IMG/VR virus record: IMGVR_UViG_3300046799_000011
Location: 1-64,000 of that record
Direction: 5' to 3' (one strand)
DNA from: a virus
DNA: 64,000 nucleotides
In this document: piece by piece, positions 1-64,000 of the stretch
Numbering within the stretch: position 1 is the first letter of the stretch
Layout of the letters: each line of letters starts with the position of its first letter
The notes under the pieces: generated by a model
The model's database searches: none
The model's input: the letters and a program-made list of their open reading frames with translations, nothing else
Told to the model about the DNA's origin: nothing
Translations under genes and position numbers: made by a program

Positions 1-428
1 CTAGGGGCTGGGAGGTGGGTAAGCCTCTGAAAGTCCGTCTACGGGGCTCTGACGGCTTCCGGCTCATGGAGACCGGATGTGAGATTATCTGGGCTACAGC
101 TTGGGAAGATGAAGCCAATGATTGGATCGGACCGCATATTGGTCTCCCAAAGCTTCCCCATATCGACTGGATAGACAAGAATCACTGGAATATTGAGAAG
201 CTTCACTGGAAAACAAAGAGAATTGTCCAATGGATGGCAGAAAATAGACCAGGAATACCCTTTATCTGGATTGATGACGAAGTTACCCGGAGAGATAGGG
301 ACTGGATAGAAGAATTTTGTCCAGAAGGTAGTGGAATTCTTCTTATTTCTCCTAAATACGGCCTTGAAGAGGGTCATTTCGAAAGAATAGAGGAGTGGAA
401 AGCCGAATGCCAGCCAATAATTGGATAG
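1..428 (+). CDS. HAD domain of Swiss-army-knife RNA repair type (5' end outside window)
   Basis: The frame is open to the left edge, so the true start lies upstream; a GTG at 15 is only the first in-window candidate. What is visible resembles the HAD domain found in RNA-repair proteins: WATAWEDEAN near the start, GLPKLPHIDW, a Trp/Lys-rich linker and the acidic motif PFIWIDDEVT, followed by LLISPKYGLEEGH. The nucleophile motif (DxDG) expected at the N-terminus would be outside the window. Such domains are predicted phosphatases acting on nucleic acid ends. The protein fits with the RNA ligase and polynucleotide kinase encoded elsewhere in the window. Family assignment is by motif memory. Confidence 0.7.
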   Translation, partial: RGWEVGKPLKVRLRGSDGFRLMETGCEIIWATAWEDEANDWIGPHIGLPKLPHIDWIDKNHWNIEKLHWKTKRIVQWMAENRPGIPFIWIDDEVTRRDRDWIEEFCPEGSGILLISPKYGLEEGHFERIEEWKAECQPIIG

Positions 429-568
429 ATCATGTAAATCTGGGTAATGGAAGATATCGCATGTACAACATAAAGTACAAATTGTATTATCTATTCGATA
501 AACATGACCACGTATTAGGTACAAGAAAGACTGTTGAAGAGCTAATCCAATTCAATAAGGAGGTTTAG
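407..568 (+). CDS. small hypothetical protein, 53 aa
   Basis: The ATG at 407 lies inside the 3' end of the HAD gene and the frame runs to a stop at 566-568. The protein begins MPANNWIDHVNLGNGRY and is rich in Tyr and Lys, with a Y-L-F-D-K-H-D segment in the middle. It has no recognisable motif. The last codons contain the AAGGAGG that serves as ribosome binding site for the next gene at 571, which supports real translation through this interval. Confidence 0.6.
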   Translation: MPANNWIDHVNLGNGRYRMYNIKYKLYYLFDKHDHVLGTRKTVEELIQFNKEV

Positions 569-570
569 TA

Positions 571-741
571 ATGCGTCTTACCGCTAATAATCCAGGAGAA
601 CTTACAAAGGCAATGAAAAGGGTTGCTGTTCCGAAGTACCTATGGAAGCTGGATGCTCAAGCTCTTTACGATCTACTGGATTTGTACGCAATAACTACTA
701 CCTTGAGTGTAGTAACAGAATGGAAGAGGCAGAACCCATAA
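571..741 (+). CDS. small hypothetical protein, 56 aa
   Basis: The start at 571 is set by a strong AAGGAGG at 557-563. The protein (MRLTANNPGELTKAMKRVAV...) is basic, probably helical, and includes KYLWKLDAQALYDLLDLYA in its second half. It overlaps the downstream exoribonuclease start by 22 nt, suggesting translational coupling. No family is recognised. Confidence 0.65.
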   Translation: MRLTANNPGELTKAMKRVAVPKYLWKLDAQALYDLLDLYAITTTLSVVTEWKRQNP

Positions 742-1283
742 AGATTTACTATGATACGGAATTCCTTGAAAACGGGGAGACTATCCGATTAATAAGTATA
801 GGAATGATAAGAGAAGACGGTAAGACTCTCTACCGGGTAGTAAAGGACTATAAGCTCCTTCTTGACGCCGCAGAGAACCCGTGGATAAAAAAGAATGTCC
901 TTAGTAGTCTTCCGGTAACCTACGAGAGATTCAGTGGCATTCCTCTATGGGATGAACTCCATGGACATTTTGACCGTAGAATTCTTACTGACCGGAAGAT
1001 TATTGCGGAAGACGTAAAGAGGTTCGTACTTGATACACCGGATCCGGAACTATGGGCTTACTACGCCGCTTATGACCACGTAGCCATCTGTCAGCTATTC
1101 GGCAGGATGCTGGACCTACCTTCTGGATTCCCTATGTACACAAGAGACCTCAAGCAGGAAATCATGAGACTCGGTAATCCAAGAGTCCCAGAACAAGAAT
1201 CCGGGAACCATAATGCATTGGAAGATGCCCGATGGAACAAGATGACATACGAGTACTTAATGAATCTACAGAAGCGGATATGA
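720..1283 (+). CDS. 3'-5' exoribonuclease of the Rv2179c / RNase AS type, 187 aa
   Basis: This is a DEDD-fold exonuclease. Motif I is YYDTEFLENG near residue 12, with the catalytic Asp and Glu; YYAAYDHVAICQLFG carries the second-motif Asp; and HNALEDARWNKMTYEYL near the C-terminus carries the third-motif His and Asp. RNase AS of Mycobacterium (Rv2179c family) is an exoribonuclease with a preference for adenylate-rich RNA, so a role in RNA turnover during infection is likely. The ATG at 720 is preferred because the domain starts directly after it; an in-frame ATG at 642 would lie deep inside the preceding gene. The stop overlaps the next start as ATGA. Confidence 0.85.
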   Translation: MEEAEPIKIYYDTEFLENGETIRLISIGMIREDGKTLYRVVKDYKLLLDAAENPWIKKNVLSSLPVTYERFSGIPLWDELHGHFDRRILTDRKIIAEDVKRFVLDTPDPELWAYYAAYDHVAICQLFGRMLDLPSGFPMYTRDLKQEIMRLGNPRVPEQESGNHNALEDARWNKMTYEYLMNLQKRI

Positions 1284-1426
1284 CATTGGTAAGCCCTATC
1301 AAGCAGCCGGACAGACCCATCCGTAAATGTGAGAACTGCGGTAACAGAACAAGTCTTATCTACTGTCCCAGTACCAGATGCAAGAACAGAAAGACAATAA
1401 TAGTAAAGGATGAAGGACGGATCTAA
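1280..1426 (+). CDS. mini zinc-ribbon protein, 48 aa
   Basis: Starts at the ATGA overlap with the exoribonuclease. It has two cysteine knuckles, RKCENCGNRTSLIYC and a CKNRK segment, giving four Cys arranged as CxxC...C...C typical of a small Zn ribbon. It is the first of three adjacent mini zinc ribbons (next at 1456 and 1564). Function unknown; the position after an RNase would suit an RNA-binding or cofactor role, but that is inference. Confidence 0.7.
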   Translation: MTLVSPIKQPDRPIRKCENCGNRTSLIYCPSTRCKNRKTIIVKDEGRI

Positions 1427-1455
1427 CGATCCTAACCAGAAAGGTAACGAATCTA

Positions 1456-1560
1456 ATGGGTGACATAGAATACCGGAAGCAGTGGAAGTGTACGAAGTGT
1501 AATGCCGTCAGTACAAAGCCCGTATGCCCAAGACCGGGTTGCGATGGGAAGATGAAGTAA
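1456..1560 (+). CDS. mini zinc-ribbon protein, 34 aa
   Basis: A 34-residue protein with WKCTKCNAVSTKPVC followed by PGCDGKMK, i.e. CxxC and CxxxxC knuckles. AAGGTAACGA lies upstream as a weak ribosome binding site. Its sequence parallels the next gene (CDTCGALST...C...GC.G.MK), so the two are probably tandem duplicates. Confidence 0.6.
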   Translation: MGDIEYRKQWKCTKCNAVSTKPVCPRPGCDGKMK

Positions 1561-1563
1561 CCT

Positions 1564-1680
1564 GTGAAACACTATATGGAATGCGATACCTGTGGAGCCC
1601 TTAGTACCAACATACTAGATCCCAAGTGTCCCAGAAAAGGTTGTACAGGAACAATGAAAAAGAAGAAGACGCGGAGATAG
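1564..1680 (+). CDS. mini zinc-ribbon protein, 38 aa
   Basis: The frame runs from GTG 1564 (or ATG 1576) to a TAG at 1678-1680. It shows CDTCGALST and CPRKGCTGTMKKKK, a CxxC...CxxxxC ribbon with a very basic tail. Clear paralogue of the 1456 gene. The start is uncertain because no good ribosome binding site is visible. Confidence 0.6.
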   Translation: MKHYMECDTCGALSTNILDPKCPRKGCTGTMKKKKTRR

Positions 1681-1681
1681 A

Positions 1682-1828
1682 ATGGCAGAACAGGACAAGA
1701 CCCCAGTAACAGAGAACGGCTATAGAATCTCTTTCAACGGAAAGATGTGGCAAGCCGTTAAGGATAGCGTAGTAAGGTTTATGTACAAGGACAAGAACGC
1801 AGTAATAACCTGGGCCAAGAACAACTAG
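1682..1828 (+). CDS. small hypothetical protein, 48 aa
   Basis: The ATG at 1682 follows the previous stop by one base. The protein (MAEQDKTPVTENGYRIS...) contains GKMWQAVKDSVVRFMYKDKN and ends in WAKNN. It is the last gene of the plus-strand operon, ending just before a terminator hairpin. No family recognised. Confidence 0.55.
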   Translation: MAEQDKTPVTENGYRISFNGKMWQAVKDSVVRFMYKDKNAVITWAKNN

Positions 1829-1835
1829 CCTAAAT

Positions 1836-1876
1836 AAAAATCCCCTTTCCCTCATAACGAGAGATCGGGGATTTTT
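1836..1876. terminator. bidirectional rho-independent terminator
   Basis: Perfect 10-bp inverted repeat AAAAATCCCC (1836-1845) and GGGGATTTTT (1867-1876), A-tract on one side and T-tract on the other. It sits between the convergent genes ending at 1828 (+) and 1880 (-) and can serve both. Confidence 0.85.
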
Positions 1877-1879
1877 ATT

Positions 1880-2071
1880 TTAGCCTACATAAATAACAAT
1901 GACATAAACACTCTTACGCTGTCTCTTCACACCAACAGAAACCTTCTTTCCTGCCCTTTTGGCATTCCGCATAATATAGTTCTTTTCTACTGAGTAGTTC
2001 TCAGTAACATATTTCCATGCGGCATCCTCAGTAGTGAATACATGATCCGTGTATACCTCTTGTCTGGCCAT
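1880..2071 (-). CDS. small basic hypothetical protein, 63 aa
   Basis: A lone minus-strand gene starting MARQEVYTDHVFTTEDAAWKY and ending with a very basic KRAGKKVSVGVKRQRKS stretch and a hydrophobic VYVIVIYVG tail. The promoter at 2078-2106 places the expected transcription start at or next to the ATG, so the message should be leaderless. No family recognised. Confidence 0.7.
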   Translation of the reverse strand: MARQEVYTDHVFTTEDAAWKYVTENYSVEKNYIMRNAKRAGKKVSVGVKRQRKSVYVIVIYVG

Positions 2072-2077
2072 GGGAAG

Positions 2078-2106
2078 ATACTAACAGATACGTAGTACGT
2101 TGTCAA
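2078..2106 (-). promoter_or_regulatory. HrdB-like promoter of the 1880-2071 gene
   Basis: On the minus strand TTGACA (2106-2101), a 17-bp spacer and TAGTAT (2083-2078). The -10 ends seven bases before the ATG, so transcription should begin at the start codon. Confidence 0.75.
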
Positions 2107-2256
2107 CAATGAAATTCAATTTTTAATAGGGCTTTTATAGAAAAAGATACAGTACTTTGAAAATAGCCAAATCATATTCGCAAAACCGGGCCGCCCCTTT
2201 TGTCCACATATGTCGTTAATGGTACCCCCTTCCCCATATGGTTATTATGTCCGTTT

Positions 2257-2300
2257 CACCCTTATTAGCCTAGGGGATCACCCTTATGCCTATAGGGGAT
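2257..2300 (+). repeat. 22-bp tandem direct repeat, two units
   Basis: Units 2257-2278 and 2279-2300 both begin CACCCTTAT and end GGGGAT; they differ only in the middle (TAGCCTA against GCCTATA). The contiguous, iteron-like arrangement in non-coding DNA suggests a protein-binding site. Confidence 0.65.
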
Positions 2301-2497
2301 GTATGTCATACCTAAGGATGATATGGGAGCTATGTTGGGGATGATATGTATGCCTGGAATGCCATATATTACATAGAGTTATCATATTACTAGGGGAAAA
2401 GGGGATCTAATCCCTATTTTCGTTACTATCCGTTATATTCTGTATGTCCGATATGCCATTTATAGTCTATTTAGGCGATACGGGGGATATATGAGGG

Positions 2498-2527
2498 TTG
2501 ACATGATAGGAGTGTGGTGCCTGATAT
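2498..2527 (+). promoter_or_regulatory. candidate promoter upstream of the early plus-strand genes
   Basis: TTGACA at 2498-2503, 18-bp spacer, TGATAT at 2522-2527. The -35 is perfect, the -10 weaker. It points toward the gene at 3007 with a long leader. A second TTGACA near 2796 has a poorer -10 (TTACCA). Confidence 0.45.
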
Positions 2528-3006
2528 AACACTATTTGATCCCGCACAAGAGTTGATCCTCTTACCTAGAGTGATGTACTGATGGAGTGTCATAGTCATG
2601 TATGTCTATGTTCCCTGGTCAAGGGCTATATCTAATGGGCTGTCAGGTATAAGTGATGGAGCGTCATATACTACGTAGGGTTATATTGCTCTCTAAGAGC
2701 CTGCCAGGCATGGGGGTGAGTGGTTGGACCTAGAGCATGATCCAAAGCCCTTAGAGAGGCGTACAGAGCTTTCCTGGCTATACCTATCAGTAGCGTTGAC
2801 AGGCTGTTCTCTCTATGCTTACCAGAGATGATCTTCTTATCCTCCGGAGGCCCAAAATTCCCTAAAAGGGACATAGAGGACGCCATTGTTCAAGCTTGCG
2901 TAAAGACTTGGTCATGGGTAGGGGTCTGGAGTTGCGGAAAGCCCTGGTCAAGAGGAGAGTCCCCCTATCGCACAACGCGTGCGAGTGAAGGCAAGGGAGA
3001 GACACC

Positions 3007-4605
3007 ATGCGAAACGTCAAGCTCAGTAAGGCAATGGTTACCGCGCTCCGCACGGTTGAGACGCACGCTGATGGCCGTATGGCCCTTCCGGCTGGGACGC
3101 GTACGGGAACGGCTGTTGCCCTCATCGAACGCGGTATCTGCCTGCCCCTCAATGGCGATGACTGCCACTTCCTTACTCGCCAGGGTGTCAGTGCATGGGT
3201 CACGGCATCGGGAGATGACGCATGGAATGGCTGCAAGGTGTCTGTGAGCGACGATGAGCACTCGATGGGGGAGTTCACCCCGGACGCTCCCGTTGAGCCT
3301 GTAGGGGATGCTGAGACTGCCTATTGGGCACAGATTGCCGTTGCGGATGCTGCCATGGCGGATCAGCGTGTGGCGGATCTTACGATCATGTCGAATGACT
3401 CCATCATGAGCAATGAGTGCACTTGCTCTCCGGGCGCTCCCTCCCCCGGCAATCACCCGTGCCTGCATTGTGGTGGCGACAACTCATGGTGTGCCAAGCA
3501 CTACCCGGCTCCGCCTGCCATTGACACGCAGGACATTCCCTCTGTGCCCAACATGGTTGACGTTCCCTCTGTGTGCTACTGGGCATGCGAGAACAACGTC
3601 ACGGGCGCATTCTGCGACTACGTCGGGCGTACTGAGGGTGTGTGCGATGAGCATGCCTACAGGGTCACCACACCTATCACTCCGGTTGTTGACCCCTTTG
3701 TTAGTCCCTCGCTTGCTCTCGTGCGTGCCGTTGTGAGTGGTGCTGTGCCTACGGCGTCGGTTATCCAGAATCGCTCTGGGAACTACGGCGTGACGCACTA
3801 TCACTCCCCTGCCTGTGGTGACGTCAAGCGAGAGATGAAGCACTGGGGACAGACTGAGAGTGACGTTATGTTCTTCCCCTTCAAGTCCGTCGCTGAAATC
3901 CTCATTCACGAATTCTCGGACGTTGCGAGTGATGAGAATGAGGTGAATTCGCGGGAGTGGTGGAGTTCAATCTTCCACAACGCGAATGAGGAGAAGTACA
4001 GCGGTATTCGCATCATGCCTTGCCTTTCCATTCCTGCGGGAACGACCAGTGATGGCAGCCCTATCGTCACGGATGGCAAGAACTACCGCGCGGGATTCAA
4101 GCGTCAGATTGTGGAAGATGAGCAGACCTCTTATGAGGTTCCTTCCCACACTCGTTACCCGCACGGCCGTAGTGGTCCGGATGACGTGACTGCCCTCACA
4201 GAGGTATTCGAGTCTGGCACCCGCATTGTCTCTCAGTCGGGTGACGCGGGAACGGTTATTCAGCCGTACATGACTGGCGTACTGGAATCCACGGGTACCC
4301 GCTTTGCTGCGGTAACTCTGGAAATGGACAACGGTGTGCGTCAGTCCGCGCTGATTGGTGACCTTGAAATTGAGGACGCCGGTTTTGTCGAGACCATGGT
4401 GACAAAGGAGTATGACCTTAGCGTCATGGTGGACGATTCCACGGGCGCAATGGTCTCCCTCGGTTGGGTCACTCTCACCATGAATGCCGCACAGGCGAAC
4501 GACACAGACCGCATTGCGGAGGCATACGGGGCCATCCACGGAACGGGCACCCCTCGCCACGGTTGGGCATCCATCATCGTCGTCAATGAGGTCTGTGACC
4601 TCTAG
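3007..4605 (+). CDS. large early protein of unknown function, 532 aa
   Basis: First gene of the plus-strand region, preceded by GGGAGAGACACC. The N-terminal 75 residues look like a compact domain (MRNVKLSKAMVTALRTVE...). A Cys/His-rich segment follows around residues 137-210, with clusters such as CTCSPG, CLHCGGDNSWCAKH, CYWACEN and CDEHAY, which could bind one or two zinc ions. The C-terminal third is Thr/Ser/Val-rich. No enzyme motif is recognised. Codon use favours CGC, GGC and ACG more than the minus-strand operons. Its position as first gene behind a control region suggests a host-takeover role. Confidence 0.8.
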   Translation: MRNVKLSKAMVTALRTVETHADGRMALPAGTRTGTAVALIERGICLPLNGDDCHFLTRQGVSAWVTASGDDAWNGCKVSVSDDEHSMGEFTPDAPVEPVGDAETAYWAQIAVADAAMADQRVADLTIMSNDSIMSNECTCSPGAPSPGNHPCLHCGGDNSWCAKHYPAPPAIDTQDIPSVPNMVDVPSVCYWACENNVTGAFCDYVGRTEGVCDEHAYRVTTPITPVVDPFVSPSLALVRAVVSGAVPTASVIQNRSGNYGVTHYHSPACGDVKREMKHWGQTESDVMFFPFKSVAEILIHEFSDVASDENEVNSREWWSSIFHNANEEKYSGIRIMPCLSIPAGTTSDGSPIVTDGKNYRAGFKRQIVEDEQTSYEVPSHTRYPHGRSGPDDVTALTEVFESGTRIVSQSGDAGTVIQPYMTGVLESTGTRFAAVTLEMDNGVRQSALIGDLEIEDAGFVETMVTKEYDLSVMVDDSTGAMVSLGWVTLTMNAAQANDTDRIAEAYGAIHGTGTPRHGWASIIVVNEVCDL

Positions 4606-4617
4606 AATGCACAGAAT

Positions 4618-4651
4618 GGCCCCTAGGACGCTCTAACAGGTTCTAGGGGCC
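4618..4651 (+). terminator. stem-loop after the 3007 gene
   Basis: A 12-bp inverted repeat with one mismatch, GGCCCCTAGGAC (4618-4629) and GTTCTAGGGGCC (4640-4651). No U-tract follows, so it may be an RNA processing or attenuation structure. The sequence AAACGATCTT shortly downstream recurs before the 6588 gene. Confidence 0.5.
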
Positions 4652-4711
4652 CCGTTGGTCCAACCATCCGAAACGATCTTTCTACAGAGCAACTGAGAGG
4701 TTTTGATCATC

Positions 4712-6481
4712 ATGGCAGTCACGGGTGCACGTCTCAACGGAGCAGTACTTCACGTCATCAAGAACGGGATGAGCCACGACGTAAGCGCGTGTGGCCGTGT
4801 GGTCATTGCGGGCAAGGGTGAGGGCATGCGTATGTGCCGTACCTGTGTCCGTGTGAATGAGGACGCTAGGCGTATCGATGACAAGCGGCGCAAGACCTCT
4901 CGTGATGCCCGTATGGCTGCAAGCATTACGGGTGAGGAAATTCAGACTGAATTCATTTCGTGGGAATTCGATTTGACTGCATTCGAATTGGCAATGACCG
5001 AAGAAAAGATTGCCAAGATCAATGCGCGGTGTGAAAAGCGCGGTATTCCTGGTGGATTGAATGTGGAATCCCATGAGGAAACGCGTAAAGAGACGAATAT
5101 CTTCGGTGTCACAACCGAATGGATTGTATTCGCTACCCGCATTACCGGAATTGCGCCTAAGCTTCCCGACTGGGAATTCGTCGCCACCCTGGATTACGAC
5201 CAGCACGCGGGTTTGATTGTGCGCACGTATCCCGGCGTCAATTCCATTGACCGTAGCGAATTGCGTGAGGGATTCTGCGACCATTGCCAGACTGACCGTT
5301 ACCGCAAGAGCACGTATGTCATGCGGAACACAAAGACTGGCGAACAAGTCCAGGTCGGCTCATCTTGCATAAAGGACTTCACAGGCTGGACAGCACTTCC
5401 CTACACGTTCGACCGCATGGCGAGTGACGTTGAGGAATTCAGTGGTGGATTTGGTGGCGGAGCACGTGACGTAACCACACTGACCGTTCTTGGCATTGCC
5501 TGGGCTTGTGTGACTGAGTACGGCTACGTCAAGTCTCGGGACATGAACTCCACTGTGGGTTATGTGCGTGACGTACTGAATCCCCCTAAGAAGATTTCTT
5601 CCGAAGATCTTGCCGAATTGCGGCGTCTTGCCGTTCATGGTGAATCCATGGAAGGAAAGGCCAAGGAATTGCAGGCATGGATTCTGTCGGATGAATTCAG
5701 CGGTAATTCCGAATACGTCCTCAACCTGAAATCCATTATCGGTGCGAAGATGGTTTCCCCTCGCAATATGGGTATCCTTTGCTCTGCTCCGCAGGCATGG
5801 GCAAAGCACTTGGAAAAGACCTTTATCAATAAGGTCGAGAAATCAGAGAATGTCAGTGCTCATGTCGGCGAAATTGGTGAGCGCTGGGAACTGCTTCTCA
5901 AGGTCGAGTCTGAGCGCTACATTGAGACTGCCTACGGTAGTTCGACGCTTTACCGCATGAGTGACGCTAGCGGTAATGTCTTCAAGTGGTTCGCGTCGAA
6001 TGACATTCTCTCGGACTACATCGGCGAGTATGTCAGCATTGCTGCGGGCATCAAGGCTCACAATGAATGGAAGGGAGTTGACGAGACTAGTTTGACCCGC
6101 TGCAAGGTAATTGGGGATATCGAAATTCCCCGCAAAATCAAGGATGCAACCGTAAAGGCAACCTTTGAGATAAAGGTTTCGGATGCGGTAATCAACATGA
6201 ATGAGGTTTACCTCATGAATGGTGAGTACTTCCGTATTCGGACCACAAAGGGAATTGCCTACGCGGTTCGCCACACTGCGGACGGCTGGACCTACGCACA
6301 GGGATCCATTCGGCAGCTTGAGCGTATGGGCACGGTCCTTACGGCCGATGACGCTGCAAGGTTCGGACATGAGCACAAGCGGTGTGTGTACTGCCACAAG
6401 AATCTGACCGACGCTCGTTCCATGGGTGTTGGCTACGGTTCCGACTGTGCAAGCGCGCATGGTCTTCCTTGGGGTGAGTAG
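4712..6481 (+). CDS. large zinc-binding early protein with C-terminal DUF6011-like domain, 589 aa
   Basis: Three Cys-rich regions are visible: CRTCV near residue 45, FCDHCQTDRYRK...GSSCIKDFTGW around residues 190-230, and a C-terminal RCVYCHKNLTDARSMG...GSDCASAHG. The last matches the small DUF6011 pattern (two CxxC-like pairs around L-T-D-x-x-S). The middle part is a long mixed region with no enzyme motif. A TTG at 4703 is an alternative start; ATG 4712 is used because the GAGAGG at 4695 is too close to the TTG. Probably a nucleic-acid-binding early protein; the role is unknown. Confidence 0.75.
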   Translation: MAVTGARLNGAVLHVIKNGMSHDVSACGRVVIAGKGEGMRMCRTCVRVNEDARRIDDKRRKTSRDARMAASITGEEIQTEFISWEFDLTAFELAMTEEKIAKINARCEKRGIPGGLNVESHEETRKETNIFGVTTEWIVFATRITGIAPKLPDWEFVATLDYDQHAGLIVRTYPGVNSIDRSELREGFCDHCQTDRYRKSTYVMRNTKTGEQVQVGSSCIKDFTGWTALPYTFDRMASDVEEFSGGFGGGARDVTTLTVLGIAWACVTEYGYVKSRDMNSTVGYVRDVLNPPKKISSEDLAELRRLAVHGESMEGKAKELQAWILSDEFSGNSEYVLNLKSIIGAKMVSPRNMGILCSAPQAWAKHLEKTFINKVEKSENVSAHVGEIGERWELLLKVESERYIETAYGSSTLYRMSDASGNVFKWFASNDILSDYIGEYVSIAAGIKAHNEWKGVDETSLTRCKVIGDIEIPRKIKDATVKATFEIKVSDAVINMNEVYLMNGEYFRIRTTKGIAYAVRHTADGWTYAQGSIRQLERMGTVLTADDAARFGHEHKRCVYCHKNLTDARSMGVGYGSDCASAHGLPWGE

Positions 6482-6587
6482 CAGTACCTCTAGAACGGCC
6501 CTCACGGCCCCTCTGAGCGTCTTACAGGGTGGCTGTGGGGGAGTTGTCCAACTACATCAAACGATCTTGTTAGAGGGGCGTACAGCG

Positions 6588-6971
6588 ATGCGTATCTATC
6601 GAGTGGCCAAGCCTGTAAGTGAGTCAGGGCATTTCCCTGGTGGTCCTTACGTGTACATCCCTGAGCATGACTGGGGCACCCGCAGGGATCTTAATAAAAT
6701 GATGATGGACCACAGTTCAAACCCAACACACCCCGCACCATGGCATGAAGGTCATGGGGAGATGATGCCCTCAGAGCGTTGTGGTTTCTCCGATGAGCTG
6801 CAATTGCTGGAATGGTTTGACGGATATCTGGATATGCTGGATTTCCGAGGCTTTGAAGTATATGAATACGAGGTTTACGAGGATTGTGTACACGAGTACA
6901 CATATCAAACAATATTCGATGAGCGAGACGCTGAATTTATCCGCAAATACCCGATCAATGTAAAGGTGTGA
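6588..6971 (+). CDS. hypothetical early protein, 127 aa
   Basis: Starts MRIYRVAKPVSESGHFPGGP. It contains a CGFSDELQLLEWFDGYLDML stretch and a Tyr/Glu-rich YEYEVYEDCVHEY segment. Proteins of this general type (MRIYR start, GGPY, a ...WF..Y... segment) occur in many phages and bacteria without known function. The leader contains AAACGATCTTGTTAG, close to the leader of the 4712 gene. Confidence 0.75.
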   Translation: MRIYRVAKPVSESGHFPGGPYVYIPEHDWGTRRDLNKMMMDHSSNPTHPAPWHEGHGEMMPSERCGFSDELQLLEWFDGYLDMLDFRGFEVYEYEVYEDCVHEYTYQTIFDERDAEFIRKYPINVKV

Positions 6972-6978
6972 ATAAATA

Positions 6979-7164
6979 ATGTCTGAAATTGAGCGCGCTA
7001 TCTCCCTGTCAATACTTTTGGCCGAAATGATTAAGCGAGGGGAAATAACTCGCCTACTCGCAACAAAGATTTACCGTACGGCTTTTGGCACCCAATTGGC
7101 AGAAACGCTATTCATGATTGATAGCGCAATTGGAAATCTGAATGAAGGAGTTTCTCTGAAATGA
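6979..7164 (+). CDS. small helical protein, 61 aa
   Basis: MSEIERAISLSILLAEMIKRG and the following segments are heptad-like and should form two or three amphipathic helices. The stop overlaps the next ATG (ATGA at 7161). No strong ribosome binding site upstream; coupling to the previous gene is likely. Confidence 0.65.
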   Translation: MSEIERAISLSILLAEMIKRGEITRLLATKIYRTAFGTQLAETLFMIDSAIGNLNEGVSLK

Positions 7165-7244
7165 GGAAATTGTTCTGGGCTATTCGTCGGAAGTGGCATA
7201 GGCCAAAGCTTGACGAGTACGGCTATTGCACTCGATGCGATTAG
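7161..7244 (+). CDS. 27-residue basic peptide with CxxC
   Basis: Reads MRKLFWAIRRKWHRPKLDEY followed by GYCTRCD. The ATGA overlap with the previous gene and the AAGGAG inside that gene's last codons support translation. Very basic, ending in a single CxxC. Confidence 0.5.
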   Translation: MRKLFWAIRRKWHRPKLDEYGYCTRCD

Positions 7245-7254
7245 GAGAATAGAA

Positions 7255-7386
7255 ATGCATTTCTTGCACAAGTGGGGTAACTGGCGTTCAATGTTTCCCT
7301 CCCTCGGTGTCAGTAGTAGTTTTCAGTATCGGGTATGCTCTGTGTGTGGCAGACAGCAGAACCGTAGGGTTACTACTAAGGGTTGA
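7255..7386 (+). CDS. 43-residue protein with CxxC
   Basis: Preceded by AGGAGAATAGAA. It reads MHFLHKWGNWRSMFPS..., carries CSVCG and ends in a basic RQQNRRVTTKG tail. The TGA stop lies within the TTGACA of the promoter at 7383. Confidence 0.55.
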   Translation: MHFLHKWGNWRSMFPSLGVSSSFQYRVCSVCGRQQNRRVTTKG

Positions 7387-7411
7387 CAGATCCTTCGGAT
7401 CCCTGTACCCT
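7383..7411 (+). promoter_or_regulatory. promoter before the AT-rich hairpin array
   Basis: TTGACA 7383-7388, 17-bp spacer, TACCCT 7406-7411. The spacer contains the small palindrome GATCC-TTC-GGATC. Transcription would run through the hairpins at 7410-7593 into the 7583 gene. Confidence 0.6.
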
Positions 7412-7593
7412 CTCTTTTATATTTAATATATATATATATATATAAGTATAAAAGAGAGAATAACTATATACTAATAAAATAATAGTAGATAGAAGAATAA
7501 AACCTTTATACTAAAAGTTTAGGTTTTATTCTTCTATCTATTTAATAATATTAATCTTCTTATATTAAGGACTATATTTCATATGAAATATAG
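7410..7593 (+). other. AT-rich block with three strong inverted repeats
   Basis: A 12-bp inverted repeat (CTCTCTTTTATA 7410-7421 with 7447-7458) encloses a run of TA dinucleotides. A 19- to 20-bp perfect inverted repeat has arms 7486-7504 and 7522-7540. A perfect 22-bp palindrome centred on TTTCATATGAAA spans 7572-7593. The whole block is almost pure A/T. It could be an unwinding element of an origin, or terminator and leader structures between early operons. Confidence 0.7.
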
Positions 7594-7723
7594 AAGGTGC
7601 TGGTCTGTTAGATTTGCCTTTGGCAAGTGGCACCGTTGCACTTTGAGAAACGATCACGTACTCTACAGTCGTTGGCACATGAGCCGTTCCGGCTCTCTCT
7701 GGCTAGTTGAATGGGAGAAATAG
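7583..7723 (+). CDS. 46-residue basic protein
   Basis: Reads MKYRRCWSVRFAFGKWHRC..., rich in Arg, Trp, Cys and His, ending SLWLVEWEK. The start codon lies in the second half of the 22-bp palindrome, with AAGGA at 7567, so a folded leader could hide the start. Confidence 0.5.
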   Translation: MKYRRCWSVRFAFGKWHRCTLRNDHVLYSRWHMSRSGSLWLVEWEK

Positions 7724-7725
7724 CT

Positions 7726-8052
7726 ATGGTAGACGTTCCTTGGGTGGCTTGTCCTAAGCATATTGTCCACCATGTGGATTCTTGTGATTCTCCTGGAATT
7801 CCGGAATTCACAAAGTTTGGAAAGGTTACTACAATGCCTGGTACAAATAATGGCTCTACGGGGCCTAAGAGGCTGTCTCTCACACCCCCTGGCGTAGTTC
7901 CTCACTACTCCCTTGCTAGGCTCACACGGAGCGAGCTAGAGCTTATAGCGGGCGCTCTGTGGACTGTGGTCCATCGTGATGGTTCATGGGATGCTGAGGA
8001 TGCCTGGAAGGCTGAACAAATCCTAGACCGCATAGACACAGTGCTCCCTTAG
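7726..8052 (+). CDS. hypothetical early protein, 108 aa
   Basis: The ATG at 7726 is chosen because GGGAGAAATAG lies at the right distance; an in-frame ATG at 7711 overlaps the previous gene. The C-terminal half (SLARLTRSELELIAGALWTV, then DAEDAWKAEQILDRID) looks helical. Ends just before a terminator. Confidence 0.65.
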   Translation: MVDVPWVACPKHIVHHVDSCDSPGIPEFTKFGKVTTMPGTNNGSTGPKRLSLTPPGVVPHYSLARLTRSELELIAGALWTVVHRDGSWDAEDAWKAEQILDRIDTVLP

Positions 8053-8060
8053 TGATCATG

Positions 8061-8097
8061 AGAAAACCCCTGGTCAGAGATGATTCAGGGGTTTTCT
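8061..8097 (+). terminator. rho-independent terminator
   Basis: Perfect 12-bp inverted repeat AGAAAACCCCTG (8061-8072) and CAGGGGTTTTCT (8086-8097), followed by TGTG. It ends the transcript of the 7726 gene before the next promoter at 8109. Confidence 0.8.
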
Positions 8098-8108
8098 TGT
8101 GTCTGGGC

Positions 8109-8137
8109 TTGACCTCACTGCGGACGGCATGTAGTGT
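8109..8137 (+). promoter_or_regulatory. HrdB-like promoter with 200-nt leader
   Basis: TTGACC 8109-8114, 17-bp spacer, TAGTGT 8132-8137. The next gene starts at 8347, so the mRNA would have a leader of about 200 nt. No convincing gene lies in that leader; a 40-codon frame from the GTG in the -10 region has no ribosome binding site. Confidence 0.6.
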
Positions 8138-8346
8138 TCCTCTTGTCGCCACAACGGGGCACAAACTCAGGTAGTCCACTGGGAAGACAGGTAGAGCCTA
8201 GACAGTCCGAGTCTTACTCGTGCAAGCGAGAAAAGAGGGACCACGGTCGTTAGACTAGTCAAGGCTTGAATCCTAGGTATCCTGTCTACCCTGTAGATTA
8301 CCTGAGTAGGATTTACTATAAAACTCAATAGTGGAAAGGAAATCCA

Positions 8347-8445
8347 ATGAGTATATTTCTCGGAATTGCTATTCCCATAGTCCTTGCGGTAATCACTGTG
8401 GTTATCGTTTGGCTTGTGGATGTCAGCAAGAGAGGTTTGTTCTAA
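8347..8445 (+). CDS. 32-residue membrane peptide
   Basis: Preceded by AAGGAAATCCA. It reads MSIFLGIAIPIVLAVITVV followed by IVWLVDVSKRGLF: one transmembrane helix with a short basic tail. The stop overlaps the next start (TAATG). Confidence 0.65.
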   Translation: MSIFLGIAIPIVLAVITVVIVWLVDVSKRGLF

Positions 8446-8672
8446 TGATGACTGCCCCGCATTTCGCTGCAATGGCGGAGATCTTCAATGCGATGTACCG
8501 TGACAGTTATGCGGTAACTGTGGGTGACGTTGCGATTCCTGGTCTGTGTAAGGCTGGGAAAGAGGCGGATTTCGTTAACTTCCGACTTATGGTGAGTGCT
8601 TCGGCAACTTACTTTGAGGAAGATAATCCCAGATTCAATCGGGATAGGTTTATCCGCGCGGTTTATCGTTAA
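8445..8672 (+). CDS. small hypothetical protein, 75 aa
   Basis: Starts at tandem ATGs 8445/8448 overlapping the previous stop. The sequence MMTAPHFAAMAEIFNAMYRD... and the C-terminal FNRDRFIRAVYR look helical. No family recognised. Confidence 0.65.
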   Translation: MMTAPHFAAMAEIFNAMYRDSYAVTVGDVAIPGLCKAGKEADFVNFRLMVSASATYFEEDNPRFNRDRFIRAVYR

Positions 8673-8727
8673 TTGTTTGAGCTTTCTACTCGGAATAACG
8701 TAGAGATTGTGTCTTTATAGTCCGAGT
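8673..8727 (+). promoter_or_regulatory. promoter overlapped by a dyad (copy 1)
   Basis: TTGTTT 8673-8678, 17-bp spacer, TAACGT 8696-8701. An inverted repeat ACTCGGA (8688-8694) / TCCGAGT (8721-8727) encloses the -10. Copy 2 at 8893-8950 shares GAGCTTTC, ATAACGTA and CTTTATAGTC but has different, still complementary arms. Confidence 0.7.
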
Positions 8728-8757
8728 GGATTACTCCATCAATTAAGGAGTATAACC

Positions 8758-8892
8758 ATGGCTGTTAAGCTCAACGAGCGTACCGGTTTCACATGTGGCA
8801 AGCGCTCGAACGGTGAACGCTGTGTTCTGTGGTCTGATGACACGTTCGAGTGGTTCGATGAGGGACAGTTCGCATATCTGTTCACTGTCTGA
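8758..8892 (+). CDS. small hypothetical protein, 44 aa
   Basis: The ATG at 8758 follows AAGGAG (8745-8750). Reads MAVKLNERTGFTCGKRSNGE... and ends DEGQFAYLFTV; two cysteines. It lies between the two promoter-dyad elements. Confidence 0.7.
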   Translation: MAVKLNERTGFTCGKRSNGERCVLWSDDTFEWFDEGQFAYLFTV

Positions 8893-8950
8893 TTGACTGA
8901 GCTTTCCGCACAGAATAACGTAAGGGTTGTGCCTTTATAGTCTGTGCGGA
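8893..8950 (+). promoter_or_regulatory. promoter overlapped by a dyad (copy 2)
   Basis: TTGACT 8893-8898, 17-bp spacer, TAACGT 8916-8921. A perfect 10-bp inverted repeat TCCGCACAGA (8905-8914) / TCTGTGCGGA (8941-8950) encloses the -10 and the expected transcription start. The intervening sequence is nearly the same as in copy 1. Confidence 0.75.
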
Positions 8951-8977
8951 TTACTCGATCAATGAGGGAGTAGCAAA

Positions 8978-9142
8978 GTGACTGTGGAAGAGCTTATTAA
9001 ACTTCTCCAGGCAGTTCCTGAATTCATGCAGAAAACGGAAATAGCTGTATTCACCGATAAAGGTGAGCGCAGCGAATTCGCCAGTAGGCAGCTTTACATA
9101 GAGAATGGCAAGTTGACCATTCCAGTACGTAGAGTCAATTAG
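8978..9142 (+). CDS. small hypothetical protein, 54 aa
   Basis: GTG start at 8978 after GAGGGAG. The protein (TVEELIKLLQAVPEFMQKTE...) looks like a small alpha/beta fold. No family recognised. Confidence 0.65.
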   Translation: MTVEELIKLLQAVPEFMQKTEIAVFTDKGERSEFASRQLYIENGKLTIPVRRVN

Positions 9143-9153
9143 CGCTAGGTGTC

Positions 9154-9182
9154 TTGCATCCTGCATACGCTGTGTGTAGGGT
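9154..9182 (+). promoter_or_regulatory. TTGCAT-type promoter before the 9219 gene
   Basis: TTGCAT 9154-9159, 17-bp spacer, TAGGGT 9177-9182. The preceding TAGGTGTC and the downstream GTTGCTCATCTAGAGCA recur with small changes in the next gap (9591-9650), so this is a duplicated control cassette. Confidence 0.6.
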
Positions 9183-9218
9183 GTTGCTCATCTAGAGCAC
9201 TCGAAACTAGGAGTTACT

Positions 9219-9593
9219 GTGTTCCTTAGTGCCTTTATCGCCGATGAGAAGCTTACTGTTCACAAGAGCGGCTGCTCTCACGTTGTGCGTAACTGGCGTG
9301 AGTTTGGAGCGCCCATTGTCACCAACGCCCAGTCTCAGATGGGTCTCATGCGTCAGGTCAAGAACCTTGGTATCAGGGTTCAGAGTGTCCGTGTGATGCC
9401 GTGTGCTGGTCTTCCTGAGGGTTTCTGGAGTCACACTCCCTCGGGTCAGCCGTTGCGTCTCCTGGACACCGTTGAGGGCGCTCACAGGGCCACTAAGAGG
9501 GTTGAGCGCATAGCGCGTGCTGAGATGACTCACATCATTGACAACATGTCCCCCATGCTGCGAGAGATGTTCGGTCTGTCACGTCAGAGCTAG
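9219..9593 (+). CDS. hypothetical early protein, 124 aa
   Basis: GTG start at 9219 after TAGGAGTTACT. N-terminal FLSAFIADEKLTVHKSGCSH; the C-terminal half (GAHRATKRVERIARAEMTHI) is basic and helical. No family recognised. Confidence 0.7.
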   Translation: MFLSAFIADEKLTVHKSGCSHVVRNWREFGAPIVTNAQSQMGLMRQVKNLGIRVQSVRVMPCAGLPEGFWSHTPSGQPLRLLDTVEGAHRATKRVERIARAEMTHIIDNMSPMLREMFGLSRQS

Positions 9594-9598
9594 GTGTC

Positions 9599-9627
9599 TT
9601 GCATCATTCAAGACTATGTGCTTGAGT
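9599..9627 (+). promoter_or_regulatory. TTGCAT-type promoter before the 9671 gene
   Basis: TTGCAT 9599-9604, 17-bp spacer, TTGAGT 9622-9627, in the same TAGGTGTCTTGCAT context as the promoter at 9154. Confidence 0.5.
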
Positions 9628-9670
9628 GGTGTTGTTCATCTAGAACAGACAGCAACCACTAGGAGAAAAA

Positions 9671-10078
9671 GTGTCTACTCCGATTGTCCTTACCGTTGAG
9701 AACGTGACTGCTGCACTGCGAGCGGCCGTTGAGGAAAAGGGTGAGGACTACGTTTACATCAATGCGAACGGGGAAATTGCCGGACAGAGTGACAACACTT
9801 TCGGCACAATGTGCAATTACGTGCACAACTTGGGTGAACCTGCCGAATGCCCTGGCTGCATTGTGGGTAATACCCTGAATCGTCTCGGCGTTTCTCTGAT
9901 TACCCTTTCTGGGTATGAGCGGCGCGGGGCACTATCTCTACTGGAAAGTCTGGCGCGTGCAGAGCTTGTCACCTATGAGGATGACTCGCTGGTGTATATC
10001 CTTGCGCGGGCACAGACCAAGCAGGATAACGGTGGTACTTGGGGTGCGGCTCTTGAGTTTGCCCTGTCTTGGGAATAG
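9671..10078 (+). CDS. hypothetical early protein, 135 aa
   Basis: GTG start after AGGAGAAAAA. Contains a CPGC pair (EPAECPGCIVGNTLNRLG) and a helical region (RRGALSLLESLARAELV). The stop codon lies inside the perfect hairpin at 10072-10103. Confidence 0.7.
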   Translation: MSTPIVLTVENVTAALRAAVEEKGEDYVYINANGEIAGQSDNTFGTMCNYVHNLGEPAECPGCIVGNTLNRLGVSLITLSGYERRGALSLLESLARAELVTYEDDSLVYILARAQTKQDNGGTWGAALEFALSWE

Positions 10079-10103
10079 CCAAGAGATTAAACTTGGCTAT
10101 TCC
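10072..10103 (+). other. perfect 12-bp hairpin overlapping a stop codon
   Basis: GGAATAGCCAAG (10072-10083) and CTTGGCTATTCC (10092-10103). It includes the TAG stop of the 9671 gene and is followed by CTAGAG, as in the other intergenic stem-loops of this region. Confidence 0.7.
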
Positions 10104-10128
10104 TTGTTCGCCTAGAGAGGTAATAGTA

Positions 10129-10491
10129 ATGGCACTGGAAAACTACGGCACCATTTGGGTATGTATTAACTGCCTCCATCATCATGCAAATGGTGAATGC
10201 GGAGACTGCCATTCGGACCACGGTCATGATGAAGAGCCGCTAAACGCAATTGAGTGGCCTTTCAGTGTGGCAATGGGGGGTGGTTGGGAAGAGCACAACG
10301 ACGCATGTATAGTATTCGTCATCAATGATCTTAAGCGCCGTTTTCCTGACAGGAATTGGCCGGAAGTTCCGGGCGATTATGAATGCGACTGTGAGTTTGA
10401 TTCTTTCAGCCGTTCTCCATGTGATGGCTGTAATTCCTGGCTTCATGGTGAACGGCACGCTATGACACTGTTCAAGAACAGCGAGGTATGA
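10129..10491 (+). CDS. cysteine/histidine-rich protein, 120 aa
   Basis: The ATG at 10129 follows AGAGAGGTAATAGTA. The N-terminus has CINCLHHHANGECGDCHSDH, four Cys and several His likely to bind zinc. A second set, CDCEFDSFSRSPCDGCNSW, lies near the C-terminus. Unknown function. Confidence 0.7.
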   Translation: MALENYGTIWVCINCLHHHANGECGDCHSDHGHDEEPLNAIEWPFSVAMGGGWEEHNDACIVFVINDLKRRFPDRNWPEVPGDYECDCEFDSFSRSPCDGCNSWLHGERHAMTLFKNSEV

Positions 10492-10492
10492 A

Positions 10493-10600
10493 ATGCTGTA
10501 TTGTCCCAAAAACTGTAAGTGCTCTCATGACATTGATTGCCCTGAGCACACCGAGGCAGAGCAGCACCATGACGCATCCGACCACGTAGAAGAGCGCTAG
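10493..10600 (+). CDS. 35-residue Cys/His-rich peptide
   Basis: Follows the previous stop directly. Reads MLYCPKNCKCSHDIDCPEH followed by an acidic, His-rich tail. Four Cys close together suggest a metal-binding knuckle. Confidence 0.55.
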   Translation: MLYCPKNCKCSHDIDCPEHTEAEQHHDASDHVEER

Positions 10601-10608
10601 ACAGTTTT

Positions 10609-10649
10609 ACTCATTCATTACCTACTGAGCTTGCGGGTAGTGAGTGGGT
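10609..10649 (+). other. conserved intergenic stem-loop, copy 1
   Basis: Arms ACTCATTCATTACC (10609-10622) and GGTAGTGAGTGGGT (10636-10649) pair over 14 bp when G-U pairs are allowed. It carries the family signature TTTACTCA...TGGGTATG followed by CTAGAG. See the finding on this family. Confidence 0.65.
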
Positions 10650-10694
10650 ATGACAGGCTAGAGCCAGTCAACCAGAACAAGAGGGAGTCACAAG

Positions 10695-10961
10695 ATGCGT
10701 AAGCGTACTGAGCTTGAGATCATGGTCGCGGTTGCCAACCACCCCAAGGTGCAGGCGTACCGTAAGGCAGTCCAGATCATGCATTCCCGTATGACTGCCC
10801 TGTACGGCCCTGACTATGCTGTCGTGCAGGCTCCCAAGGACAATTATGACTACGTGGAGGGTCTGTACATGACTCCCCAGCACCAGAACCTCTTTGCCTC
10901 GCTCATGCGTGGTGCTGCTAAGGTTCGGCGTGACGTTCGTAACTCCCTTCTCGCACACTAA
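10695..10961 (+). CDS. small basic hypothetical protein, 88 aa
   Basis: Preceded by GAGGGAGTCACAAG. A basic, mostly helical protein (MRKRTELEIMVAVANHPKVQ...; C-terminus GAAKVRRDVRNSLLAH). Unknown function. Confidence 0.7.
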   Translation: MRKRTELEIMVAVANHPKVQAYRKAVQIMHSRMTALYGPDYAVVQAPKDNYDYVEGLYMTPQHQNLFASLMRGAAKVRRDVRNSLLAH

Positions 10962-10974
10962 GAGGAATCGCAAA

Positions 10975-11205
10975 ATGAAAATCGTAGTGGAAGATCTGGA
11001 TAAGATCATTCGACTTACGGGCACCGAGGATTCATCCGGTTTGCGTGAGGCTCTTGCTTACGTACTGGTAAGGGTATGGGATAGGGGATATAACGACGGT
11101 TGGACTGACGCAAAAGATGACGTAGAGTCTGTATCCGTCAAATGCCCTTACACACAAAGCCACACACGCGACTGGTGCGGTTATTCGGAATGCAGGGAGT
11201 CGTAG
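10975..11205 (+). CDS. small hypothetical protein, 76 aa
   Basis: The ATG at 10975 follows AGAGGAATCGC. Contains LREALAYVLVRVWDRGYNDG, a short helix with a YNDG motif often seen in small phage proteins, and ends with C...CGYSEC. Confidence 0.65.
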   Translation: MKIVVEDLDKIIRLTGTEDSSGLREALAYVLVRVWDRGYNDGWTDAKDDVESVSVKCPYTQSHTRDWCGYSECRES

Positions 11206-11207
11206 TA

Positions 11208-11408
11208 ATGGATAAATTCCACGTTAAGTGTCATTTCGAGAATTCCGATAAGACTGTGGAGTTCTTCGGATTCAGTTTTGAAGAGCTGCAAAAAGTACTT
11301 CAGGCCAAGACAAAGCAGACACGCTTTGTCAATAAAGACTCTCGCGGAACATTCGTGATTGTCGATATGGCTAAGGTTACCCACATCGAAGCCGTTCCCT
11401 CATACTAA
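11208..11408 (+). CDS. small hypothetical protein, 66 aa
   Basis: ATG at 11208 after AGGGAGTCGTAGTA. Reads MDKFHVKCHFENSDKTVEFF..., a likely beta-rich fold with a central helix. Unknown function. Confidence 0.65.
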   Translation: MDKFHVKCHFENSDKTVEFFGFSFEELQKVLQAKTKQTRFVNKDSRGTFVIVDMAKVTHIEAVPSY

Positions 11409-11422
11409 GGAGAAATAGCATA

Positions 11423-12007
11423 ATGATTACTCTCGCCAAGGAAGATGGACCTGCCGATCTTACCGGGGTTACTCACCTCAGTATCGGTGTCTCATGGGAT
11501 CCTACTTCGGGATCTTCTGGTGGTCTTGCGGGTGTTCTTAAGCGTAAGCTCGGAACTGACCTGGACCTGATCGCCATTCTTTGCCAGGGTGGGGAGCCTG
11601 TGAGGCTTGCTGGGCTGGATTCCCTGGATCCTGTTGGCAACGGCGCTATCGTCCACAGTGGGGACAATCAGACCGGTAACGGTGTTGGTGATGACGAGAC
11701 TGTGACTGTTGACTTCTCTCGTGTTCCGCGCAATATCACGAGCGTTGTCTTTGTTGCTGCTGCCCACAAGAAGGGTAGCGCATTCTCTAAGGCACGAAAC
11801 GTCAGTTTCAAGGTCTATGACGCTACGGGAGGTTCTAGTCAGCAGGTGGCCGATATCTGGCCTTCTCTGATGGCTACAGGCAATGCGAATGGCGTTGCTA
11901 AGGCTGTCCGCAACGGTGATTCCTGGTCCCTTGAGGTTATCAACCACATGGGCAAGACCAAGCAGGGTGACGAAATTTCCCTCTTGCGCTTTGCCAAGGG
12001 TCTGTAG
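11423..12007 (+). CDS. terD: TerD-family protein, 194 aa
   Basis: Matches the TerD/CABP fold over its whole length: LSIGVSWD, DLDLIAILC, the acidic stretch SGDNQTGNGVGDDETV that binds calcium in this family, and SVVFVAAAHKKG. The length fits the family. TerD proteins are linked to tellurite resistance, membrane stress and phage resistance in bacteria, and are abundant in Streptomyces; Ter genes also occur on some of their phages. Preceded by AAGGAGAAATAGCATA. It is alone here, without TerB/C/Z partners, so a role in modulating host stress or defence is inferred. Confidence 0.9.
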   Translation: MITLAKEDGPADLTGVTHLSIGVSWDPTSGSSGGLAGVLKRKLGTDLDLIAILCQGGEPVRLAGLDSLDPVGNGAIVHSGDNQTGNGVGDDETVTVDFSRVPRNITSVVFVAAAHKKGSAFSKARNVSFKVYDATGGSSQQVADIWPSLMATGNANGVAKAVRNGDSWSLEVINHMGKTKQGDEISLLRFAKGL

Positions 12008-12048
12008 TACCTTCTAGACAACGCAGTACACACAGAAAAGAGCTAGAC

Positions 12049-12246
12049 ATGTTCAAGGTCACTGACTCGCACTACGTCGCCACTGTGGGCGTTCTCAAGG
12101 GCAAGGAGAAGGTAGCGTTTGGTCTTACCATTCCGCTAACTAAGCCTGCTGCTGTGGGATATATCAAGGGTCTTCCTGGTGGGCGTATAAACGGGAACTA
12201 CCGAGTCATCAAGCGTACTACTGCCCGTAAGCTCGGTCTGATCTAA
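12049..12246 (+). CDS. small basic hypothetical protein, 65 aa
   Basis: Preceded by AAAGAGCTAGAC. A basic beta-rich protein (MFKVTDSHYVATVGVLKGKE...; C-terminus IKRTTARKLGLI). Unknown function. Confidence 0.65.
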   Translation: MFKVTDSHYVATVGVLKGKEKVAFGLTIPLTKPAAVGYIKGLPGGRINGNYRVIKRTTARKLGLI

Positions 12247-12254
12247 GGTTCTTT

Positions 12255-12295
12255 ACTCATCACTATCCATTTCCATTCCATGGATAGCGGTGGGT
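12255..12295 (+). other. conserved intergenic stem-loop, copy 2
   Basis: Arms ACTCATCACTATCCA (12255-12269) and TGGATAGCGGTGGGT (12281-12295) pair over 15 positions with one mismatch. Signature TTTACTCA...TGGGTATGG followed by CTAGAAAGG. Confidence 0.65.
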
Positions 12296-12320
12296 ATGGA
12301 ATCCTAGAAAGGGATCCGTA

Positions 12321-12506
12321 ATGAAATTGCCACGACTTGAAACAACAAGTAATGCCGCTCTTTCTGATCGTATGAGTTCTGTATTCGAGAATGGGTATGG
12401 AAATGAAGGGCCAGTAGCTAAAGGGTGTTGTCTGCTCCTGGCTATTGCTGTAATCCTCGTAATCCTCAGTCCTGTAATAGCAATTGGTATATGGATTGCG
12501 CTCTAG
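12321..12506 (+). CDS. small single-pass membrane protein, 61 aa
   Basis: Soluble N-terminal half, then CCLLLAIAVILVILSPVIAI as one transmembrane helix to the C-terminus. Preceded by AGAAAGGGATCCGTA. Could be a small host-membrane modifier; unknown. Confidence 0.7.
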   Translation: MKLPRLETTSNAALSDRMSSVFENGYGNEGPVAKGCCLLLAIAVILVILSPVIAIGIWIAL

Positions 12507-12514
12507 TGAGTTTT

Positions 12515-12542
12515 AATCATTACTCAGAAATGGGTAGTGGTT
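12515..12542 (+). other. conserved intergenic stem-loop, copy 3
   Basis: Arms AATCATTACTCA (12515-12526) and TGGGTAGTGGTT (12531-12542), 12 bp with G-U pairs, closed by a GAAA tetraloop. Signature TTTAATCA...TGGTTATG followed by CTAGAA. Confidence 0.7.
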
Positions 12543-12586
12543 ATGATTTCCTAGAATGGGAGTCACCATTACAAAGGGAGAAAAAA

Positions 12587-12931
12587 GTGAACGGTAAGAC
12601 TGTTGTTGCAAGTCTTCTCGCAATTGTCCTTACCTATGGAGCTGTAGAGGGTGGTATTGCGGCATTCGACGCTACGCATCCTGAGCGCGATGTCACTGTT
12701 ACCGTTACCGATAAGGTCCGTACTGGGGGTGACAATTCAAAGTACCTGATCTTTACGGATCGCGGTACGTTTGAGAATATTGACAGCATGGTCAAGGGTA
12801 AGTACAACTCTTCCGACCTTTACGGTCAGATCAAGGTCAAGCACACCTATACGTTTCATGTCCGGGGTGTTCGCAGTGAGTTCTGGTCTATGTACCCGAA
12901 CGTTATCACTGCCAAGGAGCTTGACAAGTAA
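12587..12931 (+). CDS. membrane-anchored or secreted protein, 114 aa
   Basis: GTG start at 12587 with GGGAGAAAAAA upstream. NGKTVVASLLAIVLTYGAVE forms an N-terminal hydrophobic segment; the rest is a beta-rich exported domain (VTVTVTDKVRTGGDNSKYLI...) that resembles the small beta-sandwich proteins common in actinobacteriophages. Unknown role. Confidence 0.7.
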   Translation: MNGKTVVASLLAIVLTYGAVEGGIAAFDATHPERDVTVTVTDKVRTGGDNSKYLIFTDRGTFENIDSMVKGKYNSSDLYGQIKVKHTYTFHVRGVRSEFWSMYPNVITAKELDK

Positions 12932-12945
12932 TATCTAGTGCGCTT

Positions 12946-12977
12946 ATATCATTCTCATCTATTGGTGAGGGTGGTAT
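12946..12977 (+). other. conserved intergenic stem-loop, copy 4
   Basis: Arms ATATCATTCTCATC (12946-12959) and GGTGAGGGTGGTAT (12964-12977) pair over 14 bp with a TATT loop. Preceded by CTAGTGCGCTT, also found before copy 5, and followed by CTAGCG. Confidence 0.65.
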
Positions 12978-13002
12978 TGGAATACTAGCGAAGGGCTCAG
13001 TA

Positions 13003-13266
13003 ATGAAATTCCTTGATGATGTTCCGCGAGAAGAGCGCTGTTATGTGGTATTCCGGGGAACGCCCAGTGTTTATTACATAACTGCGGATAACGGAATTGA
13101 CGCGCTTGATGCGGCCCAAGATTTGGCACGTACAAAGACTGAGAATACGGGAGAGAAGTACACAGTAATGTGTATTCCGCAAGACTGTTTGCAATTCTCT
13201 CTTACTGCCGTAAATCACGGTGTTGTATTCCACGCGACAAACAAGCTGGAAGAGGATAGCGAGTAA
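13003..13266 (+). CDS. small hypothetical protein, 87 aa
   Basis: MKFLDDVPREERCYVVFRG... with an alpha/beta pattern. The TAA stop shares its final A with the next ATG (TAATG), so the two are coupled. Unknown function. Confidence 0.7.
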   Translation: MKFLDDVPREERCYVVFRGTPSVYYITADNGIDALDAAQDLARTKTENTGEKYTVMCIPQDCLQFSLTAVNHGVVFHATNKLEEDSE

Positions 13267-13751
13267 TGTTCGAAAACTGGTATCTGTGCGTGCTGTGCAA
13301 TGACGTTATCGAAAAGCGTCAAGGTATTTGGTGGGATGAATCAAACAATGCGGTTGGATTTGGATTCCATAAGCATATTCCCACTGATCCCGAGCAGTAT
13401 TACTCCCATAAGTATGGTGGTGATATCCGCACCGAGATTCTTTATACCTGGAATCTCACCAGTAATTATGATGACTCTGTAGGCGAGACAGACACATTCG
13501 GGTATTACTCGGTGCTCTATGATTTCCATGCAATTCTGGAAGTCGATTCCGAGGGATTCGTATTCTCTTACCATTATGATTCCCGCGAGGCTACCATTAA
13601 CGCGTGGAATAACAAGGTAGACGATTACTGGGAATGGTCAAAGGAAAACGGGGAATGCCAGTGCGGTTCTGTTTCCTGTGATTACTATGAGGACAATCAA
13701 GACAGGCTCGATAAGGAGCTGGAATACGAACGTAGGGACCTAGACAGCTAG
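13266..13751 (+). CDS. acidic, Tyr-rich protein with CxxC, 161 aa
   Basis: N-terminal YLCVLCNDVIEK and a C-terminal CQCGSVSCDYYED can form a split metal site. The middle is rich in Tyr and Asp. Acidic overall, as often seen for phage DNA-mimic or inhibitor proteins, but nothing specific is recognised. Confidence 0.7.
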   Translation: MFENWYLCVLCNDVIEKRQGIWWDESNNAVGFGFHKHIPTDPEQYYSHKYGGDIRTEILYTWNLTSNYDDSVGETDTFGYYSVLYDFHAILEVDSEGFVFSYHYDSREATINAWNNKVDDYWEWSKENGECQCGSVSCDYYEDNQDRLDKELEYERRDLDS

Positions 13752-13774
13752 TCCGTTCTCTCGCGTCAAGCCGC

Positions 13775-13804
13775 TTGACTTGGCTCGGGAGTGTGCACTA
13801 GAGT
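13775..13804 (+). promoter_or_regulatory. HrdB-like promoter before the 13838 gene
   Basis: TTGACT 13775-13780, 18-bp spacer, TAGAGT 13799-13804. The -35 is inside a small palindrome GTCAAG-CCG-CTTGAC, a possible operator. Confidence 0.7.
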
Positions 13805-13837
13805 CGTACCAACAGCACAACAGAGGGAGCGCGCAAC

Positions 13838-14242
13838 ATGATGGAGCGTCCTACCGGCTCATTCCTGGAGAATCGAGAGGCTTATTACGCATGGTGGGCT
13901 GAACTGGCCCGTATCGCTAAGAAGCGTTATCACGCTCTGCCTGAGGACAAGGGTATTCCCGTTCCGTATACGGCTTGCCGTACGCGTTACAAATATGTGA
14001 ACGGCGCTGGTGTCTCCGCTAGCTCACGTGTGGTGTCTCACCGCTACGCGGATGAGGGAGACAAGGGCAAGAGCCTGCGACGCGAGATCAAGCGCGTAGA
14101 ACGTGCTCAGTGGCTCTCTGAGTGGCAGGAAGAGCAAGAGAGTCAGGAAGTGTACGACACTGCCGAATGGTTCGCAGCATGGGCGTTTTGGTGGGAGGAT
14201 GACGCAACGTGCGGTAACCCGTACTGTGAAGTGTGCGAGTAA
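13838..14242 (+). CDS. basic hypothetical protein, 134 aa
   Basis: Tandem ATGs at 13838/13841 after AGAGGGAGCGCG. The N-terminus is aromatic (ENREAYYAWWAELARIAKK), the middle is basic, and the C-terminus ends in CGNPYCEVCE, a CxxxxC-xx-C knuckle. Unknown function. Confidence 0.7.
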   Translation: MMERPTGSFLENREAYYAWWAELARIAKKRYHALPEDKGIPVPYTACRTRYKYVNGAGVSASSRVVSHRYADEGDKGKSLRREIKRVERAQWLSEWQEEQESQEVYDTAEWFAAWAFWWEDDATCGNPYCEVCE

Positions 14243-14261
14243 AAGATCTTGAGCTAGTGGC

Positions 14262-14291
14262 TTGACAGGGTAGATGTTGGTTCGCTAACGT
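14262..14291 (+). promoter_or_regulatory. HrdB-like promoter before the 14340 gene
   Basis: TTGACA 14262-14267, 18-bp spacer, TAACGT 14286-14291. Same -10 as the two dyad promoters at 8673 and 8893. Confidence 0.65.
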
Positions 14292-14339
14292 CTTCCTTGT
14301 GAGGTTCCTAACCGAGGGACTGAGGGAAAGAGGGCAGTA

Positions 14340-14657
14340 ATGGAACCGAGTGTAGTGGTTAACACAACGACGTATGACACGTTCACTGTTTCCACCATCG
14401 TTACCCGCTCGCATTTCGAGACTCGCATTTTCAGTGAGGATGGCGAGGCTATTCCTGAGGGCATAAAGACTGCTATCAAGGGTCGCCTTACGTGGACAAG
14501 CCAGGACTATGACAACGTCATAGTTGGCCAGGACCGAGAGTCTGTGGAGTCTTACTCCCACTCTGACGCCGAAGATGTGCATACGGGTATGAGTGTCCTG
14601 GTGACCCACTTCCTCAACACGCACACCCGCACAATCACTTACGTTCCGAACAAGTAG
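14340..14657 (+). CDS. hypothetical early protein, 105 aa
   Basis: MEPSVVVNTTTYDTFTVSTI..., beta-rich, no Cys knuckle or enzyme motif. Preceded by GAGGGAAAGAGGGCAGTA. Flanked by its own promoter on the left and that of the 14739 gene on the right. Confidence 0.7.
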   Translation: MEPSVVVNTTTYDTFTVSTIVTRSHFETRIFSEDGEAIPEGIKTAIKGRLTWTSQDYDNVIVGQDRESVESYSHSDAEDVHTGMSVLVTHFLNTHTRTITYVPNK

Positions 14658-14662
14658 TGAGC

Positions 14663-14692
14663 TTGCATCGTCTGAGACTCTGTGCTTAGATG
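14663..14692 (+). promoter_or_regulatory. TTGCAT-type promoter before the 14739 gene
   Basis: TTGCAT 14663-14668, 18-bp spacer, TAGATG 14687-14692. Third example of the TTGCAT -35 variant in this region. Confidence 0.55.
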
Positions 14693-14738
14693 GTGCTAGC
14701 TTCCTAACAACGGGAAGCATGTACAGGAGGTAAGCAGA

Positions 14739-15608
14739 ATGGCTGCTCGTAAGAAGACTCAGGTTCCGCCGCTGGACATTGCCAAGCTCGGTGAGATTTT
14801 CGCCAAGCTTGTTGAGTTCGGCGCGACTGAGGATTCCCCTGTCACTGTCGGTGAGATGAACGACGAAATGGCGGAAAACACTTTCGACAACCTGAATATC
14901 CTTGCCGACGCTGAGCTTATCGGTATGGGTGAGGGAACGAACGCGGGTAAGCTCTGGGTTGCCATCCCGGATGTCAGTTCCGAGAATGCTGGGGAATTCT
15001 TCAATGAGGCTTTCGCCAACATGTCGGCTGATGTTCTGATGGCACTTGGTAAGCCTGCGGAGGCACCCAAGAAGCTGACTGCCAAGGAACTGGAGTACAA
15101 GGAGCGTACGGAGTACAACGCGCGGGTTGCTGAGTCGCAGGAAGATGGAGCCCAGCACAGGCACCCCATGCCGGACGCTGTGAAGCCTGCTGAGACTCCC
15201 GTAATTGCTGCGGACGGTACGGCCGTTACGGTTCCCGTTGACCCTGAGAACGACCCTAAGGGACCGCGTAGGGAGCTTGACGCAAGCAAGGGTGAGAAGC
15301 TGATCGGTGAGGACGTGATCAAGGTCAAGGCTACGGCCAAGCCTGAGCGACTTCCTGAGATTGATGGTCTCGATCAGTTCCTTGATGACGAGACTGGTGC
15401 AATGGTCTATGAGTCTCGGATTGAGAAGGTTGGTCTCTGGCTTGATGAGCCCGAGAGTGTTCCTGCCCTTCCCGAGGGAGTCAACCCCAACACGTGGAAT
15501 GCCGCTCACACGGCCGCTACTCAGACCGCGCGGGATTGGTACCTCGCACGTGTGAAGACCCAGCAGGAAGAGCACAAGATCAACGAGGGTGCCCCCGCTC
15601 CGTTCTAG
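14739..15608 (+). CDS. acidic early protein of unknown function, 289 aa
   Basis: Preceded by ACAGGAGGTAAGCAGA, the best ribosome binding site of the region, so probably highly expressed. After a basic start (MAARKKTQVPP) comes a predicted helical N-terminal domain up to about residue 115, then a Lys/Glu-rich linker, then a Pro/Asp/Glu-rich C-terminal half. No enzyme motif. Could be an abundant early DNA- or RNA-polymerase-associated factor; this is speculation from expression signals only. Confidence 0.75.
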   Translation: MAARKKTQVPPLDIAKLGEIFAKLVEFGATEDSPVTVGEMNDEMAENTFDNLNILADAELIGMGEGTNAGKLWVAIPDVSSENAGEFFNEAFANMSADVLMALGKPAEAPKKLTAKELEYKERTEYNARVAESQEDGAQHRHPMPDAVKPAETPVIAADGTAVTVPVDPENDPKGPRRELDASKGEKLIGEDVIKVKATAKPERLPEIDGLDQFLDDETGAMVYESRIEKVGLWLDEPESVPALPEGVNPNTWNAAHTAATQTARDWYLARVKTQQEEHKINEGAPAPF

Positions 15609-15619
15609 TCGAGTGAGTT

Positions 15620-15645
15620 AGACTCCGGTAGAAATATCGGAGTCT
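15620..15645 (+). terminator. hairpin after the 14739 gene
   Basis: 8-bp inverted repeat AGACTCCG (15620-15627) / CGGAGTCT (15638-15645), followed by TTCTCT. Weak terminator or attenuator. Confidence 0.5.
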
Positions 15646-15667
15646 TTCTCTCCCAACTAGAAAGGCT

Positions 15668-15859
15668 ATGAAAATGGCTAAGGTTATTGCTGGTGTAGTC
15701 GCTACGCTGATTCTCTGCATTCTTGTGGGAATCGTGCTGGTTGCATTCGGTAAGTTCCTGCTAGGTCTGGCATTCGTAGTCGGAATGCTGCTTATCACTG
15801 GTCTGGTAATTGCCGGTATCTTCGGTAAGAAGTTTGCGGAATTCTGGAAGTCGTTCTAA
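15668..15859 (+). CDS. two-helix membrane protein, 63 aa
   Basis: Start at ATG 15668 (or 15674) after AGAAAGGCT. Two hydrophobic segments, VIAGVVATLILCILVGIVLV and LLGLAFVVGMLLITGLVIAG, separated by a short loop and followed by a basic tail. A holin-like topology, but the location among early genes argues for another membrane role. Confidence 0.7.
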   Translation: MKMAKVIAGVVATLILCILVGIVLVAFGKFLLGLAFVVGMLLITGLVIAGIFGKKFAEFWKSF

Positions 15860-15875
15860 TAAGTTAGTGCGCTTT

Positions 15876-15907
15876 AATCAGACTCCCCTTAATTGGGGAG
15901 TTTGGTT
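15876..15907 (+). other. conserved intergenic stem-loop, copy 5
   Basis: Arms AATCAGACTCCCC (15876-15888) and GGGGAGTTTGGTT (15895-15907), 13 positions with one mismatch. Signature GTTAGTGCGCTTTAATCA and TGGTTATGG followed by CTACTAAA. Confidence 0.7.
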
Positions 15908-15935
15908 ATGGTCTACTAAACAGAAAGAGACACAA

Positions 15936-16139
15936 ATGAACGGTGTTCCTGGTCCAATAGTTGTTCTGTTCATCCTCATATTCTGCGGTTTCGGTATGTG
16001 CATGGGTTTGCTTTTTGGGGGTCAGCTAGGAAAGACAGATCAGTTCTCCAAGGACTGTAAGGCTATGGCGCATGGTGCAGTGGACAAGAGCGCTGATAGT
16101 ATCTGTGTCAAGAATGGCAAGATTCTCTTTCACCAGTAA
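15936..16139 (+). CDS. small membrane-anchored protein, 67 aa
   Basis: N-terminal hydrophobic segment IVVLFILIFCGFGMCMGLLF followed by a soluble tail with two Cys. Start at 15936 after AGAAAGAGACAC. Unknown function. Confidence 0.65.
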   Translation: MNGVPGPIVVLFILIFCGFGMCMGLLFGGQLGKTDQFSKDCKAMAHGAVDKSADSICVKNGKILFHQ

Positions 16140-16148
16140 GGTAGAGAA

Positions 16149-16364
16149 ATGCGTGCAGTTGTCATTACCTATATGTGGTGGGGAATGCCGCGAGTAAAGG
16201 TGTTCTCTCACGAATACAAGAGGTTGACTGATGAAAGACTAGTCAAAAAGGTAAAGGGTTGGGCGCGCTGCAATATCTCTAAGCTTTATACCCCGGAGAA
16301 TTGCTCCATTACGTTTTACAGTGACATTCTCGATGTAACTACAGCGGTAAATATTCCGCTGTAA
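16149..16364 (+). CDS. small basic hypothetical protein, 71 aa
   Basis: Preceded by AAGGTAGAGAA. A basic protein (MRAVVITYMWWGMPRVKVFS...). Last plus-strand gene before a strong bidirectional terminator. Confidence 0.65.
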   Translation: MRAVVITYMWWGMPRVKVFSHEYKRLTDERLVKKVKGWARCNISKLYTPENCSITFYSDILDVTTAVNIPL

Positions 16365-16408
16365 ATAAGAAAGCCTCCATACCAATTAAGGTATGGAGGC
16401 TTTCTTAT
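16365..16408. terminator. strong bidirectional terminator
   Basis: Perfect 19-bp inverted repeat with arms 16365-16383 and 16390-16408 and an AATTAA loop, flanked by A and T tracts. It separates the plus-strand early region from the minus-strand genes. The gap 16409-16537 holds a TTGACA at 16420 with no good -10 and several short inverted repeats; no gene seen. Confidence 0.9.
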
Positions 16409-16537
16409 TATGTACTGACTTGACAGGGACACGTCTAGAAGCTCTGTAAGCCTCTCTAACAAGATCCTTTATCGTCTTGACCTCCTAGGTCACCTTGAGG
16501 CTGTGAGGCTCTTAGAACGTCGTTCTGTACGTTCTAG

Positions 16538-16699
16538 CTACCCTCCTGCCCCCCGGTTGAACTCATGGGTATGGATGGCTATCGCTTGAATCTGCTTGCG
16601 CGCGGTTGCCTTGCTCTGTGGATGCTTGCTAAAGGTCTTGTCAGTCCCTTTATGAGCTGCCTTGTATCCTCCGCGTACTTTACGAATTTCGTAGGGCAC
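16538..16699 (-). CDS. small basic phage protein, 53 aa
   Basis: The GTG at 16699 is favoured by GAGGGAGTCTAGG upstream; an upstream ATG at 16753 would overlap the preceding gene. Reads PYEIRKVRGGYKAAHKGTDK, then TFSKHPQSKATARKQIQAI, the pattern of a widespread small basic phage protein (GYKV...G..FSK.P.SK..A..Q..AI) of unknown function. Confidence 0.7.
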   Translation of the reverse strand: MPYEIRKVRGGYKAAHKGTDKTFSKHPQSKATARKQIQAIAIHTHEFNRGAGG

Positions 16700-16700
16700 C

Positions 16701-16886
16701 CTAGACTCCCTCTGTATGAGCCTGTAAGAGGCTGGCAGGAGTAGACTGGTCACTTGCTACCGTCTCACCCTTGAAGGCGCACACACCGAGCGCTAGGACC
16801 GTTGTCAACAGGGTAGTAACAGCCATACTGAGATATGTCTTTCTGTCCCATAAACCTTTTGGTTGTGGGGGGATTTGATTTGTCAT
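16701..16886 (-). CDS. small single-pass membrane protein, 61 aa
   Basis: Preceded by CAGGAGAATTAA. The segment YLSMAVTTLLTTVLALGVCA is one transmembrane helix with an N-terminal cytoplasmic tail. Unknown function. Confidence 0.65.
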   Translation of the reverse strand: MTNQIPPQPKGLWDRKTYLSMAVTTLLTTVLALGVCAFKGETVASDQSTPASLLQAHTEGV

Positions 16887-16909
16887 TTAATTCTCCTGAA
16901 AATGAAAAC

Positions 16910-16953
16910 AAAAAAGCCAATACCCTTAGTATATTGCTACTAAGGGTATTGGC
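16910..16953 (-). terminator. rho-independent terminator (minus strand)
   Basis: Perfect 16-bp inverted repeat, arms 16916-16931 and 16938-16953, followed on the minus strand by six T residues. Ends the transcript of the 16971-17207 gene. Confidence 0.9.
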
Positions 16954-16970
16954 AGTAATACTATGAAGTT

Positions 16971-17207
16971 CTAGAAAGAGTCAGGGGAATTGAAAGCCTC
17001 CACAGGCTCATCGTAGGTGATGGTAACGAGAGAATCCTTGTCCAGGATGAGACCCTTCTTCTCTCCACCCATCAGTTCAGCAGTAACAACGTAGTCGCCA
17101 TGGTCTTCCGCAGCATCGCTCAGCGCCCAGAAGGTGCGTCCGAGTGAATCCGTGACCAGGTCACCGGTACGGATGTTCGCGGGAGACTGGTTGTTGTACG
17201 TAGTCAT
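16971..17207 (-). CDS. small hypothetical protein, 78 aa
   Basis: Preceded by AAAGGCACAAA. A beta-rich, SH3-like looking protein (IRTGDLVTDSLGRTFWALSD, then KDSLVTITYDEPVEAF). Such small single-domain proteins often bind other proteins; no family recognised. Confidence 0.7.
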   Translation of the reverse strand: MTTYNNQSPANIRTGDLVTDSLGRTFWALSDAAEDHGDYVVTAELMGGEKKGLILDKDSLVTITYDEPVEAFNSPDSF

Positions 17208-17250
17208 TTTGTGCCTTTCTTATATTACTCACTGACTAATTGCCAGCTTT

Positions 17251-17282
17251 AGCCACACCCGATATTTCTATCGGATATGACT
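17251..17282 (-). other. conserved intergenic stem-loop, copy 6 (minus strand)
   Basis: On the minus strand, arms AGTCATATCCGATA and TATCGGGTGTGGCT pair over 14 bp with G-U pairs and a GAAA tetraloop. It lies between the 17290 and 16971 genes. A TTGACA 17 bp upstream of TAGAAA also overlaps it, so it may coincide with a promoter. Confidence 0.7.
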
Positions 17283-17289
17283 AGAACTG

Positions 17290-17472
17290 TCAATTCTTGA
17301 TATCGTCCTTGGCAGTGAAACCCACCGCAACAAGACTCCGAAGATCCCAAGACAGGTACACAACAGCCAGAACTGCCAGTAGCCACCAGTGAAATGGGAT
17401 GGCTACTATCAGTAGAGCCACGTCAATTGCAATTTCCGCGTAAAGAGCCTCACGCGAAGCAACCTTAGACAC
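17290..17472 (-). CDS. two-helix membrane protein, 60 aa
   Basis: Hydrophobic segments EIAIDVALLIVAIPFHWWLL and AVLAVVYLSWDL form one long or two short transmembrane helices. Preceded by AAAGGCTATAAAGTG. Unknown function. Confidence 0.65.
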   Translation of the reverse strand: MSKVASREALYAEIAIDVALLIVAIPFHWWLLAVLAVVYLSWDLRSLVAVGFTAKDDIKN

Positions 17473-17490
17473 TTTATAGCCTTTCGTTAG

Positions 17491-17766
17491 TTATGTGTAC
17501 TGCATGTCATAGCGCAGATTATTAAAGTACGCTTGTCCTGTATTTACCGCAATTCGTAGACTGCTCTCATCCAAAAACATGGAGTAGTCACGTTTATTAG
17601 TAGTACTGGCTTGATGGCTTTGTAGGAACCTCAACCGAAACATTTGGTAAAGCTCGTTGGTTGAATTTATACTGCGCTTAGACTTCATCCTATTCTCTAG
17701 CGCTCTTTGTGAAATTCGCCAGTGAGCAACTAGACTACCCTCGGAGTATATCCATAGAGTATACAT
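17491..17766 (-). CDS. hypothetical protein, 91 aa
   Basis: The ATG at 17766 is chosen for GGAAAGGGCTAGC upstream; a further ATG at 17802 lies in the stem-loop and has none. Begins MYTLWIYSEGSLVAHWRISQ. Unknown function. Confidence 0.55.
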   Translation of the reverse strand: MYTLWIYSEGSLVAHWRISQRALENRMKSKRSINSTNELYQMFRLRFLQSHQASTTNKRDYSMFLDESSLRIAVNTGQAYFNNLRYDMQYT

Positions 17767-17788
17767 GCTAGCCCTTTCCGCTAACCAT

Positions 17789-17818
17789 AGCCACCCCCAC
17801 ATTTCTATGGGAATGACT
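17789..17818 (-). other. conserved intergenic stem-loop, copy 7 (minus strand)
   Basis: On the minus strand, AGTCATTCCCATA and TGTGGGGGTGGCT pair over 13 bp with G-U pairs and a GAAA tetraloop, preceded by CTTT and followed by ATGG, the family signature. Confidence 0.75.
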
Positions 17819-17829
17819 AAAGCTATCGG

Positions 17830-18363
17830 CTAAGCCGTTGCAGTGAAGACATACATTTCATCTGCATAGTTATTCGTAGCGAAATCCCCTCGGATTTCAT
17901 CGTACGACTCTTCCCAGTCGATGCAAATCCAGGAAGGGACGTTAGCCATTTCCTCTGTACCTTCCGCGTGATCCTTGGCGAATTCCGCACCATCACGGTA
18001 TACGCCGTAATACCCTTCCTTGTAGCCATACCCATTGCGAGTACGGGTAAAGGGGGCAGAAGTCCAGCCGAAAAGCTCACCATAAGAGATGACAGCGCCC
18101 GCATTCTCGGGCTCACTCACAAGAGCCTCAAAGACAGCGGAAAACGTCTCAGCGTCTTTGATCTCAGCAAATACACTGTCCCACTTGGTAAAGATGCGCA
18201 CACCGCTGATAGTCCATCCCGCATTCTCCATACGAGTTACCAGCGACTCAACGATAGCGGAATCGTGCGACTCGTCAAGGTCAAAGGAACGCTTACGGAT
18301 ATTCGCGCCCGTTCCTTCCTGCATAGAGAAAGAAAGAAACTTGAATTCAGCACCGTAACCCAT
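17830..18363 (-). CDS. hypothetical protein with ArdA-like C-terminal pattern, 177 aa
   Basis: Acidic and aromatic. The C-terminal part (GAEFAKDHAEGTEEMANVP, then SWICIDWEESYDEIRGDF and MYVF) resembles the end of ArdA antirestriction proteins, which mimic B-form DNA and inhibit type I restriction enzymes. The N-terminal half (ENAGWTISGVRIFTKWDSVF) does not obviously match ArdA, so the assignment is tentative. Preceded by AGAAGGGTAATCCT. Confidence 0.55.
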   Translation of the reverse strand: MGYGAEFKFLSFSMQEGTGANIRKRSFDLDESHDSAIVESLVTRMENAGWTISGVRIFTKWDSVFAEIKDAETFSAVFEALVSEPENAGAVISYGELFGWTSAPFTRTRNGYGYKEGYYGVYRDGAEFAKDHAEGTEEMANVPSWICIDWEESYDEIRGDFATNNYADEMYVFTATA

Positions 18364-18392
18364 AGGATTACCCTTCTATTGCTCCCGAACGG

Positions 18393-18438
18393 TTTAGGGA
18401 GACATAGAAACTCTCTGATTGCCCAGAGAATCCCTAAA
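18393..18438 (-). other. two-tier inverted repeat in the leader of the 17830 gene
   Basis: Outer arms TTTAGGGA (18393-18400) / TCCCTAAA (18431-18438) enclose inner arms ACTCTCT (18410-18416) / AGAGAAT (18425-18431). On the minus strand it is preceded by TTAGTGCGATTTA, close to the TTAGTGCGCTTTA found before stem-loop copy 5. Confidence 0.45.
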
Positions 18439-18443
18439 TCGCA

Positions 18444-18701
18444 CTAATCCCGGTAAGTCAGATCAAACCATGAGCCTATGGGCCCATCATAGTGCCGGAC
18501 ATTGAATGCCCCCACCTTATCGGCGTAAGGCTTTCCGCCAAACCACTTGATCATAACCTTTGCGCCAAACAGCGCAGAGTAGTTATAGATCAAGTCGAGA
18601 AAGAGTTCTTCAGTAACAGCCTCAAAGCTATCACCCTGGAATATCTCAGGAAAGCCTACAGGCTTACCATTTTCGAATTCCTGCATTACCGCAGTAGGCA
18701 C
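18444..18701 (-). CDS. small hypothetical protein, 85 aa
   Basis: GTG start at 18701 after CTAGGGGAAATC. Mixed alpha/beta sequence (EAVTEELFLDLIYNYSALFG, KVMIKWFGGKPYADK). Unknown function. Confidence 0.65.
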   Translation of the reverse strand: MPTAVMQEFENGKPVGFPEIFQGDSFEAVTEELFLDLIYNYSALFGAKVMIKWFGGKPYADKVGAFNVRHYDGPIGSWFDLTYRD

Positions 18702-18709
18702 GATTTCCC

Positions 18710-19030
18710 CTAGAACTTAGAGAGCGTGTACAGGAGCTGCATCAGCCAGCGGTAAACCACCTTAAGGGCTGTTGCGTCAAACAGCCAATCGGGTTCCCCT
18801 CCGCACAAGTTGATGCCCTCGCCAGTCTGGCCACGACTTATGATCGTGTCAACCAGGTTGTCAGTAACGAACTGACCGTGTGCAGTGAAATCGTAGCGCC
18901 GATCGTAGAACGACACAACATGTGTGTGATGGATGGAGTTACCGTTGTCGTCCTTCCGGTCACTGTACACTACGCGGAACGGGATTCCCTGTGATGTGAT
19001 GACATCCACCACAAACTCTACGTGAGGCAC
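18710..19030 (-). CDS. hypothetical protein, 106 aa
   Basis: GTG start at 19030 after GAAGGGAGTAAGACA; an ATG at 19102 would lie upstream of the likely transcription start. Beta-rich (PHVEFVVDVITSQGIPFRVV). First gene of the minus-strand group 19030 to 16538. Confidence 0.65.
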   Translation of the reverse strand: MPHVEFVVDVITSQGIPFRVVYSDRKDDNGNSIHHTHVVSFYDRRYDFTAHGQFVTDNLVDTIISRGQTGEGINLCGGEPDWLFDATALKVVYRWLMQLLYTLSKF

Positions 19031-19074
19031 TGTCTTACTCCCTTCGTCTCCGCTGTGTTGCGGTGACAAGGAGA

Positions 19075-19102
19075 ACTCTACTCCCATGACGCAGGAAGTC
19101 AA
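19075..19102 (-). promoter_or_regulatory. HrdB-like promoter (minus strand)
   Basis: On the minus strand TTGACT (19102-19097), 16-bp spacer, TAGAGT (19080-19075). It drives the 18710-19030 gene and probably those beyond. Confidence 0.65.
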
Positions 19103-19210
19103 CTCCGCAGCTCAGAGCGCATCTAAGAGCCTCACAGACTGCCCTAGGTCCCCACGTGCTAGAGTCACCTCTCAAGCGCTCAGACAGGCGCACAGAGCTT
19201 AGGAGGGTCA

Positions 19211-19357
19211 GTGTTGCCAAGGTGCCCGCACTGCGGTTCAGTGAGGCTAGTCCCAAGTGAGACCAAGCCACCTAAGAAGCACAACGGCTCATGTACTGCG
19301 GAATGCCTAGTCAAGGGGAAGCTTTGCCTTAACTGTCGGATGTTCCGGGCGAACTAG
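19211..19357 (+). CDS. small zinc-ribbon protein, 48 aa
   Basis: AGGAGGGTCA immediately upstream of GTG 19211/TTG 19214. It reads LPRCPHCGSVRLVPSETK and later CTAEC and CLNCRMFRAN, two CxxC-type knuckles. Unknown function; possibly a small transcription factor given its position next to divergent promoters. Confidence 0.65.
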   Translation: MLPRCPHCGSVRLVPSETKPPKKHNGSCTAECLVKGKLCLNCRMFRAN

Positions 19358-19359
19358 TG

Positions 19360-19395
19360 TTGACAGTCTCCGATTGCTAGGATAGAGTCGGAGAC
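19360..19395 (+). promoter_or_regulatory. near-consensus promoter with overlapping operator dyad
   Basis: TTGACA 19360-19365, 17-bp spacer, TAGAGT 19383-19388. An 8-bp inverted repeat GTCTCCGA (19366-19373) / TCGGAGAC (19388-19395) starts right after the -35 and ends just past the -10. It drives the 19531 gene; the 19396-19530 leader contains no gene. Confidence 0.75.
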
Positions 19396-19530
19396 AACAC
19401 ACGGAGCGCTTGCGCTCTAAGGGTCACGTGTCAGACCAGTTGACACCCTACGGATTCAAACCGAACCTGCCATAAAATAATTGTCCTGGAATGTCGGATT
19501 TATACCTTATATTGGGAAATAGAGGAATAA

Positions 19531-19776
19531 ATGTATTCATTGGAAGATATAGCCCGCGCTATCACCATATGGCACGATGCGAGGGACATGGTTACTTTTG
19601 AGCATGTAGCCAGCATGATGTACGACATCGAGCGGGAAGAGTTCATCAATATACTTTCAGATCTCTACCTGATTCGGGAAAAGTTCAAGCCAATCCCTTG
19701 GTACGAGCCTGGACCTACATGGAATAAGGAACGGGAAATGATGTGGGTTTGGGTTGAAGACGAACCTGAAAACTAA
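19531..19776 (+). CDS. hypothetical protein, 81 aa
   Basis: Preceded by AGAGGAATAA. Helical (MYSLEDIARAITIWHDARDM...), with a pattern like a winged-helix (FEHVASMMYDIEREEFINIL) followed by a Trp-rich acidic tail. Possibly DNA-binding; not assigned. Confidence 0.65.
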   Translation: MYSLEDIARAITIWHDARDMVTFEHVASMMYDIEREEFINILSDLYLIREKFKPIPWYEPGPTWNKEREMMWVWVEDEPEN

Positions 19777-19780
19777 ATAG

Positions 19781-19821
19781 AAAAGCCCTAACGGATTATT
19801 ACTATTTCCGTTAGGGCTTTT
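19781..19821. terminator. bidirectional terminator
   Basis: Perfect 14-bp inverted repeat AAAAGCCCTAACGG (19781-19794) / CCGTTAGGGCTTTT (19808-19821), between the convergent 19531 (+) and 19825 (-) genes. Confidence 0.9.
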
Positions 19822-19824
19822 CCG

Positions 19825-20127
19825 TTAATTATCGATTTCGTCTTCTTTAGAAGTCTGGTCGGGATTTTGTGCTAATAACTGATCCCAATCTATGTCTTTA
19901 ACTGAATGCCTGGCCGCATGAAGAGCCTCAAGGAATAGGTGCAGGTATTCAAGTTCTTCCCCGCTGATTACTATGTCAATAGTATGACCAGGCTCATCAA
20001 GAGTTATGCCGATTCTATCCAGATCATAGGCAGAGAGGATAATACCGGAATCAAATTCTGCTACTAGCCCTTCCCCTTTCAGTAAGTCATCAACCATACT
20101 GTCAAATACGTCTAGTCCCTCAGACAT
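19825..20127 (-). CDS. acidic hypothetical protein, 100 aa
   Basis: The ATG at 20127 is preferred (GGAG six bases upstream). The sequence is strongly acidic (SEGLDVFDSMVDDLLKGEGL..., ending SKEDEIDN). Overlaps the 20120 gene by a few bases. Unknown function. Confidence 0.65.
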   Translation of the reverse strand: MSEGLDVFDSMVDDLLKGEGLVAEFDSGIILSAYDLDRIGITLDEPGHTIDIVISGEELEYLHLFLEALHAARHSVKDIDWDQLLAQNPDQTSKEDEIDN

Positions 20128-20296
20128 AGCCATCTCCAAAACAATTTAGGCAATCCGCATCTTCATATCTATCCATTCCTGTACCAAAACAGGCATTGCA
20201 TTTAATCGGAAAATCTTCAAAGTTATAATTTAACAGAAATTCGGACTCATCCTCAAAGTATTTATCTGTATCAAACTCTTCAATTTCGGTATTCAC
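20120..20296 (-). CDS. small protein with DnaJ-type zinc knuckles, 58 aa
   Basis: GTG start at 20296. The second half reads CNACFGTGMDRYEDADCLNC followed by FGDG, i.e. two CxxCxGxG repeats as in the zinc domain of DnaJ and in related stand-alone proteins. The first half is acidic. Such modules bind unfolded protein or RNA; the role here is unknown. Confidence 0.65.
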   Translation of the reverse strand: MNTEIEEFDTDKYFEDESEFLLNYNFEDFPIKCNACFGTGMDRYEDADCLNCFGDGYV

Positions 20297-20314
20297 GTAG
20301 TTACTCTTGTTTCC

Positions 20315-20533
20315 TTAACTTCTGTAGTTGAGAGTCATGGTATCCATACCAGATCCGAGTCTTAGTGGTGCAGTCATACTGTTCTTCAGCCAGTTATTCA
20401 GGGCAGTCTCAACACTACTACGAGAATAGACCTGCAAAAGCTGAGTAGATATTTTACGAATAGCGTCGGCCTTGTCTGTAACAGTAAGCTGGAGTATATC
20501 TCCCTTTACTGGTGCGACGGTAACCGTTGGCAT
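20315..20533 (-). CDS. small hypothetical protein, 72 aa
   Basis: Preceded by TAAGGAGAAAA. Starts MPTVTVAPVKGDILQLTVTD and continues helical (ADAIRKISTQLLQVYSRSSV). Lies directly downstream of the transglycosylase-like gene. Unknown function. Confidence 0.7.
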   Translation of the reverse strand: MPTVTVAPVKGDILQLTVTDKADAIRKISTQLLQVYSRSSVETALNNWLKNSMTAPLRLGSGMDTMTLNYRS

Positions 20534-20541
20534 TTTTCTCC

Positions 20542-22032
20542 TTAGTAGTCTACATCGAATACGGCTGCTACATCTTCAACTGGTACAGCGGAGGGTAGTT
20601 CTCTGAGCTTACTCATGTCCCCCATCTGCCCGAATATTCTATCGGCAATTCCTACTTGACCCTGCTGCTTGGCAGTAACCGTAAGGGAAAAGCCCTCTTG
20701 TTCCATGTCATGCTTGGTCTTTACGAGCTTATTCCATCTATCGATTTCACTGGACAGAATAGGATCAGCGTGACCGCCTTCCGCATCCTCAGCCATCTTC
20801 ATGAAGAGGATTCGCTGTAATTGCATCTCTACAATACTGTCCATCGCCGCCTGAAGTTGTTCCTTGGTACGCAGGGTGATAGGGATATCATACGCGCAAG
20901 TCGAGTTTTCTTCAAACATAGGACACTTGGTAGCAAGGAAACAGGTATCGCAGACGCGCATGGATTCGCTACGGATCTTAACCGTAGGAATCTCAACCTC
21001 TTCCATTTCCCCTGTGGCCTTATTGCGTCTCTTCTCACTGTTGAAGTCAAAATCAATGAGAGGGATTATCTTTCTTTGACTAGGATCTCTAGGAATTGCA
21101 GTTGGTAGTCTATTCCGAGTAGGTTCTAAGACACTACCAACTGTGTCGTTCTCGTTTTCCGAAAAGTCTTCGTTAGGCGTAAACACCTTTGTAGTTACTC
21201 CTCTAGTAGATTTTGCATTAATTGAGTCTACGAACTGTGACCAGGACCACAGGGAAAGTCTAAGAAGTTCCTTGGGATCATCCGCTATTATCTTTTCTAC
21301 ATCAAAGCCAGCGGCTTCAATGACGAATCTTTCCTTACGTCTGGCCTGTTCCTTCTGTTCCTTGGAATAGCTCTTCAATTGGTTATGTGACCAGACGAAT
21401 GTAGCTCCATACTTCTGGGGTGAAACCCATGAGGTGGAAGACACGGAAGTCCAATTGACTGCCTGCATAATATCCTGCTTAGTCATGGCTAATCCGTGAA
21501 GCTCAATCCCCCTTGATGCCATTCTATTGAGAGTAAGGACAAGGTCTCTTCCGTTGAGATTAGTCTGAGTAATTCCAACCTTTCCGAATCTGTCTGCCAA
21601 GTCATTGAGAGAGTCCATTCCGTTACCACTCGAAGTCCCGGGATGCCAGATCGGTAGGAATTTGTCAAATAGCAGTTCTCTAGGCATTTCTCTGCGTGTC
21701 TCAAGGTATTGAGTACCCAATTGTAGAGCATCAAATTCTGAGTAGAGTTCGATTTCGTTGATATTGTCAGCCACCCACTCATAGTAATGCTTCGCTATTC
21801 CTCTCAATTCATCATTAGTATATTTATTTTCCTTGGCCGAATTCAGTACTTGACAACCGGAATCCACAAATAAAGAATGTCCCTCAGGAAAATACTTTGA
21901 GACTTTCCAGGGATTATTGAAGTTAGTACGTCCACGTAATCCTAAATACGACAAGGAGCTACTTACCGTCCCGGTTTCCTTTATAAGGTTCCTATAGGTT
22001 GGTAAGTGAGCCCCTTGAAAGTAAAGTTTCAA
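20542..22032 (-). CDS. TGT/DpdA-like transglycosylase domain with C-terminal Cys-rich helical domain, 496 aa
   Basis: Residues 1 to about 260 resemble the TIM-barrel of tRNA-guanine transglycosylases and phage DpdA: FVDSGCQVL (compare the DSGGF motif with the catalytic Asp), VGITQTNLNG, HGLAMTKQDI and SVSSTSWVSP where DpdA-like proteins usually show SVDSTSW. The Asp usual in the last motif is Ser here. Residues near 355-495 form a second part with CDTCFLATKCPMFEENSTC (probable metal site), a long helical region and a SxxGIADRIFG segment, a pattern known to me from actinophage proteins sometimes called terminase small subunit. Known family members swap guanine for a 7-deazaguanine in tRNA or DNA; no synthesis genes for such a base are in the window. 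Substrate unknown. Confidence 0.6.
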   Translation of the reverse strand: MKLYFQGAHLPTYRNLIKETGTVSSSLSYLGLRGRTNFNNPWKVSKYFPEGHSLFVDSGCQVLNSAKENKYTNDELRGIAKHYYEWVADNINEIELYSEFDALQLGTQYLETRREMPRELLFDKFLPIWHPGTSSGNGMDSLNDLADRFGKVGITQTNLNGRDLVLTLNRMASRGIELHGLAMTKQDIMQAVNWTSVSSTSWVSPQKYGATFVWSHNQLKSYSKEQKEQARRKERFVIEAAGFDVEKIIADDPKELLRLSLWSWSQFVDSINAKSTRGVTTKVFTPNEDFSENENDTVGSVLEPTRNRLPTAIPRDPSQRKIIPLIDFDFNSEKRRNKATGEMEEVEIPTVKIRSESMRVCDTCFLATKCPMFEENSTCAYDIPITLRTKEQLQAAMDSIVEMQLQRILFMKMAEDAEGGHADPILSSEIDRWNKLVKTKHDMEQEGFSLTVTAKQQGQVGIADRIFGQMGDMSKLRELPSAVPVEDVAAVFDVDY

Positions 22033-22036
22033 TTAA

Positions 22037-23119
22037 TTACTCCGAAAACTTATGTAGCGGTTGATTAGCTGCTGATTCCCAAGCCTTTGCGGTAGAAGCC
22101 AGTCCCTTGTCTCTTCCTCCCGCAGCAGCGGACTTTCTACGTGCCTGAACTGCCTTTGACTTTGTCTGTGCCCACGCTTCCAACTGTGATCCCTTAGTGG
22201 CAATTCCTCCAGACTGCACATTGCGAGAACCTACAGTGAATTCATTGGTTCTGGGCTGATTAGCGGTAAGACTGGGAAGTGTCTGGTTAGAAGAACCTGT
22301 CGGATGCTGATGTGTAGGGAAAGGGCTATTACTCTTAGTGGATACGTCAGAGAACTGAGGCCCTACAACGGGCTTCTGAGGGGCTGGGGAAGCGGGCATG
22401 ACACTTTTCCCTTCAGGTGAGCTGAAAGAGGCTGTAGCAGGCCCTGTAGGGCTTCCTTGGGCCTTCTGTGGAGCAAACTGGTGTGAGAAAGTTGTAGGTG
22501 CGATTTTCTGAGCCTTAATTGGCGTATGTGTAGCCACAGGGCTGGAGAATCCAGGAGTCAATGAAGGAACTTTTGGTGCAGTTGTTGTAGTCATTGGACC
22601 TCCCTTACTTCGCTTATTGGCTTCTTGAATAGCCTGTCCGTGTGCGTAGTTCTTCTGGCTCTGTTGTGTTTTGAATTGTGCTTGCTGGAACTTAAGAGCT
22701 TCACCATGAGCAAAATTACGCTGTTGCTGCATTGTAGTAGCCTGCTTTACTCCGGCTGCCTGTGCTTGCTTTGCCTGAGCGGTAGGCTTCATGGCAAATG
22801 TACGTGGTGGTGCGCCTGCTGCTGGTGCTACTCTACCAGACTTTACGCCTGCTGCTTGCGCCTTAGCTGCCTGGTTGGCTTGCGTCTGCTGAGCCTTCTG
22901 CTTACGGGCGAAGTTAGCCTGTCCTTGCTTGACACCTTGAGCCGCACTCTGAGCAAATCTCTGCTTATTCGCCTGAGTAGTCTTTACATTGGAAATATGC
23001 TGAGCCTTTAGCTTACTGCTTCTTTCTGACAAGTGCTTTTGCGCATGCTCGAATACGTTGGTATTGAATTGGCCACCTAAACTGTTGATGGCTCCTGTGT
23101 CTGGAATATTTGCGGGCAT
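22037..23119 (-). CDS. low-complexity Ala/Gln/Lys-rich protein, 360 aa
   Basis: Preceded by AAAGGAGAAAAA. The N-terminal half is basic and built from imperfect repeats around QAAGVKQ, NFAHGEALKFQQAQ and NYAHGQAIQEANK, mostly helical. The C-terminal half is Pro/Ser/Thr-rich and disordered. This composition suits a virion-interior, scaffold-like or DNA-condensing protein. It lies between the HAD-like and the transglycosylase-like genes. Confidence 0.75.
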   Translation of the reverse strand: MPANIPDTGAINSLGGQFNTNVFEHAQKHLSERSSKLKAQHISNVKTTQANKQRFAQSAAQGVKQGQANFARKQKAQQTQANQAAKAQAAGVKSGRVAPAAGAPPRTFAMKPTAQAKQAQAAGVKQATTMQQQRNFAHGEALKFQQAQFKTQQSQKNYAHGQAIQEANKRSKGGPMTTTTAPKVPSLTPGFSSPVATHTPIKAQKIAPTTFSHQFAPQKAQGSPTGPATASFSSPEGKSVMPASPAPQKPVVGPQFSDVSTKSNSPFPTHQHPTGSSNQTLPSLTANQPRTNEFTVGSRNVQSGGIATKGSQLEAWAQTKSKAVQARRKSAAAGGRDKGLASTAKAWESAANQPLHKFSE

Positions 23120-23140
23120 TTTTTCTCCTTTGAGAAAACC

Positions 23141-23638
23141 TTAGAAGTCTAGAAGTCGGGTATCTGTTGCTCTGGCCTCTTGCTGTCTTACCTTCTCTGC
23201 CAGCAGATTATTCCAAGGAGTTGGTTCGGTAGAGTGTCCAGGACGGAAATCGGGATGAGTATATTGTGGGTGAAGGAATAGCATAGTAGGAATTTGTGCC
23301 TGAAGTAGTCTTGTTGCAGCCTCTGTATCAGATTCATAAACCATAGAAAGAGGGCCTTGCTTTCTTAATCTTCCTATTTGTGCCATTCTACGAATTACGA
23401 TATCTTCGGAATCCATGTCATCCCAATAGATTTCATTAACGTGTTCCGTAAGGGAATTCATAAGCAGCCAGTATTGCACCTTCTCTTTGGCACCACTGTC
23501 AATAATGAGGGATACTCTATGGTCCTTTACTAATGACTTATATATAAGGAGTCCTGGAATAATAACTGATGAGTCATTAGGTTGTCTCAGTATTCCATTG
23601 ACTACTATTGCTACGTGATTACCCCAGGATTCTGCCAT
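23141..23638 (-). CDS. possible degenerate HAD-fold protein, 165 aa
   Basis: A Rossmann-type pattern: VAIVVNGILRQP at the N-terminus where HAD enzymes have DxDG, then GLLIYKSLVKDHRVSLIID, VYESDTEAATRLLQAQIPTM and FLHPQYTHPDF. The nucleophile Asp is replaced, so it would be inactive or a binding protein. It overlaps the flow from the nucleotidyltransferase gene. The call rests only on the pattern. Confidence 0.55.
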   Translation of the reverse strand: MAESWGNHVAIVVNGILRQPNDSSVIIPGLLIYKSLVKDHRVSLIIDSGAKEKVQYWLLMNSLTEHVNEIYWDDMDSEDIVIRRMAQIGRLRKQGPLSMVYESDTEAATRLLQAQIPTMLFLHPQYTHPDFRPGHSTEPTPWNNLLAEKVRQQEARATDTRLLDF

Positions 23639-24520
23639 TTAATTCTCCTGATTAATTATCTCATTGAGTGCGTTTACTATTCCGGATTCCTTAGCAGATT
23701 GCCATTGGAAATTATAGAAATCTCCGTAGCCTTCTCCTTGATTAGAAAAGGCATGCTTTCTGCCAAGATGAAGACTGTCGAACAAGGTACGTGCCTCTGC
23801 CTGTACAAGGGCTCTGTGGCGCTTGTTGTTGACCTCCTGAGGGGTTCCCATAGCTATCGTGGAACCTTCTGCCCGTACGCTGTTATAGCGGCTTACAAGG
23901 GCGTGTGCGGCTTCCTTATTGGCATCGGCCTGAGCGTAATAGTCAGACGGGTAAAGGGCATGAGGATCTGAAGGTAAAGAAGGTGGCTTTATCGTCCACT
24001 CATCCTTGGTCAAGTTATACGCCGCATAAGGATGAATATTGGTAATGGAGTTAGGTGTGGCTTCTACATAGTCATTGAGGAAATAAGTTACTTCATATGT
24101 TTGTTCCAGCCACCAACCTTCCTCGGTTTCATAGCCTAAACCAACATGGGAAGTTCTTGGCCACAGGTTCTTGCGTAGGTCTTCAGTGAATACGTCTGCT
24201 ATCTCGTGTCTGTCCATCCATTGGAAATTTGGATTACACGTAACAAATTCCGTATAGTCTATTCCGAGTAGTACATCGAGATCACCGTTTCCACGAGACG
24301 CAGCCCACTGGTAACTGACTCCGCTACCTGCCAGCCAAGCCATACTCCATAACTCAGGGCTATTATATTTACCCCCAAGATAATAGAATAAGCTGTCAAG
24401 GATAGTCTTTCTGACATAAGGTCGGATATGCTCACTGTCTTCAAATAGGTGGGGGTCAAGAGTACTGGAAGGCTTGCTGAAGTAGCTACTGGCCCCAGTT
24501 TCAAGTCTAATATCATTCAT
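23639..24520 (-). CDS. nucleotidyltransferase-fold protein, 293 aa
   Basis: The motif GSGVSYQWAASRGNGDLDVL is the GS...DxD signature of the polymerase-beta nucleotidyltransferase fold, with DLD carrying two metal-binding Asp. A third acidic residue could come from the EVTYFLND region. The C-terminal part is helical. Related proteins are common in actinobacteriophage genomes with unknown substrate. Starts after AGGATACTTAT and is co-transcribed with 23141, 22037 and 20542. Confidence 0.7.
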   Translation of the reverse strand: MNDIRLETGASSYFSKPSSTLDPHLFEDSEHIRPYVRKTILDSLFYYLGGKYNSPELWSMAWLAGSGVSYQWAASRGNGDLDVLLGIDYTEFVTCNPNFQWMDRHEIADVFTEDLRKNLWPRTSHVGLGYETEEGWWLEQTYEVTYFLNDYVEATPNSITNIHPYAAYNLTKDEWTIKPPSLPSDPHALYPSDYYAQADANKEAAHALVSRYNSVRAEGSTIAMGTPQEVNNKRHRALVQAEARTLFDSLHLGRKHAFSNQGEGYGDFYNFQWQSAKESGIVNALNEIINQEN

Positions 24521-24546
24521 ATAAGTATCCTACCGTAGAAACGAAG

Positions 24547-24580
24547 AAAAGGGAATAGAGAGATTACTCTATTCCCTTTT
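24547..24580 (-). terminator. terminator after the endolysin gene
   Basis: Perfect 14-bp inverted repeat AAAAGGGAATAGAG (24547-24560) / CTCTATTCCCTTTT (24567-24580); on the minus strand a T-rich tract (TTTTCTTC) follows. Confidence 0.9.
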
Positions 24581-24592
24581 CAGTATATTAAA

Positions 24593-25474
24593 TTAGTTGG
24601 CTAGCTCTGCACCAAGCTTCTTTACTACCGCAGTAGCAAGAGCCTCTATGTCAATGACTGGTGTAGAAACGGCTGCTACCGCTGCCTGAAGCGCAGTAAC
24701 CTGAGTCTGAATGGCGCGAACCTTCATACCAGTGTCTGCAACGTAAGAACGCAGTTGCCAGAACTCATTTGTCTTGATGTCTCCCGCATCAGATGGAGCA
24801 CCAATAAGGCCATCCATAGTAAGTACGGTCTTGGCGATTAAATTAGCATCTGCCTGTGTTACTGCCACGTCTTCCTCCGAAGTATTCTGTACGAATGATA
24901 GTGTCCATGCTATTAATGCCGCACGGCTGGTGAATAGGCTGTAGTTATGATCAACGCCACCAGCAGTTGAGTACTGATGGAATGTCCACTTGTAATCAAT
25001 TCCAGGGCTTCCCGCAGCCTTACCGGCTGTTGCGATCCATAGGAAGTCACCACAATAGCTATTGGTATCTACGTTGGTCCAATAGTCAGGGGAACAATAC
25101 ATTCCTACAGGATTGTTCGGTAACTTACCCTTCATGTACTTCAGGTAAGCATCCTTATAGGCTCGCTGTACAGCCTTGGAAACATTCTTGTTGTTAGTGT
25201 CGTAGCCTTCCCAGTCCAGTACTACAATCTCACCCTTTTTAGGGGTTACCTTGGAAAGGAAATAGTCCGCTTCGCTCTTAGGACTATTGGCCATATGTGG
25301 ATAATGGTAAAAACCGACAACCAGGTCAGCCTTAGTCGCTGTAGTGTACTGGCTCTTCCATTTTGGACTCTCGTAGGAAAGTCCCTCAGTTACCTTCAAG
25401 AATACATAGTCGATGTCCGCAGTAGAAGGTGTAGCGGATTGATATCCCGACCAGTCCTGTCCGAATAGTCCCAT
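24593..25474 (-). CDS. endolysin with GH25 lysozyme domain, 293 aa
   Basis: Residues 1-200 match GH25 muramidases: FGQDWSGYQ at the N-terminus, YVFLKVTEGLSY, VGFYHYPHM, IVVLDWEGY with the catalytic Asp/Glu pair, and WTFHQYSTAGGVDHNYSLF. These enzymes cut the MurNAc-GlcNAc bond of peptidoglycan. The C-terminal 90 residues are helical and Ala/Val-rich (QTQVTALQAAVAAVSTP) and may oligomerise or bind the wall. No signal peptide, so a holin or other export route is needed. Confidence 0.9.
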   Translation of the reverse strand: MGLFGQDWSGYQSATPSTADIDYVFLKVTEGLSYESPKWKSQYTTATKADLVVGFYHYPHMANSPKSEADYFLSKVTPKKGEIVVLDWEGYDTNNKNVSKAVQRAYKDAYLKYMKGKLPNNPVGMYCSPDYWTNVDTNSYCGDFLWIATAGKAAGSPGIDYKWTFHQYSTAGGVDHNYSLFTSRAALIAWTLSFVQNTSEEDVAVTQADANLIAKTVLTMDGLIGAPSDAGDIKTNEFWQLRSYVADTGMKVRAIQTQVTALQAAVAAVSTPVIDIEALATAVVKKLGAELAN

Positions 25475-25476
25475 AC

Positions 25477-25833
25477 TTATGCTCTTAACTTAGAAGGGTC
25501 AATCAAAGAAGAAATTCTCTGTGCCTCTTGCTGTTGTTGTGCTTGGTACTGCATCATTGCCGCGCGTTGTTCCATCACGATAACGGTAGACATAGCAGTC
25601 TGCTGAATCTGACAGCCCGTACCAACGTTGGCACAGCCACCAACGATATCATCCATTGTCGCAGTTCTCTGCATATCGAGATCCTTGTCAGCAAATTCTG
25701 CGTACGCAGACCATTGACCATCAATACCTTGGACGATAAGGAAGGCAGTGGTTACTTCCTCAGTAGTGTCTTCCTTCTCAGCCAGTAACTCTGCGGCCTT
25801 TTGCTTCTGTAGTTCAGCGAAATCAATTGTCAT
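25477..25833 (-). CDS. hypothetical protein, 118 aa
   Basis: Helical N-terminus (DFAELQKQKAAELLAEKE), a beta-rich core (TAFLIVQGIDGQWSAYAEF) and a Gln-rich C-terminus (YQAQQQQEAQRISSLID). Small proteins with this start and a VxGxDGxW core occur in other actinophages near structural genes; function unknown. Confidence 0.7.
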   Translation of the reverse strand: MTIDFAELQKQKAAELLAEKEDTTEEVTTAFLIVQGIDGQWSAYAEFADKDLDMQRTATMDDIVGGCANVGTGCQIQQTAMSTVIVMEQRAAMMQYQAQQQQEAQRISSLIDPSKLRA

Positions 25834-25848
25834 TCGAATTATGATCCT

Positions 25849-26409
25849 TTACTTACGTAATTCACTTTTAACGGATTGGTGATAAGGGCAATACTCACAA
25901 ATGAAACTACGCTTGATCTTGGTTTCATCGTAGGTAGGAAGTCCAGCAATCTTACGTTCTCTGGAAGTATTAGGCTTGATTTCCATATGAGGACTCAAAT
26001 AGTCAGCACACTTGGGAGCGGTGTTGGACTTGAATGCGGGACGGTTATGTCTTTGGTAGCATTCCAGAGCATCAGATTTGAATGTATTCTGTACATCGTA
26101 GAAGTCCTGATCAAATCCAGTACGACCACCACTTTCAAGAATCTTCTTAGTGATGTCCTTACGATATTCCGGATCCTTCCAGTGACGTGTAGGCACGAAT
26201 CCCAGCATGCACCACTCCAATACGTGACGATCCTCAAAGGAAGGGTGTCTGCGTAGATGTGTCTCAATGATATGACCAATACGAGGATCATTATCCGCTT
26301 CATCCGGCTTGTAATCCGTAAGTTCTTCGATAACCTGACAAGGATGGCAGACCAGTAAGCCGGTCAGATGCACATTCTTGTCTTTGTGCGGATCAAACGT
26401 GTCTGTCAT
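25849..26409 (-). CDS. Cys/His-containing hypothetical protein, 186 aa
   Basis: Contains VCHPCQVIEELTDY near the N-terminus and a terminal FICEYCPYHQSVKSE, with more Cys and His between (HVLEWCMLGF, ALECYQRHN, PKCADYL). Four or more of these probably bind metal. The pattern is familiar from other actinobacteriophage genomes but has no known function to me. Confidence 0.7.
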   Translation of the reverse strand: MTDTFDPHKDKNVHLTGLLVCHPCQVIEELTDYKPDEADNDPRIGHIIETHLRRHPSFEDRHVLEWCMLGFVPTRHWKDPEYRKDITKKILESGGRTGFDQDFYDVQNTFKSDALECYQRHNRPAFKSNTAPKCADYLSPHMEIKPNTSRERKIAGLPTYDETKIKRSFICEYCPYHQSVKSELRK

Positions 26410-26447
26410 GTAGTAGTCCTTTTTGTATTTCGTTTCATGGCCATTTT

Positions 26448-26476
26448 ATACTAACACGAAAAGCCCCATTCTTCAA
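26448..26476 (-). promoter_or_regulatory. promoter of the 25849 gene, inside a terminator
   Basis: On the minus strand TTGAAG (26476-26471), 17-bp spacer, TAGTAT (26453-26448). It overlaps the terminator stem-loop of the upstream Rpf gene, so termination and re-initiation share the same DNA. Confidence 0.55.
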
Positions 26477-26505
26477 CTACGTATGGTAGCGAAGAATGGG
26501 GCTTT
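26460..26505 (-). terminator. terminator after the Rpf-LysM gene
   Basis: Perfect 14-bp inverted repeat AAAGCCCCATTCTT (26460-26473) / AAGAATGGGGCTTT (26492-26505), followed on the minus strand by a TTTTCG tract. Confidence 0.85.
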
Positions 26506-26508
26506 CCC

Positions 26509-27659
<1,151 letters not shown>

Positions 27660-27740
27660 GACGATCCAATCGATAGACAATAAGGACAGTTATTACGCCA
27701 CCTGGAATGTCTTGATTTTGTAACAACACCGCAAAGCATA

Positions 27741-27773
27741 GACCCTCAGCCAACGATCTGTCAACTGAGGGTC
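27741..27773 (-). terminator. weak terminator hairpin
   Basis: 9-bp inverted repeat GACCCTCAG (27741-27749) / CTGAGGGTC (27765-27773) downstream of the 27797 gene; no clear T-tract. Confidence 0.55.
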
Positions 27774-27796
27774 ATGTGGTGCGTGTTGAATCTGTA

Positions 27797-28072
27797 CTAC
27801 CAAGCTTGCCCTAAAATACCAGAATCTTCAAGACTTTCGAACTTATTCTGGTGGAATCTAGGGTTTGCAACATACTTGTTCTGTCCGGGTACTTCAACCA
27901 TTCTAGGCTCTCCGTAACCGTAGTACAAGAGGTTGAGAGACTGTCGGGTTTCGTAGGTAGACATGTCATTCATCATGCCACCTTCGCTGTTGGGGTGCAA
28001 GTCCTTGTACTTACCGTCAGTTGCACCACGTACTAGAGACGCATTCATTGATCTAGATGCATTAATCGCCAT
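27797..28072 (-). CDS. hypothetical protein, 91 aa
   Basis: MAINASRSMNASLVRGATDG... with a Tyr-rich middle (TRQSLNLLYYGYGEPRMVEV). The start directly follows the stop of the 28074 gene. Likely a virion or assembly-associated small protein; unknown. Confidence 0.65.
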   Translation of the reverse strand: MAINASRSMNASLVRGATDGKYKDLHPNSEGGMMNDMSTYETRQSLNLLYYGYGEPRMVEVPGQNKYVANPRFHQNKFESLEDSGILGQAW

Positions 28073-28073
28073 A

Positions 28074-28244
28074 TTACTTCGCTTTCTTTGGTCTGCCCGC
28101 TGACTTCTTTACTACTTTAACAGGCTTGGGCGCTCTGTAAGCGGCGGCGGAAGGGGCCTGTACTACCTTAGGATTCTTTGCTGTGCCAACGGTTCTTTTA
28201 TCCGTGGCACGTCTTGGAGCCGCTACGGCTCTCTTTGCTGCCAT
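28074..28244 (-). CDS. Lys/Ala/Pro-rich DNA-binding-like protein with AT-hook, 56 aa
   Basis: Composition AAKRAVAAPRRATDKR and APKPVKVVKKSAGRPKKAK. The C-terminal GRPKK is an AT-hook core, and the repeated KP/KK/AP pattern resembles histone H1-like tails. Would bind the minor groove of AT-rich DNA, either packaged phage DNA or host DNA. Confidence 0.7.
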   Translation of the reverse strand: MAAKRAVAAPRRATDKRTVGTAKNPKVVQAPSAAAYRAPKPVKVVKKSAGRPKKAK

Positions 28245-28255
28245 GATTACTCCAT

Positions 28256-28585
28256 TTATGGAAGGGAAGGGTTCTGCGGGAAGGATGTGCCTTGATAGCC
28301 TGACTCCGTACCACTGAAATCACCGAAGGAGGCTGAGAAGGTATCGTCCACTGACAAGATATCCAGGATTCCGGGAGTAGTTGTTCTATACCCAAACCTA
28401 TTGGGTACTCTTCCTATATTAGGAATAGGCGGACGTAGATTATTGGCATCAGCATAAGCATTGGCTACTAACTTCGCTGATACAAGTTGTTCTGCAAAGG
28501 ACTGAGAAGGGCGTCGGAAGTTATATACGGAGTCGCCTTGGTACTCACGCTTTGAATAATCATAATTCTGATTCTGCTTTTCCAC
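28256..28585 (-). CDS. hypothetical protein, 109 aa
   Basis: GTG start at 28585 with GGGAGAAGCATATA upstream, overlapping the preceding TAG. Polar and probably partly disordered (KQNQNYDYSKREYQGDSVYN; C-terminus SGYQGTSFPQNPSLP). Unknown. Confidence 0.65.
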   Translation of the reverse strand: MEKQNQNYDYSKREYQGDSVYNFRRPSQSFAEQLVSAKLVANAYADANNLRPPIPNIGRVPNRFGYRTTTPGILDILSVDDTFSASFGDFSGTESGYQGTSFPQNPSLP

Positions 28586-29130
28586 TATATGCTTCTCCCG
28601 CTTCCAGAGGCTGACCAACCAGGTAAGTTTACAGAGCTATGGAACTTTCTGATATTGGGATCGATATTACCTGCTACTTGAGGATCATAGGCAATATTTA
28701 ATTCCTGAGCCAGCTTCTTGGCAGCCTCGTTAGTCATGAACTTACCACCATGAGCAAGTCTTTCAATTGGATTACCCTCAGCGGAATATCTCTTCTTATC
28801 TCCGGCCAGTCTTCTATCCAAAGAAGAATACGGAGTCAAGTCATCAGGCCAGAAATAAGATTCGGCACCAATGATTGATCCTTTATGTACCCCTCGGGTA
28901 TATGAACGGGCATTATTACGTACAGTCTGAAGTAGCTTATCCTGTCTTCTGTCAATAACAGAACCTAGATAGCCATCAGGGTATTGGGCTTCAGGTGTTT
29001 TTCCTGTAGCTGCTGCAATACGGGCATCAAGAATGGAGCGGAAACCAGAGATAGCCATTCCTCCGCCACCACCATATTGGGTCACAGAGCCTTGCTGTCC
29101 TACTGGTGGGTTATAACTCATGTTACTCAT
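28585..29130 (-). CDS. hypothetical protein, 181 aa
   Basis: Preceded by GGAGGTAGATATCG. The N-terminus is Gly-rich (QYGGGGGMAISGFRSILDAR), the middle basic, and the C-terminus Ser/Gly-rich. May be a virion component; not recognised. Confidence 0.7.
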   Translation of the reverse strand: MSNMSYNPPVGQQGSVTQYGGGGGMAISGFRSILDARIAAATGKTPEAQYPDGYLGSVIDRRQDKLLQTVRNNARSYTRGVHKGSIIGAESYFWPDDLTPYSSLDRRLAGDKKRYSAEGNPIERLAHGGKFMTNEAAKKLAQELNIAYDPQVAGNIDPNIRKFHSSVNLPGWSASGSGRSI

Positions 29131-29470
29131 CGATATCTACCTCCAATTTTGCAGCTATCTTCTTAAGTATTTCTTCTGAGCGCAAATCAGCGGCTAAATC
29201 CAATTCCAGTTTCTCTCTATCCTTGTCGGACTGACGATTCTGTGAAAATAGAATAATAGGCGCGGCATAAGATGCCTGAAGTGATAAAAGTAATGTCATG
29301 AATATAAAGGGATATCTATCAAACTCCCAGTTATAGGAAGTAAATATATTCCATAAAAACCATACGACTACAAATAACGACATTCCGCCAATGAATTTAA
29401 TGGATCCGAAGAATGCTGCAAATCTGTCAAAAGCAGTAGTTAATCTGCTGTCGTTGGTCTTCTGATCCAT
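29123..29470 (-). CDS. DUF1003 membrane protein, 115 aa
   Basis: Matches DUF1003: two transmembrane helices (FIGGMSLFVVVWFLWNIF and IFMTLLLSLQASYAAPIILF) with the FDRYPFIFMTLLLS junction and the terminal SQNRQSDKDREKLELD typical of the family. Function of DUF1003 is unknown; carried by several bacteria and phages. Confidence 0.85.
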   Translation of the reverse strand: MDQKTNDSRLTTAFDRFAAFFGSIKFIGGMSLFVVVWFLWNIFTSYNWEFDRYPFIFMTLLLSLQASYAAPIILFSQNRQSDKDREKLELDLAADLRSEEILKKIAAKLEVDIDE

Positions 29471-29790
29471 TACATTGCTCTCCCGTACTTAGCCTTAGCT
29501 CTGAACTGATCTGTCCAGGAACTACGGGATGGCATCATAACGACTTTCTTGCAGATCTCAGAGGCTTCAGCGGCGTTCTGAGCGTACAGAGTAGCTGTTG
29601 GGTGGAGTGTTGCCCCCATCTTCTCAAAAGAGGCTCTACGGTTCCCTTTTGTGCCGTCTAGGGCATCTCCCTGCTTGCCTCCTCCACCCTTGGGACGCAT
29701 ACGACCGCGCTCAGGCTTGCCAACGCGGGATAATACTGCTGCGGAAGTTCCCATAGTTGGACGACTCCCTGTGCCAATTTCTTCGGCCAT
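29470..29790 (-). CDS. basic Gly-rich hypothetical protein, 106 aa
   Basis: RGRMRPKGGGGKQGDALDG and the C-terminal SSWTDQFRAKAKYGRAM show a positively charged, flexible protein. Last codons overlap the DUF1003 start (TAATG). Unknown. Confidence 0.65.
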   Translation of the reverse strand: MAEEIGTGSRPTMGTSAAVLSRVGKPERGRMRPKGGGGKQGDALDGTKGNRRASFEKMGATLHPTATLYAQNAAEASEICKKVVMMPSRSSWTDQFRAKAKYGRAM

Positions 29791-29802
29791 AATTTCTCCT
29801 AA

Positions 29803-30027
29803 TTAAGAACGGTAATAACTCAATGCTCGGTTTTGTGAATAAGTAGTGGAACTCATACCATTAGAACTTCCGCCAATAGGTGAGAGCACAGAAGCGGGTG
29901 AGTAGTTCTTTGGTGCCATCTGCTGAACTGTACGAGTAGAGCCTTGCCCTACCAAGCCGGTAGCACCAGAAGAGAACTCAGCAGTTCTGGATTGCGGAAA
30001 ACTGTTATCCGCTGGTTGTGCGGGCAT
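29803..30027 (-). CDS. Ser/Gly-rich hypothetical protein, 74 aa
   Basis: Polar low-complexity protein (MPAQPADNSFPQSRTAEFSS..., ending YSQNRALSYYRS). Preceded by AGGGAGGGTCTAT. Unknown. Confidence 0.6.
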   Translation of the reverse strand: MPAQPADNSFPQSRTAEFSSGATGLVGQGSTRTVQQMAPKNYSPASVLSPIGGSSNGMSSTTYSQNRALSYYRS

Positions 30028-30044
30028 ATAGACCCTCCCTGTAG

Positions 30045-30329
30045 TTAAGAAACTATTACCTTGAAAGTCATAGCGCTTATCTCTCCATCATCCATTTGTA
30101 CTGTAGTAAATCCAGGTCGGCAGGATAATACACTGCCTCGGGGACCTACATAGGACTGAGCGATAGCCAGGGCTTTCACTGACTGGTTTACAGCAGCCGC
30201 ACCAATGGCGCGAAGAGTAATCTCCTTATTGGCATATACGTTATTTGCTATAGCTGCTGCAAGAGATGCTGCGGAAGAGGATGACTTCACTTTAAGAAGT
30301 ACCTCGTTGTAATTCGTGTCCTTTACCAT
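30045..30329 (-). CDS. hypothetical protein, 94 aa
   Basis: The ATG at 30329 is favoured by GGAG seven bases upstream. Ala-rich helical core (SSAASLAAAIANNVYANKE) between beta segments (FTTVQMDDGEISAMTFKVIV). Resembles SpoVS/Alba-like small nucleic-acid-binding folds in its LRAIGAAAVNQSVKALAIAQ segment; that comparison is tentative. Confidence 0.65.
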   Translation of the reverse strand: MVKDTNYNEVLLKVKSSSSAASLAAAIANNVYANKEITLRAIGAAAVNQSVKALAIAQSYVGPRGSVLSCRPGFTTVQMDDGEISAMTFKVIVS

Positions 30330-30378
30330 ATTTTTCTCCAAATTTTTAATTCATGTCTTCATTCGATTATACAGACAA

Positions 30379-30415
30379 AAAGACCCTGTCACCATTATAC
30401 GATGACAGGGTCTTT
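30379..30415 (-). terminator. terminator after the RuvC-like gene
   Basis: Perfect 13-bp inverted repeat AAAGACCCTGTCA (30379-30391) / TGACAGGGTCTTT (30403-30415), with TTTTTG on the minus-strand side. It ends the replication-block transcript. Confidence 0.9.
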
Positions 30416-30441
30416 CAAGGGAGATAGCAAAGGAGGAGTTG

Positions 30442-30930
30442 CTAAGACGAGTATAACATATGGGCAATGCCATAAGCATCAGCTATGTTATTGTCTGTTA
30501 CCTCGGGATCCCATAGTTGTACGGCGCGCACCATCTCTTCCTTGCTAGCTTTGCCGTTGCCGGTAACATACTTCTTGAGAGCACTCGGTGCAACGTCGGA
30601 TGGGGTACTACTAAATATAAGGTGGGATGAGAGTTTGACGATTCCGCCGAGTTCCCCGAGTTTTTCTCTATTGAGCTTTGCTCCGTAGGCATAGCCTTCC
30701 ATTCCTATATGTGTAGGGACAGTGTAGTGCCGATATAAAGAAAAGAACTTTAGTAAATCATCATAGATCTTTACTAAGCGGGCACCTTCGTCTTTGAATT
30801 TATTCAATGGGTATTTCAATAAGCTTTTTTGGCGACAATAGCCAGTCTCATCTAATACCACAAGCCCGAAGCCACTATAACTTTGGTCAATACCAATGTA
30901 AAGGGCTTCGGGCTCAGGTAGATCACTCAT
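30442..30930 (-). CDS. ruvC: RuvC-like Holliday junction resolvase, 162 aa
   Basis: RNase H-fold resolvase: YIGIDQSYSGFG (first catalytic Asp), HIGMEGYAYGA (Glu), VAPSALKKYVTGNGKASKEE (conserved RuvC substrate-binding motif) and DNNIADAYGIAHML (final Asp pair). It cleaves four-way DNA junctions formed in replication and recombination, before packaging. Length is typical. Confidence 0.9.
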   Translation of the reverse strand: MSDLPEPEALYIGIDQSYSGFGLVVLDETGYCRQKSLLKYPLNKFKDEGARLVKIYDDLLKFFSLYRHYTVPTHIGMEGYAYGAKLNREKLGELGGIVKLSSHLIFSSTPSDVAPSALKKYVTGNGKASKEEMVRAVQLWDPEVTDNNIADAYGIAHMLYSS

Positions 30931-31032
30931 TTATTTCTCTTTCTTGTTTTTCTTAGTCCAGAAATCTCTACATATCTTTGAGCAATAAGGGAACCATTTA
31001 TGCGTTGATGGTGCCCCACACTGACATTGCAT
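30931..31032 (-). CDS. 33-residue zinc-finger peptide
   Basis: Preceded by GGAGGATTA. Reads MQCQCGAPSTHKWFPYCSKI followed by CRDFWTKK: CxC and CxxxC with a basic tail. Tightly packed between RuvC and the 31032 gene with single-base overlaps, which supports it as a gene. Confidence 0.7.
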   Translation of the reverse strand: MQCQCGAPSTHKWFPYCSKICRDFWTKKNKKEK

Positions 31033-31289
31033 TAATCCTCCGTGCTGTATTCATCCAGGGTAGGCAGGAAGTCAATTACATCACCCTGGATTGTTTGGTA
31101 ACTCCAGTGCTTATCCTTGTCCGAAGTCTTGTATCGAATATCAAAAGACAGATATATTGCACCGCCACAACAAGAACCGCCCTCGGTGTCTGCCATTACC
31201 TCATCGAGTTCGGCAACAATAGCGTCAACCTTATGAATGGCCTTAAGGTACTGGATAAGGGCCGCGTTAATACGTGCTGTAATAGTCAT
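31032..31289 (-). CDS. hypothetical protein, 85 aa
   Basis: Start at 31289 after GGAGGAATATA. Helical N-terminus (ARINAALIQYLKAIHKVDAI) and a CCGG motif (GGSCCGGAIYLSFDIRYK). Unknown. Confidence 0.65.
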   Translation of the reverse strand: MTITARINAALIQYLKAIHKVDAIVAELDEVMADTEGGSCCGGAIYLSFDIRYKTSDKDKHWSYQTIQGDVIDFLPTLDEYSTED

Positions 31290-31465
31290 TATATTCCTCC
31301 ATAGAGACAAGCAAGAACATCACCAGCAGAAGCATTATCGTTAGGAAATAGCTTTTCCAACGCGTCATATATTTCTTCCTGGTGCTTACTGAGAATAGTT
31401 TCTATGGAACTAGGTGCAATTCCATAGTTCTGAAGCATTTCCTTAGCGGTGTACTCGAAACTCAT
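31289..31465 (-). CDS. small helical protein, 58 aa
   Basis: MSFEYTAKEMLQNYGIAPSS followed by a second helical stretch. The ATGA start overlap and the embedded GGAGGA for the next gene support it. Looks like a UBA-like or small helical adapter; not assigned. Confidence 0.65.
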   Translation of the reverse strand: MSFEYTAKEMLQNYGIAPSSIETILSKHQEEIYDALEKLFPNDNASAGDVLACLYGGI

Positions 31466-31872
31466 CCTCTTACCTCTATAATCCTGTCCTTGAGTCCAGC
31501 GGCTATAGCCATGTCATAAGTCATCTGAGTCCCACGGTTTCCCGCGCCCTCTAGAAAGCAGGCTACCACGTAGTCAGGCTTCAGGTCAATCATCTTCCGA
31601 TTACGTTTTGCAAGTGCCCAACCCATGGGAATTTCAGTCGGATGGGGAATGACTTCCCAGCCTGCCCCTGCTGCCCAGGACGCGCCTATAAGGTCTGTCC
31701 CGCCCGCGAAGCACTCGCCATGGTGGAGAGTAAAGAATTCCTTAGCACCATACTCAGCAATTTCCCACGACTTAACGCCACATGACCATTGAAGAGTTTC
31801 CAAAGCTTCCCAGATAATTGGAGCCTTACCGATAGGCCAATCTCTAGATCCTGTTATTACTACGTTTATCAT
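31462..31872 (-). CDS. YspA/cpYpsA-related SLOG-family protein, 136 aa
   Basis: INVVITGSRDWPIGKAPIIW matches the start of the DUF2493 SLOG fold; FAGGTDLIGASWAAGAGWEV and LKPDYVVACFLEGAGNRGTQ continue the nucleotide-binding pattern (GGTD, G...GT). SLOG proteins bind or cleave nucleotide ligands, sometimes in defence or signalling. Start at 31872 chosen because the domain begins there. Confidence 0.75.
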   Translation of the reverse strand: MINVVITGSRDWPIGKAPIIWEALETLQWSCGVKSWEIAEYGAKEFFTLHHGECFAGGTDLIGASWAAGAGWEVIPHPTEIPMGWALAKRNRKMIDLKPDYVVACFLEGAGNRGTQMTYDMAIAAGLKDRIIEVRG

Positions 31873-32029
31873 TTTTCTGTACCGCCTTTCGTAGTTTGGC
31901 CATTCCTCCGACTTCGCCAATAGAAATAGCTTCCGCAGGAGTCAGGGTAAGAGTACCCGAAGAACTTTTATCTATCCAGGTAATGAAAACATCCTGATTA
32001 GAATTTATATGGACTGAAAGTCGTTCCAC
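31844..32029 (-). CDS. small hypothetical protein, 61 aa
   Basis: GTG start at 32029, sharing TAGTG with the preceding stop. Beta-rich (ERLSVHINSNQDVFITWIDK) with a basic end (AKLRKAVQKNDKRSNN). Overlaps the SLOG gene by 29 nt. Confidence 0.6.
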   Translation of the reverse strand: MERLSVHINSNQDVFITWIDKSSSGTLTLTPAEAISIGEVGGMAKLRKAVQKNDKRSNNRI

Positions 32030-32130
32030 TACTTAGTTTCCTTACAATTATCGCAATACCACTTGCCTTCTCGATTAATGGTGACTCTCTTAAGTCTTCT
32101 TCCACAAGTACCACAGTGGGGTGTAGGCAT
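32029..32130 (-). CDS. 33-residue zinc-ribbon protein
   Basis: Preceded by AGGAGAATAA. Reads MPTPHCGTCGRRLKRVTINR and EGKWYCDNCKETK: a clean CxxC...CxxC ribbon. Confidence 0.7.
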   Translation of the reverse strand: MPTPHCGTCGRRLKRVTINREGKWYCDNCKETK

Positions 32131-32145
32131 TTATTCTCCTAAATA

Positions 32146-32177
32146 AGAAAGGGGCTACCTTTCGATAGCCCCTTTCT
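32146..32177 (-). terminator. terminator hairpin
   Basis: Perfect 12-bp inverted repeat AGAAAGGGGCTA (32146-32157) / TAGCCCCTTTCT (32166-32177), downstream of the 32183 gene, followed by TTATTT on the minus strand. Confidence 0.8.
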
Positions 32178-32182
32178 AGTGA

Positions 32183-32392
32183 TTACTTCTTCTTACGGTG
32201 GGTACCCTTACCGGCCGCCTTCTTCTCTGCGTCAGTAGCGGGGGTGAAAGACTTCTTCTTTTTCGCCGCCTTCTCGTAGACCGCGTCAATCATATCCGCA
32301 TCTGCCTGAAGTTGTTCCATCTCAGTCTTGGTCTTCAGCGGTTTGACGTTGTTAGCCTTGGCGTGCTTACCCGACTTTGCGTTGTCTGCCAT
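32183..32392 (-). CDS. Lys-rich small protein, 69 aa
   Basis: Preceded by GGAGGAAATC. Very basic, with KKKKSFTPATDAEKKAAGKG and a terminal HRKKK around an acidic helix (EQLQADADMIDAVYEKAAK). Possible nucleic-acid-binding or capsid-interior protein. Confidence 0.65.
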   Translation of the reverse strand: MADNAKSGKHAKANNVKPLKTKTEMEQLQADADMIDAVYEKAAKKKKSFTPATDAEKKAAGKGTHRKKK

Positions 32393-32422
32393 GATTTCCT
32401 CCCCGGTTGTTGTAGGACTAGC

Positions 32423-32611
32423 TTACACGGCCTGCCAGTCCCACGCAACCTTACCGGCTGCGGTCAGGATCTTGACACGGCGCTGAGTAGGCTTGATCTT
32501 GTTAGGAGTCTTCTTACGCTTCTTAAGCGGCCCATTGTGGGTTCCGCCAGAATAGCGTCCTCGCTGCTTGGGGCAGGAGTACTTGTTCTTGATCCAACTG
32601 ACCGGCTCCAT
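32423..32611 (-). CDS. basic small protein, 62 aa
   Basis: Preceded by AGGAGAGGTCA. Highly basic (LKKRKKTPNKIKPTQRRVKI), ends AGKVAWDWQAV. Possibly binds nucleic acid; unknown. Confidence 0.65.
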   Translation of the reverse strand: MEPVSWIKNKYSCPKQRGRYSGGTHNGPLKKRKKTPNKIKPTQRRVKILTAAGKVAWDWQAV

Positions 32612-32620
32612 TGACCTCTC

Positions 32621-32755
32621 CTAATTTTCCTTGAAACCCTTACACTTACAATTCGGACCTTGGCACCACTTTATGTTTTTCTGGTAGCGGCCACCATGTA
32701 AATATCTTGCATGACCGCAACCCGAAGTCTTACATAAGTCCTTGCTTCTGTCCAT
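32621..32755 (-). CDS. 44-residue zinc-binding protein
   Basis: MDRSKDLCKTSGCGHARYLH and later CQGPNCKCKGFKEN: CxxxxC-x-H and CxxxxC-x-C knuckles, with the pattern of a short C4 or C3H zinc finger. Overlaps the next start region by one base. Confidence 0.65.
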   Translation of the reverse strand: MDRSKDLCKTSGCGHARYLHGGRYQKNIKWCQGPNCKCKGFKEN

Positions 32756-32961
32756 CAGACCTTCTCAAGCTCCACAGTTGTCCTAATACGGTACATGGGA
32801 CGGACAGTCAGTTCGTAGACTACATAGGTATCAGCGGCATCGTCCTCCGCCATGTCCACAACATCTGTCTTAGCGTTGTCAATATCGGTATACCACTCGT
32901 ACTGAGGGGGAATACTACCATCCTCGGTGGCAATTGTGTAATAAGTCTCAGGAAGTGCCAT
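32755..32961 (-). CDS. hypothetical protein, 68 aa
   Basis: ATG at 32961 is chosen for GGAGGTTTGGTA. An acidic protein (MALPETYYTIATEDGSIPPQ; DIDNAKTDVVDMAEDDAADT) with a beta-rich end. Unknown. Confidence 0.65.
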   Translation of the reverse strand: MALPETYYTIATEDGSIPPQYEWYTDIDNAKTDVVDMAEDDAADTYVVYELTVRPMYRIRTTVELEKV

Positions 32962-33221
32962 TACCAAACCTCCGCTACTTCGATGGGTAGCCAGTCGGCT
33001 ACAAGTCCGTGATCTTCACGATAGTCGTCTAGATTATCATACTCGTCTATATCTTCTTTGCACACGGTTTCCATGAATTGGTATTCAAGGGCTTTTACCT
33101 GCTGCTCACCAATTCCGTTAACCATGCGAACGTTATTGCCTTCCTCATCTGAGGAAAGAACAAAAACGGTATCAGGATCAAACTGCTGTAAGGCTTCAAT
33201 AGCTTCTCGTACAGTTATCAC
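32961..33221 (-). CDS. acidic hypothetical protein, 86 aa
   Basis: GTG start at 33221 after GGGGAACTCT. N-terminus TVREAIEALQQFDPDTVFVL resembles a common phage motif (V.E....L..FDPD..V), found in small proteins of unknown function; the rest is acidic. Confidence 0.7.
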   Translation of the reverse strand: MITVREAIEALQQFDPDTVFVLSSDEEGNNVRMVNGIGEQQVKALEYQFMETVCKEDIDEYDNLDDYREDHGLVADWLPIEVAEVW

Positions 33222-33331
33222 AGAGTTCCCCGAATACGTTTCAGCGCAACGTTACAACACTTACACTGGTAGACGTCATTTCCTCGGAATTCCCAAAAAT
33301 GAAAACCAAATCGATGAATAAAGTTACGCAT
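33218..33331 (-). CDS. 37-residue aromatic, Cys-containing peptide
   Basis: ATG at 33331 after AGGAGAGACA. Reads MRNFIHRFGFHFWEFRGNDV then YQCKCCNVALKRIRGTL. Cys-x-Cys-Cys and His suggest metal binding. Confidence 0.6.
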   Translation of the reverse strand: MRNFIHRFGFHFWEFRGNDVYQCKCCNVALKRIRGTL

Positions 33332-33347
33332 TGTCTCTCCTAAGTAG

Positions 33348-33707
33348 TTACCACCATAGTTCCACCACGTACTTACCGGTAGGAATCTCACCGATGTTGC
33401 ACAGCCACTGTAGCATGTGGTGAATCTGAGGAAGCTCATATGAATAGGTGTCATCCTCATCCAAATAGAACGGACCCTCACCCATAAGCCATCGAGCGAA
33501 ACTCTGATCTTCGTCGTCCTCAATCACGGCTCCGAGTTCAACCTCAGCTTCCACATAACTTCCATTATGGAAGCCATCATAGCCTGTGTCAAGCGCCCGC
33601 CAGGAAGCGCCAAAACCCTCCAGATGCATATTCACGAACTTATCCAGATTACCGCAGTCCACCAGGCGTGCATCCTCATACTTTAATTGGGGCTTATCCA
33701 TATTCAC
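33348..33707 (-). CDS. acidic hypothetical protein, 119 aa
   Basis: GTG start at 33707 after AGGAGACG (an ATG lies two codons later). Acidic and Tyr-rich (EAEVELGAVIEDDEDQSFAR; FYLDEDDTYSYELP). Unknown. Confidence 0.65.
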   Translation of the reverse strand: MNMDKPQLKYEDARLVDCGNLDKFVNMHLEGFGASWRALDTGYDGFHNGSYVEAEVELGAVIEDDEDQSFARWLMGEGPFYLDEDDTYSYELPQIHHMLQWLCNIGEIPTGKYVVELWW

Positions 33708-33877
33708 CGTCTCCTCTGATATTCCGCTTTTACTGCTAAATACTGGTCTCTGTACATTTCCCTGTCAGAGCCGGGAAGGCGGGAATGTCTATCAAATAGT
33801 CTCATTCCCGCCTTCAGGTCTTCTAACGTCCACTCGGCCAGATTACCGAGCTTATCACGGCCCCTTGTTGATGTCAT
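33704..33877 (-). CDS. small basic helical protein, 57 aa
   Basis: ATG at 33877 is assumed; the region upstream codes for the 33855 zinc-binding protein. Helical (LEDLKAGMRLFDRHSRLPGS; MYRDQYLAVKAEYQRRR). Unknown. Confidence 0.55.
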   Translation of the reverse strand: MTSTRGRDKLGNLAEWTLEDLKAGMRLFDRHSRLPGSDREMYRDQYLAVKAEYQRRR

Positions 33878-33974
33878 TGTAAATGCAGTTCGGGGTATGA
33901 CCTGGAAACTCAGTGCCACAGGCTATGCAATTCATCCCAATGCCATGAAGAATGGCCTGCCAAATCTTACGCAT
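33855..33974 (-). CDS. 39-residue zinc-binding peptide
   Basis: Preceded by TAGGAGTTTAT. Reads MRKIWQAILHGIGMNCIACG then TEFPGHTPNCIYNDINKGP: CxxC...C with His in between. Located between thyX and the 33704 gene. Confidence 0.6.
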   Translation of the reverse strand: MRKIWQAILHGIGMNCIACGTEFPGHTPNCIYNDINKGP

Positions 33975-33982
33975 ATAAACTC

Positions 33983-34684
33983 CTAGTTAAACGGCTCATC
34001 AGGAAAATCCTGATAGGTTTCTTTAGCAATAACACGAAGCTTAGCCAAAATCTCGGTAGCGAACTCTCTGATCTCAGCATCAGCATGAACACTATAGCGC
34101 TTGTGCAGCATGTCACGCCAGGCTCTGTGATTGCCTGTAACTACTATACGTGTTTCCGTGCTTCCTGGCAAGATGCCTCGGGCAGCTTCACGGGCCTGCT
34201 TACGTGTCTTGCCCTCTCCCTGGAGAACTGTCACCAGATCCGTATACACATCGGTAACTTCTTGCTCCATGGAACCTACTGCCGAAACGCCCCCCTCACG
34301 CAGGGCAGGGTGAATGACGTTTTTGGCATCCTCCATATTAACAAAGCGCTGAGACAACTCACTGTAGCTTAGGTGTCTGTGTCGGATCAACTCGTGCGTC
34401 AGATTACGGCTTACGCCTTCAACATAGAAGGTTGCAGTGCCGTGTTCGAGAACAGAATAGTGCTGCTGCTTCAGGATATTGGCAATATAGCCTTCATCAG
34501 TTGCTGTTTCTGGATTAGGCATATTCCAGGACTGGTAACAAGAACGCCCCGCAAAATGTGCGAGGCGATCTGCGTCATTCCCAAATATGCCCTCTTCGGA
34601 TTCATCGAACTTAATGAATTCAGTATCTGCAATAGATTCAGGCCACGTCTCAATATGAGTTCGGGCCAAGAGGGTTATCTTCAA
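33983..34684 (-). CDS. thyX: flavin-dependent thymidylate synthase ThyX, 233 aa
   Basis: Contains the ThyX signature RHRHLSYSELSQRF (RHRx7S) and the preceding VEGVSRNLTHELI helix; FAGRSCYQSW and QHYSVLEHGTATFY are also typical. ThyX methylates dUMP to dTMP using FAD and methylene-tetrahydrofolate. Many actinobacteria and their phages use ThyX instead of ThyA. It works with NrdJ (40945) to supply precursors. Confidence 0.97.
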   Translation of the reverse strand: MKITLLARTHIETWPESIADTEFIKFDESEEGIFGNDADRLAHFAGRSCYQSWNMPNPETATDEGYIANILKQQHYSVLEHGTATFYVEGVSRNLTHELIRHRHLSYSELSQRFVNMEDAKNVIHPALREGGVSAVGSMEQEVTDVYTDLVTVLQGEGKTRKQAREAARGILPGSTETRIVVTGNHRAWRDMLHKRYSVHADAEIREFATEILAKLRVIAKETYQDFPDEPFN

Positions 34685-34843
34685 TTACTTTACCTTTGTA
34701 TAGTTCTGTGCGAGTTGACTGTAAGTAACGGTAATACCACCAGGATTCAAAGTTACTACCGAATTACCACGGGATACGCTGGCTACTGTGTAAACTTCAT
34801 CCTTGATCTGATTGTGCGTGTACTTCTCGCCCTTTGCAGGCAT
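34685..34843 (-). CDS. small hypothetical protein, 52 aa
   Basis: Preceded by AAGGGAGTAACG. Begins MPAKGEKYTHNQIKDEVYTV and is mainly beta (NSVVTLNPGGITVTYSQLAQ). Ends one base before the thyX start. Confidence 0.65.
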   Translation of the reverse strand: MPAKGEKYTHNQIKDEVYTVASVSRGNSVVTLNPGGITVTYSQLAQNYTKVK

Positions 34844-34853
34844 CGTTACTCCC

Positions 34854-35321
34854 TTATGTAGAATACTTATCCACGCGATTGTCTAAATCTCGTCTTGCTA
34901 TTCTGCGTGATAGTTCTCTGGATACTACCTTGGATGCAGCCTCCAGGTGGGTATACTCCGATTTTGATAATTTCGTTACAGCATATGCTAGCTCAACCGC
35001 GTCTTCCGCGTCAAGGTACTCTTCTTCCTGCTGAACCATAGCCTTTGTAGCTGCTACAGTCTTTTCCTTCTTATGCATGATGCTATAGCGATCAAACGTT
35101 CTCTGTAATAGCCGATCAGCCCTACGCTCCGCAATCTCATTCAGAGCCACTTGGTACCCAGCGTAGCCGGTCCAGTTGGTGAAGTCAACCAGAAGATCCA
35201 TTAGTACCGCGTCAGGTAGGTCGGACAATCCGGGCGGAAGTACTGGTTGGTCTTCTGATGGTTTTTCTCTCAGAGTTGTCGTTGTTAACCAACCGCTCTG
35301 AATTGGACTTATTCTTGCCAT
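34854..35321 (-). CDS. helical hypothetical protein, 155 aa
   Basis: The natural-looking part begins at LPPGLSDLPDAVLMDLLVDF and continues NWTGYAGYQVALNEIAERRA, a pattern (LSDLPDxxLMxLxxxFTxWxxYxxxQ) familiar from many actinophage proteins of unknown function. The start is uncertain: ATG 35321 gives a 110-nt overlap with the Cas4-like gene, while ATG 35201 would cut the conserved segment. Long coiled helices follow. Confidence 0.6.
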   Translation of the reverse strand: MARISPIQSGWLTTTTLREKPSEDQPVLPPGLSDLPDAVLMDLLVDFTNWTGYAGYQVALNEIAERRADRLLQRTFDRYSIMHKKEKTVAATKAMVQQEEEYLDAEDAVELAYAVTKLSKSEYTHLEAASKVVSRELSRRIARRDLDNRVDKYST

Positions 35322-36246
35322 ATTGCTCGCAATCTTTACACGTAGTCCCAGTAACACATTCAGGGGGAGCCATATGTCCATCCAAGGCACCCTTTATGAA
35401 ATAACACTTGGTAATAACTTCGTCAGAGTGGTTGGGATCATACTTGACCACAAATTCCTTGACGCCCTGATTGAACTTCGCTTCATAGATAAAGATAATC
35501 TTATCGAATGGCAGACCCATTATGTTACAAAGACGCAAGTACAATTGTCCCTGATTTATATGAGAGGGGAAAGGCTCCTTTATATCCTTCCAAAGCCCCT
35601 GAAGATCAATCTTCTGCCCCTCGGTGTTCTTGGCATAAATATCAGGTGCTTCTATTCTAACCGTACCCGCTCCTACCGACTTTATCTCGATAAGGGCATT
35701 CAAATGAGGAACAGCACCATCCGCGTGGCCCTTGATAAGATACTCATCTGCTGACAAAGGTACTTCGGTATATATGACGGTATTTCTATGCGCTTCCCAG
35801 TCCTCAGGATAAACACCAGAGCGACAAGAGTTTACATTAGGACAACGAACAGGAGAAGTATCTTCCCAAGTAGTGTCACACAGCACGCAATGCCAATTGC
35901 CCCACAGCTTACCCATTTTCTGAAGTCGCTTCTGCCACTTGTCGTGGATGTGGTGACCCTCATCAAAGATGTTGAGTAGCTGGACACCTACACTCTCAGC
36001 GGGCTTGAGAAAGGGGTTAGATGCCTCTCTACAGGCCAAAATCCGGTAGTAGGTAGCCCGGGGACACCAGGAGGATTTGACAGTCTCAGACGGGTGCACA
36101 ATGTCTTGACGACGGGTAGACGGCTTGGCATGTTCCTTCAGCATGTGAGCTTGAATATCTCCCAGGAGAATAGTTCCCTTGGAAGCGTTAGCATAGTTGG
36201 CTAGATTTCCTGAGAGTTTTGGTCCCCAGCCGGATTTGATTGCCAA
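35212..36246 (-). CDS. Cas4-like PD-(D/E)XK exonuclease, 344 aa
   Basis: TTG start at 36246 after AAGGAAAGAAGAAC. RecB/Cas4-type nuclease: a Cys (SSWCPRATYYR) near residue 60, GHHIHDKWQ, the GHADGAV Asp, LIEIKSVGAG with the catalytic Glu-Lys, INQGQLYLRL (Q motif) and a C-terminal cluster CVTGTTCKDC. The Cys residues may hold an Fe-S cluster as in Cas4/AddB. Two more Cys pairs (CVLCDTTW; CPNVNSC) form an inserted zinc-like finger. Probably processes DNA ends in recombination or replication. The last 35 residues look random and overlap the next gene. Confidence 0.85.
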   Translation of the reverse strand: MAIKSGWGPKLSGNLANYANASKGTILLGDIQAHMLKEHAKPSTRRQDIVHPSETVKSSWCPRATYYRILACREASNPFLKPAESVGVQLLNIFDEGHHIHDKWQKRLQKMGKLWGNWHCVLCDTTWEDTSPVRCPNVNSCRSGVYPEDWEAHRNTVIYTEVPLSADEYLIKGHADGAVPHLNALIEIKSVGAGTVRIEAPDIYAKNTEGQKIDLQGLWKDIKEPFPSHINQGQLYLRLCNIMGLPFDKIIFIYEAKFNQGVKEFVVKYDPNHSDEVITKCYFIKGALDGHMAPPECVTGTTCKDCEQYGKNKSNSERLVNNDNSERKTIRRPTSTSARIVRPT

Positions 36247-36542
36247 GTTCTTCTTTCCTTTCGTAGTTTAGCTCTTTCATCTGGAGCTTTTCCTCCCCAG
36301 ACTCCCCACCGCTCATTATTTACTAAGGCGAATTCTAAACAGCCCGCTAGTAAGGGGCAAGGTCTTCCATCATCTATGCCTAAGCATATTTTCTTGGCCT
36401 CTTCTGTCTCATCCAAGGCTTCAGGATCATCCGATTCTCCATACCACGGATCATAGGCTGCCGTAGCGGGAAACAATACACACTTAGCGGTTTTCTGCGG
36501 ATCATCATGAAACCATTGGGGTGCAACACTACGTAACTTCAT
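36201..36542 (-). CDS. WhiB-family (Wbl) transcriptional regulator, 113 aa
   Basis: Four Cys: KCVLFP, KKICLG, RPCPLLAGC, followed by the Wbl G-x-W-G-G turn (RWGVWGGKAPDERAKLRKER) and a basic end. Wbl proteins bind a [4Fe-4S] cluster and contact the principal sigma factor. Here the central pair is separated by eight residues (C-x8-C-x5-C) rather than the usual CxxC-x5-C. A phage Wbl may redirect or block host sigma activity. The ATG at 36542 is used; a TTG at 36548 is possible. Confidence 0.85.
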   Translation of the reverse strand: MKLRSVAPQWFHDDPQKTAKCVLFPATAAYDPWYGESDDPEALDETEEAKKICLGIDDGRPCPLLAGCLEFALVNNERWGVWGGKAPDERAKLRKERRTWQSNPAGDQNSQEI

Positions 36543-36861
36543 TACCAATATCGGCTTCTTCCCTTAGAGATAGGTAATCTTCCTTGGAAAGAATTACCCA
36601 TGCATTACCAGTAGATTTGAACTCTACCATGAAAACTGATATTCGTCCATCCACTAGCGCATAGTTATAATTCTTCTCAAGTTCCGCATCTTTAAGAGAA
36701 TAAGATTTAGCTGATGTTATCTTTAATTCAAATAGTTCATTCTCCGTTCTTACATCGCCCTTTCTTACCCAACCATTGCCTGAGCCAGAATTGACAGAAG
36801 CCCCCGCTAGTTGCCTAGCGAGGGCCCTTTCCTGTCTCTGGCTGTCTTTTACGTCAGCCAT
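36529..36861 (-). CDS. PD-(D/E)XK endonuclease, Holliday-resolvase-like, 110 aa
   Basis: DSQRQERALARQLAGASVNS, then GSGNGWVRKGDVRTENELFE and ELKITSAKSYSL form the archaeal Hjc-like pattern: N-terminal Glu, KGDV Asp, ExK. Length is that of a minimal domain. It could resolve junctions or trim ends alongside the RuvC-like enzyme. Confidence 0.75.
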   Translation of the reverse strand: MADVKDSQRQERALARQLAGASVNSGSGNGWVRKGDVRTENELFELKITSAKSYSLKDAELEKNYNYALVDGRISVFMVEFKSTGNAWVILSKEDYLSLREEADIGNEVT

Positions 36862-36869
36862 TTGTTTCC

Positions 36870-37013
36870 TTACTTCTTTGCGTCATTCCAGGACTTCGTA
36901 TTGATGTTGTAGATCTGTACCTTACCGCAACCGGAGTTACGGCACTTGGATACATGACCAGATACAACGTAGTTATGTCCTGCTGGATTAGTACAGTCAT
37001 GCCTCTCAGGCAT
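36870..37013 (-). CDS. 47-residue zinc-binding protein
   Basis: ATG at 37013 overlaps the preceding stop. Reads MPERHDCTNPAGHNYVVSGH then VSKCRNSGCGKVQIYNIN: C, H, CxxxxC pattern of a short zinc finger. Confidence 0.65.
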   Translation of the reverse strand: MPERHDCTNPAGHNYVVSGHVSKCRNSGCGKVQIYNINTKSWNDAKK

Positions 37014-37290
37014 CGATCTCCTTCTTAATGTCCTTTGCCTTACTGGTAAAAGCCAGGCGGATAGTGTCACGAATAGCTCCGACACCGAACTTAAGGCCAC
37101 CGAAAGCAGGCCAACCCACAGTCACAAACCCACGGTAAAAACCGCAGACAATAAGACCAAGATCGTGACCATACTTCTTACGGTACGCCTTGAGACTCGG
37201 ACCGTTGTCAAGAATGTCACTCAGCGATGTGAAGAAACCGATCAGGTATACAATACCCGCACCAATTTCGCCCACAAGAATCCAGCTCAT
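37006..37290 (-). CDS. small membrane protein, 94 aa
   Basis: N-terminal hydrophobic segment ILVGEIGAGIVYLIGFFTSL and a second, weaker one (GLIVCGFYRGFVTVGWPAFG), then a charged tail. Preceded by TAGGAGATAAGTAA. Unknown function. Confidence 0.7.
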   Translation of the reverse strand: MSWILVGEIGAGIVYLIGFFTSLSDILDNGPSLKAYRKKYGHDLGLIVCGFYRGFVTVGWPAFGGLKFGVGAIRDTIRLAFTSKAKDIKKEIDA

Positions 37291-37331
37291 TTACTTATCT
37301 CCTAGTTGAAGTGAGTCTTCTACCCACTTAA

Positions 37332-37358
37332 GCCAGTACCCATTGATCAGGTACTGGC
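37332..37358 (-). terminator. terminator-like hairpin
   Basis: 9-bp inverted repeat GCCAGTACC (37332-37340) / GGTACTGGC (37350-37358) between the lipoprotein gene and the 37290 gene. Confidence 0.6.
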
Positions 37359-37365
37359 AGTGGTA

Positions 37366-37782
37366 TTACTTGGATCCGTCCGAAGTGCCTTGGAAGTCAA
37401 CGTCTGGGATGAGAGTAGCCGGACGGAACACCACTCGGTAGTGATATCCGCTGGCCTTAACCGGTGAACCCTGCTCCACTGTGTACGTCACATTGTCAGA
37501 CATTCCAGCATAGAACTTCTTGTACTGACTGGGACCAGTCTTACAGGTAACTGCAAGGTTCTTCGGGTCATCGATATTGATAGAGCAAGCTCCAGTGATA
37601 ACCAGAAGGTACTTATCAGTAATACCGTTGATCACCGTAATCCTACGATTAACTTCAAAGTGATCAGCAGCCTTGGACACGTTACTAGATGCTGTGTCTG
37701 CTTCGCTACTACAAGCAGTAGCACCAATTCCCAAAGCGGTTGCAACAAGAGTAGCAGCCACAAGCTTACACGTGCGGTTCAT
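37366..37782 (-). CDS. lipoprotein with beta-sandwich domain, 138 aa
   Basis: Signal peptide MNRTCKLVAATLVATALGIG ending in the lipobox GATAC (Cys24). The mature part is beta-rich (RRITVINGITDKYLLVITGA; KKFYAGMSDNVTYTVEQG) and matches a type of small lipoprotein widespread in actinobacteriophages. Would be anchored on the outer face of the host membrane; superinfection exclusion is a possible role, not shown. Confidence 0.8.
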   Translation of the reverse strand: MNRTCKLVAATLVATALGIGATACSSEADTASSNVSKAADHFEVNRRITVINGITDKYLLVITGACSINIDDPKNLAVTCKTGPSQYKKFYAGMSDNVTYTVEQGSPVKASGYHYRVVFRPATLIPDVDFQGTSDGSK

Positions 37783-38403
37783 TTACTTAATCTCCCACTT
37801 GTGTATGTCGTCGTTTTCTAGAAGGACTTTGTAACTCGCGTTCAGCTCTCGGAGATACACTACCATGCCCTCTGACTTAAAGCCAGAGACTGCCTTGGAA
37901 CCGTTCTGGTCAAGGTCATCCCGCAGACCAGTAACATCAAGATCGTAGAACTGACCAGCGAACAAGGTAGGAACGATGTAAAGATTAGCAATCTCGGATC
38001 GTGCCTCTGTGTGATGCAATGTCTCATACCAACGAGGGGCATTGAAGAGACTGAAACGCTTCTCCTTGAGCCCATAACCTCGCTGGATACCCAAGCCCCA
38101 CCACTCTCCGTAGTGGTCCCCAGATCCTAGCACACTGACAAGACTGTGCGCATTGTCGTACACCCAACGAGCAAATCCGAAGTTGTCCTTCTCCTTTACG
38201 GGCTGAAGGAGCCGCTTACGGGACTGAGCCCAGATGGTGTACTGATCTCCATCGATAGAGACTGTATCAACCTGGTCGGTACGATCATCATCGATATTGA
38301 ATGGACGAATACGTACACAGGAATTGGAACCGTCAATCTTCTCTGTGACCGTTACCTTTTCCTTGGAAAGGCGTGGAATAGAAGGCCACGACTTGAACTC
38401 CAT
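37783..38403 (-). CDS. RNA ligase (Rnl2/DRB0094 type), 206 aa
   Basis: Nucleotidyltransferase motif I is VTEKIDGSN with the Lys that takes AMP; further motifs are YGEWWGLGIQRGYG (III), the VSGFKSEGMVVYL segment (IV) and ASYKVLLEN near the C-terminus (V). RNA ligases of this group reseal nicked RNA, here probably host tRNA cut by anticodon nucleases. Together with the kinase/phosphatase at 55885 and the HAD domain at the left edge it forms an RNA-repair set. Preceded by AAAGGAGAAATAACAA. Confidence 0.9.
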   Translation of the reverse strand: MEFKSWPSIPRLSKEKVTVTEKIDGSNSCVRIRPFNIDDDRTDQVDTVSIDGDQYTIWAQSRKRLLQPVKEKDNFGFARWVYDNAHSLVSVLGSGDHYGEWWGLGIQRGYGLKEKRFSLFNAPRWYETLHHTEARSEIANLYIVPTLFAGQFYDLDVTGLRDDLDQNGSKAVSGFKSEGMVVYLRELNASYKVLLENDDIHKWEIK

Positions 38404-38417
38404 TTGTTATTTCTCCT

Positions 38418-38642
38418 TTAGTCCTTAGCCGCGCGTATGGCGGTACCGAAAGCTACCATCATCATACCCGCGTCATACATATCCTGGTCTTCCTCATTGG
38501 CAAACTCAGGGTGCTCGTAGTCCACCAGCGCGTCAATCTCCTCATAAGTCAGCTCCGGATTCTCTGCCTCCTTGAGGGTAAACAGCCCAACAAATCGGGC
38601 AAACTCATTCTCGGCCAGCTTAACCGCTTCCGCAAAATCCAT
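38418..38642 (-). CDS. acidic hypothetical protein, 74 aa
   Basis: Preceded by AGGAGATAGCA. Acidic and helical (DFAEAVKLAENEFARFVGLF; NEEDQDMYDAGMMMVAFG). Unknown. Confidence 0.65.
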   Translation of the reverse strand: MDFAEAVKLAENEFARFVGLFTLKEAENPELTYEEIDALVDYEHPEFANEEDQDMYDAGMMMVAFGTAIRAAKD

Positions 38643-38658
38643 TGCTATCTCCTTTGAA

Positions 38659-39042
38659 TTAGATGTACGGCTGAAGTACCGTTGTCAGGTCTACTGTACT
38701 ACCGTAGGTGGAAGGAATCAAGACCCCCTTGGTAATGCGGTTGGCCATGTTGGTTACCTTCTCAATGATGGTATAGGTGAACCCACCAGGATGCAACTCG
38801 TCGTTGTCTGTGCAAGGCAGTGTCAGACTGAAGGTACCAGGCCCGCTACTGTTGGGGGTTCCACCCAAGGAGCCGGGAAGTACAGCTACAAAGGGTGGGA
38901 TGGTAATGAATTGATCATCAGTTGCATCAGATAAAGAAGGAAGAGAGGGAATGAACTGTACTGTTCCGTTCTCCCCTGCTCCACTAATGAAATTGATGTA
39001 CTTCCCTGTCACAATAATAGTTTTTGCACCAGTAATAGTCAT
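38659..39042 (-). CDS. hypothetical beta-rich protein, 127 aa
   Basis: Beta-rich, Ser/Gly/Pro-rich protein (TKTIIVTG-like start; FSLTLPCTDNDELHPGGFTY). Resembles small head-decoration or tail-fibre attachment proteins in composition but sits among replication genes. Preceded by AAGGAAACCCT. Confidence 0.6.
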   Translation of the reverse strand: MTITGAKTIIVTGKYINFISGAGENGTVQFIPSLPSLSDATDDQFITIPPFVAVLPGSLGGTPNSSGPGTFSLTLPCTDNDELHPGGFTYTIIEKVTNMANRITKGVLIPSTYGSTVDLTTVLQPYI

Positions 39043-39055
39043 AGGGTTTCCTTAA

Positions 39056-40087
39056 TTAAGAATTAATGTCTATGACTAGTCTATACAATTCTTCCTGGAG
39101 ATCCATATCTTCACGTACAGCATCCTGTACAGCGGGTACACCATTCCACTTAAGCTCATTGAAATAGAACCAACCACCCTTTTGGGTAATGATTTTATAT
39201 CTACGGGCAAGGATAACCAAGTCCTTGGCAATATCAATTTCTCCCGCACGAAATCCCTTCTGGGAGTCAGCAAAGTAGAAGTCATAAGTACCTACCTGCT
39301 TGGGAGATCCTGCCTTGTTCTTAATGGTCTGAATCTTAATGGTCTGGCCTACGTAGAAGTCACCAGGATAACCTTCAAGCTTCTCCTTGATCCATTCATC
39401 CCGACTTACCTCTACCCGCTGATAGAAGGAGAAGTTCTTAGCCTTTCCTCCTGGGGTAGTTCTGGGGTCACCATGCATTACCCCGATCTTTTCACGGAAT
39501 TGATTAACCATAAAGCCTGTGTAAGGGCGCTCAGCACTAAAAGTACTTCCCATCTTGCGGAAGAACTTACCAAGCACCCTTGCGCCAGGCGCTACTACTA
39601 TGTCATCCATGCCCTTTATGTCTTCCTGATCCGCAATCAATGCAGGATAGGAGTCAACAACAATCAAGTCATAGCAATGAGAATTAGCGGCGTCAAGTAC
39701 AGCTTGAAGTCCAAGCTCCATGTGCTGAGTTTCCAGTACAGTTACTCGGTCATTATCAATACCGATTATCTCTGCCCATTCAACATCATAAGGTTCAGCG
39801 GCAAGCCAGAATACCATGAACTCGGGGTTAATCTTCTGGTTGTAGGCAATCGTATTCAGAATAGAGGTAGTCTTACCACTACTCTCATTACCATAGACCT
39901 CTACCCACCTGTTACCTGACCAGCCACCATTCAATGACAGATCCACTGAGCCGATACCAGACTTCAGTCTGGGAGCAATGAACATATCAGACGCAGTTAT
40001 AAGTTTGGGTATACCTGCCTTCTCCAGTTTCTTATTCTGGGAAGCCAGGAATACGGCTAAGTCATTATTCAATGAGGTACCTTCCAT
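39056..40087 (-). CDS. recA: RecA-like recombinase, 343 aa
   Basis: Walker A GNESSGKTT, Walker B-like DLIVVDSYPAL, and the RecA L2 region with NQFREKIGVMHGDPRTTPGG. Length is close to bacterial RecA. It catalyses strand exchange and supports replication restart and genome concatemer formation. The transcript appears to start from the promoter at 40115-40143, and an inverted repeat covers the start region; the first ATG has no ribosome binding site between the dyad and the codon, so internal TTG or the ATG itself could be used. Confidence 0.92.
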   Translation of the reverse strand: MEGTSLNNDLAVFLASQNKKLEKAGIPKLITASDMFIAPRLKSGIGSVDLSLNGGWSGNRWVEVYGNESSGKTTSILNTIAYNQKINPEFMVFWLAAEPYDVEWAEIIGIDNDRVTVLETQHMELGLQAVLDAANSHCYDLIVVDSYPALIADQEDIKGMDDIVVAPGARVLGKFFRKMGSTFSAERPYTGFMVNQFREKIGVMHGDPRTTPGGKAKNFSFYQRVEVSRDEWIKEKLEGYPGDFYVGQTIKIQTIKNKAGSPKQVGTYDFYFADSQKGFRAGEIDIAKDLVILARRYKIITQKGGWFYFNELKWNGVPAVQDAVREDMDLQEELYRLVIDINS

Positions 40088-40094
40088 AAATAAC

Positions 40095-40143
40095 GTAAGG
40101 GCTAGTAGAAGATAACTCTACTAGCCCTTACTGATTGTGTCAA
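40095..40143 (-). promoter_or_regulatory. recA promoter overlapped by a 15-bp dyad
   Basis: Minus strand TTGACA (40143-40138), 17-bp spacer, TAGAGT (40120-40115). A perfect 15-bp inverted repeat (arms 40095-40109 and 40117-40131) covers the spacer, part of the -10 and the transcription start. It can act as an operator or as a leader hairpin next to the recA ATG at 40087. Confidence 0.75.
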
Positions 40144-40149
40144 GCCTTG

Positions 40150-40203
40150 TTAGTGCAACTTTTCGCAGGCTAGACGGCTACACCGATGTTCCTCACACCA
40201 CAT
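40150..40203 (-). CDS. 17-residue Cys/His-rich peptide
   Basis: TTAGGAGAAACA stands before the ATG at 40203. Reads MWCEEHRCSRLACEKLH. Extremely short, but the ribosome binding site and three Cys with two His in 17 residues are unlikely for random sequence. It precedes the recA promoter and may be a leader peptide. Confidence 0.4.
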   Translation of the reverse strand: MWCEEHRCSRLACEKLH

Positions 40204-40215
40204 TGTTTCTCCTAA

Positions 40216-40506
40216 TTAAGCTAGTGGACCAGTGAACTGGTGTCGTGCATGATAAATGTTAGTGCGCTGGAATTTCTGTGACCGCTTACCTTCAGGATTC
40301 CTACGCTGCTCACGATTAGCGGGATCGGATTCGAAAGGCTTCTCAGTCTCAAGAAACTCAGCCACTTCGAAAAGAAACATCGCATTGTCAAGACGAGTAA
40401 ACATCTTCTGCTCCCTGTGTAGGCAATTCATTATAGAATCCTGCTCGTTGTACGGCTCCGCAAGAACAATACCTACGGCAGGCTTCAACGAAACGGTGCT
40501 GGCCAT
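40216..40506 (-). CDS. hypothetical protein, 96 aa
   Basis: Good coding character (VSLKPAVGIVLAEPYNEQDS) with a charged helical middle and a basic end (REQRRNPEGKRSQKF). ATG 40431 (26th codon) has an AGGA upstream and may be the true start. The first 119 nt overlap the frame at 40388-40615. Confidence 0.6.
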   Translation of the reverse strand: MASTVSLKPAVGIVLAEPYNEQDSIMNCLHREQKMFTRLDNAMFLFEVAEFLETEKPFESDPANREQRRNPEGKRSQKFQRTNIYHARHQFTGPLA

Positions 40507-40615
40507 TTACCATACCACTACGAATACCCAGCTTTTCCCAGCGTCCCCAGAGATGTGAATGCCCTGAGGACTTCTTTCTCTTCCGTCTAGTGAGCAAGCC
40601 TACTCCCCTACTCAT
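40388..40615 (-). CDS. possible overlapping basic protein, 75 aa
   Basis: In another frame, ATG 40615 overlaps the preceding stop; the protein would begin MSRGVGLLTRRKRKKSSGHS and continue WGRWEKLGIRSGMVNGQHR. It fills the 100-nt gap left between the 40608 and 40216 genes. The extensive overlap makes this uncertain. Confidence 0.35.
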   Translation of the reverse strand: MSRGVGLLTRRKRKKSSGHSHLWGRWEKLGIRSGMVNGQHRFVEACRRYCSCGAVQRAGFYNELPTQGAEDVYSS

Positions 40616-40937
40616 TCCAGTAGGGGCAGGTCTGCGTGTCTTCGTACTCGGCCAATTCCTTAAGAATCTCTGGAAGATCCCAGTCATTTGTATAGCACCA
40701 ATAATGTTCTGATACGCCACAGGCACAAGAAATGGTAAAGGCTGTTGAAAAGCCATCATCACGAGTGTACTCCGAGTAACAACCACACAACCATTCGAAA
40801 ATAGCAGGCGTAGCGGTCACAGTGGGGCACAGGATGAGATGGTTGTACTTATGGTAGTACTGCATGTCTGTACGGTAATGGTGCTGACTCTTGTACTTAT
40901 CCAGAGCCCATAGTGCCACCAGCTCATCCGCATTCAT
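40608..40937 (-). CDS. Cys/His-containing hypothetical protein, 109 aa
   Basis: Preceded by TAGGAGAGAA. Contains FEWLCGCYSEYT and SCACGVSEHYWCYTND, with a set of Cys and His that may bind metal. Unknown; sits just downstream of the ribonucleotide reductase. Confidence 0.65.
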   Translation of the reverse strand: MNADELVALWALDKYKSQHHYRTDMQYYHKYNHLILCPTVTATPAIFEWLCGCYSEYTRDDGFSTAFTISCACGVSEHYWCYTNDWDLPEILKELAEYEDTQTCPYWNE

Positions 40938-40944
40938 TTCTCTC

Positions 40945-42882
40945 CTATGCTGCGACTAGGTCAACTACTTCACAACCAGTATCAGAGGAACAAGCCAGTG
41001 TCTGACTACCGATTGTCTGGTCATACTGCTCATACCAACTCAGTTCATCCCACGGGATATCCTTGGGCATTGCAGCTACCATCTCATCGTACTGGTCCTT
41101 TGTCAAGTCCTCGTACGGTGCTTGCTGGTAGACATGATCAGAGTAGGGTAGGAAAGCCACTCCAGATAGTTCATCGAAGTTCTTCCACACCCAAGCCGCT
41201 GTTTCCAGCCACTCATCCTCTTGGATCGTTACTGTAACAGATGGCTTGTGCTCCGTAAAGTACCGCTGATATGTGAGCCACAGATCCAAATGCTTGGTAG
41301 CTGTAAGATCCTTGCGGGTAATAGCGCCCTCAGGGGCCTTAATAGGAAACGAGAATACTACTGCGGAAGCGTTCATTACATCATCTTCATAAGGAACCTT
41401 AGCGTCAATCATCAGACGTGTCAAAGGGTCCTTCTTATCAGCACGAACACGACGTACATAGTATTCAGAGTGCCAAGCATGCATTCCAGAGGCGGCATTT
41501 GTCAACTGCGACGTAGTTCCCTCGGGCTTTACGCATGTTACAGCAGCCGATCTATTAATCCCTAGGTTACGTGACCACAGGTCATTGACCAGTACCGCCA
41601 CCATGCGCAGGGCTCTTAACCAGTTCTCCAGTTCGACAGAACCTTGTGAGCCATTCAATACTGGGTGACCCAATTGCCCCGTCATAGAGACTCCTAGAAG
41701 TCTTTCCTCTTCTGTATTCTTCTGCCAAATGGGGCGAAGGTACTTGAAATCTGTAAAGGTTGACTGAATAGTTCCAAAGATGGTAGCAGCTTCAATCTTC
41801 TTACCCAAAGTTTTCAGGGTATCGTCAGGCCGCACAATGACTGTGGATAGGTTACAGAACTGGTATGGACGTAGGATAATTTCGCTACAAGGATTTGTTC
41901 CGTATTCAATGTCTGCCAGTCTACGCCCATACTTAGCGGCTTGTCTTTGAGAAGCTTCTCTATTAAAGATTCCACGCTCTCCGGATTTTGAATCATAAAT
42001 GTTCTTCCATTCCTGCATGAAGACAGACTGCTCCGGCTTTGAATTATAAACAGCAGAAACATTAGCCAATCCCCGGTAAGGGTGATTAACATACCACTCA
42101 CCGGACTTGGCTGTAGCAAGAGACTCATCTTCCAGGTCAGTCAGGGCAATAAGAGCAGAGCGTCTTACTCCTCCCACCACTACGACAGATGCAATCTTAC
42201 ATACGATGTCAAATACCTCAAGCGTGGTCAGTTTACGCCCTGTTGCGCCCTTGAAAATACCATGGACAAACCAGAAGAGTTCTTCCAGGGGTTCAGGTCC
42301 ACTAGAACGCCCTCCAAACGTCTTCAGACGGCTGCCTGCGGGACGAACAGCACTAGTATCGAAGTGGATGTCACGGCCAGCGTACAAGGCGCTTACAACG
42401 TCTCTCAGAGCTTCTGCCCAACCCTCCTTGGAATCGTTAACATAGATGTCCACAGGTGAGTGCCAATACTCAGAAGGACAAGGCTGAACTACAGGTAGTT
42501 GCTCTACGTATCTACTCTCAACAGAGAAACCTACCCCAGTTCCATTCATAAGAATATAAAGCAGCTCATCGAATGCAACTACATCATCCATAGGGAGATA
42601 GGCACAGTTATATCCTGCGATATTAGAGCGCTCAAGGGCTGGACCCGCAGTCATAAGGGCACGCATTGACCCTAGAGATTCCAGACCTACAAACTTGCTA
42701 CGAAGCATAGGCAGGGTATCAGTCAAATCGTAGTTATAGTTCTTCTGAAGATGACTTGAGAGGAAAGTAAGGTATCGATCCGAACTTTCCTCCCAAGTTT
42801 CTCTGCGTTGTTTGTCGTCGTCCCAGCGGGCATAACGAGATGTTGCAATAAAGGATTGATATGGGCTCATATTAATGGTCAC
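40945..42882 (-). CDS. nrdJ: class II (adenosylcobalamin-dependent) ribonucleotide reductase, 645 aa
   Basis: GTG start at 42882 with GGAG nine bases upstream. Catalytic-barrel features: SNIAGYNCAYLPMDD (substrate Cys), NGTGVGFSVE, GTNPCSEIIL with the thiyl-radical Cys and catalytic Glu, and VKPEGTTSQLTNAASGMH; the C-terminal tail SSDTGCEVVDLVAA carries the redox Cys. This suits the monomeric Lactobacillus-type RTPR, reducing NTPs with B12 and without oxygen-dependent radical chemistry. Together with ThyX it supports phage DNA synthesis. Confidence 0.93.
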   Translation of the reverse strand: MTINMSPYQSFIATSRYARWDDDKQRRETWEESSDRYLTFLSSHLQKNYNYDLTDTLPMLRSKFVGLESLGSMRALMTAGPALERSNIAGYNCAYLPMDDVVAFDELLYILMNGTGVGFSVESRYVEQLPVVQPCPSEYWHSPVDIYVNDSKEGWAEALRDVVSALYAGRDIHFDTSAVRPAGSRLKTFGGRSSGPEPLEELFWFVHGIFKGATGRKLTTLEVFDIVCKIASVVVVGGVRRSALIALTDLEDESLATAKSGEWYVNHPYRGLANVSAVYNSKPEQSVFMQEWKNIYDSKSGERGIFNREASQRQAAKYGRRLADIEYGTNPCSEIILRPYQFCNLSTVIVRPDDTLKTLGKKIEAATIFGTIQSTFTDFKYLRPIWQKNTEEERLLGVSMTGQLGHPVLNGSQGSVELENWLRALRMVAVLVNDLWSRNLGINRSAAVTCVKPEGTTSQLTNAASGMHAWHSEYYVRRVRADKKDPLTRLMIDAKVPYEDDVMNASAVVFSFPIKAPEGAITRKDLTATKHLDLWLTYQRYFTEHKPSVTVTIQEDEWLETAAWVWKNFDELSGVAFLPYSDHVYQQAPYEDLTKDQYDEMVAAMPKDIPWDELSWYEQYDQTIGSQTLACSSDTGCEVVDLVAA

Positions 42883-42910
42883 GTTATATTACTCCGCTGG
42901 GATGAGTAGC

Positions 42911-43309
42911 TTATATATTTCCGATATGATCTCCGCCACCCGCGTTAAGGGTGACGATAGATCCTTGCATTGTCTGGCTATCACCAGATTGCCTTGCTGG
43001 TGTTGCTTCTCCTGGTTTGGTGGGAAGACTTCTCTCACCATGACCGGATTGAGTAAAGCGTGGATGGTAACCGCATTCTCCGCAGGCAATAGCATAAGAC
43101 CCATGGGACATATACTTGTCACTCCCACAGTCAGGACAACGCCCGCCTTCCTTAAGACGGACGTTGGGCTTATAATCCTGCGGGATACTCTGCTGAGGTA
43201 AAACGGCTTGGGGTATAGTTGGGGCGTTATGCAAACCATATAAATCCCGAGAGGGAACTACTGGTGTTTGTGTTGTCTCCCCATTAAGTTTGTTCTGCCA
43301 AAAACTCAT
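42911..43309 (-). CDS. zinc-ribbon protein with disordered tails, 132 aa
   Basis: Central GRCPDCGSDKYMSHGSYAIA and CGECGYHP form a clean C4 zinc ribbon. The flanks are Pro/Gln/Ser/Gly-rich. Such proteins occur in actinophage genomes near replication or structural genes; function unknown. Confidence 0.75.
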   Translation of the reverse strand: MSFWQNKLNGETTQTPVVPSRDLYGLHNAPTIPQAVLPQQSIPQDYKPNVRLKEGGRCPDCGSDKYMSHGSYAIACGECGYHPRFTQSGHGERSLPTKPGEATPARQSGDSQTMQGSIVTLNAGGGDHIGNI

Positions 43310-43730
43310 CTGCTTCTCCGTATTTTATTAATCCCTTTTGTAGCATATGGGAAACAACCGCTTCCGCAATAGCTGTCCCTAACTTCACATTGTGAGTTCG
43401 GAATTCTAGTTTCTTTTCGTCAGGCAGTTGTTCCATAGCCGCATCGGAACGAATCAAAGCCAGAGAAGCTGACTCCGCTGCCATATAGCACAGTAAAGAG
43501 AAGTCCATACCAAAAGGCAACATGGAATGCTTACGCGTCCACATCTCTTGCGCTTCCGCTTCAAGGACATCCATACTTGCAGGATTCTGACCATATTTAT
43601 ACGGTTCATCCCGCATCTTATAGGGACCTATCATATCCCACATCATAGAGCGAAACAATTCTGTAGTGAGAGCCTGCCACGGATCAAGCGGTGTGACAGG
43701 ACTCACGTCTTCAAATGGATCCATGGGCAT
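43284..43730 (-). CDS. hypothetical helical protein, 148 aa
   Basis: Preceded by AAGAGGATAG. Mostly helical (WQALTTELFRSMMWDMIGPY; PDEKKLEFRTHNVKLGTAIA). Overlaps the zinc-ribbon gene by 26 nt. Unknown. Confidence 0.7.
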   Translation of the reverse strand: MPMDPFEDVSPVTPLDPWQALTTELFRSMMWDMIGPYKMRDEPYKYGQNPASMDVLEAEAQEMWTRKHSMLPFGMDFSLLCYMAAESASLALIRSDAAMEQLPDEKKLEFRTHNVKLGTAIAEAVVSHMLQKGLIKYGEADEFLAEQT

Positions 43731-43832
43731 CTATCCTCTTGCTCTCCTGCACCAGTCACAGGTACCCGGAAAGTTATTACCCCTATGGTATCTGTCGTGC
43801 CATGCCTTGCTATTAGGTACTGGCTCTGCCAT
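43731..43832 (-). CDS. 33-residue CxxC peptide
   Basis: Starts at the TAATG overlap with the polymerase stop and ends one base before the next ATG. Reads MAEPVPNSKAWHDRYHRGNN then FPGTCDWCRRARG. Position and overlap on both sides support it. Confidence 0.6.
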   Translation of the reverse strand: MAEPVPNSKAWHDRYHRGNNFPGTCDWCRRARG

Positions 43833-45823
43833 TACTTCCCCTCACTCCATCGGTCAACAATCTTAGCGTCTGCCTCAAGGGGAACCTTGAGTATCTGAAT
43901 TCCTTCTCCGGCCATAGCTTCTTCCAGCATAGCCTTTGCTTCCTCTGCCCTGTGTTCGGGAGCAAGCAATACCAATTCATCGTGTACAGAAAGTACAAGA
44001 GAAATCTTATCTGCTGGATTATTATGACTAGCGTAGTCCGCCTTCAGTATTTCATGAATACGAACCATCGCCATCTTGATAATTCCTGCTGCTCCGCCCT
44101 GAATAAGGGAATTGAATGCCTGCCTTTCGGCCTTCAGCCTCTTCCACCGCTCAGGACTTGTGAGATCCCACACACGACGTTCAAAGCCTGTAATGGTACG
44201 GAGACTAGGAACCTTACGGGCTCTCGCAGTACTCCATACCGCACGCTTCAACGCACTTACTTCAGGCTGTGAAGTTTCGTACTCTTCAATTCTTTCCTGC
44301 GCATATGCCAAAGACTTATCCATAGTCGCAGCAATCTTCGGGGCCATAGCACCAAAGAGAACACCGAAACCAATAGCCTTGGAGTCCTGGCGCATTTCCT
44401 TGTCTACTTCCTCTACGGGAACCTTGTACATAGAAGAGGCAGTAGCCTTGTGCGCGTCAATACCAGCATGGAATCCATCATACAATACACCACGACCAAG
44501 GTAGTGGGCAAGTACTCGGTACTCAACCTGAGCGTAGTCCGCCACCACCAGTTTGTACCCCTTGGGAGCACGAAACAGACCACGAACCGCAGTACCAAGT
44601 TCGGTACCAGGTCGGGGAATATTCTGGAGATTAGGTTCACGACAGGAGAAACGGGAAGTAACTGTACCATATTGGACTAGGTCAGCATGGATACGACCAT
44701 CGAAAATACGGCAAGGCTTCTTAGAGTCACTGGGATCTCCCAGATAACCTAGTACATAGGTACCGAGAAGCTTGGATACCTCTTGGTATTCCAATAGAAT
44801 CTGGCACAGTTTATTCTCAGGGTAGCTATCCAGTACTTCTTTGTCTGTGGAATAGCAGTAGATATCCAGGGGCTCGTTGTTATTTCTTTTCTTCTTACCA
44901 GTATCGGTAAGACTCCAAGGCTTTAGCCCCTGTCCGCCATCCTTCTTATAGCCATAGAGAATATCCTGTTTCTGTTTTGTACTACGGATATTGAATACCT
45001 TACCCGCAGCCTTGAAGACCCTTCCTTCAATCTCCTCCAGCTTCCTGGTCAGTAGGATTTCCAGGTCACGGATGGCCTGTACGTCCACTGGAGCGCCTTC
45101 CAGGTTCATAGCGAACAGAACCTCAGTCAGCTTGCGTTCGAGCCCCAGATGGTCATCTATGCCCGCTGTGAGCAGTGCCTCTTGCAATCGTCGGTACAGC
45201 AACCACGTGTACTTAGCGTCAAGCAGGGCATAACGAGCTACCTTCTTGAAAGGATGCTTCTCAATGCACTTACCAACACCTTCCTGGTCATAATCCACAC
45301 CGTAATACCATTTGATAAGAGTCTTCAGCTTCTTATCCATGGGACGCTTAGGACCACCAACAACCTGTCCGATATTCTCGTCAAGTGCCCATTGGGTAAC
45401 GATCGTATCGTGTACTGGTCCAGGAGGAATCTCTCCGAAACCAGCCTCAACAGATACGAAATCCATTACTGCGTTATGGGCAACCTTAATAATATTGGAG
45501 AAGAAAAGGGGCCGCAGGATTTCGTAGACAACACTGGGCTTAAGCTGCTCAGGGGGTGCATCATAAATCAACGGGTACTTTACTTTGTTCTTGGTATGTT
45601 CCCTTTGCAGAAGTACATTTCCGTTGGGATGACCCATAGGAATAACAATGCTTCGGCCATAGGTAGCCATGGCAATCCATACCACACGGTTATGGGCAGG
45701 AACACCACGAGTATCAGGAAGAGGACCATTCATGGATTCAATATCGAAACAGAAGGCATCCTGCTTGAGGAAGTATTCTACTTCTGCCCTTAGCTGTTCC
45801 TCTGTAAGGATCAGACCATCCAT
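43832..45823 (-). CDS. family A DNA polymerase with 3'-5' exonuclease, 663 aa
   Basis: The N-terminal proofreading exonuclease has FCFDIESMNG (Exo I), KVAHNAVMDF (Exo II) and YALLDAKYTW (Exo III). The polymerase part has motif A VADYAQVEYRVLAHYLG, motif B RQDSKAIGFGVLFGAMAP and motif C VLSVHDELVLLAPEHR. There is no 5'-3' exonuclease domain. Residues match active enzymes. It is the replicative polymerase of the phage, working with the helicase, primase and SSB encoded nearby. Preceded by GAGGTGATTTA. Confidence 0.96.
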   Translation of the reverse strand: MDGLILTEEQLRAEVEYFLKQDAFCFDIESMNGPLPDTRGVPAHNRVVWIAMATYGRSIVIPMGHPNGNVLLQREHTKNKVKYPLIYDAPPEQLKPSVVYEILRPLFFSNIIKVAHNAVMDFVSVEAGFGEIPPGPVHDTIVTQWALDENIGQVVGGPKRPMDKKLKTLIKWYYGVDYDQEGVGKCIEKHPFKKVARYALLDAKYTWLLYRRLQEALLTAGIDDHLGLERKLTEVLFAMNLEGAPVDVQAIRDLEILLTRKLEEIEGRVFKAAGKVFNIRSTKQKQDILYGYKKDGGQGLKPWSLTDTGKKKRNNNEPLDIYCYSTDKEVLDSYPENKLCQILLEYQEVSKLLGTYVLGYLGDPSDSKKPCRIFDGRIHADLVQYGTVTSRFSCREPNLQNIPRPGTELGTAVRGLFRAPKGYKLVVADYAQVEYRVLAHYLGRGVLYDGFHAGIDAHKATASSMYKVPVEEVDKEMRQDSKAIGFGVLFGAMAPKIAATMDKSLAYAQERIEEYETSQPEVSALKRAVWSTARARKVPSLRTITGFERRVWDLTSPERWKRLKAERQAFNSLIQGGAAGIIKMAMVRIHEILKADYASHNNPADKISLVLSVHDELVLLAPEHRAEEAKAMLEEAMAGEGIQILKVPLEADAKIVDRWSEGK

Positions 45824-46065
45824 TAAATCACCTCATCCATAATCATAGACTCAAGATAGTAGTAGTCATAGCCATATCGGCCTTCTCTGCGGATCACTAT
45901 CTTAAAACCAAAGTCATCCGTTTCCCACTCGTACTCATCGTAAGACTTCTCCAGCGTACTAAGGTAATCCATACCCTTCTCAGATGTTGAGCACGGAATT
46001 ACGTCATCCACATCTATACGACCGCTACCATCATAGGCATAGTGCCGAAGCATAAAGAATTCCAT
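45823..46065 (-). CDS. Tyr/Asp-rich hypothetical protein, 80 aa
   Basis: Preceded by GGAGGATTAA. Reads MEFFMLRHYAYDGSGRIDVD ... with EGRYGYDYYYLESMIMDEVI at the end. The C-terminus is similar to that of the neighbouring 46066 gene (GQYAYEKYYIQAHE), so the two are paralogues. Confidence 0.7.
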   Translation of the reverse strand: MEFFMLRHYAYDGSGRIDVDDVIPCSTSEKGMDYLSTLEKSYDEYEWETDDFGFKIVIRREGRYGYDYYYLESMIMDEVI

Positions 46066-46314
46066 TTAATCCTCCAACTCGTGTGCCTGAATATAATACT
46101 TCTCGTACGCGTACTGTCCACTCTTACAGAAAGCAACCGGCCAGTTAGTGTACTCATCCCTAGTCAGAACAAAGCCAGAATCCTTAGTAACAAATGAACG
46201 TACTCGTTCAGCCGCTTTGTCGTATGACTTATGGAATGAGCATGAACCTTCCCAGCTATAACCGCAGCCATCATAGTCATAGTTTGTAACTTCATAGATA
46301 ATAGTAGATTCCAT
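46066..46314 (-). CDS. Tyr-rich hypothetical protein, 82 aa
   Basis: Preceded by TAGGAGGATAAG. Tyr/Ser-rich (ESTIIYEVTNYDYDGCGYSW) and ending EKYYIQAHELED, parallel to the 45823 gene. First gene after the terminator at 46333. Unknown. Confidence 0.7.
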   Translation of the reverse strand: MESTIIYEVTNYDYDGCGYSWEGSCSFHKSYDKAAERVRSFVTKDSGFVLTRDEYTNWPVAFCKSGQYAYEKYYIQAHELED

Positions 46315-46332
46315 CTTATCCTCCTAAAGAAA

Positions 46333-46376
46333 GAAGCCCTGTCCTGACAGGTTTTAATCTATCAGGACAGGGCTTC
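46333..46376 (-). terminator. terminator after the SSB-like gene
   Basis: Perfect 15-bp inverted repeat GAAGCCCTGTCCTGA (46333-46347) / TCAGGACAGGGCTTC (46362-46376), followed by TTTCTTTAG on the minus strand. Confidence 0.9.
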
Positions 46377-46387
46377 ATGGTCAAGGC

Positions 46388-47146
46388 TTACGGGTTACGG
46401 TCATGCCCCTTGGGGAAGTCCGTGTCCTTCAGATCCCGAGCGACTACCGCAAGCTGCGAGGCAGTCTTGGTGAAGATAGTCTCTGCACCGTAGGAGGTCT
46501 GGGAAAGCTCTTCAAGCTCATCTGCTGTAAGAGGACTGATACCGAAGTCTTCCTCAAGATCCGTACCCTTTACGGGAACAACCTGAATTCCTGTACCAGG
46601 GATGTGAGTAAGAACGAAGTATCGGTTAGGATCATTGACCGCGATAGTCTTACCGCCCTCAATGAGGGGAATACCTGAATCGCGCAGGGTTTCCATTACG
46701 GGCCAACTGAATGTCCAACGACGAACCTCATCAGCCTTGTCATTCATCTCAACAACACTGAGAAGGAAGTTCCAAGCGGACTTGTGCCCCTCATCACACA
46801 GAGGGCAACCATCATCCTGAAGGCAGTAAAGGAAGGGAGGACGGACAGAAGCTACGTAGTGCTGCTTCCACTGTGCCGTAGGCTTGGCCTCAAGAACCTT
46901 TACAAGCTTCTTAGAAGAACCCTTCTTGAAGTCGATGTACGGAGCCTTCACTACCTCACGACGCTCCTCCTGCGGAGCACCCCAACCGTCTCCGATAGCA
47001 GCCGGACGAGAAGCGCGCTTAAAGGGCTGCTCATGGGGCTGGTCAGCATCAGATGCATCAGAGTAGGCCGCAGCCTCAACATCGTGGGGCATGTCCATGT
47101 TGGAAGTATCCGCATCAGTAACGCGGTTACGGTTAATCTTTGCCAT
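46388..47146 (-). CDS. probable single-stranded DNA-binding protein, 252 aa
   Basis: Acidic N-terminus, then GWGAPQEERRE, KKLVKVLEAKPTAQWKQHYV, PFLYCLQDDGCPLCDEGHK with a CPLC metal knuckle, and an acidic C-terminus. This order (GWG, KLVKFLE, HWV, CPLC) is that of phage gp32-like SSBs annotated in actinophages. It would coat ssDNA during replication. A strong terminator downstream and AAGGAGTCATATTA upstream indicate a separately expressed, abundant protein. Confidence 0.7.
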   Translation of the reverse strand: MAKINRNRVTDADTSNMDMPHDVEAAAYSDASDADQPHEQPFKRASRPAAIGDGWGAPQEERREVVKAPYIDFKKGSSKKLVKVLEAKPTAQWKQHYVASVRPPFLYCLQDDGCPLCDEGHKSAWNFLLSVVEMNDKADEVRRWTFSWPVMETLRDSGIPLIEGGKTIAVNDPNRYFVLTHIPGTGIQVVPVKGTDLEEDFGISPLTADELEELSQTSYGAETIFTKTASQLAVVARDLKDTDFPKGHDRNP

Positions 47147-47201
47147 TAATATGACTCCTTAGTATATGCACTTACGCATGTGTAGTGGAGAGTTATTTTT
47201 A

Positions 47202-47546
47202 TTACTCAGGAATTTCAGGAAGGATCCTTGTAATAAGTGATCCCGGATTAGTAGACATAGTACGCGCCCAGATGAGATCACTTTCCTGAAGTTCTGTCAT
47301 CTTATCACACAGGGCTTCACCTACCTTGGCAAGATCCGCATCCATAGAGACACGCACCTTCATACTATGGAACAATGCTTCCTGTTCGTACTTAACTATA
47401 GCGAGTTCCCAACTACGAGAATAAGTAATCTCTATCTCGTCATTAAGAAATACTACATCCATATTAGACTTCACAAAGTCTACGTTTTCAGTAGCTTCTG
47501 AAACAGGCTCAGTGCTCTCGTTTTCAATTTGCTTGCGTGCTGCCAT
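47202..47546 (-). CDS. hypothetical protein, 114 aa
   Basis: Begins [20 protein letters not shown], with a coiled middle and beta segments. Its start is overlapped by the end of the HNH gene, and an AGGAGGAG lies 13 bases upstream. Unknown. Confidence 0.65.
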
Positions 47547-48099
47547 ATTTTTCTTGCTCCTCCTGAGTTCCGTACCTACTGAGCATCTGACGTGCCCACG
47601 CTACCATGTCTTCTGTGCGCTGTCCAGAGGGTTGGTGCTTAACCCACAGCTCCAAATTCTCTAGCCTATTATCATCACGTATTCCGTTCTTGTGATGTAC
47701 GTTCTCCCCCGCAATGAGCGGCCTACCTAAATGCGCAGACATTACTAGCACGTGCTCTAGTATGTACCCAGATTTAGATGCATTAGGGTGCCCATGATTA
47801 TACGGAAGAAGAATATATCCGTCAGACGTTTTTGACGGCTTAGCCTCTCCTGGGAGGGCTTTAATAATTACTGGGTATTCTGCGTCTCCGTATTTTCTTA
47901 GTCTTTGGTAATGCTTACTACATATGCCTAGACATTTAGTTATATTTTTACAGTCAAGAATTTTACAAACAGTACGTTTAATCCGCTTGTCAGCCAAAGG
48001 GTCTCCGTAATGTAACCATTGTCGATAATGATTCTCACAGAAACCCTTTGACCTATGCTTCTTGTTACAGTTTTCTACTGTACAACTAGATATTTTCAC
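47524..48099 (-). CDS. HNH endonuclease with repeated zinc fingers, 191 aa
   Basis: GTG start at 48099 after GGAGAATTCTAA. The N-terminus has two related Cys-rich repeats ([40 protein letters not shown]), followed by [38 protein letters not shown], an HNH active site. Homing-type endonuclease, able to insert itself between genes; it overlaps both neighbours. Confidence 0.9.
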
Positions 48100-48523
48100 T
48101 TAGAATTCTCCGAAACAGTTCCGCCGCCCTTACTGCGAAGTCTGTATCAGACAATCTTTTTCCCTTGTCTGGCCATAAGACGCCACAGTCACGAGCTATA
48201 GTTACCAGACCCTCAACCATGGCTCTATTATACATTCTTCTGCGGCCACGAATGTCTTCAGATGGCCTAGTGAAAGGGGATCGGGGTAAGATTCCTTCCC
48301 GTTCCCATTTTCTCAGTGTTACTGATGAACGATTACCTAGAGCTTTACCAAGTTGTCCTATAGCGAAGAACTCCACCTCCTTGCCCTTCATTAAGAAAAT
48401 AAAGGGCTTGGCATCCCACTTCTCTATGTCTTTTTCCTGAACCTCTCGTACCTTCTCAAAGATGAGAGGGGTTGTGGATCCCGGAAAGACTTTTGCTAAC
48501 TGCTCTTGCCAAGTATTAGCCAT
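48086..48523 (-). CDS. MerR-like winged-helix DNA-binding protein, 145 aa
   Basis: The segment [20 protein letters not shown] then [20 protein letters not shown] and [17 protein letters not shown] has the MerR/excisionase HTH plus wing pattern. The N-terminal 50 residues are extra. Could regulate phage genes. Preceded by GGGATGTAG. Confidence 0.75.
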
Positions 48524-48701
48524 CTACATCCCGAATGTCACTAATAGCAGTCTCAGCAAACAGGTGGTCAGAAAGCTCTGTCTCCATAAGAGAATAGAAA
48601 TCCTCCCAGGAATACTCATCCATAGCCGCTGCGTACTGCTCATCCGTTAGTTCCAGAGTAAGTGATGGGGGATTCTCAAAGATAATCTTTACCTTACGCA
48701 T
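48516..48701 (-). CDS. small acidic protein, 61 aa
   Basis: Start at 48701 overlaps the preceding TGA. Reads MRKVKIIFENPPSLTLELTD, then an acidic helical half ending SDIRDVDG. Unknown. Confidence 0.65.
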   Translation of the reverse strand: MRKVKIIFENPPSLTLELTDEQYAAAMDEYSWEDFYSLMETELSDHLFAETAISDIRDVDG

Positions 48702-49195
48702 CAGTACCCACAATCGTATTCAAACTGAACAACACGGGTAGGAGTTACAACTACCTTAGTATCATTACCGAATACTCCACGTAAGGCATCCTCAAATCTA
48801 CCAGCGTCCACGGGAACGTCAATCTCACTCATGATATCTCCGTCAGGATGATCGGAAGACTCAAAGTCATACTCGGAATAGTAGTAGTCCTTGCCCGGAT
48901 ATGCAAGGTCCATGTCAGGCTCATCCTCTTCAAGCCATGCCGCAGCCACAATGGCGTTGGTAGTGATCTTGGGCTCACGTACACCGAACTCACAGGGGTC
49001 TCCGTCATTGAATCCTGGTGTGTACTGCTCCCACATAACCGCCGTAACACCGTACTTCTCAAAAGCTACCTTGAAATACTCATACAAGTTTTCAATAGGC
49101 TCCTGAATAGCACGAGACCAACCACCATAGTTACCCTCAATCTTGATATCCATGAAGGTAGCGTCAGGCTTGCTGTCCTTGGTTAAAAATGTCAT
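48701..49195 (-). CDS. acidic hypothetical protein, 164 aa
   Basis: ATG 49195 with GGGAG nearby is used instead of ATG 49255 which has none. Strongly acidic (DEPDMDLAYPGKDYYYSEYD; DHPDGDIMSEIDVPVDAGRF), as DNA mimics can be. Unknown. Confidence 0.65.
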   Translation of the reverse strand: MTFLTKDSKPDATFMDIKIEGNYGGWSRAIQEPIENLYEYFKVAFEKYGVTAVMWEQYTPGFNDGDPCEFGVREPKITTNAIVAAAWLEEDEPDMDLAYPGKDYYYSEYDFESSDHPDGDIMSEIDVPVDAGRFEDALRGVFGNDTKVVVTPTRVVQFEYDCGY

Positions 49196-49556
49196 TAAAG
49201 CTCCCAGCTTCTTTACGAATCGATCCGGACATCCAACGACTTGTGTCATCGTCATAAGGAATGTGCTTCAAATAGTGTTCAGGATTCGGAAGGAATCCCA
49301 AGTCTTCTACAATATGCCGCTCAGCAATAAGACGAACAGGCACCTGAATTGTCTTCTTATTCTTCTGGATAGTAATAGTAGTACCGAATAGCTCCTCACA
49401 CAGGTAAACACCAAGGGTGTGATGGTACATGGCGCGATGGCGGTAGTCACCGAGGGTCTTCTTAGAACTGTCAATGAAGTTCTCTATAGGAAGATAGTCC
49501 TCGGGAACTCCGCCCCATTTATGTGAGGCGGAGACCGCGTGGTACCAGGAATTCAT
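49164..49556 (-). CDS. DUF6915-like protein, 130 aa
   Basis: MNSWYHAVSASHKWGGVPED, then YLPIENFIDSSKKTLGDYRH and RAMYHHTLGVYLCEELFG match the pattern WYHAxSxxxxWGGxPEDYLxIHxWxDxSKxxLxDxRHRAxxHHxxG of a family of unknown function found in phages and bacteria; many His residues suggest a metal-dependent hydrolase or chaperone. Preceded by AAAGGAGTTCAGTTAA. Confidence 0.75.
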   Translation of the reverse strand: MNSWYHAVSASHKWGGVPEDYLPIENFIDSSKKTLGDYRHRAMYHHTLGVYLCEELFGTTITIQKNKKTIQVPVRLIAERHIVEDLGFLPNPEHYLKHIPYDDDTSRWMSGSIRKEAGSFNDIFNQGQQA

Positions 49557-49757
49557 TTAACTGAACTCCTTTACCTCTGCCTTATAGTGCTTGTGCTCCT
49601 GCTTGAAGAACTTATAAAGTTCCTCAGTGAAACTCCAGTCAGCCACATAAAGATCAAGAGTCGTAATAAACTCAATAAGTTCTTCGTGGGTGAGCTGACC
49701 GGACAGTTCCTGAGCGATATCATCTGTATCAAGATTAATAAAAGCACCGAATTCCAT
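49557..49757 (-). CDS. acidic hypothetical protein, 66 aa
   Basis: Preceded by AAGGGAGTCTA. Acidic, helical (FGAFINLDTDDIAQELSGQL; DWSFTEELYKFFKQEHKHYK). Unknown. Confidence 0.65.
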   Translation of the reverse strand: MEFGAFINLDTDDIAQELSGQLTHEELIEFITTLDLYVADWSFTEELYKFFKQEHKHYKAEVKEFS

Positions 49758-50002
49758 TAGACTCCCTTAAGTTCCATGTAGTACTTATCCAAATGGGCTT
49801 CACATACTAGGTCTACTTCATCCTCGTAATACCAAGCGCCGGATAGCATCTTCTCACCGTCGCGGGCTACGTCAATACACTTGACGATATAGTAGACTAC
49901 TGAGTCATCAGGATCAATCCATGTGGACATGATCTTGATAGTTACAGCATTACGACTGACTTCAAATTCGTTTGTCAGCAACTGATTGATCTGAAACAAC
50001 AA
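49757..50002 (-). CDS. hypothetical protein, 81 aa
   Basis: Frame is open from a TTG at 50002, which overlaps the previous gene by 41 nt; ATG 49930 is an alternative start. Mixed beta and acidic (VVYYIVKCIDVARDGEKMLS). Unknown; start uncertain. Confidence 0.55.
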   Translation of the reverse strand: MLFQINQLLTNEFEVSRNAVTIKIMSTWIDPDDSVVYYIVKCIDVARDGEKMLSGAWYYEDEVDLVCEAHLDKYYMELKGV

Positions 50003-50279
50003 CGGGCACCCACTTAATAGTAGTAACTTCCTTAGGCTCTACCTGAACAGCCTCTACATAGCCACGGGTATCTTCCCAACAGTCCTGACCCTCTTGATTC
50101 TCTGTGGCAGGATCCATGTAGTCAACCGCGTAATGCTTACCATCATCCGCTAGGAATATAAGCTCACGCCAGGTATACCAGCGATGCTTATCCAGTTCCC
50201 GATTGGCGATGGCTTCCCAGGGAAGTTCATACTCCTCTTCCAGCTCTTCAACAGAGAACTTACGAATTACCTTAGCCAA
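49962..50279 (-). CDS. acidic hypothetical protein, 105 aa
   Basis: TTG start at 50279, TAA of the upstream gene overlapping. Begins AKVIRKFSVEELEEEYELPW; charged, Trp-rich. Unknown. Confidence 0.6.
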   Translation of the reverse strand: MAKVIRKFSVEELEEEYELPWEAIANRELDKHRWYTWRELIFLADDGKHYAVDYMDPATENQEGQDCWEDTRGYVEAVQVEPKEVTTIKWVPVVVSDQSVADKRI

Positions 50280-50451
50280 AATTCTCTACCTCTTCCAATA
50301 CTTGGTCAACAATCCTGAATAACTTTACAATATCTCCGCAATAAGGACTGCTAGCAGTTGCGGTAACACTTCGTCTAGTCTTATGAAATCTCCAGACACC
50401 AGCGCTATCAACGCTAGCGAATTCTGGGAAAGCAATACCATGTGCGACCAT
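50272..50451 (-). CDS. small hypothetical protein, 59 aa
   Basis: AGAGGAGAACAG before the ATG at 50451. Reads MVAHGIAFPEFASVDSAGVW, then RRSVTATASSPYCGDIVKL. Overlaps the next start by 8 nt. Confidence 0.6.
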   Translation of the reverse strand: MVAHGIAFPEFASVDSAGVWRFHKTRRSVTATASSPYCGDIVKLFRIVDQVLEEVENFG

Positions 50452-50473
50452 CTGTTCTCCTCTAATAATCCAT

Positions 50474-50503
50474 AGCCACTCTCCTCGTTAAAGGAGAATG
50501 ACT
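50474..50503 (-). other. conserved intergenic stem-loop, copy 8 (minus strand)
   Basis: On the minus strand AGTCATTCTCC and GGAGAGTGGCT pair over 11 bp around an eight-base loop, with CTTT before and ATGG after. It is the only copy of the family found outside the early region and follows the lipoprotein gene. Confidence 0.65.
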
Positions 50504-50511
50504 AAAGACAA

Positions 50512-50859
50512 TTAGCGACGCTTACGAGTAGTAGACTTCCAACCCGGAACCGGCACAGCCTTGCGCGGAGTAGTGGTTGTGGGCTTGTACGTCTTGGGCT
50601 TAACCATAGGCTTCGGGGTGGCAACCTTGATGGTGTGCTGAGTGCCGTGAGGCTTGTACTGGTAGGTATGAGTAACGTAGTACTTGTGGGTAACACGAAC
50701 CGTCTTGGGGTGCGTGTAGTAGTGATAGTGGTGCGCGGTGTCATAGTAACCATACTGAACCACGTAGTCATACTGCGGAGTAGCGGGACTAGACCCACAT
50801 GCAACAGCACCAGCAATAATTGCCGTGGCAATACCCGCAGCAGCAAAAACCTTACGCAA
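50512..50859 (-). CDS. Tyr/His/Thr-rich lipoprotein, 115 aa
   Basis: Signal peptide MRKVFAAAGIATAIIAGAVA with lipobox AVAC (Cys21). The mature part is Tyr/His-rich (YGYYDTAHHYHYYTHP) then Pro/Thr/Lys-rich and very basic at the end. A cell-envelope protein; surface adhesion, superinfection exclusion or metal binding are possible. Preceded by AAAGGAGAGTACG. Confidence 0.75.
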   Translation of the reverse strand: MRKVFAAAGIATAIIAGAVACGSSPATPQYDYVVQYGYYDTAHHYHYYTHPKTVRVTHKYYVTHTYQYKPHGTQHTIKVATPKPMVKPKTYKPTTTTPRKAVPVPGWKSTTRKRR

Positions 50860-50877
50860 CGTACTCTCCTTTGTTGT

Positions 50878-51306
50878 TTAAACCTTGGTCGGGCTGAATG
50901 CCCAGGTTACATTGACATCCTGTAGACTGTCAAGTTCCTCTTGAGTCAGTTCCTCATTGACGAACAAGTCCCACAGTACATCCTGATCCACGTGTTGTAC
51001 AGTCACCAACAGCCTCTCGCGGTCATACTCAGTCAGATTTTCGTAGGCCCATCTGACTACCCGCTCCTCATTGAGAACCTTACTGGTCTTCTTAACTCTT
51101 TGCAAGCTAGCGTACTGCTGACCACTAACCTCAAGAGGCTCCTCAAACGCTAGCACATGAGAGCCACGTGCGTTAGTCTCTGCTGCGCTCAAGTAGGGAG
51201 ACAGCTCATTCTTAATGTCTTCCTGCTGCTGCTTGAGATCCTTGATCTCTTGATTGAGTAATAGATAACGGCCTACCTTGGCCTTGACTACGGGATTATC
51301 ATTCAT
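50878..51306 (-). CDS. hypothetical helical protein, 142 aa
   Basis: N-terminal coiled-coil (RYLLLNQEIKDLKQQQEDIK) followed by a mixed domain (VRWAYENLTEYDRERLLVTV). Acidic end. Unknown; may belong to replication accessories. Confidence 0.7.
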   Translation of the reverse strand: MNDNPVVKAKVGRYLLLNQEIKDLKQQQEDIKNELSPYLSAAETNARGSHVLAFEEPLEVSGQQYASLQRVKKTSKVLNEERVVRWAYENLTEYDRERLLVTVQHVDQDVLWDLFVNEELTQEELDSLQDVNVTWAFSPTKV

Positions 51307-51847
51307 ATCTCACCTTATTAATAACCATACGGGAGTCAGATGTACGAAGCTGCTTAGTAACATAGGTATTTACCGCTTCAACATCATCAAACGAAAGCTT
51401 AGCGCTCGTTATACCACTAGAAATAAGAACTTCCCAGTAGTGGTCGGGGCGTACACGGAATACAATAAGACCTGCACGCCCGTTATTGAAATATGTTCCA
51501 GAAGCCCAACTATCCTGCCCAGTTGTCTTGAACTGGATATTCCTACTAGCCAGAAGCTGACTCACGGTAACTGTGGCTCGTGTCTGTCGCTGAATACTCA
51601 CAGCACAGCCCTCATCAATAAGTTTTGCAACTCGTGACATAGCTGTATCCTTCGAACCTGTAACGAGATCAGGCTTATCCGCTACATCCAAGACATAAGT
51701 GTGACTGGGCTTTACGCGAAACTCTACGCCAGAATTGTAGGTCAAGGTACTATCAGCATCCTGCCATTCCCCATAGGGATCTACATTCCAGGTAGGTATC
51801 TCTGCTTTCTTCTCTCGGTACTGAATTCCTTCTAGAAAGTTAGTCAT
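51299..51847 (-). CDS. hypothetical protein, 182 aa
   Basis: Preceded by GAGGAGAATTAA and the promoter at 51869. Beta-rich with conserved-looking GQDSWASGTYFNNGRAGLIV and RPDHYWEVLISSGITSAK. No family recognised. Confidence 0.7.
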   Translation of the reverse strand: MTNFLEGIQYREKKAEIPTWNVDPYGEWQDADSTLTYNSGVEFRVKPSHTYVLDVADKPDLVTGSKDTAMSRVAKLIDEGCAVSIQRQTRATVTVSQLLASRNIQFKTTGQDSWASGTYFNNGRAGLIVFRVRPDHYWEVLISSGITSAKLSFDDVEAVNTYVTKQLRTSDSRMVINKVRYE

Positions 51848-51868
51848 TTAATTCTCCTCATATACTTA

Positions 51869-51897
51869 CTTATAAGTTTACCTGTAGGGTAAGACAA
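51869..51897 (-). promoter_or_regulatory. promoter of the 51299 operon
   Basis: Minus strand TTGTCT (51897-51892), 17-bp spacer, TATAAG (51874-51869). It starts directly at the base of the primase 3' hairpin. Confidence 0.6.
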
Positions 51898-51941
51898 TCA
51901 GCGGTACTGAATCATACTATATGCATTCAGTACCGCTGATT
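51896..51941 (-). terminator. 17-bp hairpin inside the primase 3' end
   Basis: Perfect 17-bp inverted repeat, arms 51896-51912 and 51925-51941. It spans the last codons and stop of the primase gene. On the minus strand GTCTTACC follows, so termination is possible but the T-tract is weak. Confidence 0.7.
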
Positions 51942-52896
51942 GAATATCACTGTTAGTTACGCCCTCAGTTCCCAGGTCTTTTGCTTCTGGGATATGAGAA
52001 TAGTTAATAAACTTTATTCTTCTACCGCTGCGAAGATATCGCTCCCGCAAGGAACGCATTTTATTCAGACCCACAGTGTCATTGTCCAGGGCAAAGATTA
52101 CTATCTCTGCTCTGTCGAATAGAAGATCTAGTTGTTTGTCAGAAATCTGTACGCCGTAGGAAGATACAGCGCCAGAGATCCCAGCAGTATAAAGGCGTAG
52201 ACAGTCCAACGGACTTTCCAGGACGATTGCTGTTGATCCACGTAGAACCTCAATTCCAAATAGTGTGTCACCCTTGGGAACTCTTCCCGGCTTATTACAA
52301 AACCAGCCTTCTCCCTTTTCCTGGTACCCCCATAGCTCTCCTGTATAAGGAGAACGTATGGGGAGTATCCAGTTATTCTTCTTCGGATCCCATAGGACTC
52401 CGTAGTGACTTACAGCTCCCGCAGAAACTCGTCGTCCGTCCAGTGCCGAGTGCGGTGGAGCATCGAAGAGCGCCAGTCGTGCTTCATTCCACGGCTGTAC
52501 CCAGTCGTCTCCTTGGAGACCACCAGTCCGCCCTTCGGGATCCGCCAGAATTCGTCGTAGTCGAGAGACTCCACCGCGACTACGGACCCATTGTTCTGCA
52601 TCTGATCGATCATATCCTTTAACCTCCTGGACTAGGTAAACGAATGAACCCTTGAAACCACAACTGAAACAACTGTGTTGGCCTGTTTCAGTATTAATAC
52701 TCCACTTATCAGGCCGGTTATTGTACTTTCCCCGCCTTTCAAAGTGGCCTGGACACAGAGCCCAAGCTTCCTCATGAACAATGCGGGCTACTTCGATGCC
52801 CAGTTCCTCAAGACAAGCTAGCACATCCCCCGGAATAGGGGTACCTGTACTAGCCCACCCATTAGAAACCGGAGAACGCTGTCCCGTATTCTTCAT
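51898..52896 (-). CDS. dnaG: DNA primase, 332 aa
   Basis: N-terminal zinc-binding site CPGHFERRGKYNNRPDKWSI...CFSCGFKGSF of the CHC2 kind, and a TOPRIM domain with AIVLESPLDCLRLYTAGISG and VIFALDNDTVGLNKM (acidic residues for metal). Shorter than bacterial DnaG since the helicase-binding domain is missing. It makes primers for lagging-strand synthesis with the helicase encoded immediately downstream of the overlap. Preceded by AGGAGCTAATGA. Confidence 0.93.
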   Translation of the reverse strand: MKNTGQRSPVSNGWASTGTPIPGDVLACLEELGIEVARIVHEEAWALCPGHFERRGKYNNRPDKWSINTETGQHSCFSCGFKGSFVYLVQEVKGYDRSDAEQWVRSRGGVSRLRRILADPEGRTGGLQGDDWVQPWNEARLALFDAPPHSALDGRRVSAGAVSHYGVLWDPKKNNWILPIRSPYTGELWGYQEKGEGWFCNKPGRVPKGDTLFGIEVLRGSTAIVLESPLDCLRLYTAGISGAVSSYGVQISDKQLDLLFDRAEIVIFALDNDTVGLNKMRSLRERYLRSGRRIKFINYSHIPEAKDLGTEGVTNSDIQSAVLNAYSMIQYR

Positions 52897-54133
52897 TCAT
52901 TAGCTCCTGATCAATATCGTCGTCCAGATCGAAGCCTTCCAACTCTACAAACTGTCCTGTATCGTAGTCGAACATTAGCACAATCTCGCATGGAGCACAA
53001 GAACGAGAGAGAAGGATCTTCATCTTCCGCATCTTAGGATCTTCTGTGCGCTCAATACCAATGACGGTATTAGAGTACTGTATGAACGCACGAGAACCCA
53101 TGATGGAGTCGTTGTTCAGAGTCTCACCCTTAGTACGTGCTGGGGTTGACTGTGTCACAGCGACAATACAAATACTACGTCGCATGGCCATGAACTTCAA
53201 GCCGGAGATGATGTTGGTCAGGGCTGCGGGTGATCCCTTGTTCTCACCATTCTCGTCGTCCAGCATATAGGTACCGTCAATAATGACAACATGCGGCTTA
53301 AAGATATCAACCTTCGCACCAATAGCCGTGACTGTCATACAGTCCTCAGAGATCATCATAGGCTCATACTCTTCAGTAGCCTGGATTCCCTCTTGAAGTT
53401 TCTGCCAATTCTCCTGATTAATGTTTCCACTATTCAGGAGGTTGTCATTGAACCCCGCACGATAGGCATCAAGCCTACGCTCCTGCTCTTCAACTGTCTG
53501 TTCGTACGTCAGGTACAGTACTCGGTAACCACTCTCCTGGATAGTCATAGCCATCCGTAGGGCAAGGGTAGACTTACTAGCCTTTGCCAGACCTGTCACT
53601 GTGACAAGCTGACCAGGCTGAAGGCCCTGTGTGGCTCTGTCGATCGTTGGGAAGCCTGTCGGGACACCTACTAGGGTACCGGGGTTGTTCTTGCGTTCTA
53701 GGTACCTTGCAAGCCGTTCTGAGCCGTTCTGAGAGACATCCACGTCACGGCTATTGGGGATTGCAGTGTGCGCCTTGGAAAGAGTGACACCCAGGAAGTT
53801 AATTGCGTCCTCAATACGGTTGTCCTCATACGCATCATTGAACTTATCCAAGTTCTCTGCGAGGACTCCCTTGACATACTGGAGTTCAATTCTCTTCTTA
53901 ATGTCTGCCCAAGGCTCATCTACTGGAACCAGAATTGCGCCAGGACAATCCAGCATAAAGACACGCTTAGTAGGTACAGAACCTATCTCAGAATAATACT
54001 TTCTGATGTACTCAAAAGCCTTGCGATAATCACTGTCATGCAAGAAGTATGAAGGAACATCAGCGACTTCCACCATGTCTTGCTCTTGGATTATCTTTGA
54101 AATAAATAGCTTCTCGACATTGAACGTCGCCAA
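52862..54133 (-). CDS. dnaB: DnaB-like replicative helicase, 423 aa
   Basis: TTG start at 54133 after TAGGAGGGGTT. RecA-fold helicase domain: GVPTGFPTIDRATQGLQPGQ (entry motif), TVTGLAKASKSTLALRMA (P-loop), VLYLTYEQTVEEQ, VVIIDGTYML (Walker B) and SIMGSRAFIQYSNTVIGIER. The P-loop reads G-x4-S-K-S rather than G-x4-G-K-S. The N-terminal domain is shorter than DnaB's. Unwinds the fork with the loader at 57924 and primase. Confidence 0.93.
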   Translation of the reverse strand: MATFNVEKLFISKIIQEQDMVEVADVPSYFLHDSDYRKAFEYIRKYYSEIGSVPTKRVFMLDCPGAILVPVDEPWADIKKRIELQYVKGVLAENLDKFNDAYEDNRIEDAINFLGVTLSKAHTAIPNSRDVDVSQNGSERLARYLERKNNPGTLVGVPTGFPTIDRATQGLQPGQLVTVTGLAKASKSTLALRMAMTIQESGYRVLYLTYEQTVEEQERRLDAYRAGFNDNLLNSGNINQENWQKLQEGIQATEEYEPMMISEDCMTVTAIGAKVDIFKPHVVIIDGTYMLDDENGENKGSPAALTNIISGLKFMAMRRSICIVAVTQSTPARTKGETLNNDSIMGSRAFIQYSNTVIGIERTEDPKMRKMKILLSRSCAPCEIVLMFDYDTGQFVELEGFDLDDDIDQELMNEEYGTAFSGF

Positions 54134-54141
54134 AACCCCTC

Positions 54142-54594
54142 CTAGGTAATAAGGTTGATCAAGTTGAACTGGTCTGAGGAACAGTACCTACCCTTACTAC
54201 CCCAAGTCAAGTAGCGTTTAGGTTCAGGATCCAACACACTGATGATGGCAGGATCGTAGGTCAAGTCTGCTAGTAGTAGCTCTGTGTCGTAGTAGTGTAC
54301 ATCTCCGAATAGTAGGTTACGGCTGTCCAATTTATCTCTGATAGCTGAAACAAAGGCGGGATCTATAAAGGTAATAACGTCTACTCTGAAACGTTGTCTC
54401 CAATATAGATCCCGAATTCCCTGTGAAGTCTTTATATTCAATTGATAATAGTCTGCTGCCTGTTCCCACTTTTTCCTTTTTCGCGCCAACTGCTCTGCGA
54501 GTCGGTCCTTGGTATTAGGCAGTAGACCAATTAAGTTTTCGAATACTACATAGATTCTTGGGAGAGTTTCAGAACTTAACTCACCCTTCCTCAT
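54142..54594 (-). CDS. hypothetical protein, 150 aa
   Basis: MRKGELSSETLPRIYVVFEN; a basic helix (RLAEQLARKRKKWEQAADYY) then alpha/beta segments (VDVITFIDPAFVSAIRDKLD; VHYYDTELLLADLTYDPAII). It may be another degenerate HAD-like fold; not assigned. Confidence 0.7.
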   Translation of the reverse strand: MRKGELSSETLPRIYVVFENLIGLLPNTKDRLAEQLARKRKKWEQAADYYQLNIKTSQGIRDLYWRQRFRVDVITFIDPAFVSAIRDKLDSRNLLFGDVHYYDTELLLADLTYDPAIISVLDPEPKRYLTWGSKGRYCSSDQFNLINLIT

Positions 54595-54748
54595 TCAGCA
54601 TCTTCTCAATACGATACTGGGCACGGTCAGCGTAGAACTGAATCCACCGGTCATCCAACTCTCCCATATCCAGGGGGTCAGTTGCTACCTTGTTATCCTC
54701 AGGGGTCCAGTCTCCCGGATCCTCTCCACCGTACGTTACATTAGCCAT
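54581..54748 (-). CDS. small acidic protein, 55 aa
   Basis: ATG at 54748 with AGGAGATTCAGC upstream. Reads MANVTYGGEDPGDWTPEDNK then LDDRWIQFYADRAQYRIEKM. Acidic; unknown. Confidence 0.65.
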   Translation of the reverse strand: MANVTYGGEDPGDWTPEDNKVATDPLDMGELDDRWIQFYADRAQYRIEKMLNEEG

Positions 54749-55067
54749 GCTGAATCTCCTCGTAAGTTCCATTACAACAACCGTCACAGCCATGGATTCC
54801 CATGCCGTGAGCACCTTGCCTTGAAAAGAAGGCTACACTGTCCGGATCACTATGTCCAATCCCATGAGGGCAGAAACGCTCAGCTAATCCGTACTTGAAT
54901 GAATCTCTGCGAATAGCGATAGGCGCATCCTTTAAGGGATGATCAGAAGGATTATGTATGGCACAGAACTCTCCAGCACATACCGCTGCCTTGTGTACGT
55001 TCCATACTTCGGGAGAATCGTCCGTAAATTTATCATACTTCCATGTTTTGTTTTGTCTTAACTTCAT
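54741..55067 (-). CDS. Cys/His-rich protein, 108 aa
   Basis: HKAAVCAGEFCAIHNPSDHP, RFCPHGIGHSDPD and HGMGIHGCDGCCNGT contain at least six Cys and several His. Could hold one or two metal ions; unknown function. Confidence 0.7.
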   Translation of the reverse strand: MKLRQNKTWKYDKFTDDSPEVWNVHKAAVCAGEFCAIHNPSDHPLKDAPIAIRRDSFKYGLAERFCPHGIGHSDPDSVAFFSRQGAHGMGIHGCDGCCNGTYEEIQHG

Positions 55068-55073
55068 ATATTC

Positions 55074-55274
55074 CTACTGGGGATCGGCTTGGACATAAAC
55101 GGTATTACCTCTGGTGCGGTTGACTACCCGATGAGGATTTTTGGTTTCCTTTGCTGCTCTACGTGTACGCTGGGCAGCTCCTAGTTTACCTGCGGTCAGT
55201 TGCATGTCATCATGCCAATTACCATTGACTAATACCTGAAGCCAGTAAACGTCTCCTACTTCATGCTTTGGCAT
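55074..55274 (-). CDS. small basic protein, 66 aa
   Basis: ATG 55274 chosen at the TAATG overlap. Reads MPKHEVGDVYWLQVLVNGNW, then LGAAQRTRRAAKETKNPHRV. Basic, possible RNA/DNA binder. Confidence 0.65.
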   Translation of the reverse strand: MPKHEVGDVYWLQVLVNGNWHDDMQLTAGKLGAAQRTRRAAKETKNPHRVVNRTRGNTVYVQADPQ

Positions 55275-55519
55275 TACGTAAAGTCCAATCCACATCCGGG
55301 GCAGACAAGATTCTGCTCGTAGTTAATCCATACACCAAAGGGCTCATCCGCTCTTGGGCATTCGTCTGGCTCATAGGTACCAATACCTAGATGCCGTTCC
55401 CGGTATTCAATATCGTGGGTAAAATGCCCAAGACCAAAGAAAGACCGATGCTCGGGTGGAAGCTCCTTAAGGGTAAGAACCTTACCGTCAAACTCTACTA
55501 GCTCCTCCGGATTGACCAT
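55274..55519 (-). CDS. hypothetical protein with CxxC, 81 aa
   Basis: VEFDGKVLTLKELPPEHRSF then ECPRADEPFGVWINYEQNLV and CPGCGLDFT at the end; the C-terminal CPGC with the earlier Cys suggests a metal site. Confidence 0.65.
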   Translation of the reverse strand: MVNPEELVEFDGKVLTLKELPPEHRSFFGLGHFTHDIEYRERHLGIGTYEPDECPRADEPFGVWINYEQNLVCPGCGLDFT

Positions 55520-55755
55520 GGAATTATTCCCTTCAAGTCTAGTTCAATTGTTAGGTTACAGGCATAAGAGTTACAGAAGAAACCGTTGTAATCAATATCT
55601 ATACGGCGCGTCTTACGATTACAGATAAAACAGGGCATTGGCCAATTAAGCGCAGCAGATTTCAGGTAATCAATATCAAATCCAGAAGGATCTAACCAGG
55701 TGTACCCATGTTCATCAGTCCATGGGTACACCACAGTCTCACTCGTAGTCATCAT
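55498..55755 (-). CDS. zinc-binding hypothetical protein, 85 aa
   Basis: Tandem ATGs at 55755/55752 after GGAGGAGAAAGACT. Reads TTSETVVYPWTDEHGYTWLD, then MPCFICNRKTRRIDIDYNGF and FCNSYACNLTIELD: CxxC...CxxxxC. Unknown. Confidence 0.7.
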   Translation of the reverse strand: MMTTSETVVYPWTDEHGYTWLDPSGFDIDYLKSAALNWPMPCFICNRKTRRIDIDYNGFFCNSYACNLTIELDLKGIIPWSIRRS

Positions 55756-55885
55756 AGTCTTTCTCCTCCACCTCACAGGCATGGTCATCCATTTCCATGA
55801 ACGTACCATTATCCTGCGGAGCAAAAGCCCATGCCTGATCACACTCACCACAATACCAATGACCATAGAAACTAATCTCATCCAT
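55739..55885 (-). CDS. 48-residue zinc-binding protein
   Basis: TGATG overlap with the kinase-phosphatase stop. Reads MDEISFYGHWYCGECDQAWA then an acidic tail with one Cys. Overlaps the next gene by 17 nt. Confidence 0.65.
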   Translation of the reverse strand: MDEISFYGHWYCGECDQAWAFAPQDNGTFMEMDDHACEVEEKDYDDYE

Positions 55886-56787
55886 CAGAAGTCTCCCTCG
55901 GCAACCTGTAGTACCTTGATACCCAGCTTGCGCATACGACGGACTACACGGTCACGATCGTCCAACCAGAATTCCACATTGAAGTTGTCCCGAATGTGGG
56001 TGTCAAACAGGAACTGCTTAACATCCGCGTCGTTGTCCTTCAGCATATCAGCCGGACGCATGAACAGGTGGTCGCAAGGAACATTCTTACGAGACAGCCA
56101 GTCCAGAGTCTGAACCCGGTTGTTACTAACATCAGGGCGACCCGACAGAGCAAGCGCAAAGTACCCATCGTAATTGGAGTACTTACTGATGATATCCGCA
56201 ATCTCCATGTGCAATCCATCCGTGTCAAGACGGCTGTAGTCATAAGGACTACGGTGATCATGCCTTGCCACAGTACCATCCAGATCATAGACGATGGCCA
56301 GTGGCTTACTCTGATCTGGAACGTAAAGAGGTGACAGCGTAACATCATTCATGAACTCAGCCGTAAGCCTCCAGGGCTTCTCAAGCTGACGTGCCATATT
56401 CTTGATGACAGTTGAACCAACAGGATTATCCCGCTGGGCATCCCGCTCAATGCATACGTCAACAGGAACATCAGTGAAGTCGGCAATGGAAAAGAGAACA
56501 TCTCCGTCAAAGAGCTTCTTAATCCGGGTAGGGGACTTACTGTTCAAATTGGTATCGTGAACGATAACATCCTTGCCCGCCTTAATCCCACTAACAATAA
56601 CGCCATCCTGAATCTTGGATACTAGATTCTCCTGATCCTTATTCCCGATAGGAAAACATCCGATCATCTTGCGAATGTCATCTCGGGAAACCAAGATGAT
56701 CTGCTCAGGGTCTCGGTTCTGCGTTGCAACTGCCCACGTACTCTTGCCTGATCCCGGGAGTCCCGTTGTCAGAATAATGCTTGGCAT
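55885..56787 (-). CDS. polynucleotide 5'-kinase / 3'-phosphatase (T4 Pnkp type), 300 aa
   Basis: Start at 56787 (TAATG, GGGAGAAGTA). The N-terminal kinase P-loop is TTGLPGSGKSTWA, with VSRDDIRKMIG and HDTNLNSKSP. The C-terminal HAD phosphatase shows YDLDGTVARHDHRSPYDYSR with nucleophile Asp, ALALSGRPDVSNNR and FWLDDRDRVVRRMRKLG. Same domain order as T4 Pnkp: it heals RNA ends (5'-OH and 2',3'-cyclic phosphate) before ligation by the RNA ligase at 37783. Confidence 0.95.
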   Translation of the reverse strand: MPSIILTTGLPGSGKSTWAVATQNRDPEQIILVSRDDIRKMIGCFPIGNKDQENLVSKIQDGVIVSGIKAGKDVIVHDTNLNSKSPTRIKKLFDGDVLFSIADFTDVPVDVCIERDAQRDNPVGSTVIKNMARQLEKPWRLTAEFMNDVTLSPLYVPDQSKPLAIVYDLDGTVARHDHRSPYDYSRLDTDGLHMEIADIISKYSNYDGYFALALSGRPDVSNNRVQTLDWLSRKNVPCDHLFMRPADMLKDNDADVKQFLFDTHIRDNFNVEFWLDDRDRVVRRMRKLGIKVLQVAEGDF

Positions 56788-56993
56788 TACTTCTCCCATT
56801 CATAAAAGTTCTTGGCGTAGATAGTAGCGAATATTACACAGATCCATATGAAACCGTACTGATGTGTGACGATAGCATAGGGAATCCACAGTACTTGGTA
56901 CAAGAACCCAATAGCCCAGCCGATTCGTTTCTTACCAGCTAGGTAAGCACCTAATGCACCTACTGAGGACAGAAACCAACTGGTCAGTTCCAT
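56787..56993 (-). CDS. small two-helix membrane protein, 68 aa
   Basis: Hydrophobic WFLSSVGALGAYLAGKKRIG, AIGFLYQVLWIPYAIVTHQY and IWICVIFATIYAKNFYEW. Resembles the small transporter-like proteins of phages; unknown. Holin-like topology but far from lysins. Confidence 0.7.
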   Translation of the reverse strand: MELTSWFLSSVGALGAYLAGKKRIGWAIGFLYQVLWIPYAIVTHQYGFIWICVIFATIYAKNFYEWEK

Positions 56994-57358
56994 TAGTTAC
57001 CATGTCTTCCGCTATGCCACGGCAGTGCCAGCCGATCATTAATTTTTCGAGGAATAATGTGTAGATGTAGATGAAATACACTCTGTGTAGCTACTCTGCC
57101 TTTAGAGGTAATAAGATTGAAATCCTCTCCTGGTAGCTCCTGCGTAAGTTGTGCTGCCCTAAACATAGTTGAAGCAGAAATAGCAGGTACGTGTGAAAAG
57201 TTTACAGAATGTCTCTTTGGGATAACAATAGTATGCCCAGCAACTACGGGGTCCAGCGGGATGATAGCCAGCGCGTCATCCCATTCTCTAACAATGTCTG
57301 CGGGCTCTATTTTTTCCACAATTTCACAGAATATACAGCCTGCGGTACTCCATCCCAT
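56993..57358 (-). CDS. HIT-family nucleotide hydrolase, 121 aa
   Basis: Start at ATG 57358 after AAGGAGAGAT. GCIFCEIVEKIEPADIVRE at the N-terminus and the catalytic HLHLHIIPRK near the end (HxHxHxx), plus GHTIVIPKRH. HIT proteins cleave dinucleotide polyphosphates or AMP conjugates. Could remove 5'-AMP from adenylated RNA ends left by RNA ligase; this is inference. Confidence 0.9.
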   Translation of the reverse strand: MGWSTAGCIFCEIVEKIEPADIVREWDDALAIIPLDPVVAGHTIVIPKRHSVNFSHVPAISASTMFRAAQLTQELPGEDFNLITSKGRVATQSVFHLHLHIIPRKINDRLALPWHSGRHGN

Positions 57359-57384
57359 ATCTCTCCTTAAGATAAATCCAACAA

Positions 57385-57426
57385 GGCTGAGGGACTTATT
57401 CACTATGCCTTATATTACCCTCAGCC
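57385..57426 (-). terminator. terminator-like hairpin
   Basis: 9-bp inverted repeat GGCTGAGGG (57385-57393) / CCCTCAGCC (57418-57426) between the 57441 gene and the HIT gene. No strong T-tract. Confidence 0.6.
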
Positions 57427-57440
57427 AAGTTAAACCGATC

Positions 57441-57686
57441 TTACATATTGTCTAGTGCTGAGTAGATCTTTTCCATTGCAGCATCATGACCGCTCTGCCA
57501 ACCGTCATCGTACGTATCCTCGTTACGATTCTCACCGCCATCAGAGTAGGCTGACTCAAAGAACCTGTCAAGGAAGTCATAGAGCGCGTCTTCCAGGTTG
57601 TTGGCATCGTAAGGATTGGAGGGCAGGAGGACACCATGATCCTCAAGAATATTCCGTACCTCTACGCTGGCCTTGTGAGCATCCAT
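57441..57686 (-). CDS. acidic hypothetical protein, 81 aa
   Basis: Preceded by GAAGGAGAAGGAAG. Acidic (DGGENRNEDTYDDGWQSGHD), helical; the DDGWxxGHDxA motif is also frequent in small phage proteins. Unknown. Confidence 0.7.
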   Translation of the reverse strand: MDAHKASVEVRNILEDHGVLLPSNPYDANNLEDALYDFLDRFFESAYSDGGENRNEDTYDDGWQSGHDAAMEKIYSALDNM

Positions 57687-57922
57687 TAGACTTCCTTCTC
57701 CTCGTTGTACTTGGTCTCTGTCTTGTGAAGCATAGCGTAGACTGCCTCTTCCAGCAACTCGAACTCTGCGTAGCAGTCCGCCATCTCTTCCCAGGCTTCC
57801 TTGAGTTCATCAGGAAGATCATAGTCATCCACATCCCGAATACCGTACTCCAGTACAGCAGAGATGCCACCTTCCCACTCAATCTTTCCGAGTAGGTCAA
57901 AAATATTACGCGATTCTGTCAT
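57686..57922 (-). CDS. acidic helical protein, 78 aa
   Basis: ATG 57922 after AAGGATTAAT. Reads MTESRNIFDLLGKIEWEGGI, ends with two acidic helices (CYAEFELLEEAVYAMLHKTE). Unknown. Confidence 0.65.
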   Translation of the reverse strand: MTESRNIFDLLGKIEWEGGISAVLEYGIRDVDDYDLPDELKEAWEEMADCYAEFELLEEAVYAMLHKTETKYNEEKEV

Positions 57923-57923
57923 A

Positions 57924-58595
57924 TTAATCCTTAGTCTTTCGGGTATCCTGACCCACAATGACTAGTGGATCAAATGCATCGTAACGAAAACTGTCAAAAG
58001 AGTCACCATAAATAAATGGGATCTGGGACTGACTTATGTTAGTAGTGATAATAGTAGGCTTTCCCGCTTCATACCTTACACGGGTGAATTCATGGAGAGA
58101 ACTCTCCGTAAACCCTGTGGAGGTACGGTGCTCCTGACCTACATCATCAAAGACGGTAAGAGTTGCCCTTTCAGCACGGATAAGAAGTTCCTTAGCCCTG
58201 GTCTTAACGTCTGAATCCTCCTTGGCAAAGGTATCTGTAAGCGCCTTCTTCCAATCGGAGAAGCGAACATAGAATACCTTGTAGTTAGGACTACGGTACT
58301 GAACTTCTGTCAGAACAGCGCACGCAAGAGTGGACTTACGGGTACCATTAGGCCCAATGAGCATGAGGCCCCGCCCAATATTACTACGATCCTCAGGAAA
58401 TATGCCCGATTCAGCCCTCTTGTCTGATACGTAATGATCCTCAAAAGTATTTACAAACTGCATAGCCTTTTCTCGGGCCAACATACCTGAAGTATGAGGA
58501 TTACTATACTCGGCCAGCCGGATTCCCCGGAACTTGACGGGAATATTAGACCTGCTCCATCGGCCGCCATAGAATTCGTCAGACATCTTAACCAT
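57924..58595 (-). CDS. DnaC-like helicase loader (AAA+ ATPase), 223 aa
   Basis: RGLMLIGPNGTRKSTLACAV (P-loop), TLTVFDDVGQEHRT (Walker B), IITTNISQSQ (sensor 1) and the C-terminal RYDAFDPLVIVGQDTRK match DnaC/IstB-type loaders. The P-loop reads GPNGT-R-KS, with Arg where Gly is usual. Probably loads the DnaB-like helicase at 52862. Preceded by AGGAGACTAA. Confidence 0.88.
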   Translation of the reverse strand: MVKMSDEFYGGRWSRSNIPVKFRGIRLAEYSNPHTSGMLAREKAMQFVNTFEDHYVSDKRAESGIFPEDRSNIGRGLMLIGPNGTRKSTLACAVLTEVQYRSPNYKVFYVRFSDWKKALTDTFAKEDSDVKTRAKELLIRAERATLTVFDDVGQEHRTSTGFTESSLHEFTRVRYEAGKPTIITTNISQSQIPFIYGDSFDSFRYDAFDPLVIVGQDTRKTKD

Positions 58596-58880
58596 TTAGT
58601 CTCCTAGTGAATTGACATGCCTGATCTTGAGGGATACCCCAGTAGTATTACCATCCTCATAAAGATGGTAAAGATTCTTACTGATGAACTCCCAAGTAAA
58701 GTTACCAGGCTCCTCAGCGTCATTGTAACCCGCCTTCCAGCGGGAGTAAAAGATGTCCTCATAATCCTGAATGGCACAGAATGCTGCAAACGACTTATCG
58801 TCGTACAGCTCATTACCTTCCCATTCAGGCCACTCGTCCATAATAACTTCGAAAACGTAGTCAGAAGTCACGTTCGGCAT
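58596..58880 (-). CDS. acidic hypothetical protein, 94 aa
   Basis: ATG 58880 chosen at the overlap with the 58861 gene. Acidic and aromatic (YVFEVIMDEWPEWEGNELYD; FYSRWKAGYNDAEEPGNFTW). Unknown. Confidence 0.65.
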   Translation of the reverse strand: MPNVTSDYVFEVIMDEWPEWEGNELYDDKSFAAFCAIQDYEDIFYSRWKAGYNDAEEPGNFTWEFISKNLYHLYEDGNTTGVSLKIRHVNSLGD

Positions 58881-59187
58881 TCTGCTTTTCCCTTTCAATA
58901 AGGTAATCAATATGGTGCCTAGCCTTTTCTAGATCTTCTATACCGTTCTTGGCTCGGTAGCGCATGACGTACTTAACCACGTTTCCTTCCCAGAAGTCAA
59001 GCTCTCCCCGGGCTATCACTTCCCAAGGTTGAATAGCCATCGTCTTATAATGACTCCCCCCTACTTGCTTCTCAGAAGCCAACAAGGGTACAGATGCGGT
59101 GTAGTTATGAAGACCATGCTTAACGCAGCCTCGGGGCAGTCCCATATGATCAGCTTCAGGGCATTCACATATACATGGGGGTAGCAT
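58861..59187 (-). CDS. DUF3310 protein (T7 gp1.7-like nucleotide kinase family), 108 aa
   Basis: A short Cys-rich N-terminus (CICECPEADHMGLPRGC) precedes the DUF3310 core: KQVGGSHYKTMAIQPWEVIA, LDFWEGNVVKYVMRYRAKN and KARHHIDYLIEREK. DUF3310 proteins such as T7 gp1.7 have been linked to nucleotide phosphorylation. It complements NrdJ and ThyX. Confidence 0.85.
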   Translation of the reverse strand: MLPPCICECPEADHMGLPRGCVKHGLHNYTASVPLLASEKQVGGSHYKTMAIQPWEVIARGELDFWEGNVVKYVMRYRAKNGIEDLEKARHHIDYLIEREKQNAERDF

Positions 59188-59399
59188 TATGCGTTCCCCA
59201 AATCGTATCGGATAGTAGTAAGACCTACATAGGCTTCCCTTATAGCATTATGGAGATTCTGATTCTCTATTTCGAGATCCTTTGTATAGTCTGACTGCTC
59301 CTGTCCTGTGGCCTTTGCCCGTAGATAGTCGTACTCTTCTACGGTTAGAAAGTAGCCTACCTCACCATCAAAACTCATACCAATTGGCTGAGCACTCAC
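59187..59399 (-). CDS. hypothetical helical protein, 70 aa
   Basis: GTG start at 59399 after GGGAGATCACAA. FLTVEEYDYLRAKATGQEQS and a C-terminal coiled segment (KDLEIENQNLHNAIREAYVG). Unknown. Confidence 0.65.
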   Translation of the reverse strand: MSAQPIGMSFDGEVGYFLTVEEYDYLRAKATGQEQSDYTKDLEIENQNLHNAIREAYVGLTTIRYDLGNA

Positions 59400-59707
59400 T
59401 TGTGATCTCCCTCAAACTCTCGGAATTCATCCCACCAGGTACGTGTGGAAATTCGGGTTTCAAATACATGCTTGTGTGCCGCGTTAGCCGCCTTGCTAAT
59501 AGATGCTTTAGGCGAAAGCTTTATAGGCAAACCTACCTCATCATATGAATCTTGAAGACCCATAGTCTCATGGATAGTTTTATCCAGCCACTTACGTTCC
59601 TTACGGATAGCAACAAAGATATAACCCCAGCCATTACTACGGACACGATAGTAATAACCTTCAGGCAATTCTGGTGCTCCTATACTAAGGAGTTCTGCCA
59701 TAGTCAT
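59396..59707 (-). CDS. hypothetical basic protein, 103 aa
   Basis: Preceded by AAGGATAGCTA. GYYYRVRSNGWGYIFVAIRK and FETRISTRTWWDEFREFEGD; mixed fold. Overlap with 59187 as a GTGA. Unknown. Confidence 0.65.
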   Translation of the reverse strand: MTMAELLSIGAPELPEGYYYRVRSNGWGYIFVAIRKERKWLDKTIHETMGLQDSYDEVGLPIKLSPKASISKAANAAHKHVFETRISTRTWWDEFREFEGDHK

Positions 59708-60687
59708 TAGCTATCCTTAAGGATTCGGGTAAAGGTCTCCATGATATTGCCAAAGGCGGTAGTCAGTTCCTTGATATCGGAACTGAGCTGTGCCAGATCC
59801 GCCTTCTTTACAGAGAGGCTGTCGGTAACAGGGGCGATATTCTCACGAACATAGTCCACAGTCAAACCCAGCATGTCATCTGAAGTTACCGTAACAGTAG
59901 CCGAAAGCTCCCGCTTCTCTTCCTCACGAGCCACGGACTCAGCAACAAGCTTATCCAGTCCAGCAACTACCTCAGACTTAGCCTCAGGAACGTCCTGAGG
60001 GGCCTTCTGAGGCTCTTCCAGAGCCTTGGTGGGTACAGATGCCACCGCCTTCTTTGCGGCCCTCTTACGGGGCGCTGTGGCCTTCTTAGCCGGTACGGGA
60101 GCAACACCTTCAGTCTCTTCCCGATTGGCCTCAAAGACTGCAACAGAGGCTTCACGCTCAGCAATATCCTCAGCAGACTCATAGCCCTCAAAGGCATCGA
60201 TAAGTCCCTCACAGATATTCAGAGTCTGGAGATGCTTGTCATTCTTAGCGTAGCCAATGATCTCGAAATCAGAAAGAACAGAGCTACCCTGCTCATAAGT
60301 ACTCTTCGGGTTATGCGCCATAAGGAATGCTGTCTCATTACCAGTCATCTTCTCAATGACAAGCTGAGCAAGACCATACTCAAGAACAGCAAGCTCAGTC
60401 TTCCGATGGACAAAGCACTCTTCCGGAAGAGCGGAAAGCTCAGGAGTCATCGGAGCCATATCAGACTTGATAACTGTAAGCTTGAATTCCCACTCTGCGG
60501 CAATCTTGATAATGTTACGAATTGCCGGACCCATGTACTTGAAGAGCGGAAGGATAAGATGCACCTCACGCTCTGCATCAGGATCCGGAAAGATCCAATC
60601 ACCAAGGGATTCTTGAAGATGGGACAGGCTTGCATTACCAGAGCCTGCGACCATAATCGTCAGGTCCCTATTGAAATCGCGGGTCAT
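59707..60687 (-). CDS. Rossmann-like protein with Lys/Ala-rich linker, 326 aa
   Basis: Preceded by CAGGAGGATAA, probably well expressed. The N-terminal half begins DLTIMVAGSGNASLSHLQES, a nucleotide-binding-like turn, with alternating alpha/beta segments (IIKIAAEWEFKLTVIKSDMA; ELAVLEYGLAQLVIEKMTGN). A middle acidic/basic linker (PAKKATAPRKRAAKKAVAS) leads to a C-terminal helical region. No catalytic motif identified. Could link replication proteins; unassigned. Confidence 0.75.
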   Translation of the reverse strand: MTRDFNRDLTIMVAGSGNASLSHLQESLGDWIFPDPDAEREVHLILPLFKYMGPAIRNIIKIAAEWEFKLTVIKSDMAPMTPELSALPEECFVHRKTELAVLEYGLAQLVIEKMTGNETAFLMAHNPKSTYEQGSSVLSDFEIIGYAKNDKHLQTLNICEGLIDAFEGYESAEDIAEREASVAVFEANREETEGVAPVPAKKATAPRKRAAKKAVASVPTKALEEPQKAPQDVPEAKSEVVAGLDKLVAESVAREEEKRELSATVTVTSDDMLGLTVDYVRENIAPVTDSLSVKKADLAQLSSDIKELTTAFGNIMETFTRILKDS

Positions 60688-60742
60688 TTATCCTCCTGTA
60701 AGACGTTGATGGGTTGAACTCTACGAGTAGCTATCGGATCTG

Positions 60743-61006
60743 TCAAGGGGGTGGAGGAATATTTGATCTCCGCTTGTTGACAGTAGGCTTGGGCGCTGGT
60801 ACATCTCTAGTAGTTACAAGTTGTACCAGCAAGACACCTCCCGCTACGGCAAGAATCTCACGTAGTCCGGTGGGTGTACGCCATGAAAGATACGCGGTAG
60901 CTGGGATGACTGTCAAGTGGATGAACCAGTCAGGTGCCCGGTAGATGTACGGACGTAAAAACTCCCATAACCATAGGGCCATGAGAGCTGAAGTGATAAG
61001 TTGCAT
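60743..61006 (-). CDS. small membrane protein, 87 aa
   Basis: Preceded by CAAGGAGAATCT. Two or three hydrophobic segments (LITSALMALWLWEFLRPYIY; WFIHLTVIPATAYLSW; REILAVAGGVLLVQLV) and a basic Pro-rich tail. Holin-like; it is the first gene after the tail-gene terminator. Confidence 0.7.
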   Translation of the reverse strand: MQLITSALMALWLWEFLRPYIYRAPDWFIHLTVIPATAYLSWRTPTGLREILAVAGGVLLVQLVTTRDVPAPKPTVNKRRSNIPPPP

Positions 61007-61062
61007 AGATTCTCCTTGGTAGATTTCAGAGTCTACCAGACCTTGACAGACGAAGTCTCTCC

Positions 61063-61091
61063 TTGACAGGTACCACAGATATATGTATACT
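61063..61091 (+). promoter_or_regulatory. perfect sigma70-like promoter on the plus strand
   Basis: TTGACA 61063-61068, 17-bp spacer, TATACT 61086-61091. A second TTGACA lies 21 bp upstream at 61043. It faces no gene on its strand. Confidence 0.7.
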
Positions 61092-61097
61092 TTTCTT

Positions 61098-61175
61098 TAT
61101 AATCTTTTAGTTATATAAATAAAGAAAAAGAGATACCTAAGTAAATTAAGTATCTCTTTTTCTTTATTTTAATTA
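61098..61175 (+). ncRNA. candidate small RNA, about 75 nt
   Basis: Expected transcript from the promoter at 61063-61091: a short A/U-rich 5' part followed by the 19-bp hairpin at 61118-61168 and TTTTAATT. It would be a compact RNA ending in a rho-independent terminator, and antisense to the 3' end of the tail-protein mRNA. Predicted only. Confidence 0.4.
61118..61168. terminator. strong bidirectional terminator after the tail gene
   Basis: Perfect 19-bp inverted repeat, arms 61118-61136 and 61150-61168, A/T-rich with T-tracts on both strands. Ends the structural operon from the right. Confidence 0.9.
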
Positions 61176-63557
61176 TGTTATTGGTTGTGCAAATAGAAGA
61201 TTATAATCTTCTCCTACAGGTAGTACTGAAGTTATAGCTTCATTTAAACTAAGGAATTTATTATTGTAATCCTTATAGTAATAAGATCTAGCTAAATTAG
61301 CTGTCCCTCCGGACTCCCACTTGTAATCAGCAGAGGCGTAGCCTCCATCAAAGTAACCATTGTAAGTTTCAGTTTCTTCTACCAGAAGGGAATCAATCCA
61401 GTAAGAGAAAGGAGCATGGGCTAAGTCTTGGAATTGTACAAAGATATTAAAAATATAATCTTGTAGGCCCTCTGGTGGAATAGTATAAGTGAATTGGAAT
61501 CTAGCCCAATTACCATCTATATTTTCAGGATTAGTTATCTTCTGGTCATTGATAGAGTGTCTCGATACTCCTAAGAAATTACCATCATAAAAATCTACAA
61601 ACACGTCTGGACAATTATCACCTTGTAAAAGCCAACCAGAAATAGTATAAGTATGTCCTGGCTTAAGCCCCTGAACTACTGGATACAACCCCGCAGTAAT
61701 TTTTGGTTTATTTGCTACACCAATCTTTGCATTAGAAGCTCCAGTAAACGTACCGCTAGGAGCTACTACATTTACCCGTAAAGAACCTAAAGATTGATAA
61801 CCAACTGTGCTGTCCCAAGCCACTGTTGCCGGAGTTGGTGTTCCCGTAGTACCTGAATTCGACTGGAACCATTGAGCAATTCCGGTATTGAATCCTGAGT
61901 TAACTACATAGTTTACCCTATCAGCTTTTACATTAATCTGTGCAGCTCTTGGGTGCTGGTAGTCTGTTGCTGCCTCTGTGAACTTAAGAGAGGCAGTTGT
62001 GATGGAATTGTTGCTGGTATACACCGTTTCCACTAATGGGGCTGTAACCTCAACTACGGGAACTACAGCCACCCAGGCAGCGTTAGTAGGAACCACAGTT
62101 TGATCCGCGTAAACTACACCGCTCTGCCAAATATTACTTCCAGGATGAGTGTTCTGGTTATTGATCAGAGCCTGTTGGTATGTGGATTCCACAAGGATAT
62201 TATACGAAGCATCATAGAATACAAGACTGGCAAACCAGATGGTATTAGCTCTTGCAGTAGACAGATAGACACTTCCAAAGAATGCCTCAGGATTTCCACT
62301 GTCATAACGTACAGGTACTAACGCTTCAAACTGAGGTAATACAAAGTAACCGAGAGTTGCATCACCTAAGGTGGCAGGACTTGTATTGGAAATTATCTTT
62401 CCTGAGTATTGTCCGTTCAAAGCCAGGTCAGTACTTCGGGTAATAGATGTAACACCCGTACCCGGAGAATACGCACAGCTATCAGTATAGATAGATGCGT
62501 TCAAAGGTAGTCTATTACCCAAACCTGTTGTTGTTTCTACTTGGGCATTAGTAAATAGGGTTGGGTTGGTATCTATAGGACTTAACGTGTTTCTTACATT
62601 TACGTAAGCTGCTGGTTGGAAGTAACTACCATCACGGTAAGGCATAGGAGCTGCAATAGGAGTTGAGTTATTGAACCAGCCGTTGACTGCCAATGTTCCT
62701 GCGAACTCCAGCGGATTGAGGGGTGCCCACGCATTGGTAACCAGAGGATCCACAGTTTGTACCGCTGCTGTGTAAACGAAGTCGGTCAGTCCTCCCTCAG
62801 GTATCCCTAGAGTGACGTTAAACGCCGCTCTGAAGCCCGCTGAGGCGTTAACAGAACCCGATAGGGCATTGGGGTCAGTCAGGGAAATCTGACCGCTTAC
62901 AGAGGCTGTGGCGGTTCCTGTGGAGCTGAGTTCAAGGCTGTCGTACGGATTGTTTACATGAGAAATATAGGCAAAGTTATCCGGATTCTCTAGCCCAGTG
63001 AATCCAGAGAATATGGTTACCGTTACGGAAGAACCATCCCATGTGTATGGGACGCTACCTTGTTGTGTCCACGTAGATCCGTCAGGGGAAGTATCAAAGT
63101 ACAAAGTAACCTTTGCTACGTCTCTAATACGCCAGTAAGCATGTGCCACGGGATCGTACGTAGGCATTTGATTAATAGTGATATTGGAATCATCAGAGAC
63201 ATAGGCATTGAACTGACCATTAGGCCCTTGAGAGATTTCAACATAGTTATGTCTGTCAAATCGTATAAGGAGACCTGTTTGAATTCCGCCATTACCAGCG
63301 GGAGCCGGAACTATCTTCGCAAAGAAGTAACTGTCTTCCAAGTCATACAGTGAGGCACCCATATAACTTGGGGTATCTGTAGCTTCTACATAGACCAATT
63401 CCTGTACAGCATCGAACCCATAGTTACCGCTATTGGTATTCCATTGCGGATTGATGAAGTCGCTGGAGTCTCCAAAACCCCCATCACCAAAGCCGAAGAA
63501 ACCAAAGCCACCGCCCAAAAAGATATCGGTCAGGGTACTTGTTTTTGGATTTGCCAT
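61173..63557 (-). CDS. minor tail protein / carbohydrate-binding tail-fibre protein, 794 aa
   Basis: The N-terminus is Gly/Phe-rich (GGGFGFFGFGDGGFGDSSDF). Residues about 40-200 resemble a concanavalin-like domain (YVEISQGPNGQFNAY, VTLYFDTSPDGSTW), followed by several beta-sandwich segments (GYFVLPQFEALVPVRYDSGN; GLQDYIFNIFVQFQDLAHAP) like the CBM modules of tail proteins. Probably contacts host wall sugars. Rich in Thr, Ser and Asn. Its terminator lies directly downstream. Confidence 0.8.
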   Translation of the reverse strand: MANPKTSTLTDIFLGGGFGFFGFGDGGFGDSSDFINPQWNTNSGNYGFDAVQELVYVEATDTPSYMGASLYDLEDSYFFAKIVPAPAGNGGIQTGLLIRFDRHNYVEISQGPNGQFNAYVSDDSNITINQMPTYDPVAHAYWRIRDVAKVTLYFDTSPDGSTWTQQGSVPYTWDGSSVTVTIFSGFTGLENPDNFAYISHVNNPYDSLELSSTGTATASVSGQISLTDPNALSGSVNASAGFRAAFNVTLGIPEGGLTDFVYTAAVQTVDPLVTNAWAPLNPLEFAGTLAVNGWFNNSTPIAAPMPYRDGSYFQPAAYVNVRNTLSPIDTNPTLFTNAQVETTTGLGNRLPLNASIYTDSCAYSPGTGVTSITRSTDLALNGQYSGKIISNTSPATLGDATLGYFVLPQFEALVPVRYDSGNPEAFFGSVYLSTARANTIWFASLVFYDASYNILVESTYQQALINNQNTHPGSNIWQSGVVYADQTVVPTNAAWVAVVPVVEVTAPLVETVYTSNNSITTASLKFTEAATDYQHPRAAQINVKADRVNYVVNSGFNTGIAQWFQSNSGTTGTPTPATVAWDSTVGYQSLGSLRVNVVAPSGTFTGASNAKIGVANKPKITAGLYPVVQGLKPGHTYTISGWLLQGDNCPDVFVDFYDGNFLGVSRHSINDQKITNPENIDGNWARFQFTYTIPPEGLQDYIFNIFVQFQDLAHAPFSYWIDSLLVEETETYNGYFDGGYASADYKWESGGTANLARSYYYKDYNNKFLSLNEAITSVLPVGEDYNLLFAQPIT

Positions 63558-64000
63558 TTATAGTGCTCCAGTTGCTGAATACTTCTGAATAATACCAACG
63601 CGGCCTACACTACCAGCACTAGGACCAGTGGCTACAGAATGACAGATACGTGTAAGAGATCCGTCACCATTGCGAGTGTATTTGTATACATCGATATTAG
63701 CATTTACATCTACTAAGATTCTGTCTTCATCTTCTAGCCGAGTCCAGGAAGCCAATGAAGTATCTACACCTCCGTTTACTCTACGTAAGCTGGTTCTTGT
63801 AACGTAGTAGAAGTTCAGACTGTCTTGCCAATCGAATATAACTCCGTGAGTCTTATGCCCCGTGTCTGTATAGTCCGTGGCAAAAGTTACACCTAATCTG
63901 CCGCGTGTATTTCCTACATCCAAAGTCAGATATAAATACGCAGTAGTGCCCGCTGCTACCTGGTCAACCCAAGCCATACCATAACTTGAACGCCATAGAC
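63558..64000 (-). CDS. minor tail protein, 5' end outside window
   Basis: The frame stays open to the right edge, so the protein begins upstream; the in-window ATG at 63977 is only internal. The visible part (TAYLYLTLDVGNTRGRLGVT; DWQDSLNFYYVTRTSLRRVN; DRILVDVNANIDVYKYTRNG) has the pattern of a LamG/concanavalin-like domain with the same GVTF/FYYV strands seen in the following tail gene. Virion component, likely receptor-binding. Confidence 0.75.
   Translation of the reverse strand, partial: LWRSSYGMAWVDQVAAGTTAYLYLTLDVGNTRGRLGVTFATDYTDTGHKTHGVIFDWQDSLNFYYVTRTSLRRVNGGVDTSLASWTRLEDEDRILVDVNANIDVYKYTRNGDGSLTRICHSVATGPSAGSVGRVGIIQKYSATGAL

What the first reader, a model, noticed from the sequence alone, without database searches (positions are those of the whole stretch)
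10609..17818. Eight intergenic stem-loops with compensatory base changes, on both strands
Copies at 10609, 12255, 12515, 12946 and 15876 (+) and at 17251, 17789 and 50474 (-) share the frame TTTAxTCA - variable stem - TGGx'TATGG, followed by a CTAGA-like word in the plus-strand copies. The base x pairs with x': A-T (12515, 15876), C-G (10609, 12255), G-C (17251, 17789, 50474). In 12946 the neighbouring pair also switches from A-T to T-A. Stems run 11-15 bp with frequent G-U pairs, which favours RNA over DNA as the functional form. Three copies end in a GAAA tetraloop. I do not know a described element of this form. It could be a processing or stability site, a translational switch, or a binding site for a phage RNA-binding protein such as one of the small zinc ribbons.
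Basis: seen in the sequence. Interest (0 to 1): 0.85.

Follow-up and report, generated by a model that had tools for sequence, protein, structure and literature searches.

The report
Phage mRNA-cutting hairpins between genes
These Streptomyces-type phages carry up to a dozen or so copies of a precisely shaped RNA hairpin in the gaps between genes; it resembles the sites where coliphages T7 and T3 have their messenger RNA cut by the host enzyme RNase III, and its many natural variants show which features matter.

Summary
All eight hairpins exist. The window holds at least 12 copies, and 93 distinct copies occur in 13 related phages plus two fragments (own record, BRock, GiJojo, LuckySocke, Alone3, pSt2308 and IMG/VR relatives). 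Covariation is very strong (255 double-change cells versus 71±7 shuffled).

Some positions are almost never Watson-Crick paired: UxU or CxA at column 14 (92/93), a U·G or G·U wobble at column 18 (88/93), a mostly non-Watson-Crick column 21, and at least one mismatch in columns 8-11 (92/93). The upstream gene's stop codon usually lies in the helix base. A Shine-Dalgarno sequence and start codon follow.

The same core, xUCR…YGGx' with a U·G wobble, is in all five annotated T3 RNase III sites and four of five early T7 sites, at the same junction type. Best reading: mRNA-processing sites cut once by host RNase III (no RNase III domain was found in the phages). The cut itself is inferred. A 3-codon mini-ORF in most copies is the main unexplained extra.

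The parts
10594..10664 (+). Upstream ORF (10493-10600) ends in the 5' outer arm; next gene starts 10695. Leader can form a second hairpin TGACAGGC-TAGA-GCCAGTCA
   Evidence: E 8.8e-14
12240..12310 (+). Stop TAA of 12049-12246 in the 5' outer arm; next gene 12321
   Evidence: E 2.6e-10
12500..12557 (+). Stop TAG of 12321-12506 in the 5' outer arm; next gene start GTG about 12587
   Evidence: E 2.8e-16
12932..12991 (+). Follows the stop at 12931; next gene 13003. Core switched to UUAUA/UAUUG
   Evidence: E 8.4e-15
15861..15922 (+). Outer helix TTAGT/ACTAA; next gene about 15936. Cut predicted by T7 register near 15912/15913 (inference, +/-3 nt)
   Evidence: E 1.7e-17; register
17236..17297 (-). 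Next gene 16971-17207(-)
   Evidence: E 1.1e-11
17774..17833 (-). Upstream gene 17830-18363(-) ends in it; next gene start about 17766(-)
   Evidence: E 1.3e-16
18391..18450 (-). New copy, wobble flipped to G·U (TTTAGGGA/TTTCTATG). Upstream gene 18444-18701(-) ends in it; next gene 17830-18363(-)
   Evidence: E 2.6e-10
50459..50518 (-). Stop of 50512-50859(-) in the 5' outer arm; next gene 50272-50451(-). Copies in the matching gap of GiJojo (70811) and LuckySocke (69700)
   Evidence: E 3e-13
9587..9646 (+). New copy with a 4/4 internal loop (TTGCATCA/TGGTGTTG class). Stop of 9219-9593 in the 5' arm
   Evidence: (E 6.5e-8)
9142..9198 (+). New, weaker copy with a 4/4 internal loop
   Evidence: (E 0.13)
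14651..14710 (+). New copy (TTGCATCG/TGGTGCTAG class) between 14340-14657 and 14739-15608
   Evidence: (E 4.4e-6), fold
13745..13804 (+). Marginal relative: CTAGT/ACTAG outer helix, TTGACT in the 3' arm and TAGAGT 18 nt downstream; not counted as a copy
   Evidence: (E 0.12)

Best explanation
Each element is a cis-acting mRNA-processing hairpin of the T7/T3 type. Transcripts running through two neighbouring genes fold it in the gap: an outer helix that usually contains the upstream stop codon, an irregular zone, a core with wobble pairs, and an upper stem of at least about 11-13 layers with a small loop. The host's RNase III is proposed to bind the upper stem and core and to cut once in the irregular lower zone on the 3' strand. 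The downstream gene would then get a short 5' leader with an exposed Shine-Dalgarno sequence, and the upstream mRNA would end in a protective hairpin. The near-obligate mismatches would keep the cut single-stranded, as the internal loop of T7 R1.1 does. Shown here: the family, its structure, its near-obligate non-Watson-Crick positions, its junction placement, the core shared with T3/T7 sites, and no RNase III domain found in the phages. Inferred: cleavage, the enzyme, the cut position, and the effect on expression.
For: Structure: alignment A3 has 255 double-change cells versus 71±7 in shuffles, covariation 0.559 versus 0.187, and at most 0.15 when slid. In 93 copies column 17/77 always pairs, with three main types; 14/80 is non-Watson-Crick in 92; 18/76 is a wobble in 88, including 9 flips to G·U. 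Column 21 is non-Watson-Crick in 75% while columns 24 and 26 are 100% Watson-Crick. Length: 24 layers at least, median 25; 92/93 have a mismatch in columns 8-11; 51 of 93 have tetraloops, 31 of these GNRA. Two copies have an exact 4/4 internal loop; S. [quoted passage not shown] T3: all five GenBank-annotated RNase III sites carry GGUC[A/G]...[U/C]GGCC with U·G at the position matching column 18, and the next gene starts 20-37 nt after each site. T7 R0.5, R1, R1.1 and R1.3 have it too, often with a second U·G three pairs up, as here. T7 R1.1 (cut at 5887) matures and protects T7 mRNA; forcing full pairing gives double cuts; a 12-bp stem with a tetraloop is near the minimum (PMC8708148). Placement: upstream stop at columns 5-7 in 57/93; Shine-Dalgarno plus start within 75 nt in 91/93. 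No RNase III domain match (PF14622) in 13 phage records.
Against: No cleavage data exist. The covariance model does not recognise T7 or T3 sites above noise, so they share a core and a layout, not a family. Below the core the two kinds differ: UxU then CU/GG here, four Watson-Crick pairs then an internal loop in T7. E. coli RNase III targets are said not to share a strong consensus sequence (PMC8708148), so the tight constraint on CUUUA/UAUGG, the frequent AUG with in-frame stop, and the pyrimidine/purine arm bias (81:6) are not predicted by RNase III alone. T7 R0.3 and the later T7 sites fit less well.
Confidence: 0.6

Rival explanations
1. Translational relay: the hairpin base holds the upstream stop codon and its 3' arm holds a closed 3-codon mini-ORF (AUG-N-N-stop) directly before the next gene's Shine-Dalgarno. 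A ribosome ending the upstream gene opens the lower helix, restarts at the mini-ORF and hands over to the next gene.
For: 66/93 copies have ATG/TTG/GTG plus a stop within 6 codons; 63 of the 82 copies with a start codon have exactly 3 codons. The stop survives in 15/15 copies whose pair 4/90 is broken. Upstream stop fixed at columns 5-7 in 57/93. UxU and U·G lie opposite the U and G of the AUG. A 2-codon minigene in the axe-txe leader changes translation of txe in cis (PMC8708949).
Against: 27 of 93 copies lack the mini-ORF while keeping the structure, and three replace UxU/AUG by CxA with AAA or AAG. The Shine-Dalgarno-like purine bias is just as strong in copies without a start codon, so it is not there for the mini-ORF. 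It does not explain the length floor or the column 18 wobble.
Confidence: 0.17
2. Binding site for a phage-encoded RNA-binding protein that represses, activates or protects the early mRNAs.
For: Near-obligate non-Watson-Crick positions within a covarying helix look like shape recognition. A TROVE/Ro-like protein is found in 12 of 13 records.
Against: No specific candidate is tied to the hairpin; the same core occurs in T3 and T7 RNase III sites, where the host enzyme suffices.
Confidence: 0.13
3. Promoter-associated or transcription-control element: the loop carries TTGAC as a -35 box in a subset.
For: 14/93 inner regions hold TTGAC versus 1.8 expected; those copies have longer leaders (median 36 versus 15 nt, p=3e-6).
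Against: Only 15% of copies; no TANNNT -10 at the usual spacing in most of them by inspection; compensatory changes and wobbles are RNA features. At most a secondary function of a subset.
Confidence: 0.06
4. Intrinsic terminator or attenuator.
For: Stable hairpins at gene ends.
Against: No U run: the three bases after the element are 12% T (33/279). A conventional hairpin with a T-rich tail sits elsewhere, at 16361.
Confidence: 0.02

Closest known systems
RNase III processing sites of coliphages T7 and T3 (R0.3, R0.5, R1, R1.1, R1.3)
   Same: Irregular ~40-60 nt hairpin in the gap between co-directional genes, the next gene starting 20-37 nt later in T3; xUCR...YGGx' core with a U·G wobble, often a second U·G three pairs higher; an irregular zone below a 9-13 bp upper stem; several per genome.
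   Different: Here x covaries freely, one UxU or CxA mismatch replaces the upper edge of the internal loop, the upper stem is longer, the outer helix is often CTAG/CTAG holding the upstream stop codon, and most copies carry AUG-N-N-stop. The covariance model does not join them.
rpsO-pnp intergenic hairpin of Streptomyces coelicolor
   Same: Intergenic hairpin in a likely host genus, cut by RNase III at a [4/4] internal loop (PMC10126417); copies 9142 and 9587 fold with a 4/4 loop.
   Different: A single host site; no sequence relation was tested.
ESAS/SAS of cluster K mycobacteriophages
   Same: Repeated inverted-repeat element tied to the starts of particular genes in an actinophage group, function unknown (PMC3203893).
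   Different: ESAS has a 17-bp inverted repeat of conserved sequence next to a conserved SAS at the start codon; here the stem sequence differs between copies and only structure plus a small core is kept.
Two-codon minigene in the axe-txe leader
   Same: Very short ORF before a gene, acting in cis (PMC8708949).
   Different: That leader has no strong secondary structure; here the mini-ORF lies in a conserved hairpin and is missing from about 30% of copies.

Membership tests
T7/T3-type RNase III mRNA-processing site | Intergenic hairpin between a stop codon and the next gene's start | tested here: met
   57/93 upstream stops at columns 5-7; 91/93 with Shine-Dalgarno plus start within 75 nt; T3 layout from GenBank
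T7/T3-type RNase III mRNA-processing site | Upper stem of about 12 bp or more closed by a small loop | tested here: met
   sharp floor of 11 layers from column 17 to the loop, 24 in all; loops mostly 4-6 nt
T7/T3-type RNase III mRNA-processing site | Internal loop or irregular zone holding the scissile bond | tested here: inconclusive
   an irregular zone is present in 92/93, 4/4 loop in two copies; the bond itself was not mapped
T7/T3-type RNase III mRNA-processing site | xUCR...YGGx' core with U·G wobble as in T3/T7 sites | tested here: met
   88/93 wobble at 18/76 here; 5/5 T3 and 4/5 early T7 sites
T7/T3-type RNase III mRNA-processing site | Recognised by the same covariance model (common family) | tested here: not met
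   R2 finds no T7 or T3 site above noise
T7/T3-type RNase III mRNA-processing site | Cut by RNase III in vivo or in vitro | not testable with these tools
   no RNA data
ESAS of cluster K | Conserved 17-bp inverted-repeat sequence | tested here: not met
   inner stem sequence differs between copies, only pairing kept
Intrinsic terminator | U run directly after the stem | tested here: not met
   12% T in the three bases after the element
Any Rfam 15 family | Score at or above gathering threshold | tested here: not met
   no match in the window; relaxed search gives only sub-threshold matches
Translated minigene | Start codon and in-frame stop in all copies, with start-linked Shine-Dalgarno | tested here: not met
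   66/93 copies; purine bias equal in copies without start

The most novel reading that the evidence does not exclude
One hairpin couples mRNA processing and translation: the upstream gene's stop codon sits in its base, a closed AUG-N-N-stop mini-ORF lies in its 3' arm at the foot of the core, and ribosome traffic decides whether the site is open to translation or folded for cutting. This would be an RNA junction module, for which I found no precedent, that the phages repeat about 5-12 times per genome.
Probability: 0.17. Interest if true: 0.8.

Novelty: new variant of a known kind. Interest (0 to 1): 0.6.

Why it matters
How RNase III chooses targets is described as poorly understood and without a strong consensus (PMC8708148). 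Here are 93 natural variants, in a phage group far from T7, that keep the same wobble core and a strict length floor while the rest of the helix drifts freely. If they are RNase III sites, they turn that question into a direct test: columns 14, 18, 21 and 8-11 should set affinity and single-strand cutting. They would also extend T7-style operon processing to actinophages, and they already give a covariance model that finds such sites in this group.

Tried and rejected
T-box-like UGGN: rejected, because UGG itself covaries to CGG, AGG, TAG or TCT. Phage-encoded RNase III: PF14622 absent from 13 records, found in the control genomes. Mini-ORF Shine-Dalgarno: the arm-swap control was invalid (the reverse complement of a Y/R hairpin is again Y/R); the reversed-arm and no-start comparisons replace it. 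Mobile element: copies share structure, not stem sequence, so recent transposition was rejected. Nucleotide BLAST for near relatives: none. Bacterial genomes: 26 distinct pattern hits, none in actinobacteria by title, 4/26 pairing at x-x' and 1 with a stem, so chance. Scanning T7 with the covariance model found no R site.
Full report
WHERE. The window is the first 64 kb of a 111,669-base IMG/VR virus record. Its DNA polymerase is 55-56% identical to those of Streptomyces phages BRock, GiJojo, LuckySocke, Alone3 and pSt2308 and 57-83% to further IMG/VR relatives. No nucleotide-level relative of the 9-19 kb region is in the phage collection.

CHECKING THE OBSERVATION. All eight hairpins are present with the stated pairs. 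Nine copies fold at -24 to -31 kcal/mol, z -4.7 to -8.7. A frame scan scores all eight at 22 or more, against at most 20 in five Markov-shuffled genomes. In a hand-chosen alignment of 20 copies (A1), 18 pairs show changes on both sides, with 81 double-change cells against 23.7±3.9 in shuffles, and slid registers give at most 0.149 against 0.534. A1 was picked partly by pairing, so the less biased test matters. A pattern scan of IMG/VR fixed only CTTTA.TCA...TGG.TATGG...CTA and left x, x' and the stem free. Of 51 distinct hits, those with a real stem lie, with two chance exceptions (L061, L025), in records that also encode the DNA polymerase, and there x-x' is Watson-Crick in 8 of 8; among the 41 low-stem hits it is 13. 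A second scan (TCG/CGG) behaved alike: 11 of 12 high-stem hits against 3 of 12. In bacterial genomes it is 4 of 26.

THE FAMILY. Model R1 found about 75 copies in relatives and only weak hits in 0.59 Mb of unrelated viral DNA (best E 0.096). R2 raised this to 93 distinct sense-strand copies, 5-10 per genome. The phage genomes were read in pieces; pSt2308 and Alone3 only in part. The window's own copies rise from 8 to at least 12 when filters are off.

ANATOMY (n = 93; 5' columns as in A1, 3' columns in A3 numbering). Outer helix 4-7/87-90: columns 5-7 are 98-100% paired, with covariation. Zone 8-11/83-86: partly paired; 92/93 have at least one mismatch. Column 12/82 is mostly C-G; 13/81 is U·G in 83; 14/80 is UxU in 89 and CxA in 3, Watson-Crick once. 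Columns 15-17 always pair, 17 with three main types. Column 18/76 is U·G in 79 and G·U in 9, Watson-Crick twice. Columns 19-20 are Watson-Crick in 91-95%. Column 21 is non-Watson-Crick in 75%. Columns 24 and 26 are Watson-Crick in 100%. Helix length is 24 layers at least, median 25; 51 of 93 have tetraloops, 31 of these GNRA. The 5' arm is 26% purine, the 3' arm 72% (81 copies against 6).

CONTEXT. The upstream gene's stop codon falls exactly at columns 5-7 in 57/93 (the next commonest offsets have 7 each), and 91/93 have a Shine-Dalgarno-led start within 75 nt. These ORF calls are mechanical. One copy sits in the matching gap in this record, GiJojo and LuckySocke.

LINK TO RNASE III SITES. 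T3's GenBank record annotates five RNase III sites. All five contain GGUC[A/G]-stem-[U/C]GGCC, with U·G where our column 18 lies; T7 R0.5, R1, R1.1 and R1.3 do too. T7 coordinates other than R1.1 (5887, PMC8708148) are from my own knowledge. The T7 and T3 sites are related to each other, so they are not independent confirmations. In T7 R1.1 the cut lies 7 nt after the wobble G; that register puts the cut here after column 83, inside the irregular zone, for example near 15912/15913. This is a prediction. Published facts fit: full pairing of R1.1 turns one cut into two, and a 12-bp stem with tetraloop is near the lower limit (PMC8708148); the S. coelicolor enzyme cuts at a [4/4] loop of an intergenic hairpin (PMC10126417). 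The phages show no RNase III domain (PF14622), so the host enzyme would act. The covariance model does not find T7 or T3 sites, so I claim 'works like', not 'is a member of one RNA family'.

THE MINI-ORF. Columns 79-81 read ATG in 73 of 93, and 66 copies have a start and a stop within 6 codons, 63 of them after exactly three codons. In all 15 copies where pair 4/90 is broken and columns 88-89 are TA, the stop is kept; local purine content is 61%, so this is suggestive, not proof. Against it, copies without a start keep the structure and the purine bias. I keep it as the main rival and as an unexplained extra.

A SUBSET. Fourteen copies have TTGAC in the loop region (1.8 expected) and longer leaders. 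By eye several of these leaders can form a second hairpin that shares the 3' CTAG. This was not tested further.

LITERATURE. The BRock genome paper mentions no such element (PMC7453282), and a search for actinophage RNase III processing found nothing relevant. The library holds open-licence papers only, so absence there is weak evidence of novelty.

VERDICT. A real, abundant, strongly constrained RNA element; most likely an RNase III processing site of T7/T3 style in actinophages. New variant of a known kind; interest 0.6.

Noticed in passing
14 copies, e.g. L133:11130-11192(-), L018:9784-9847(-), L009:9589-9653(+): TTGAC in the hairpin loop region far above chance, with longer leaders; possibly a -35 box overlapping the hairpin.
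   Followed up: partly
window 10650-10680; downstream flanks of L014:28045, L018:9784, L123:14335: A second small hairpin (e.g. TTGGCTA-GAGG-TAGCCAA) shares the 3' CTAG of the main hairpin, so the two may exclude each other.
   Followed up: no
window 13745-13804: A promoter-like TTGACT-N18-TAGAGT lies inside a hairpin with CTAGT/ACTAG ends, resembling the element.
   Followed up: no
G000 103934-104122(-) and 11 relatives: A TROVE/Ro-like RNA-binding protein is found in 12 of 13 records; G001 shows none.
   Followed up: partly
window 16361-16411: Near-perfect 20-bp hairpin with T-rich tail between converging genes, probably a bidirectional terminator.
   Followed up: no
L009:8301-8364(+) and L111:9413-9472(-): The hairpin's start codon is in frame with the next gene and no stop intervenes, so annotated starts there may be too far downstream.
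   Followed up: no
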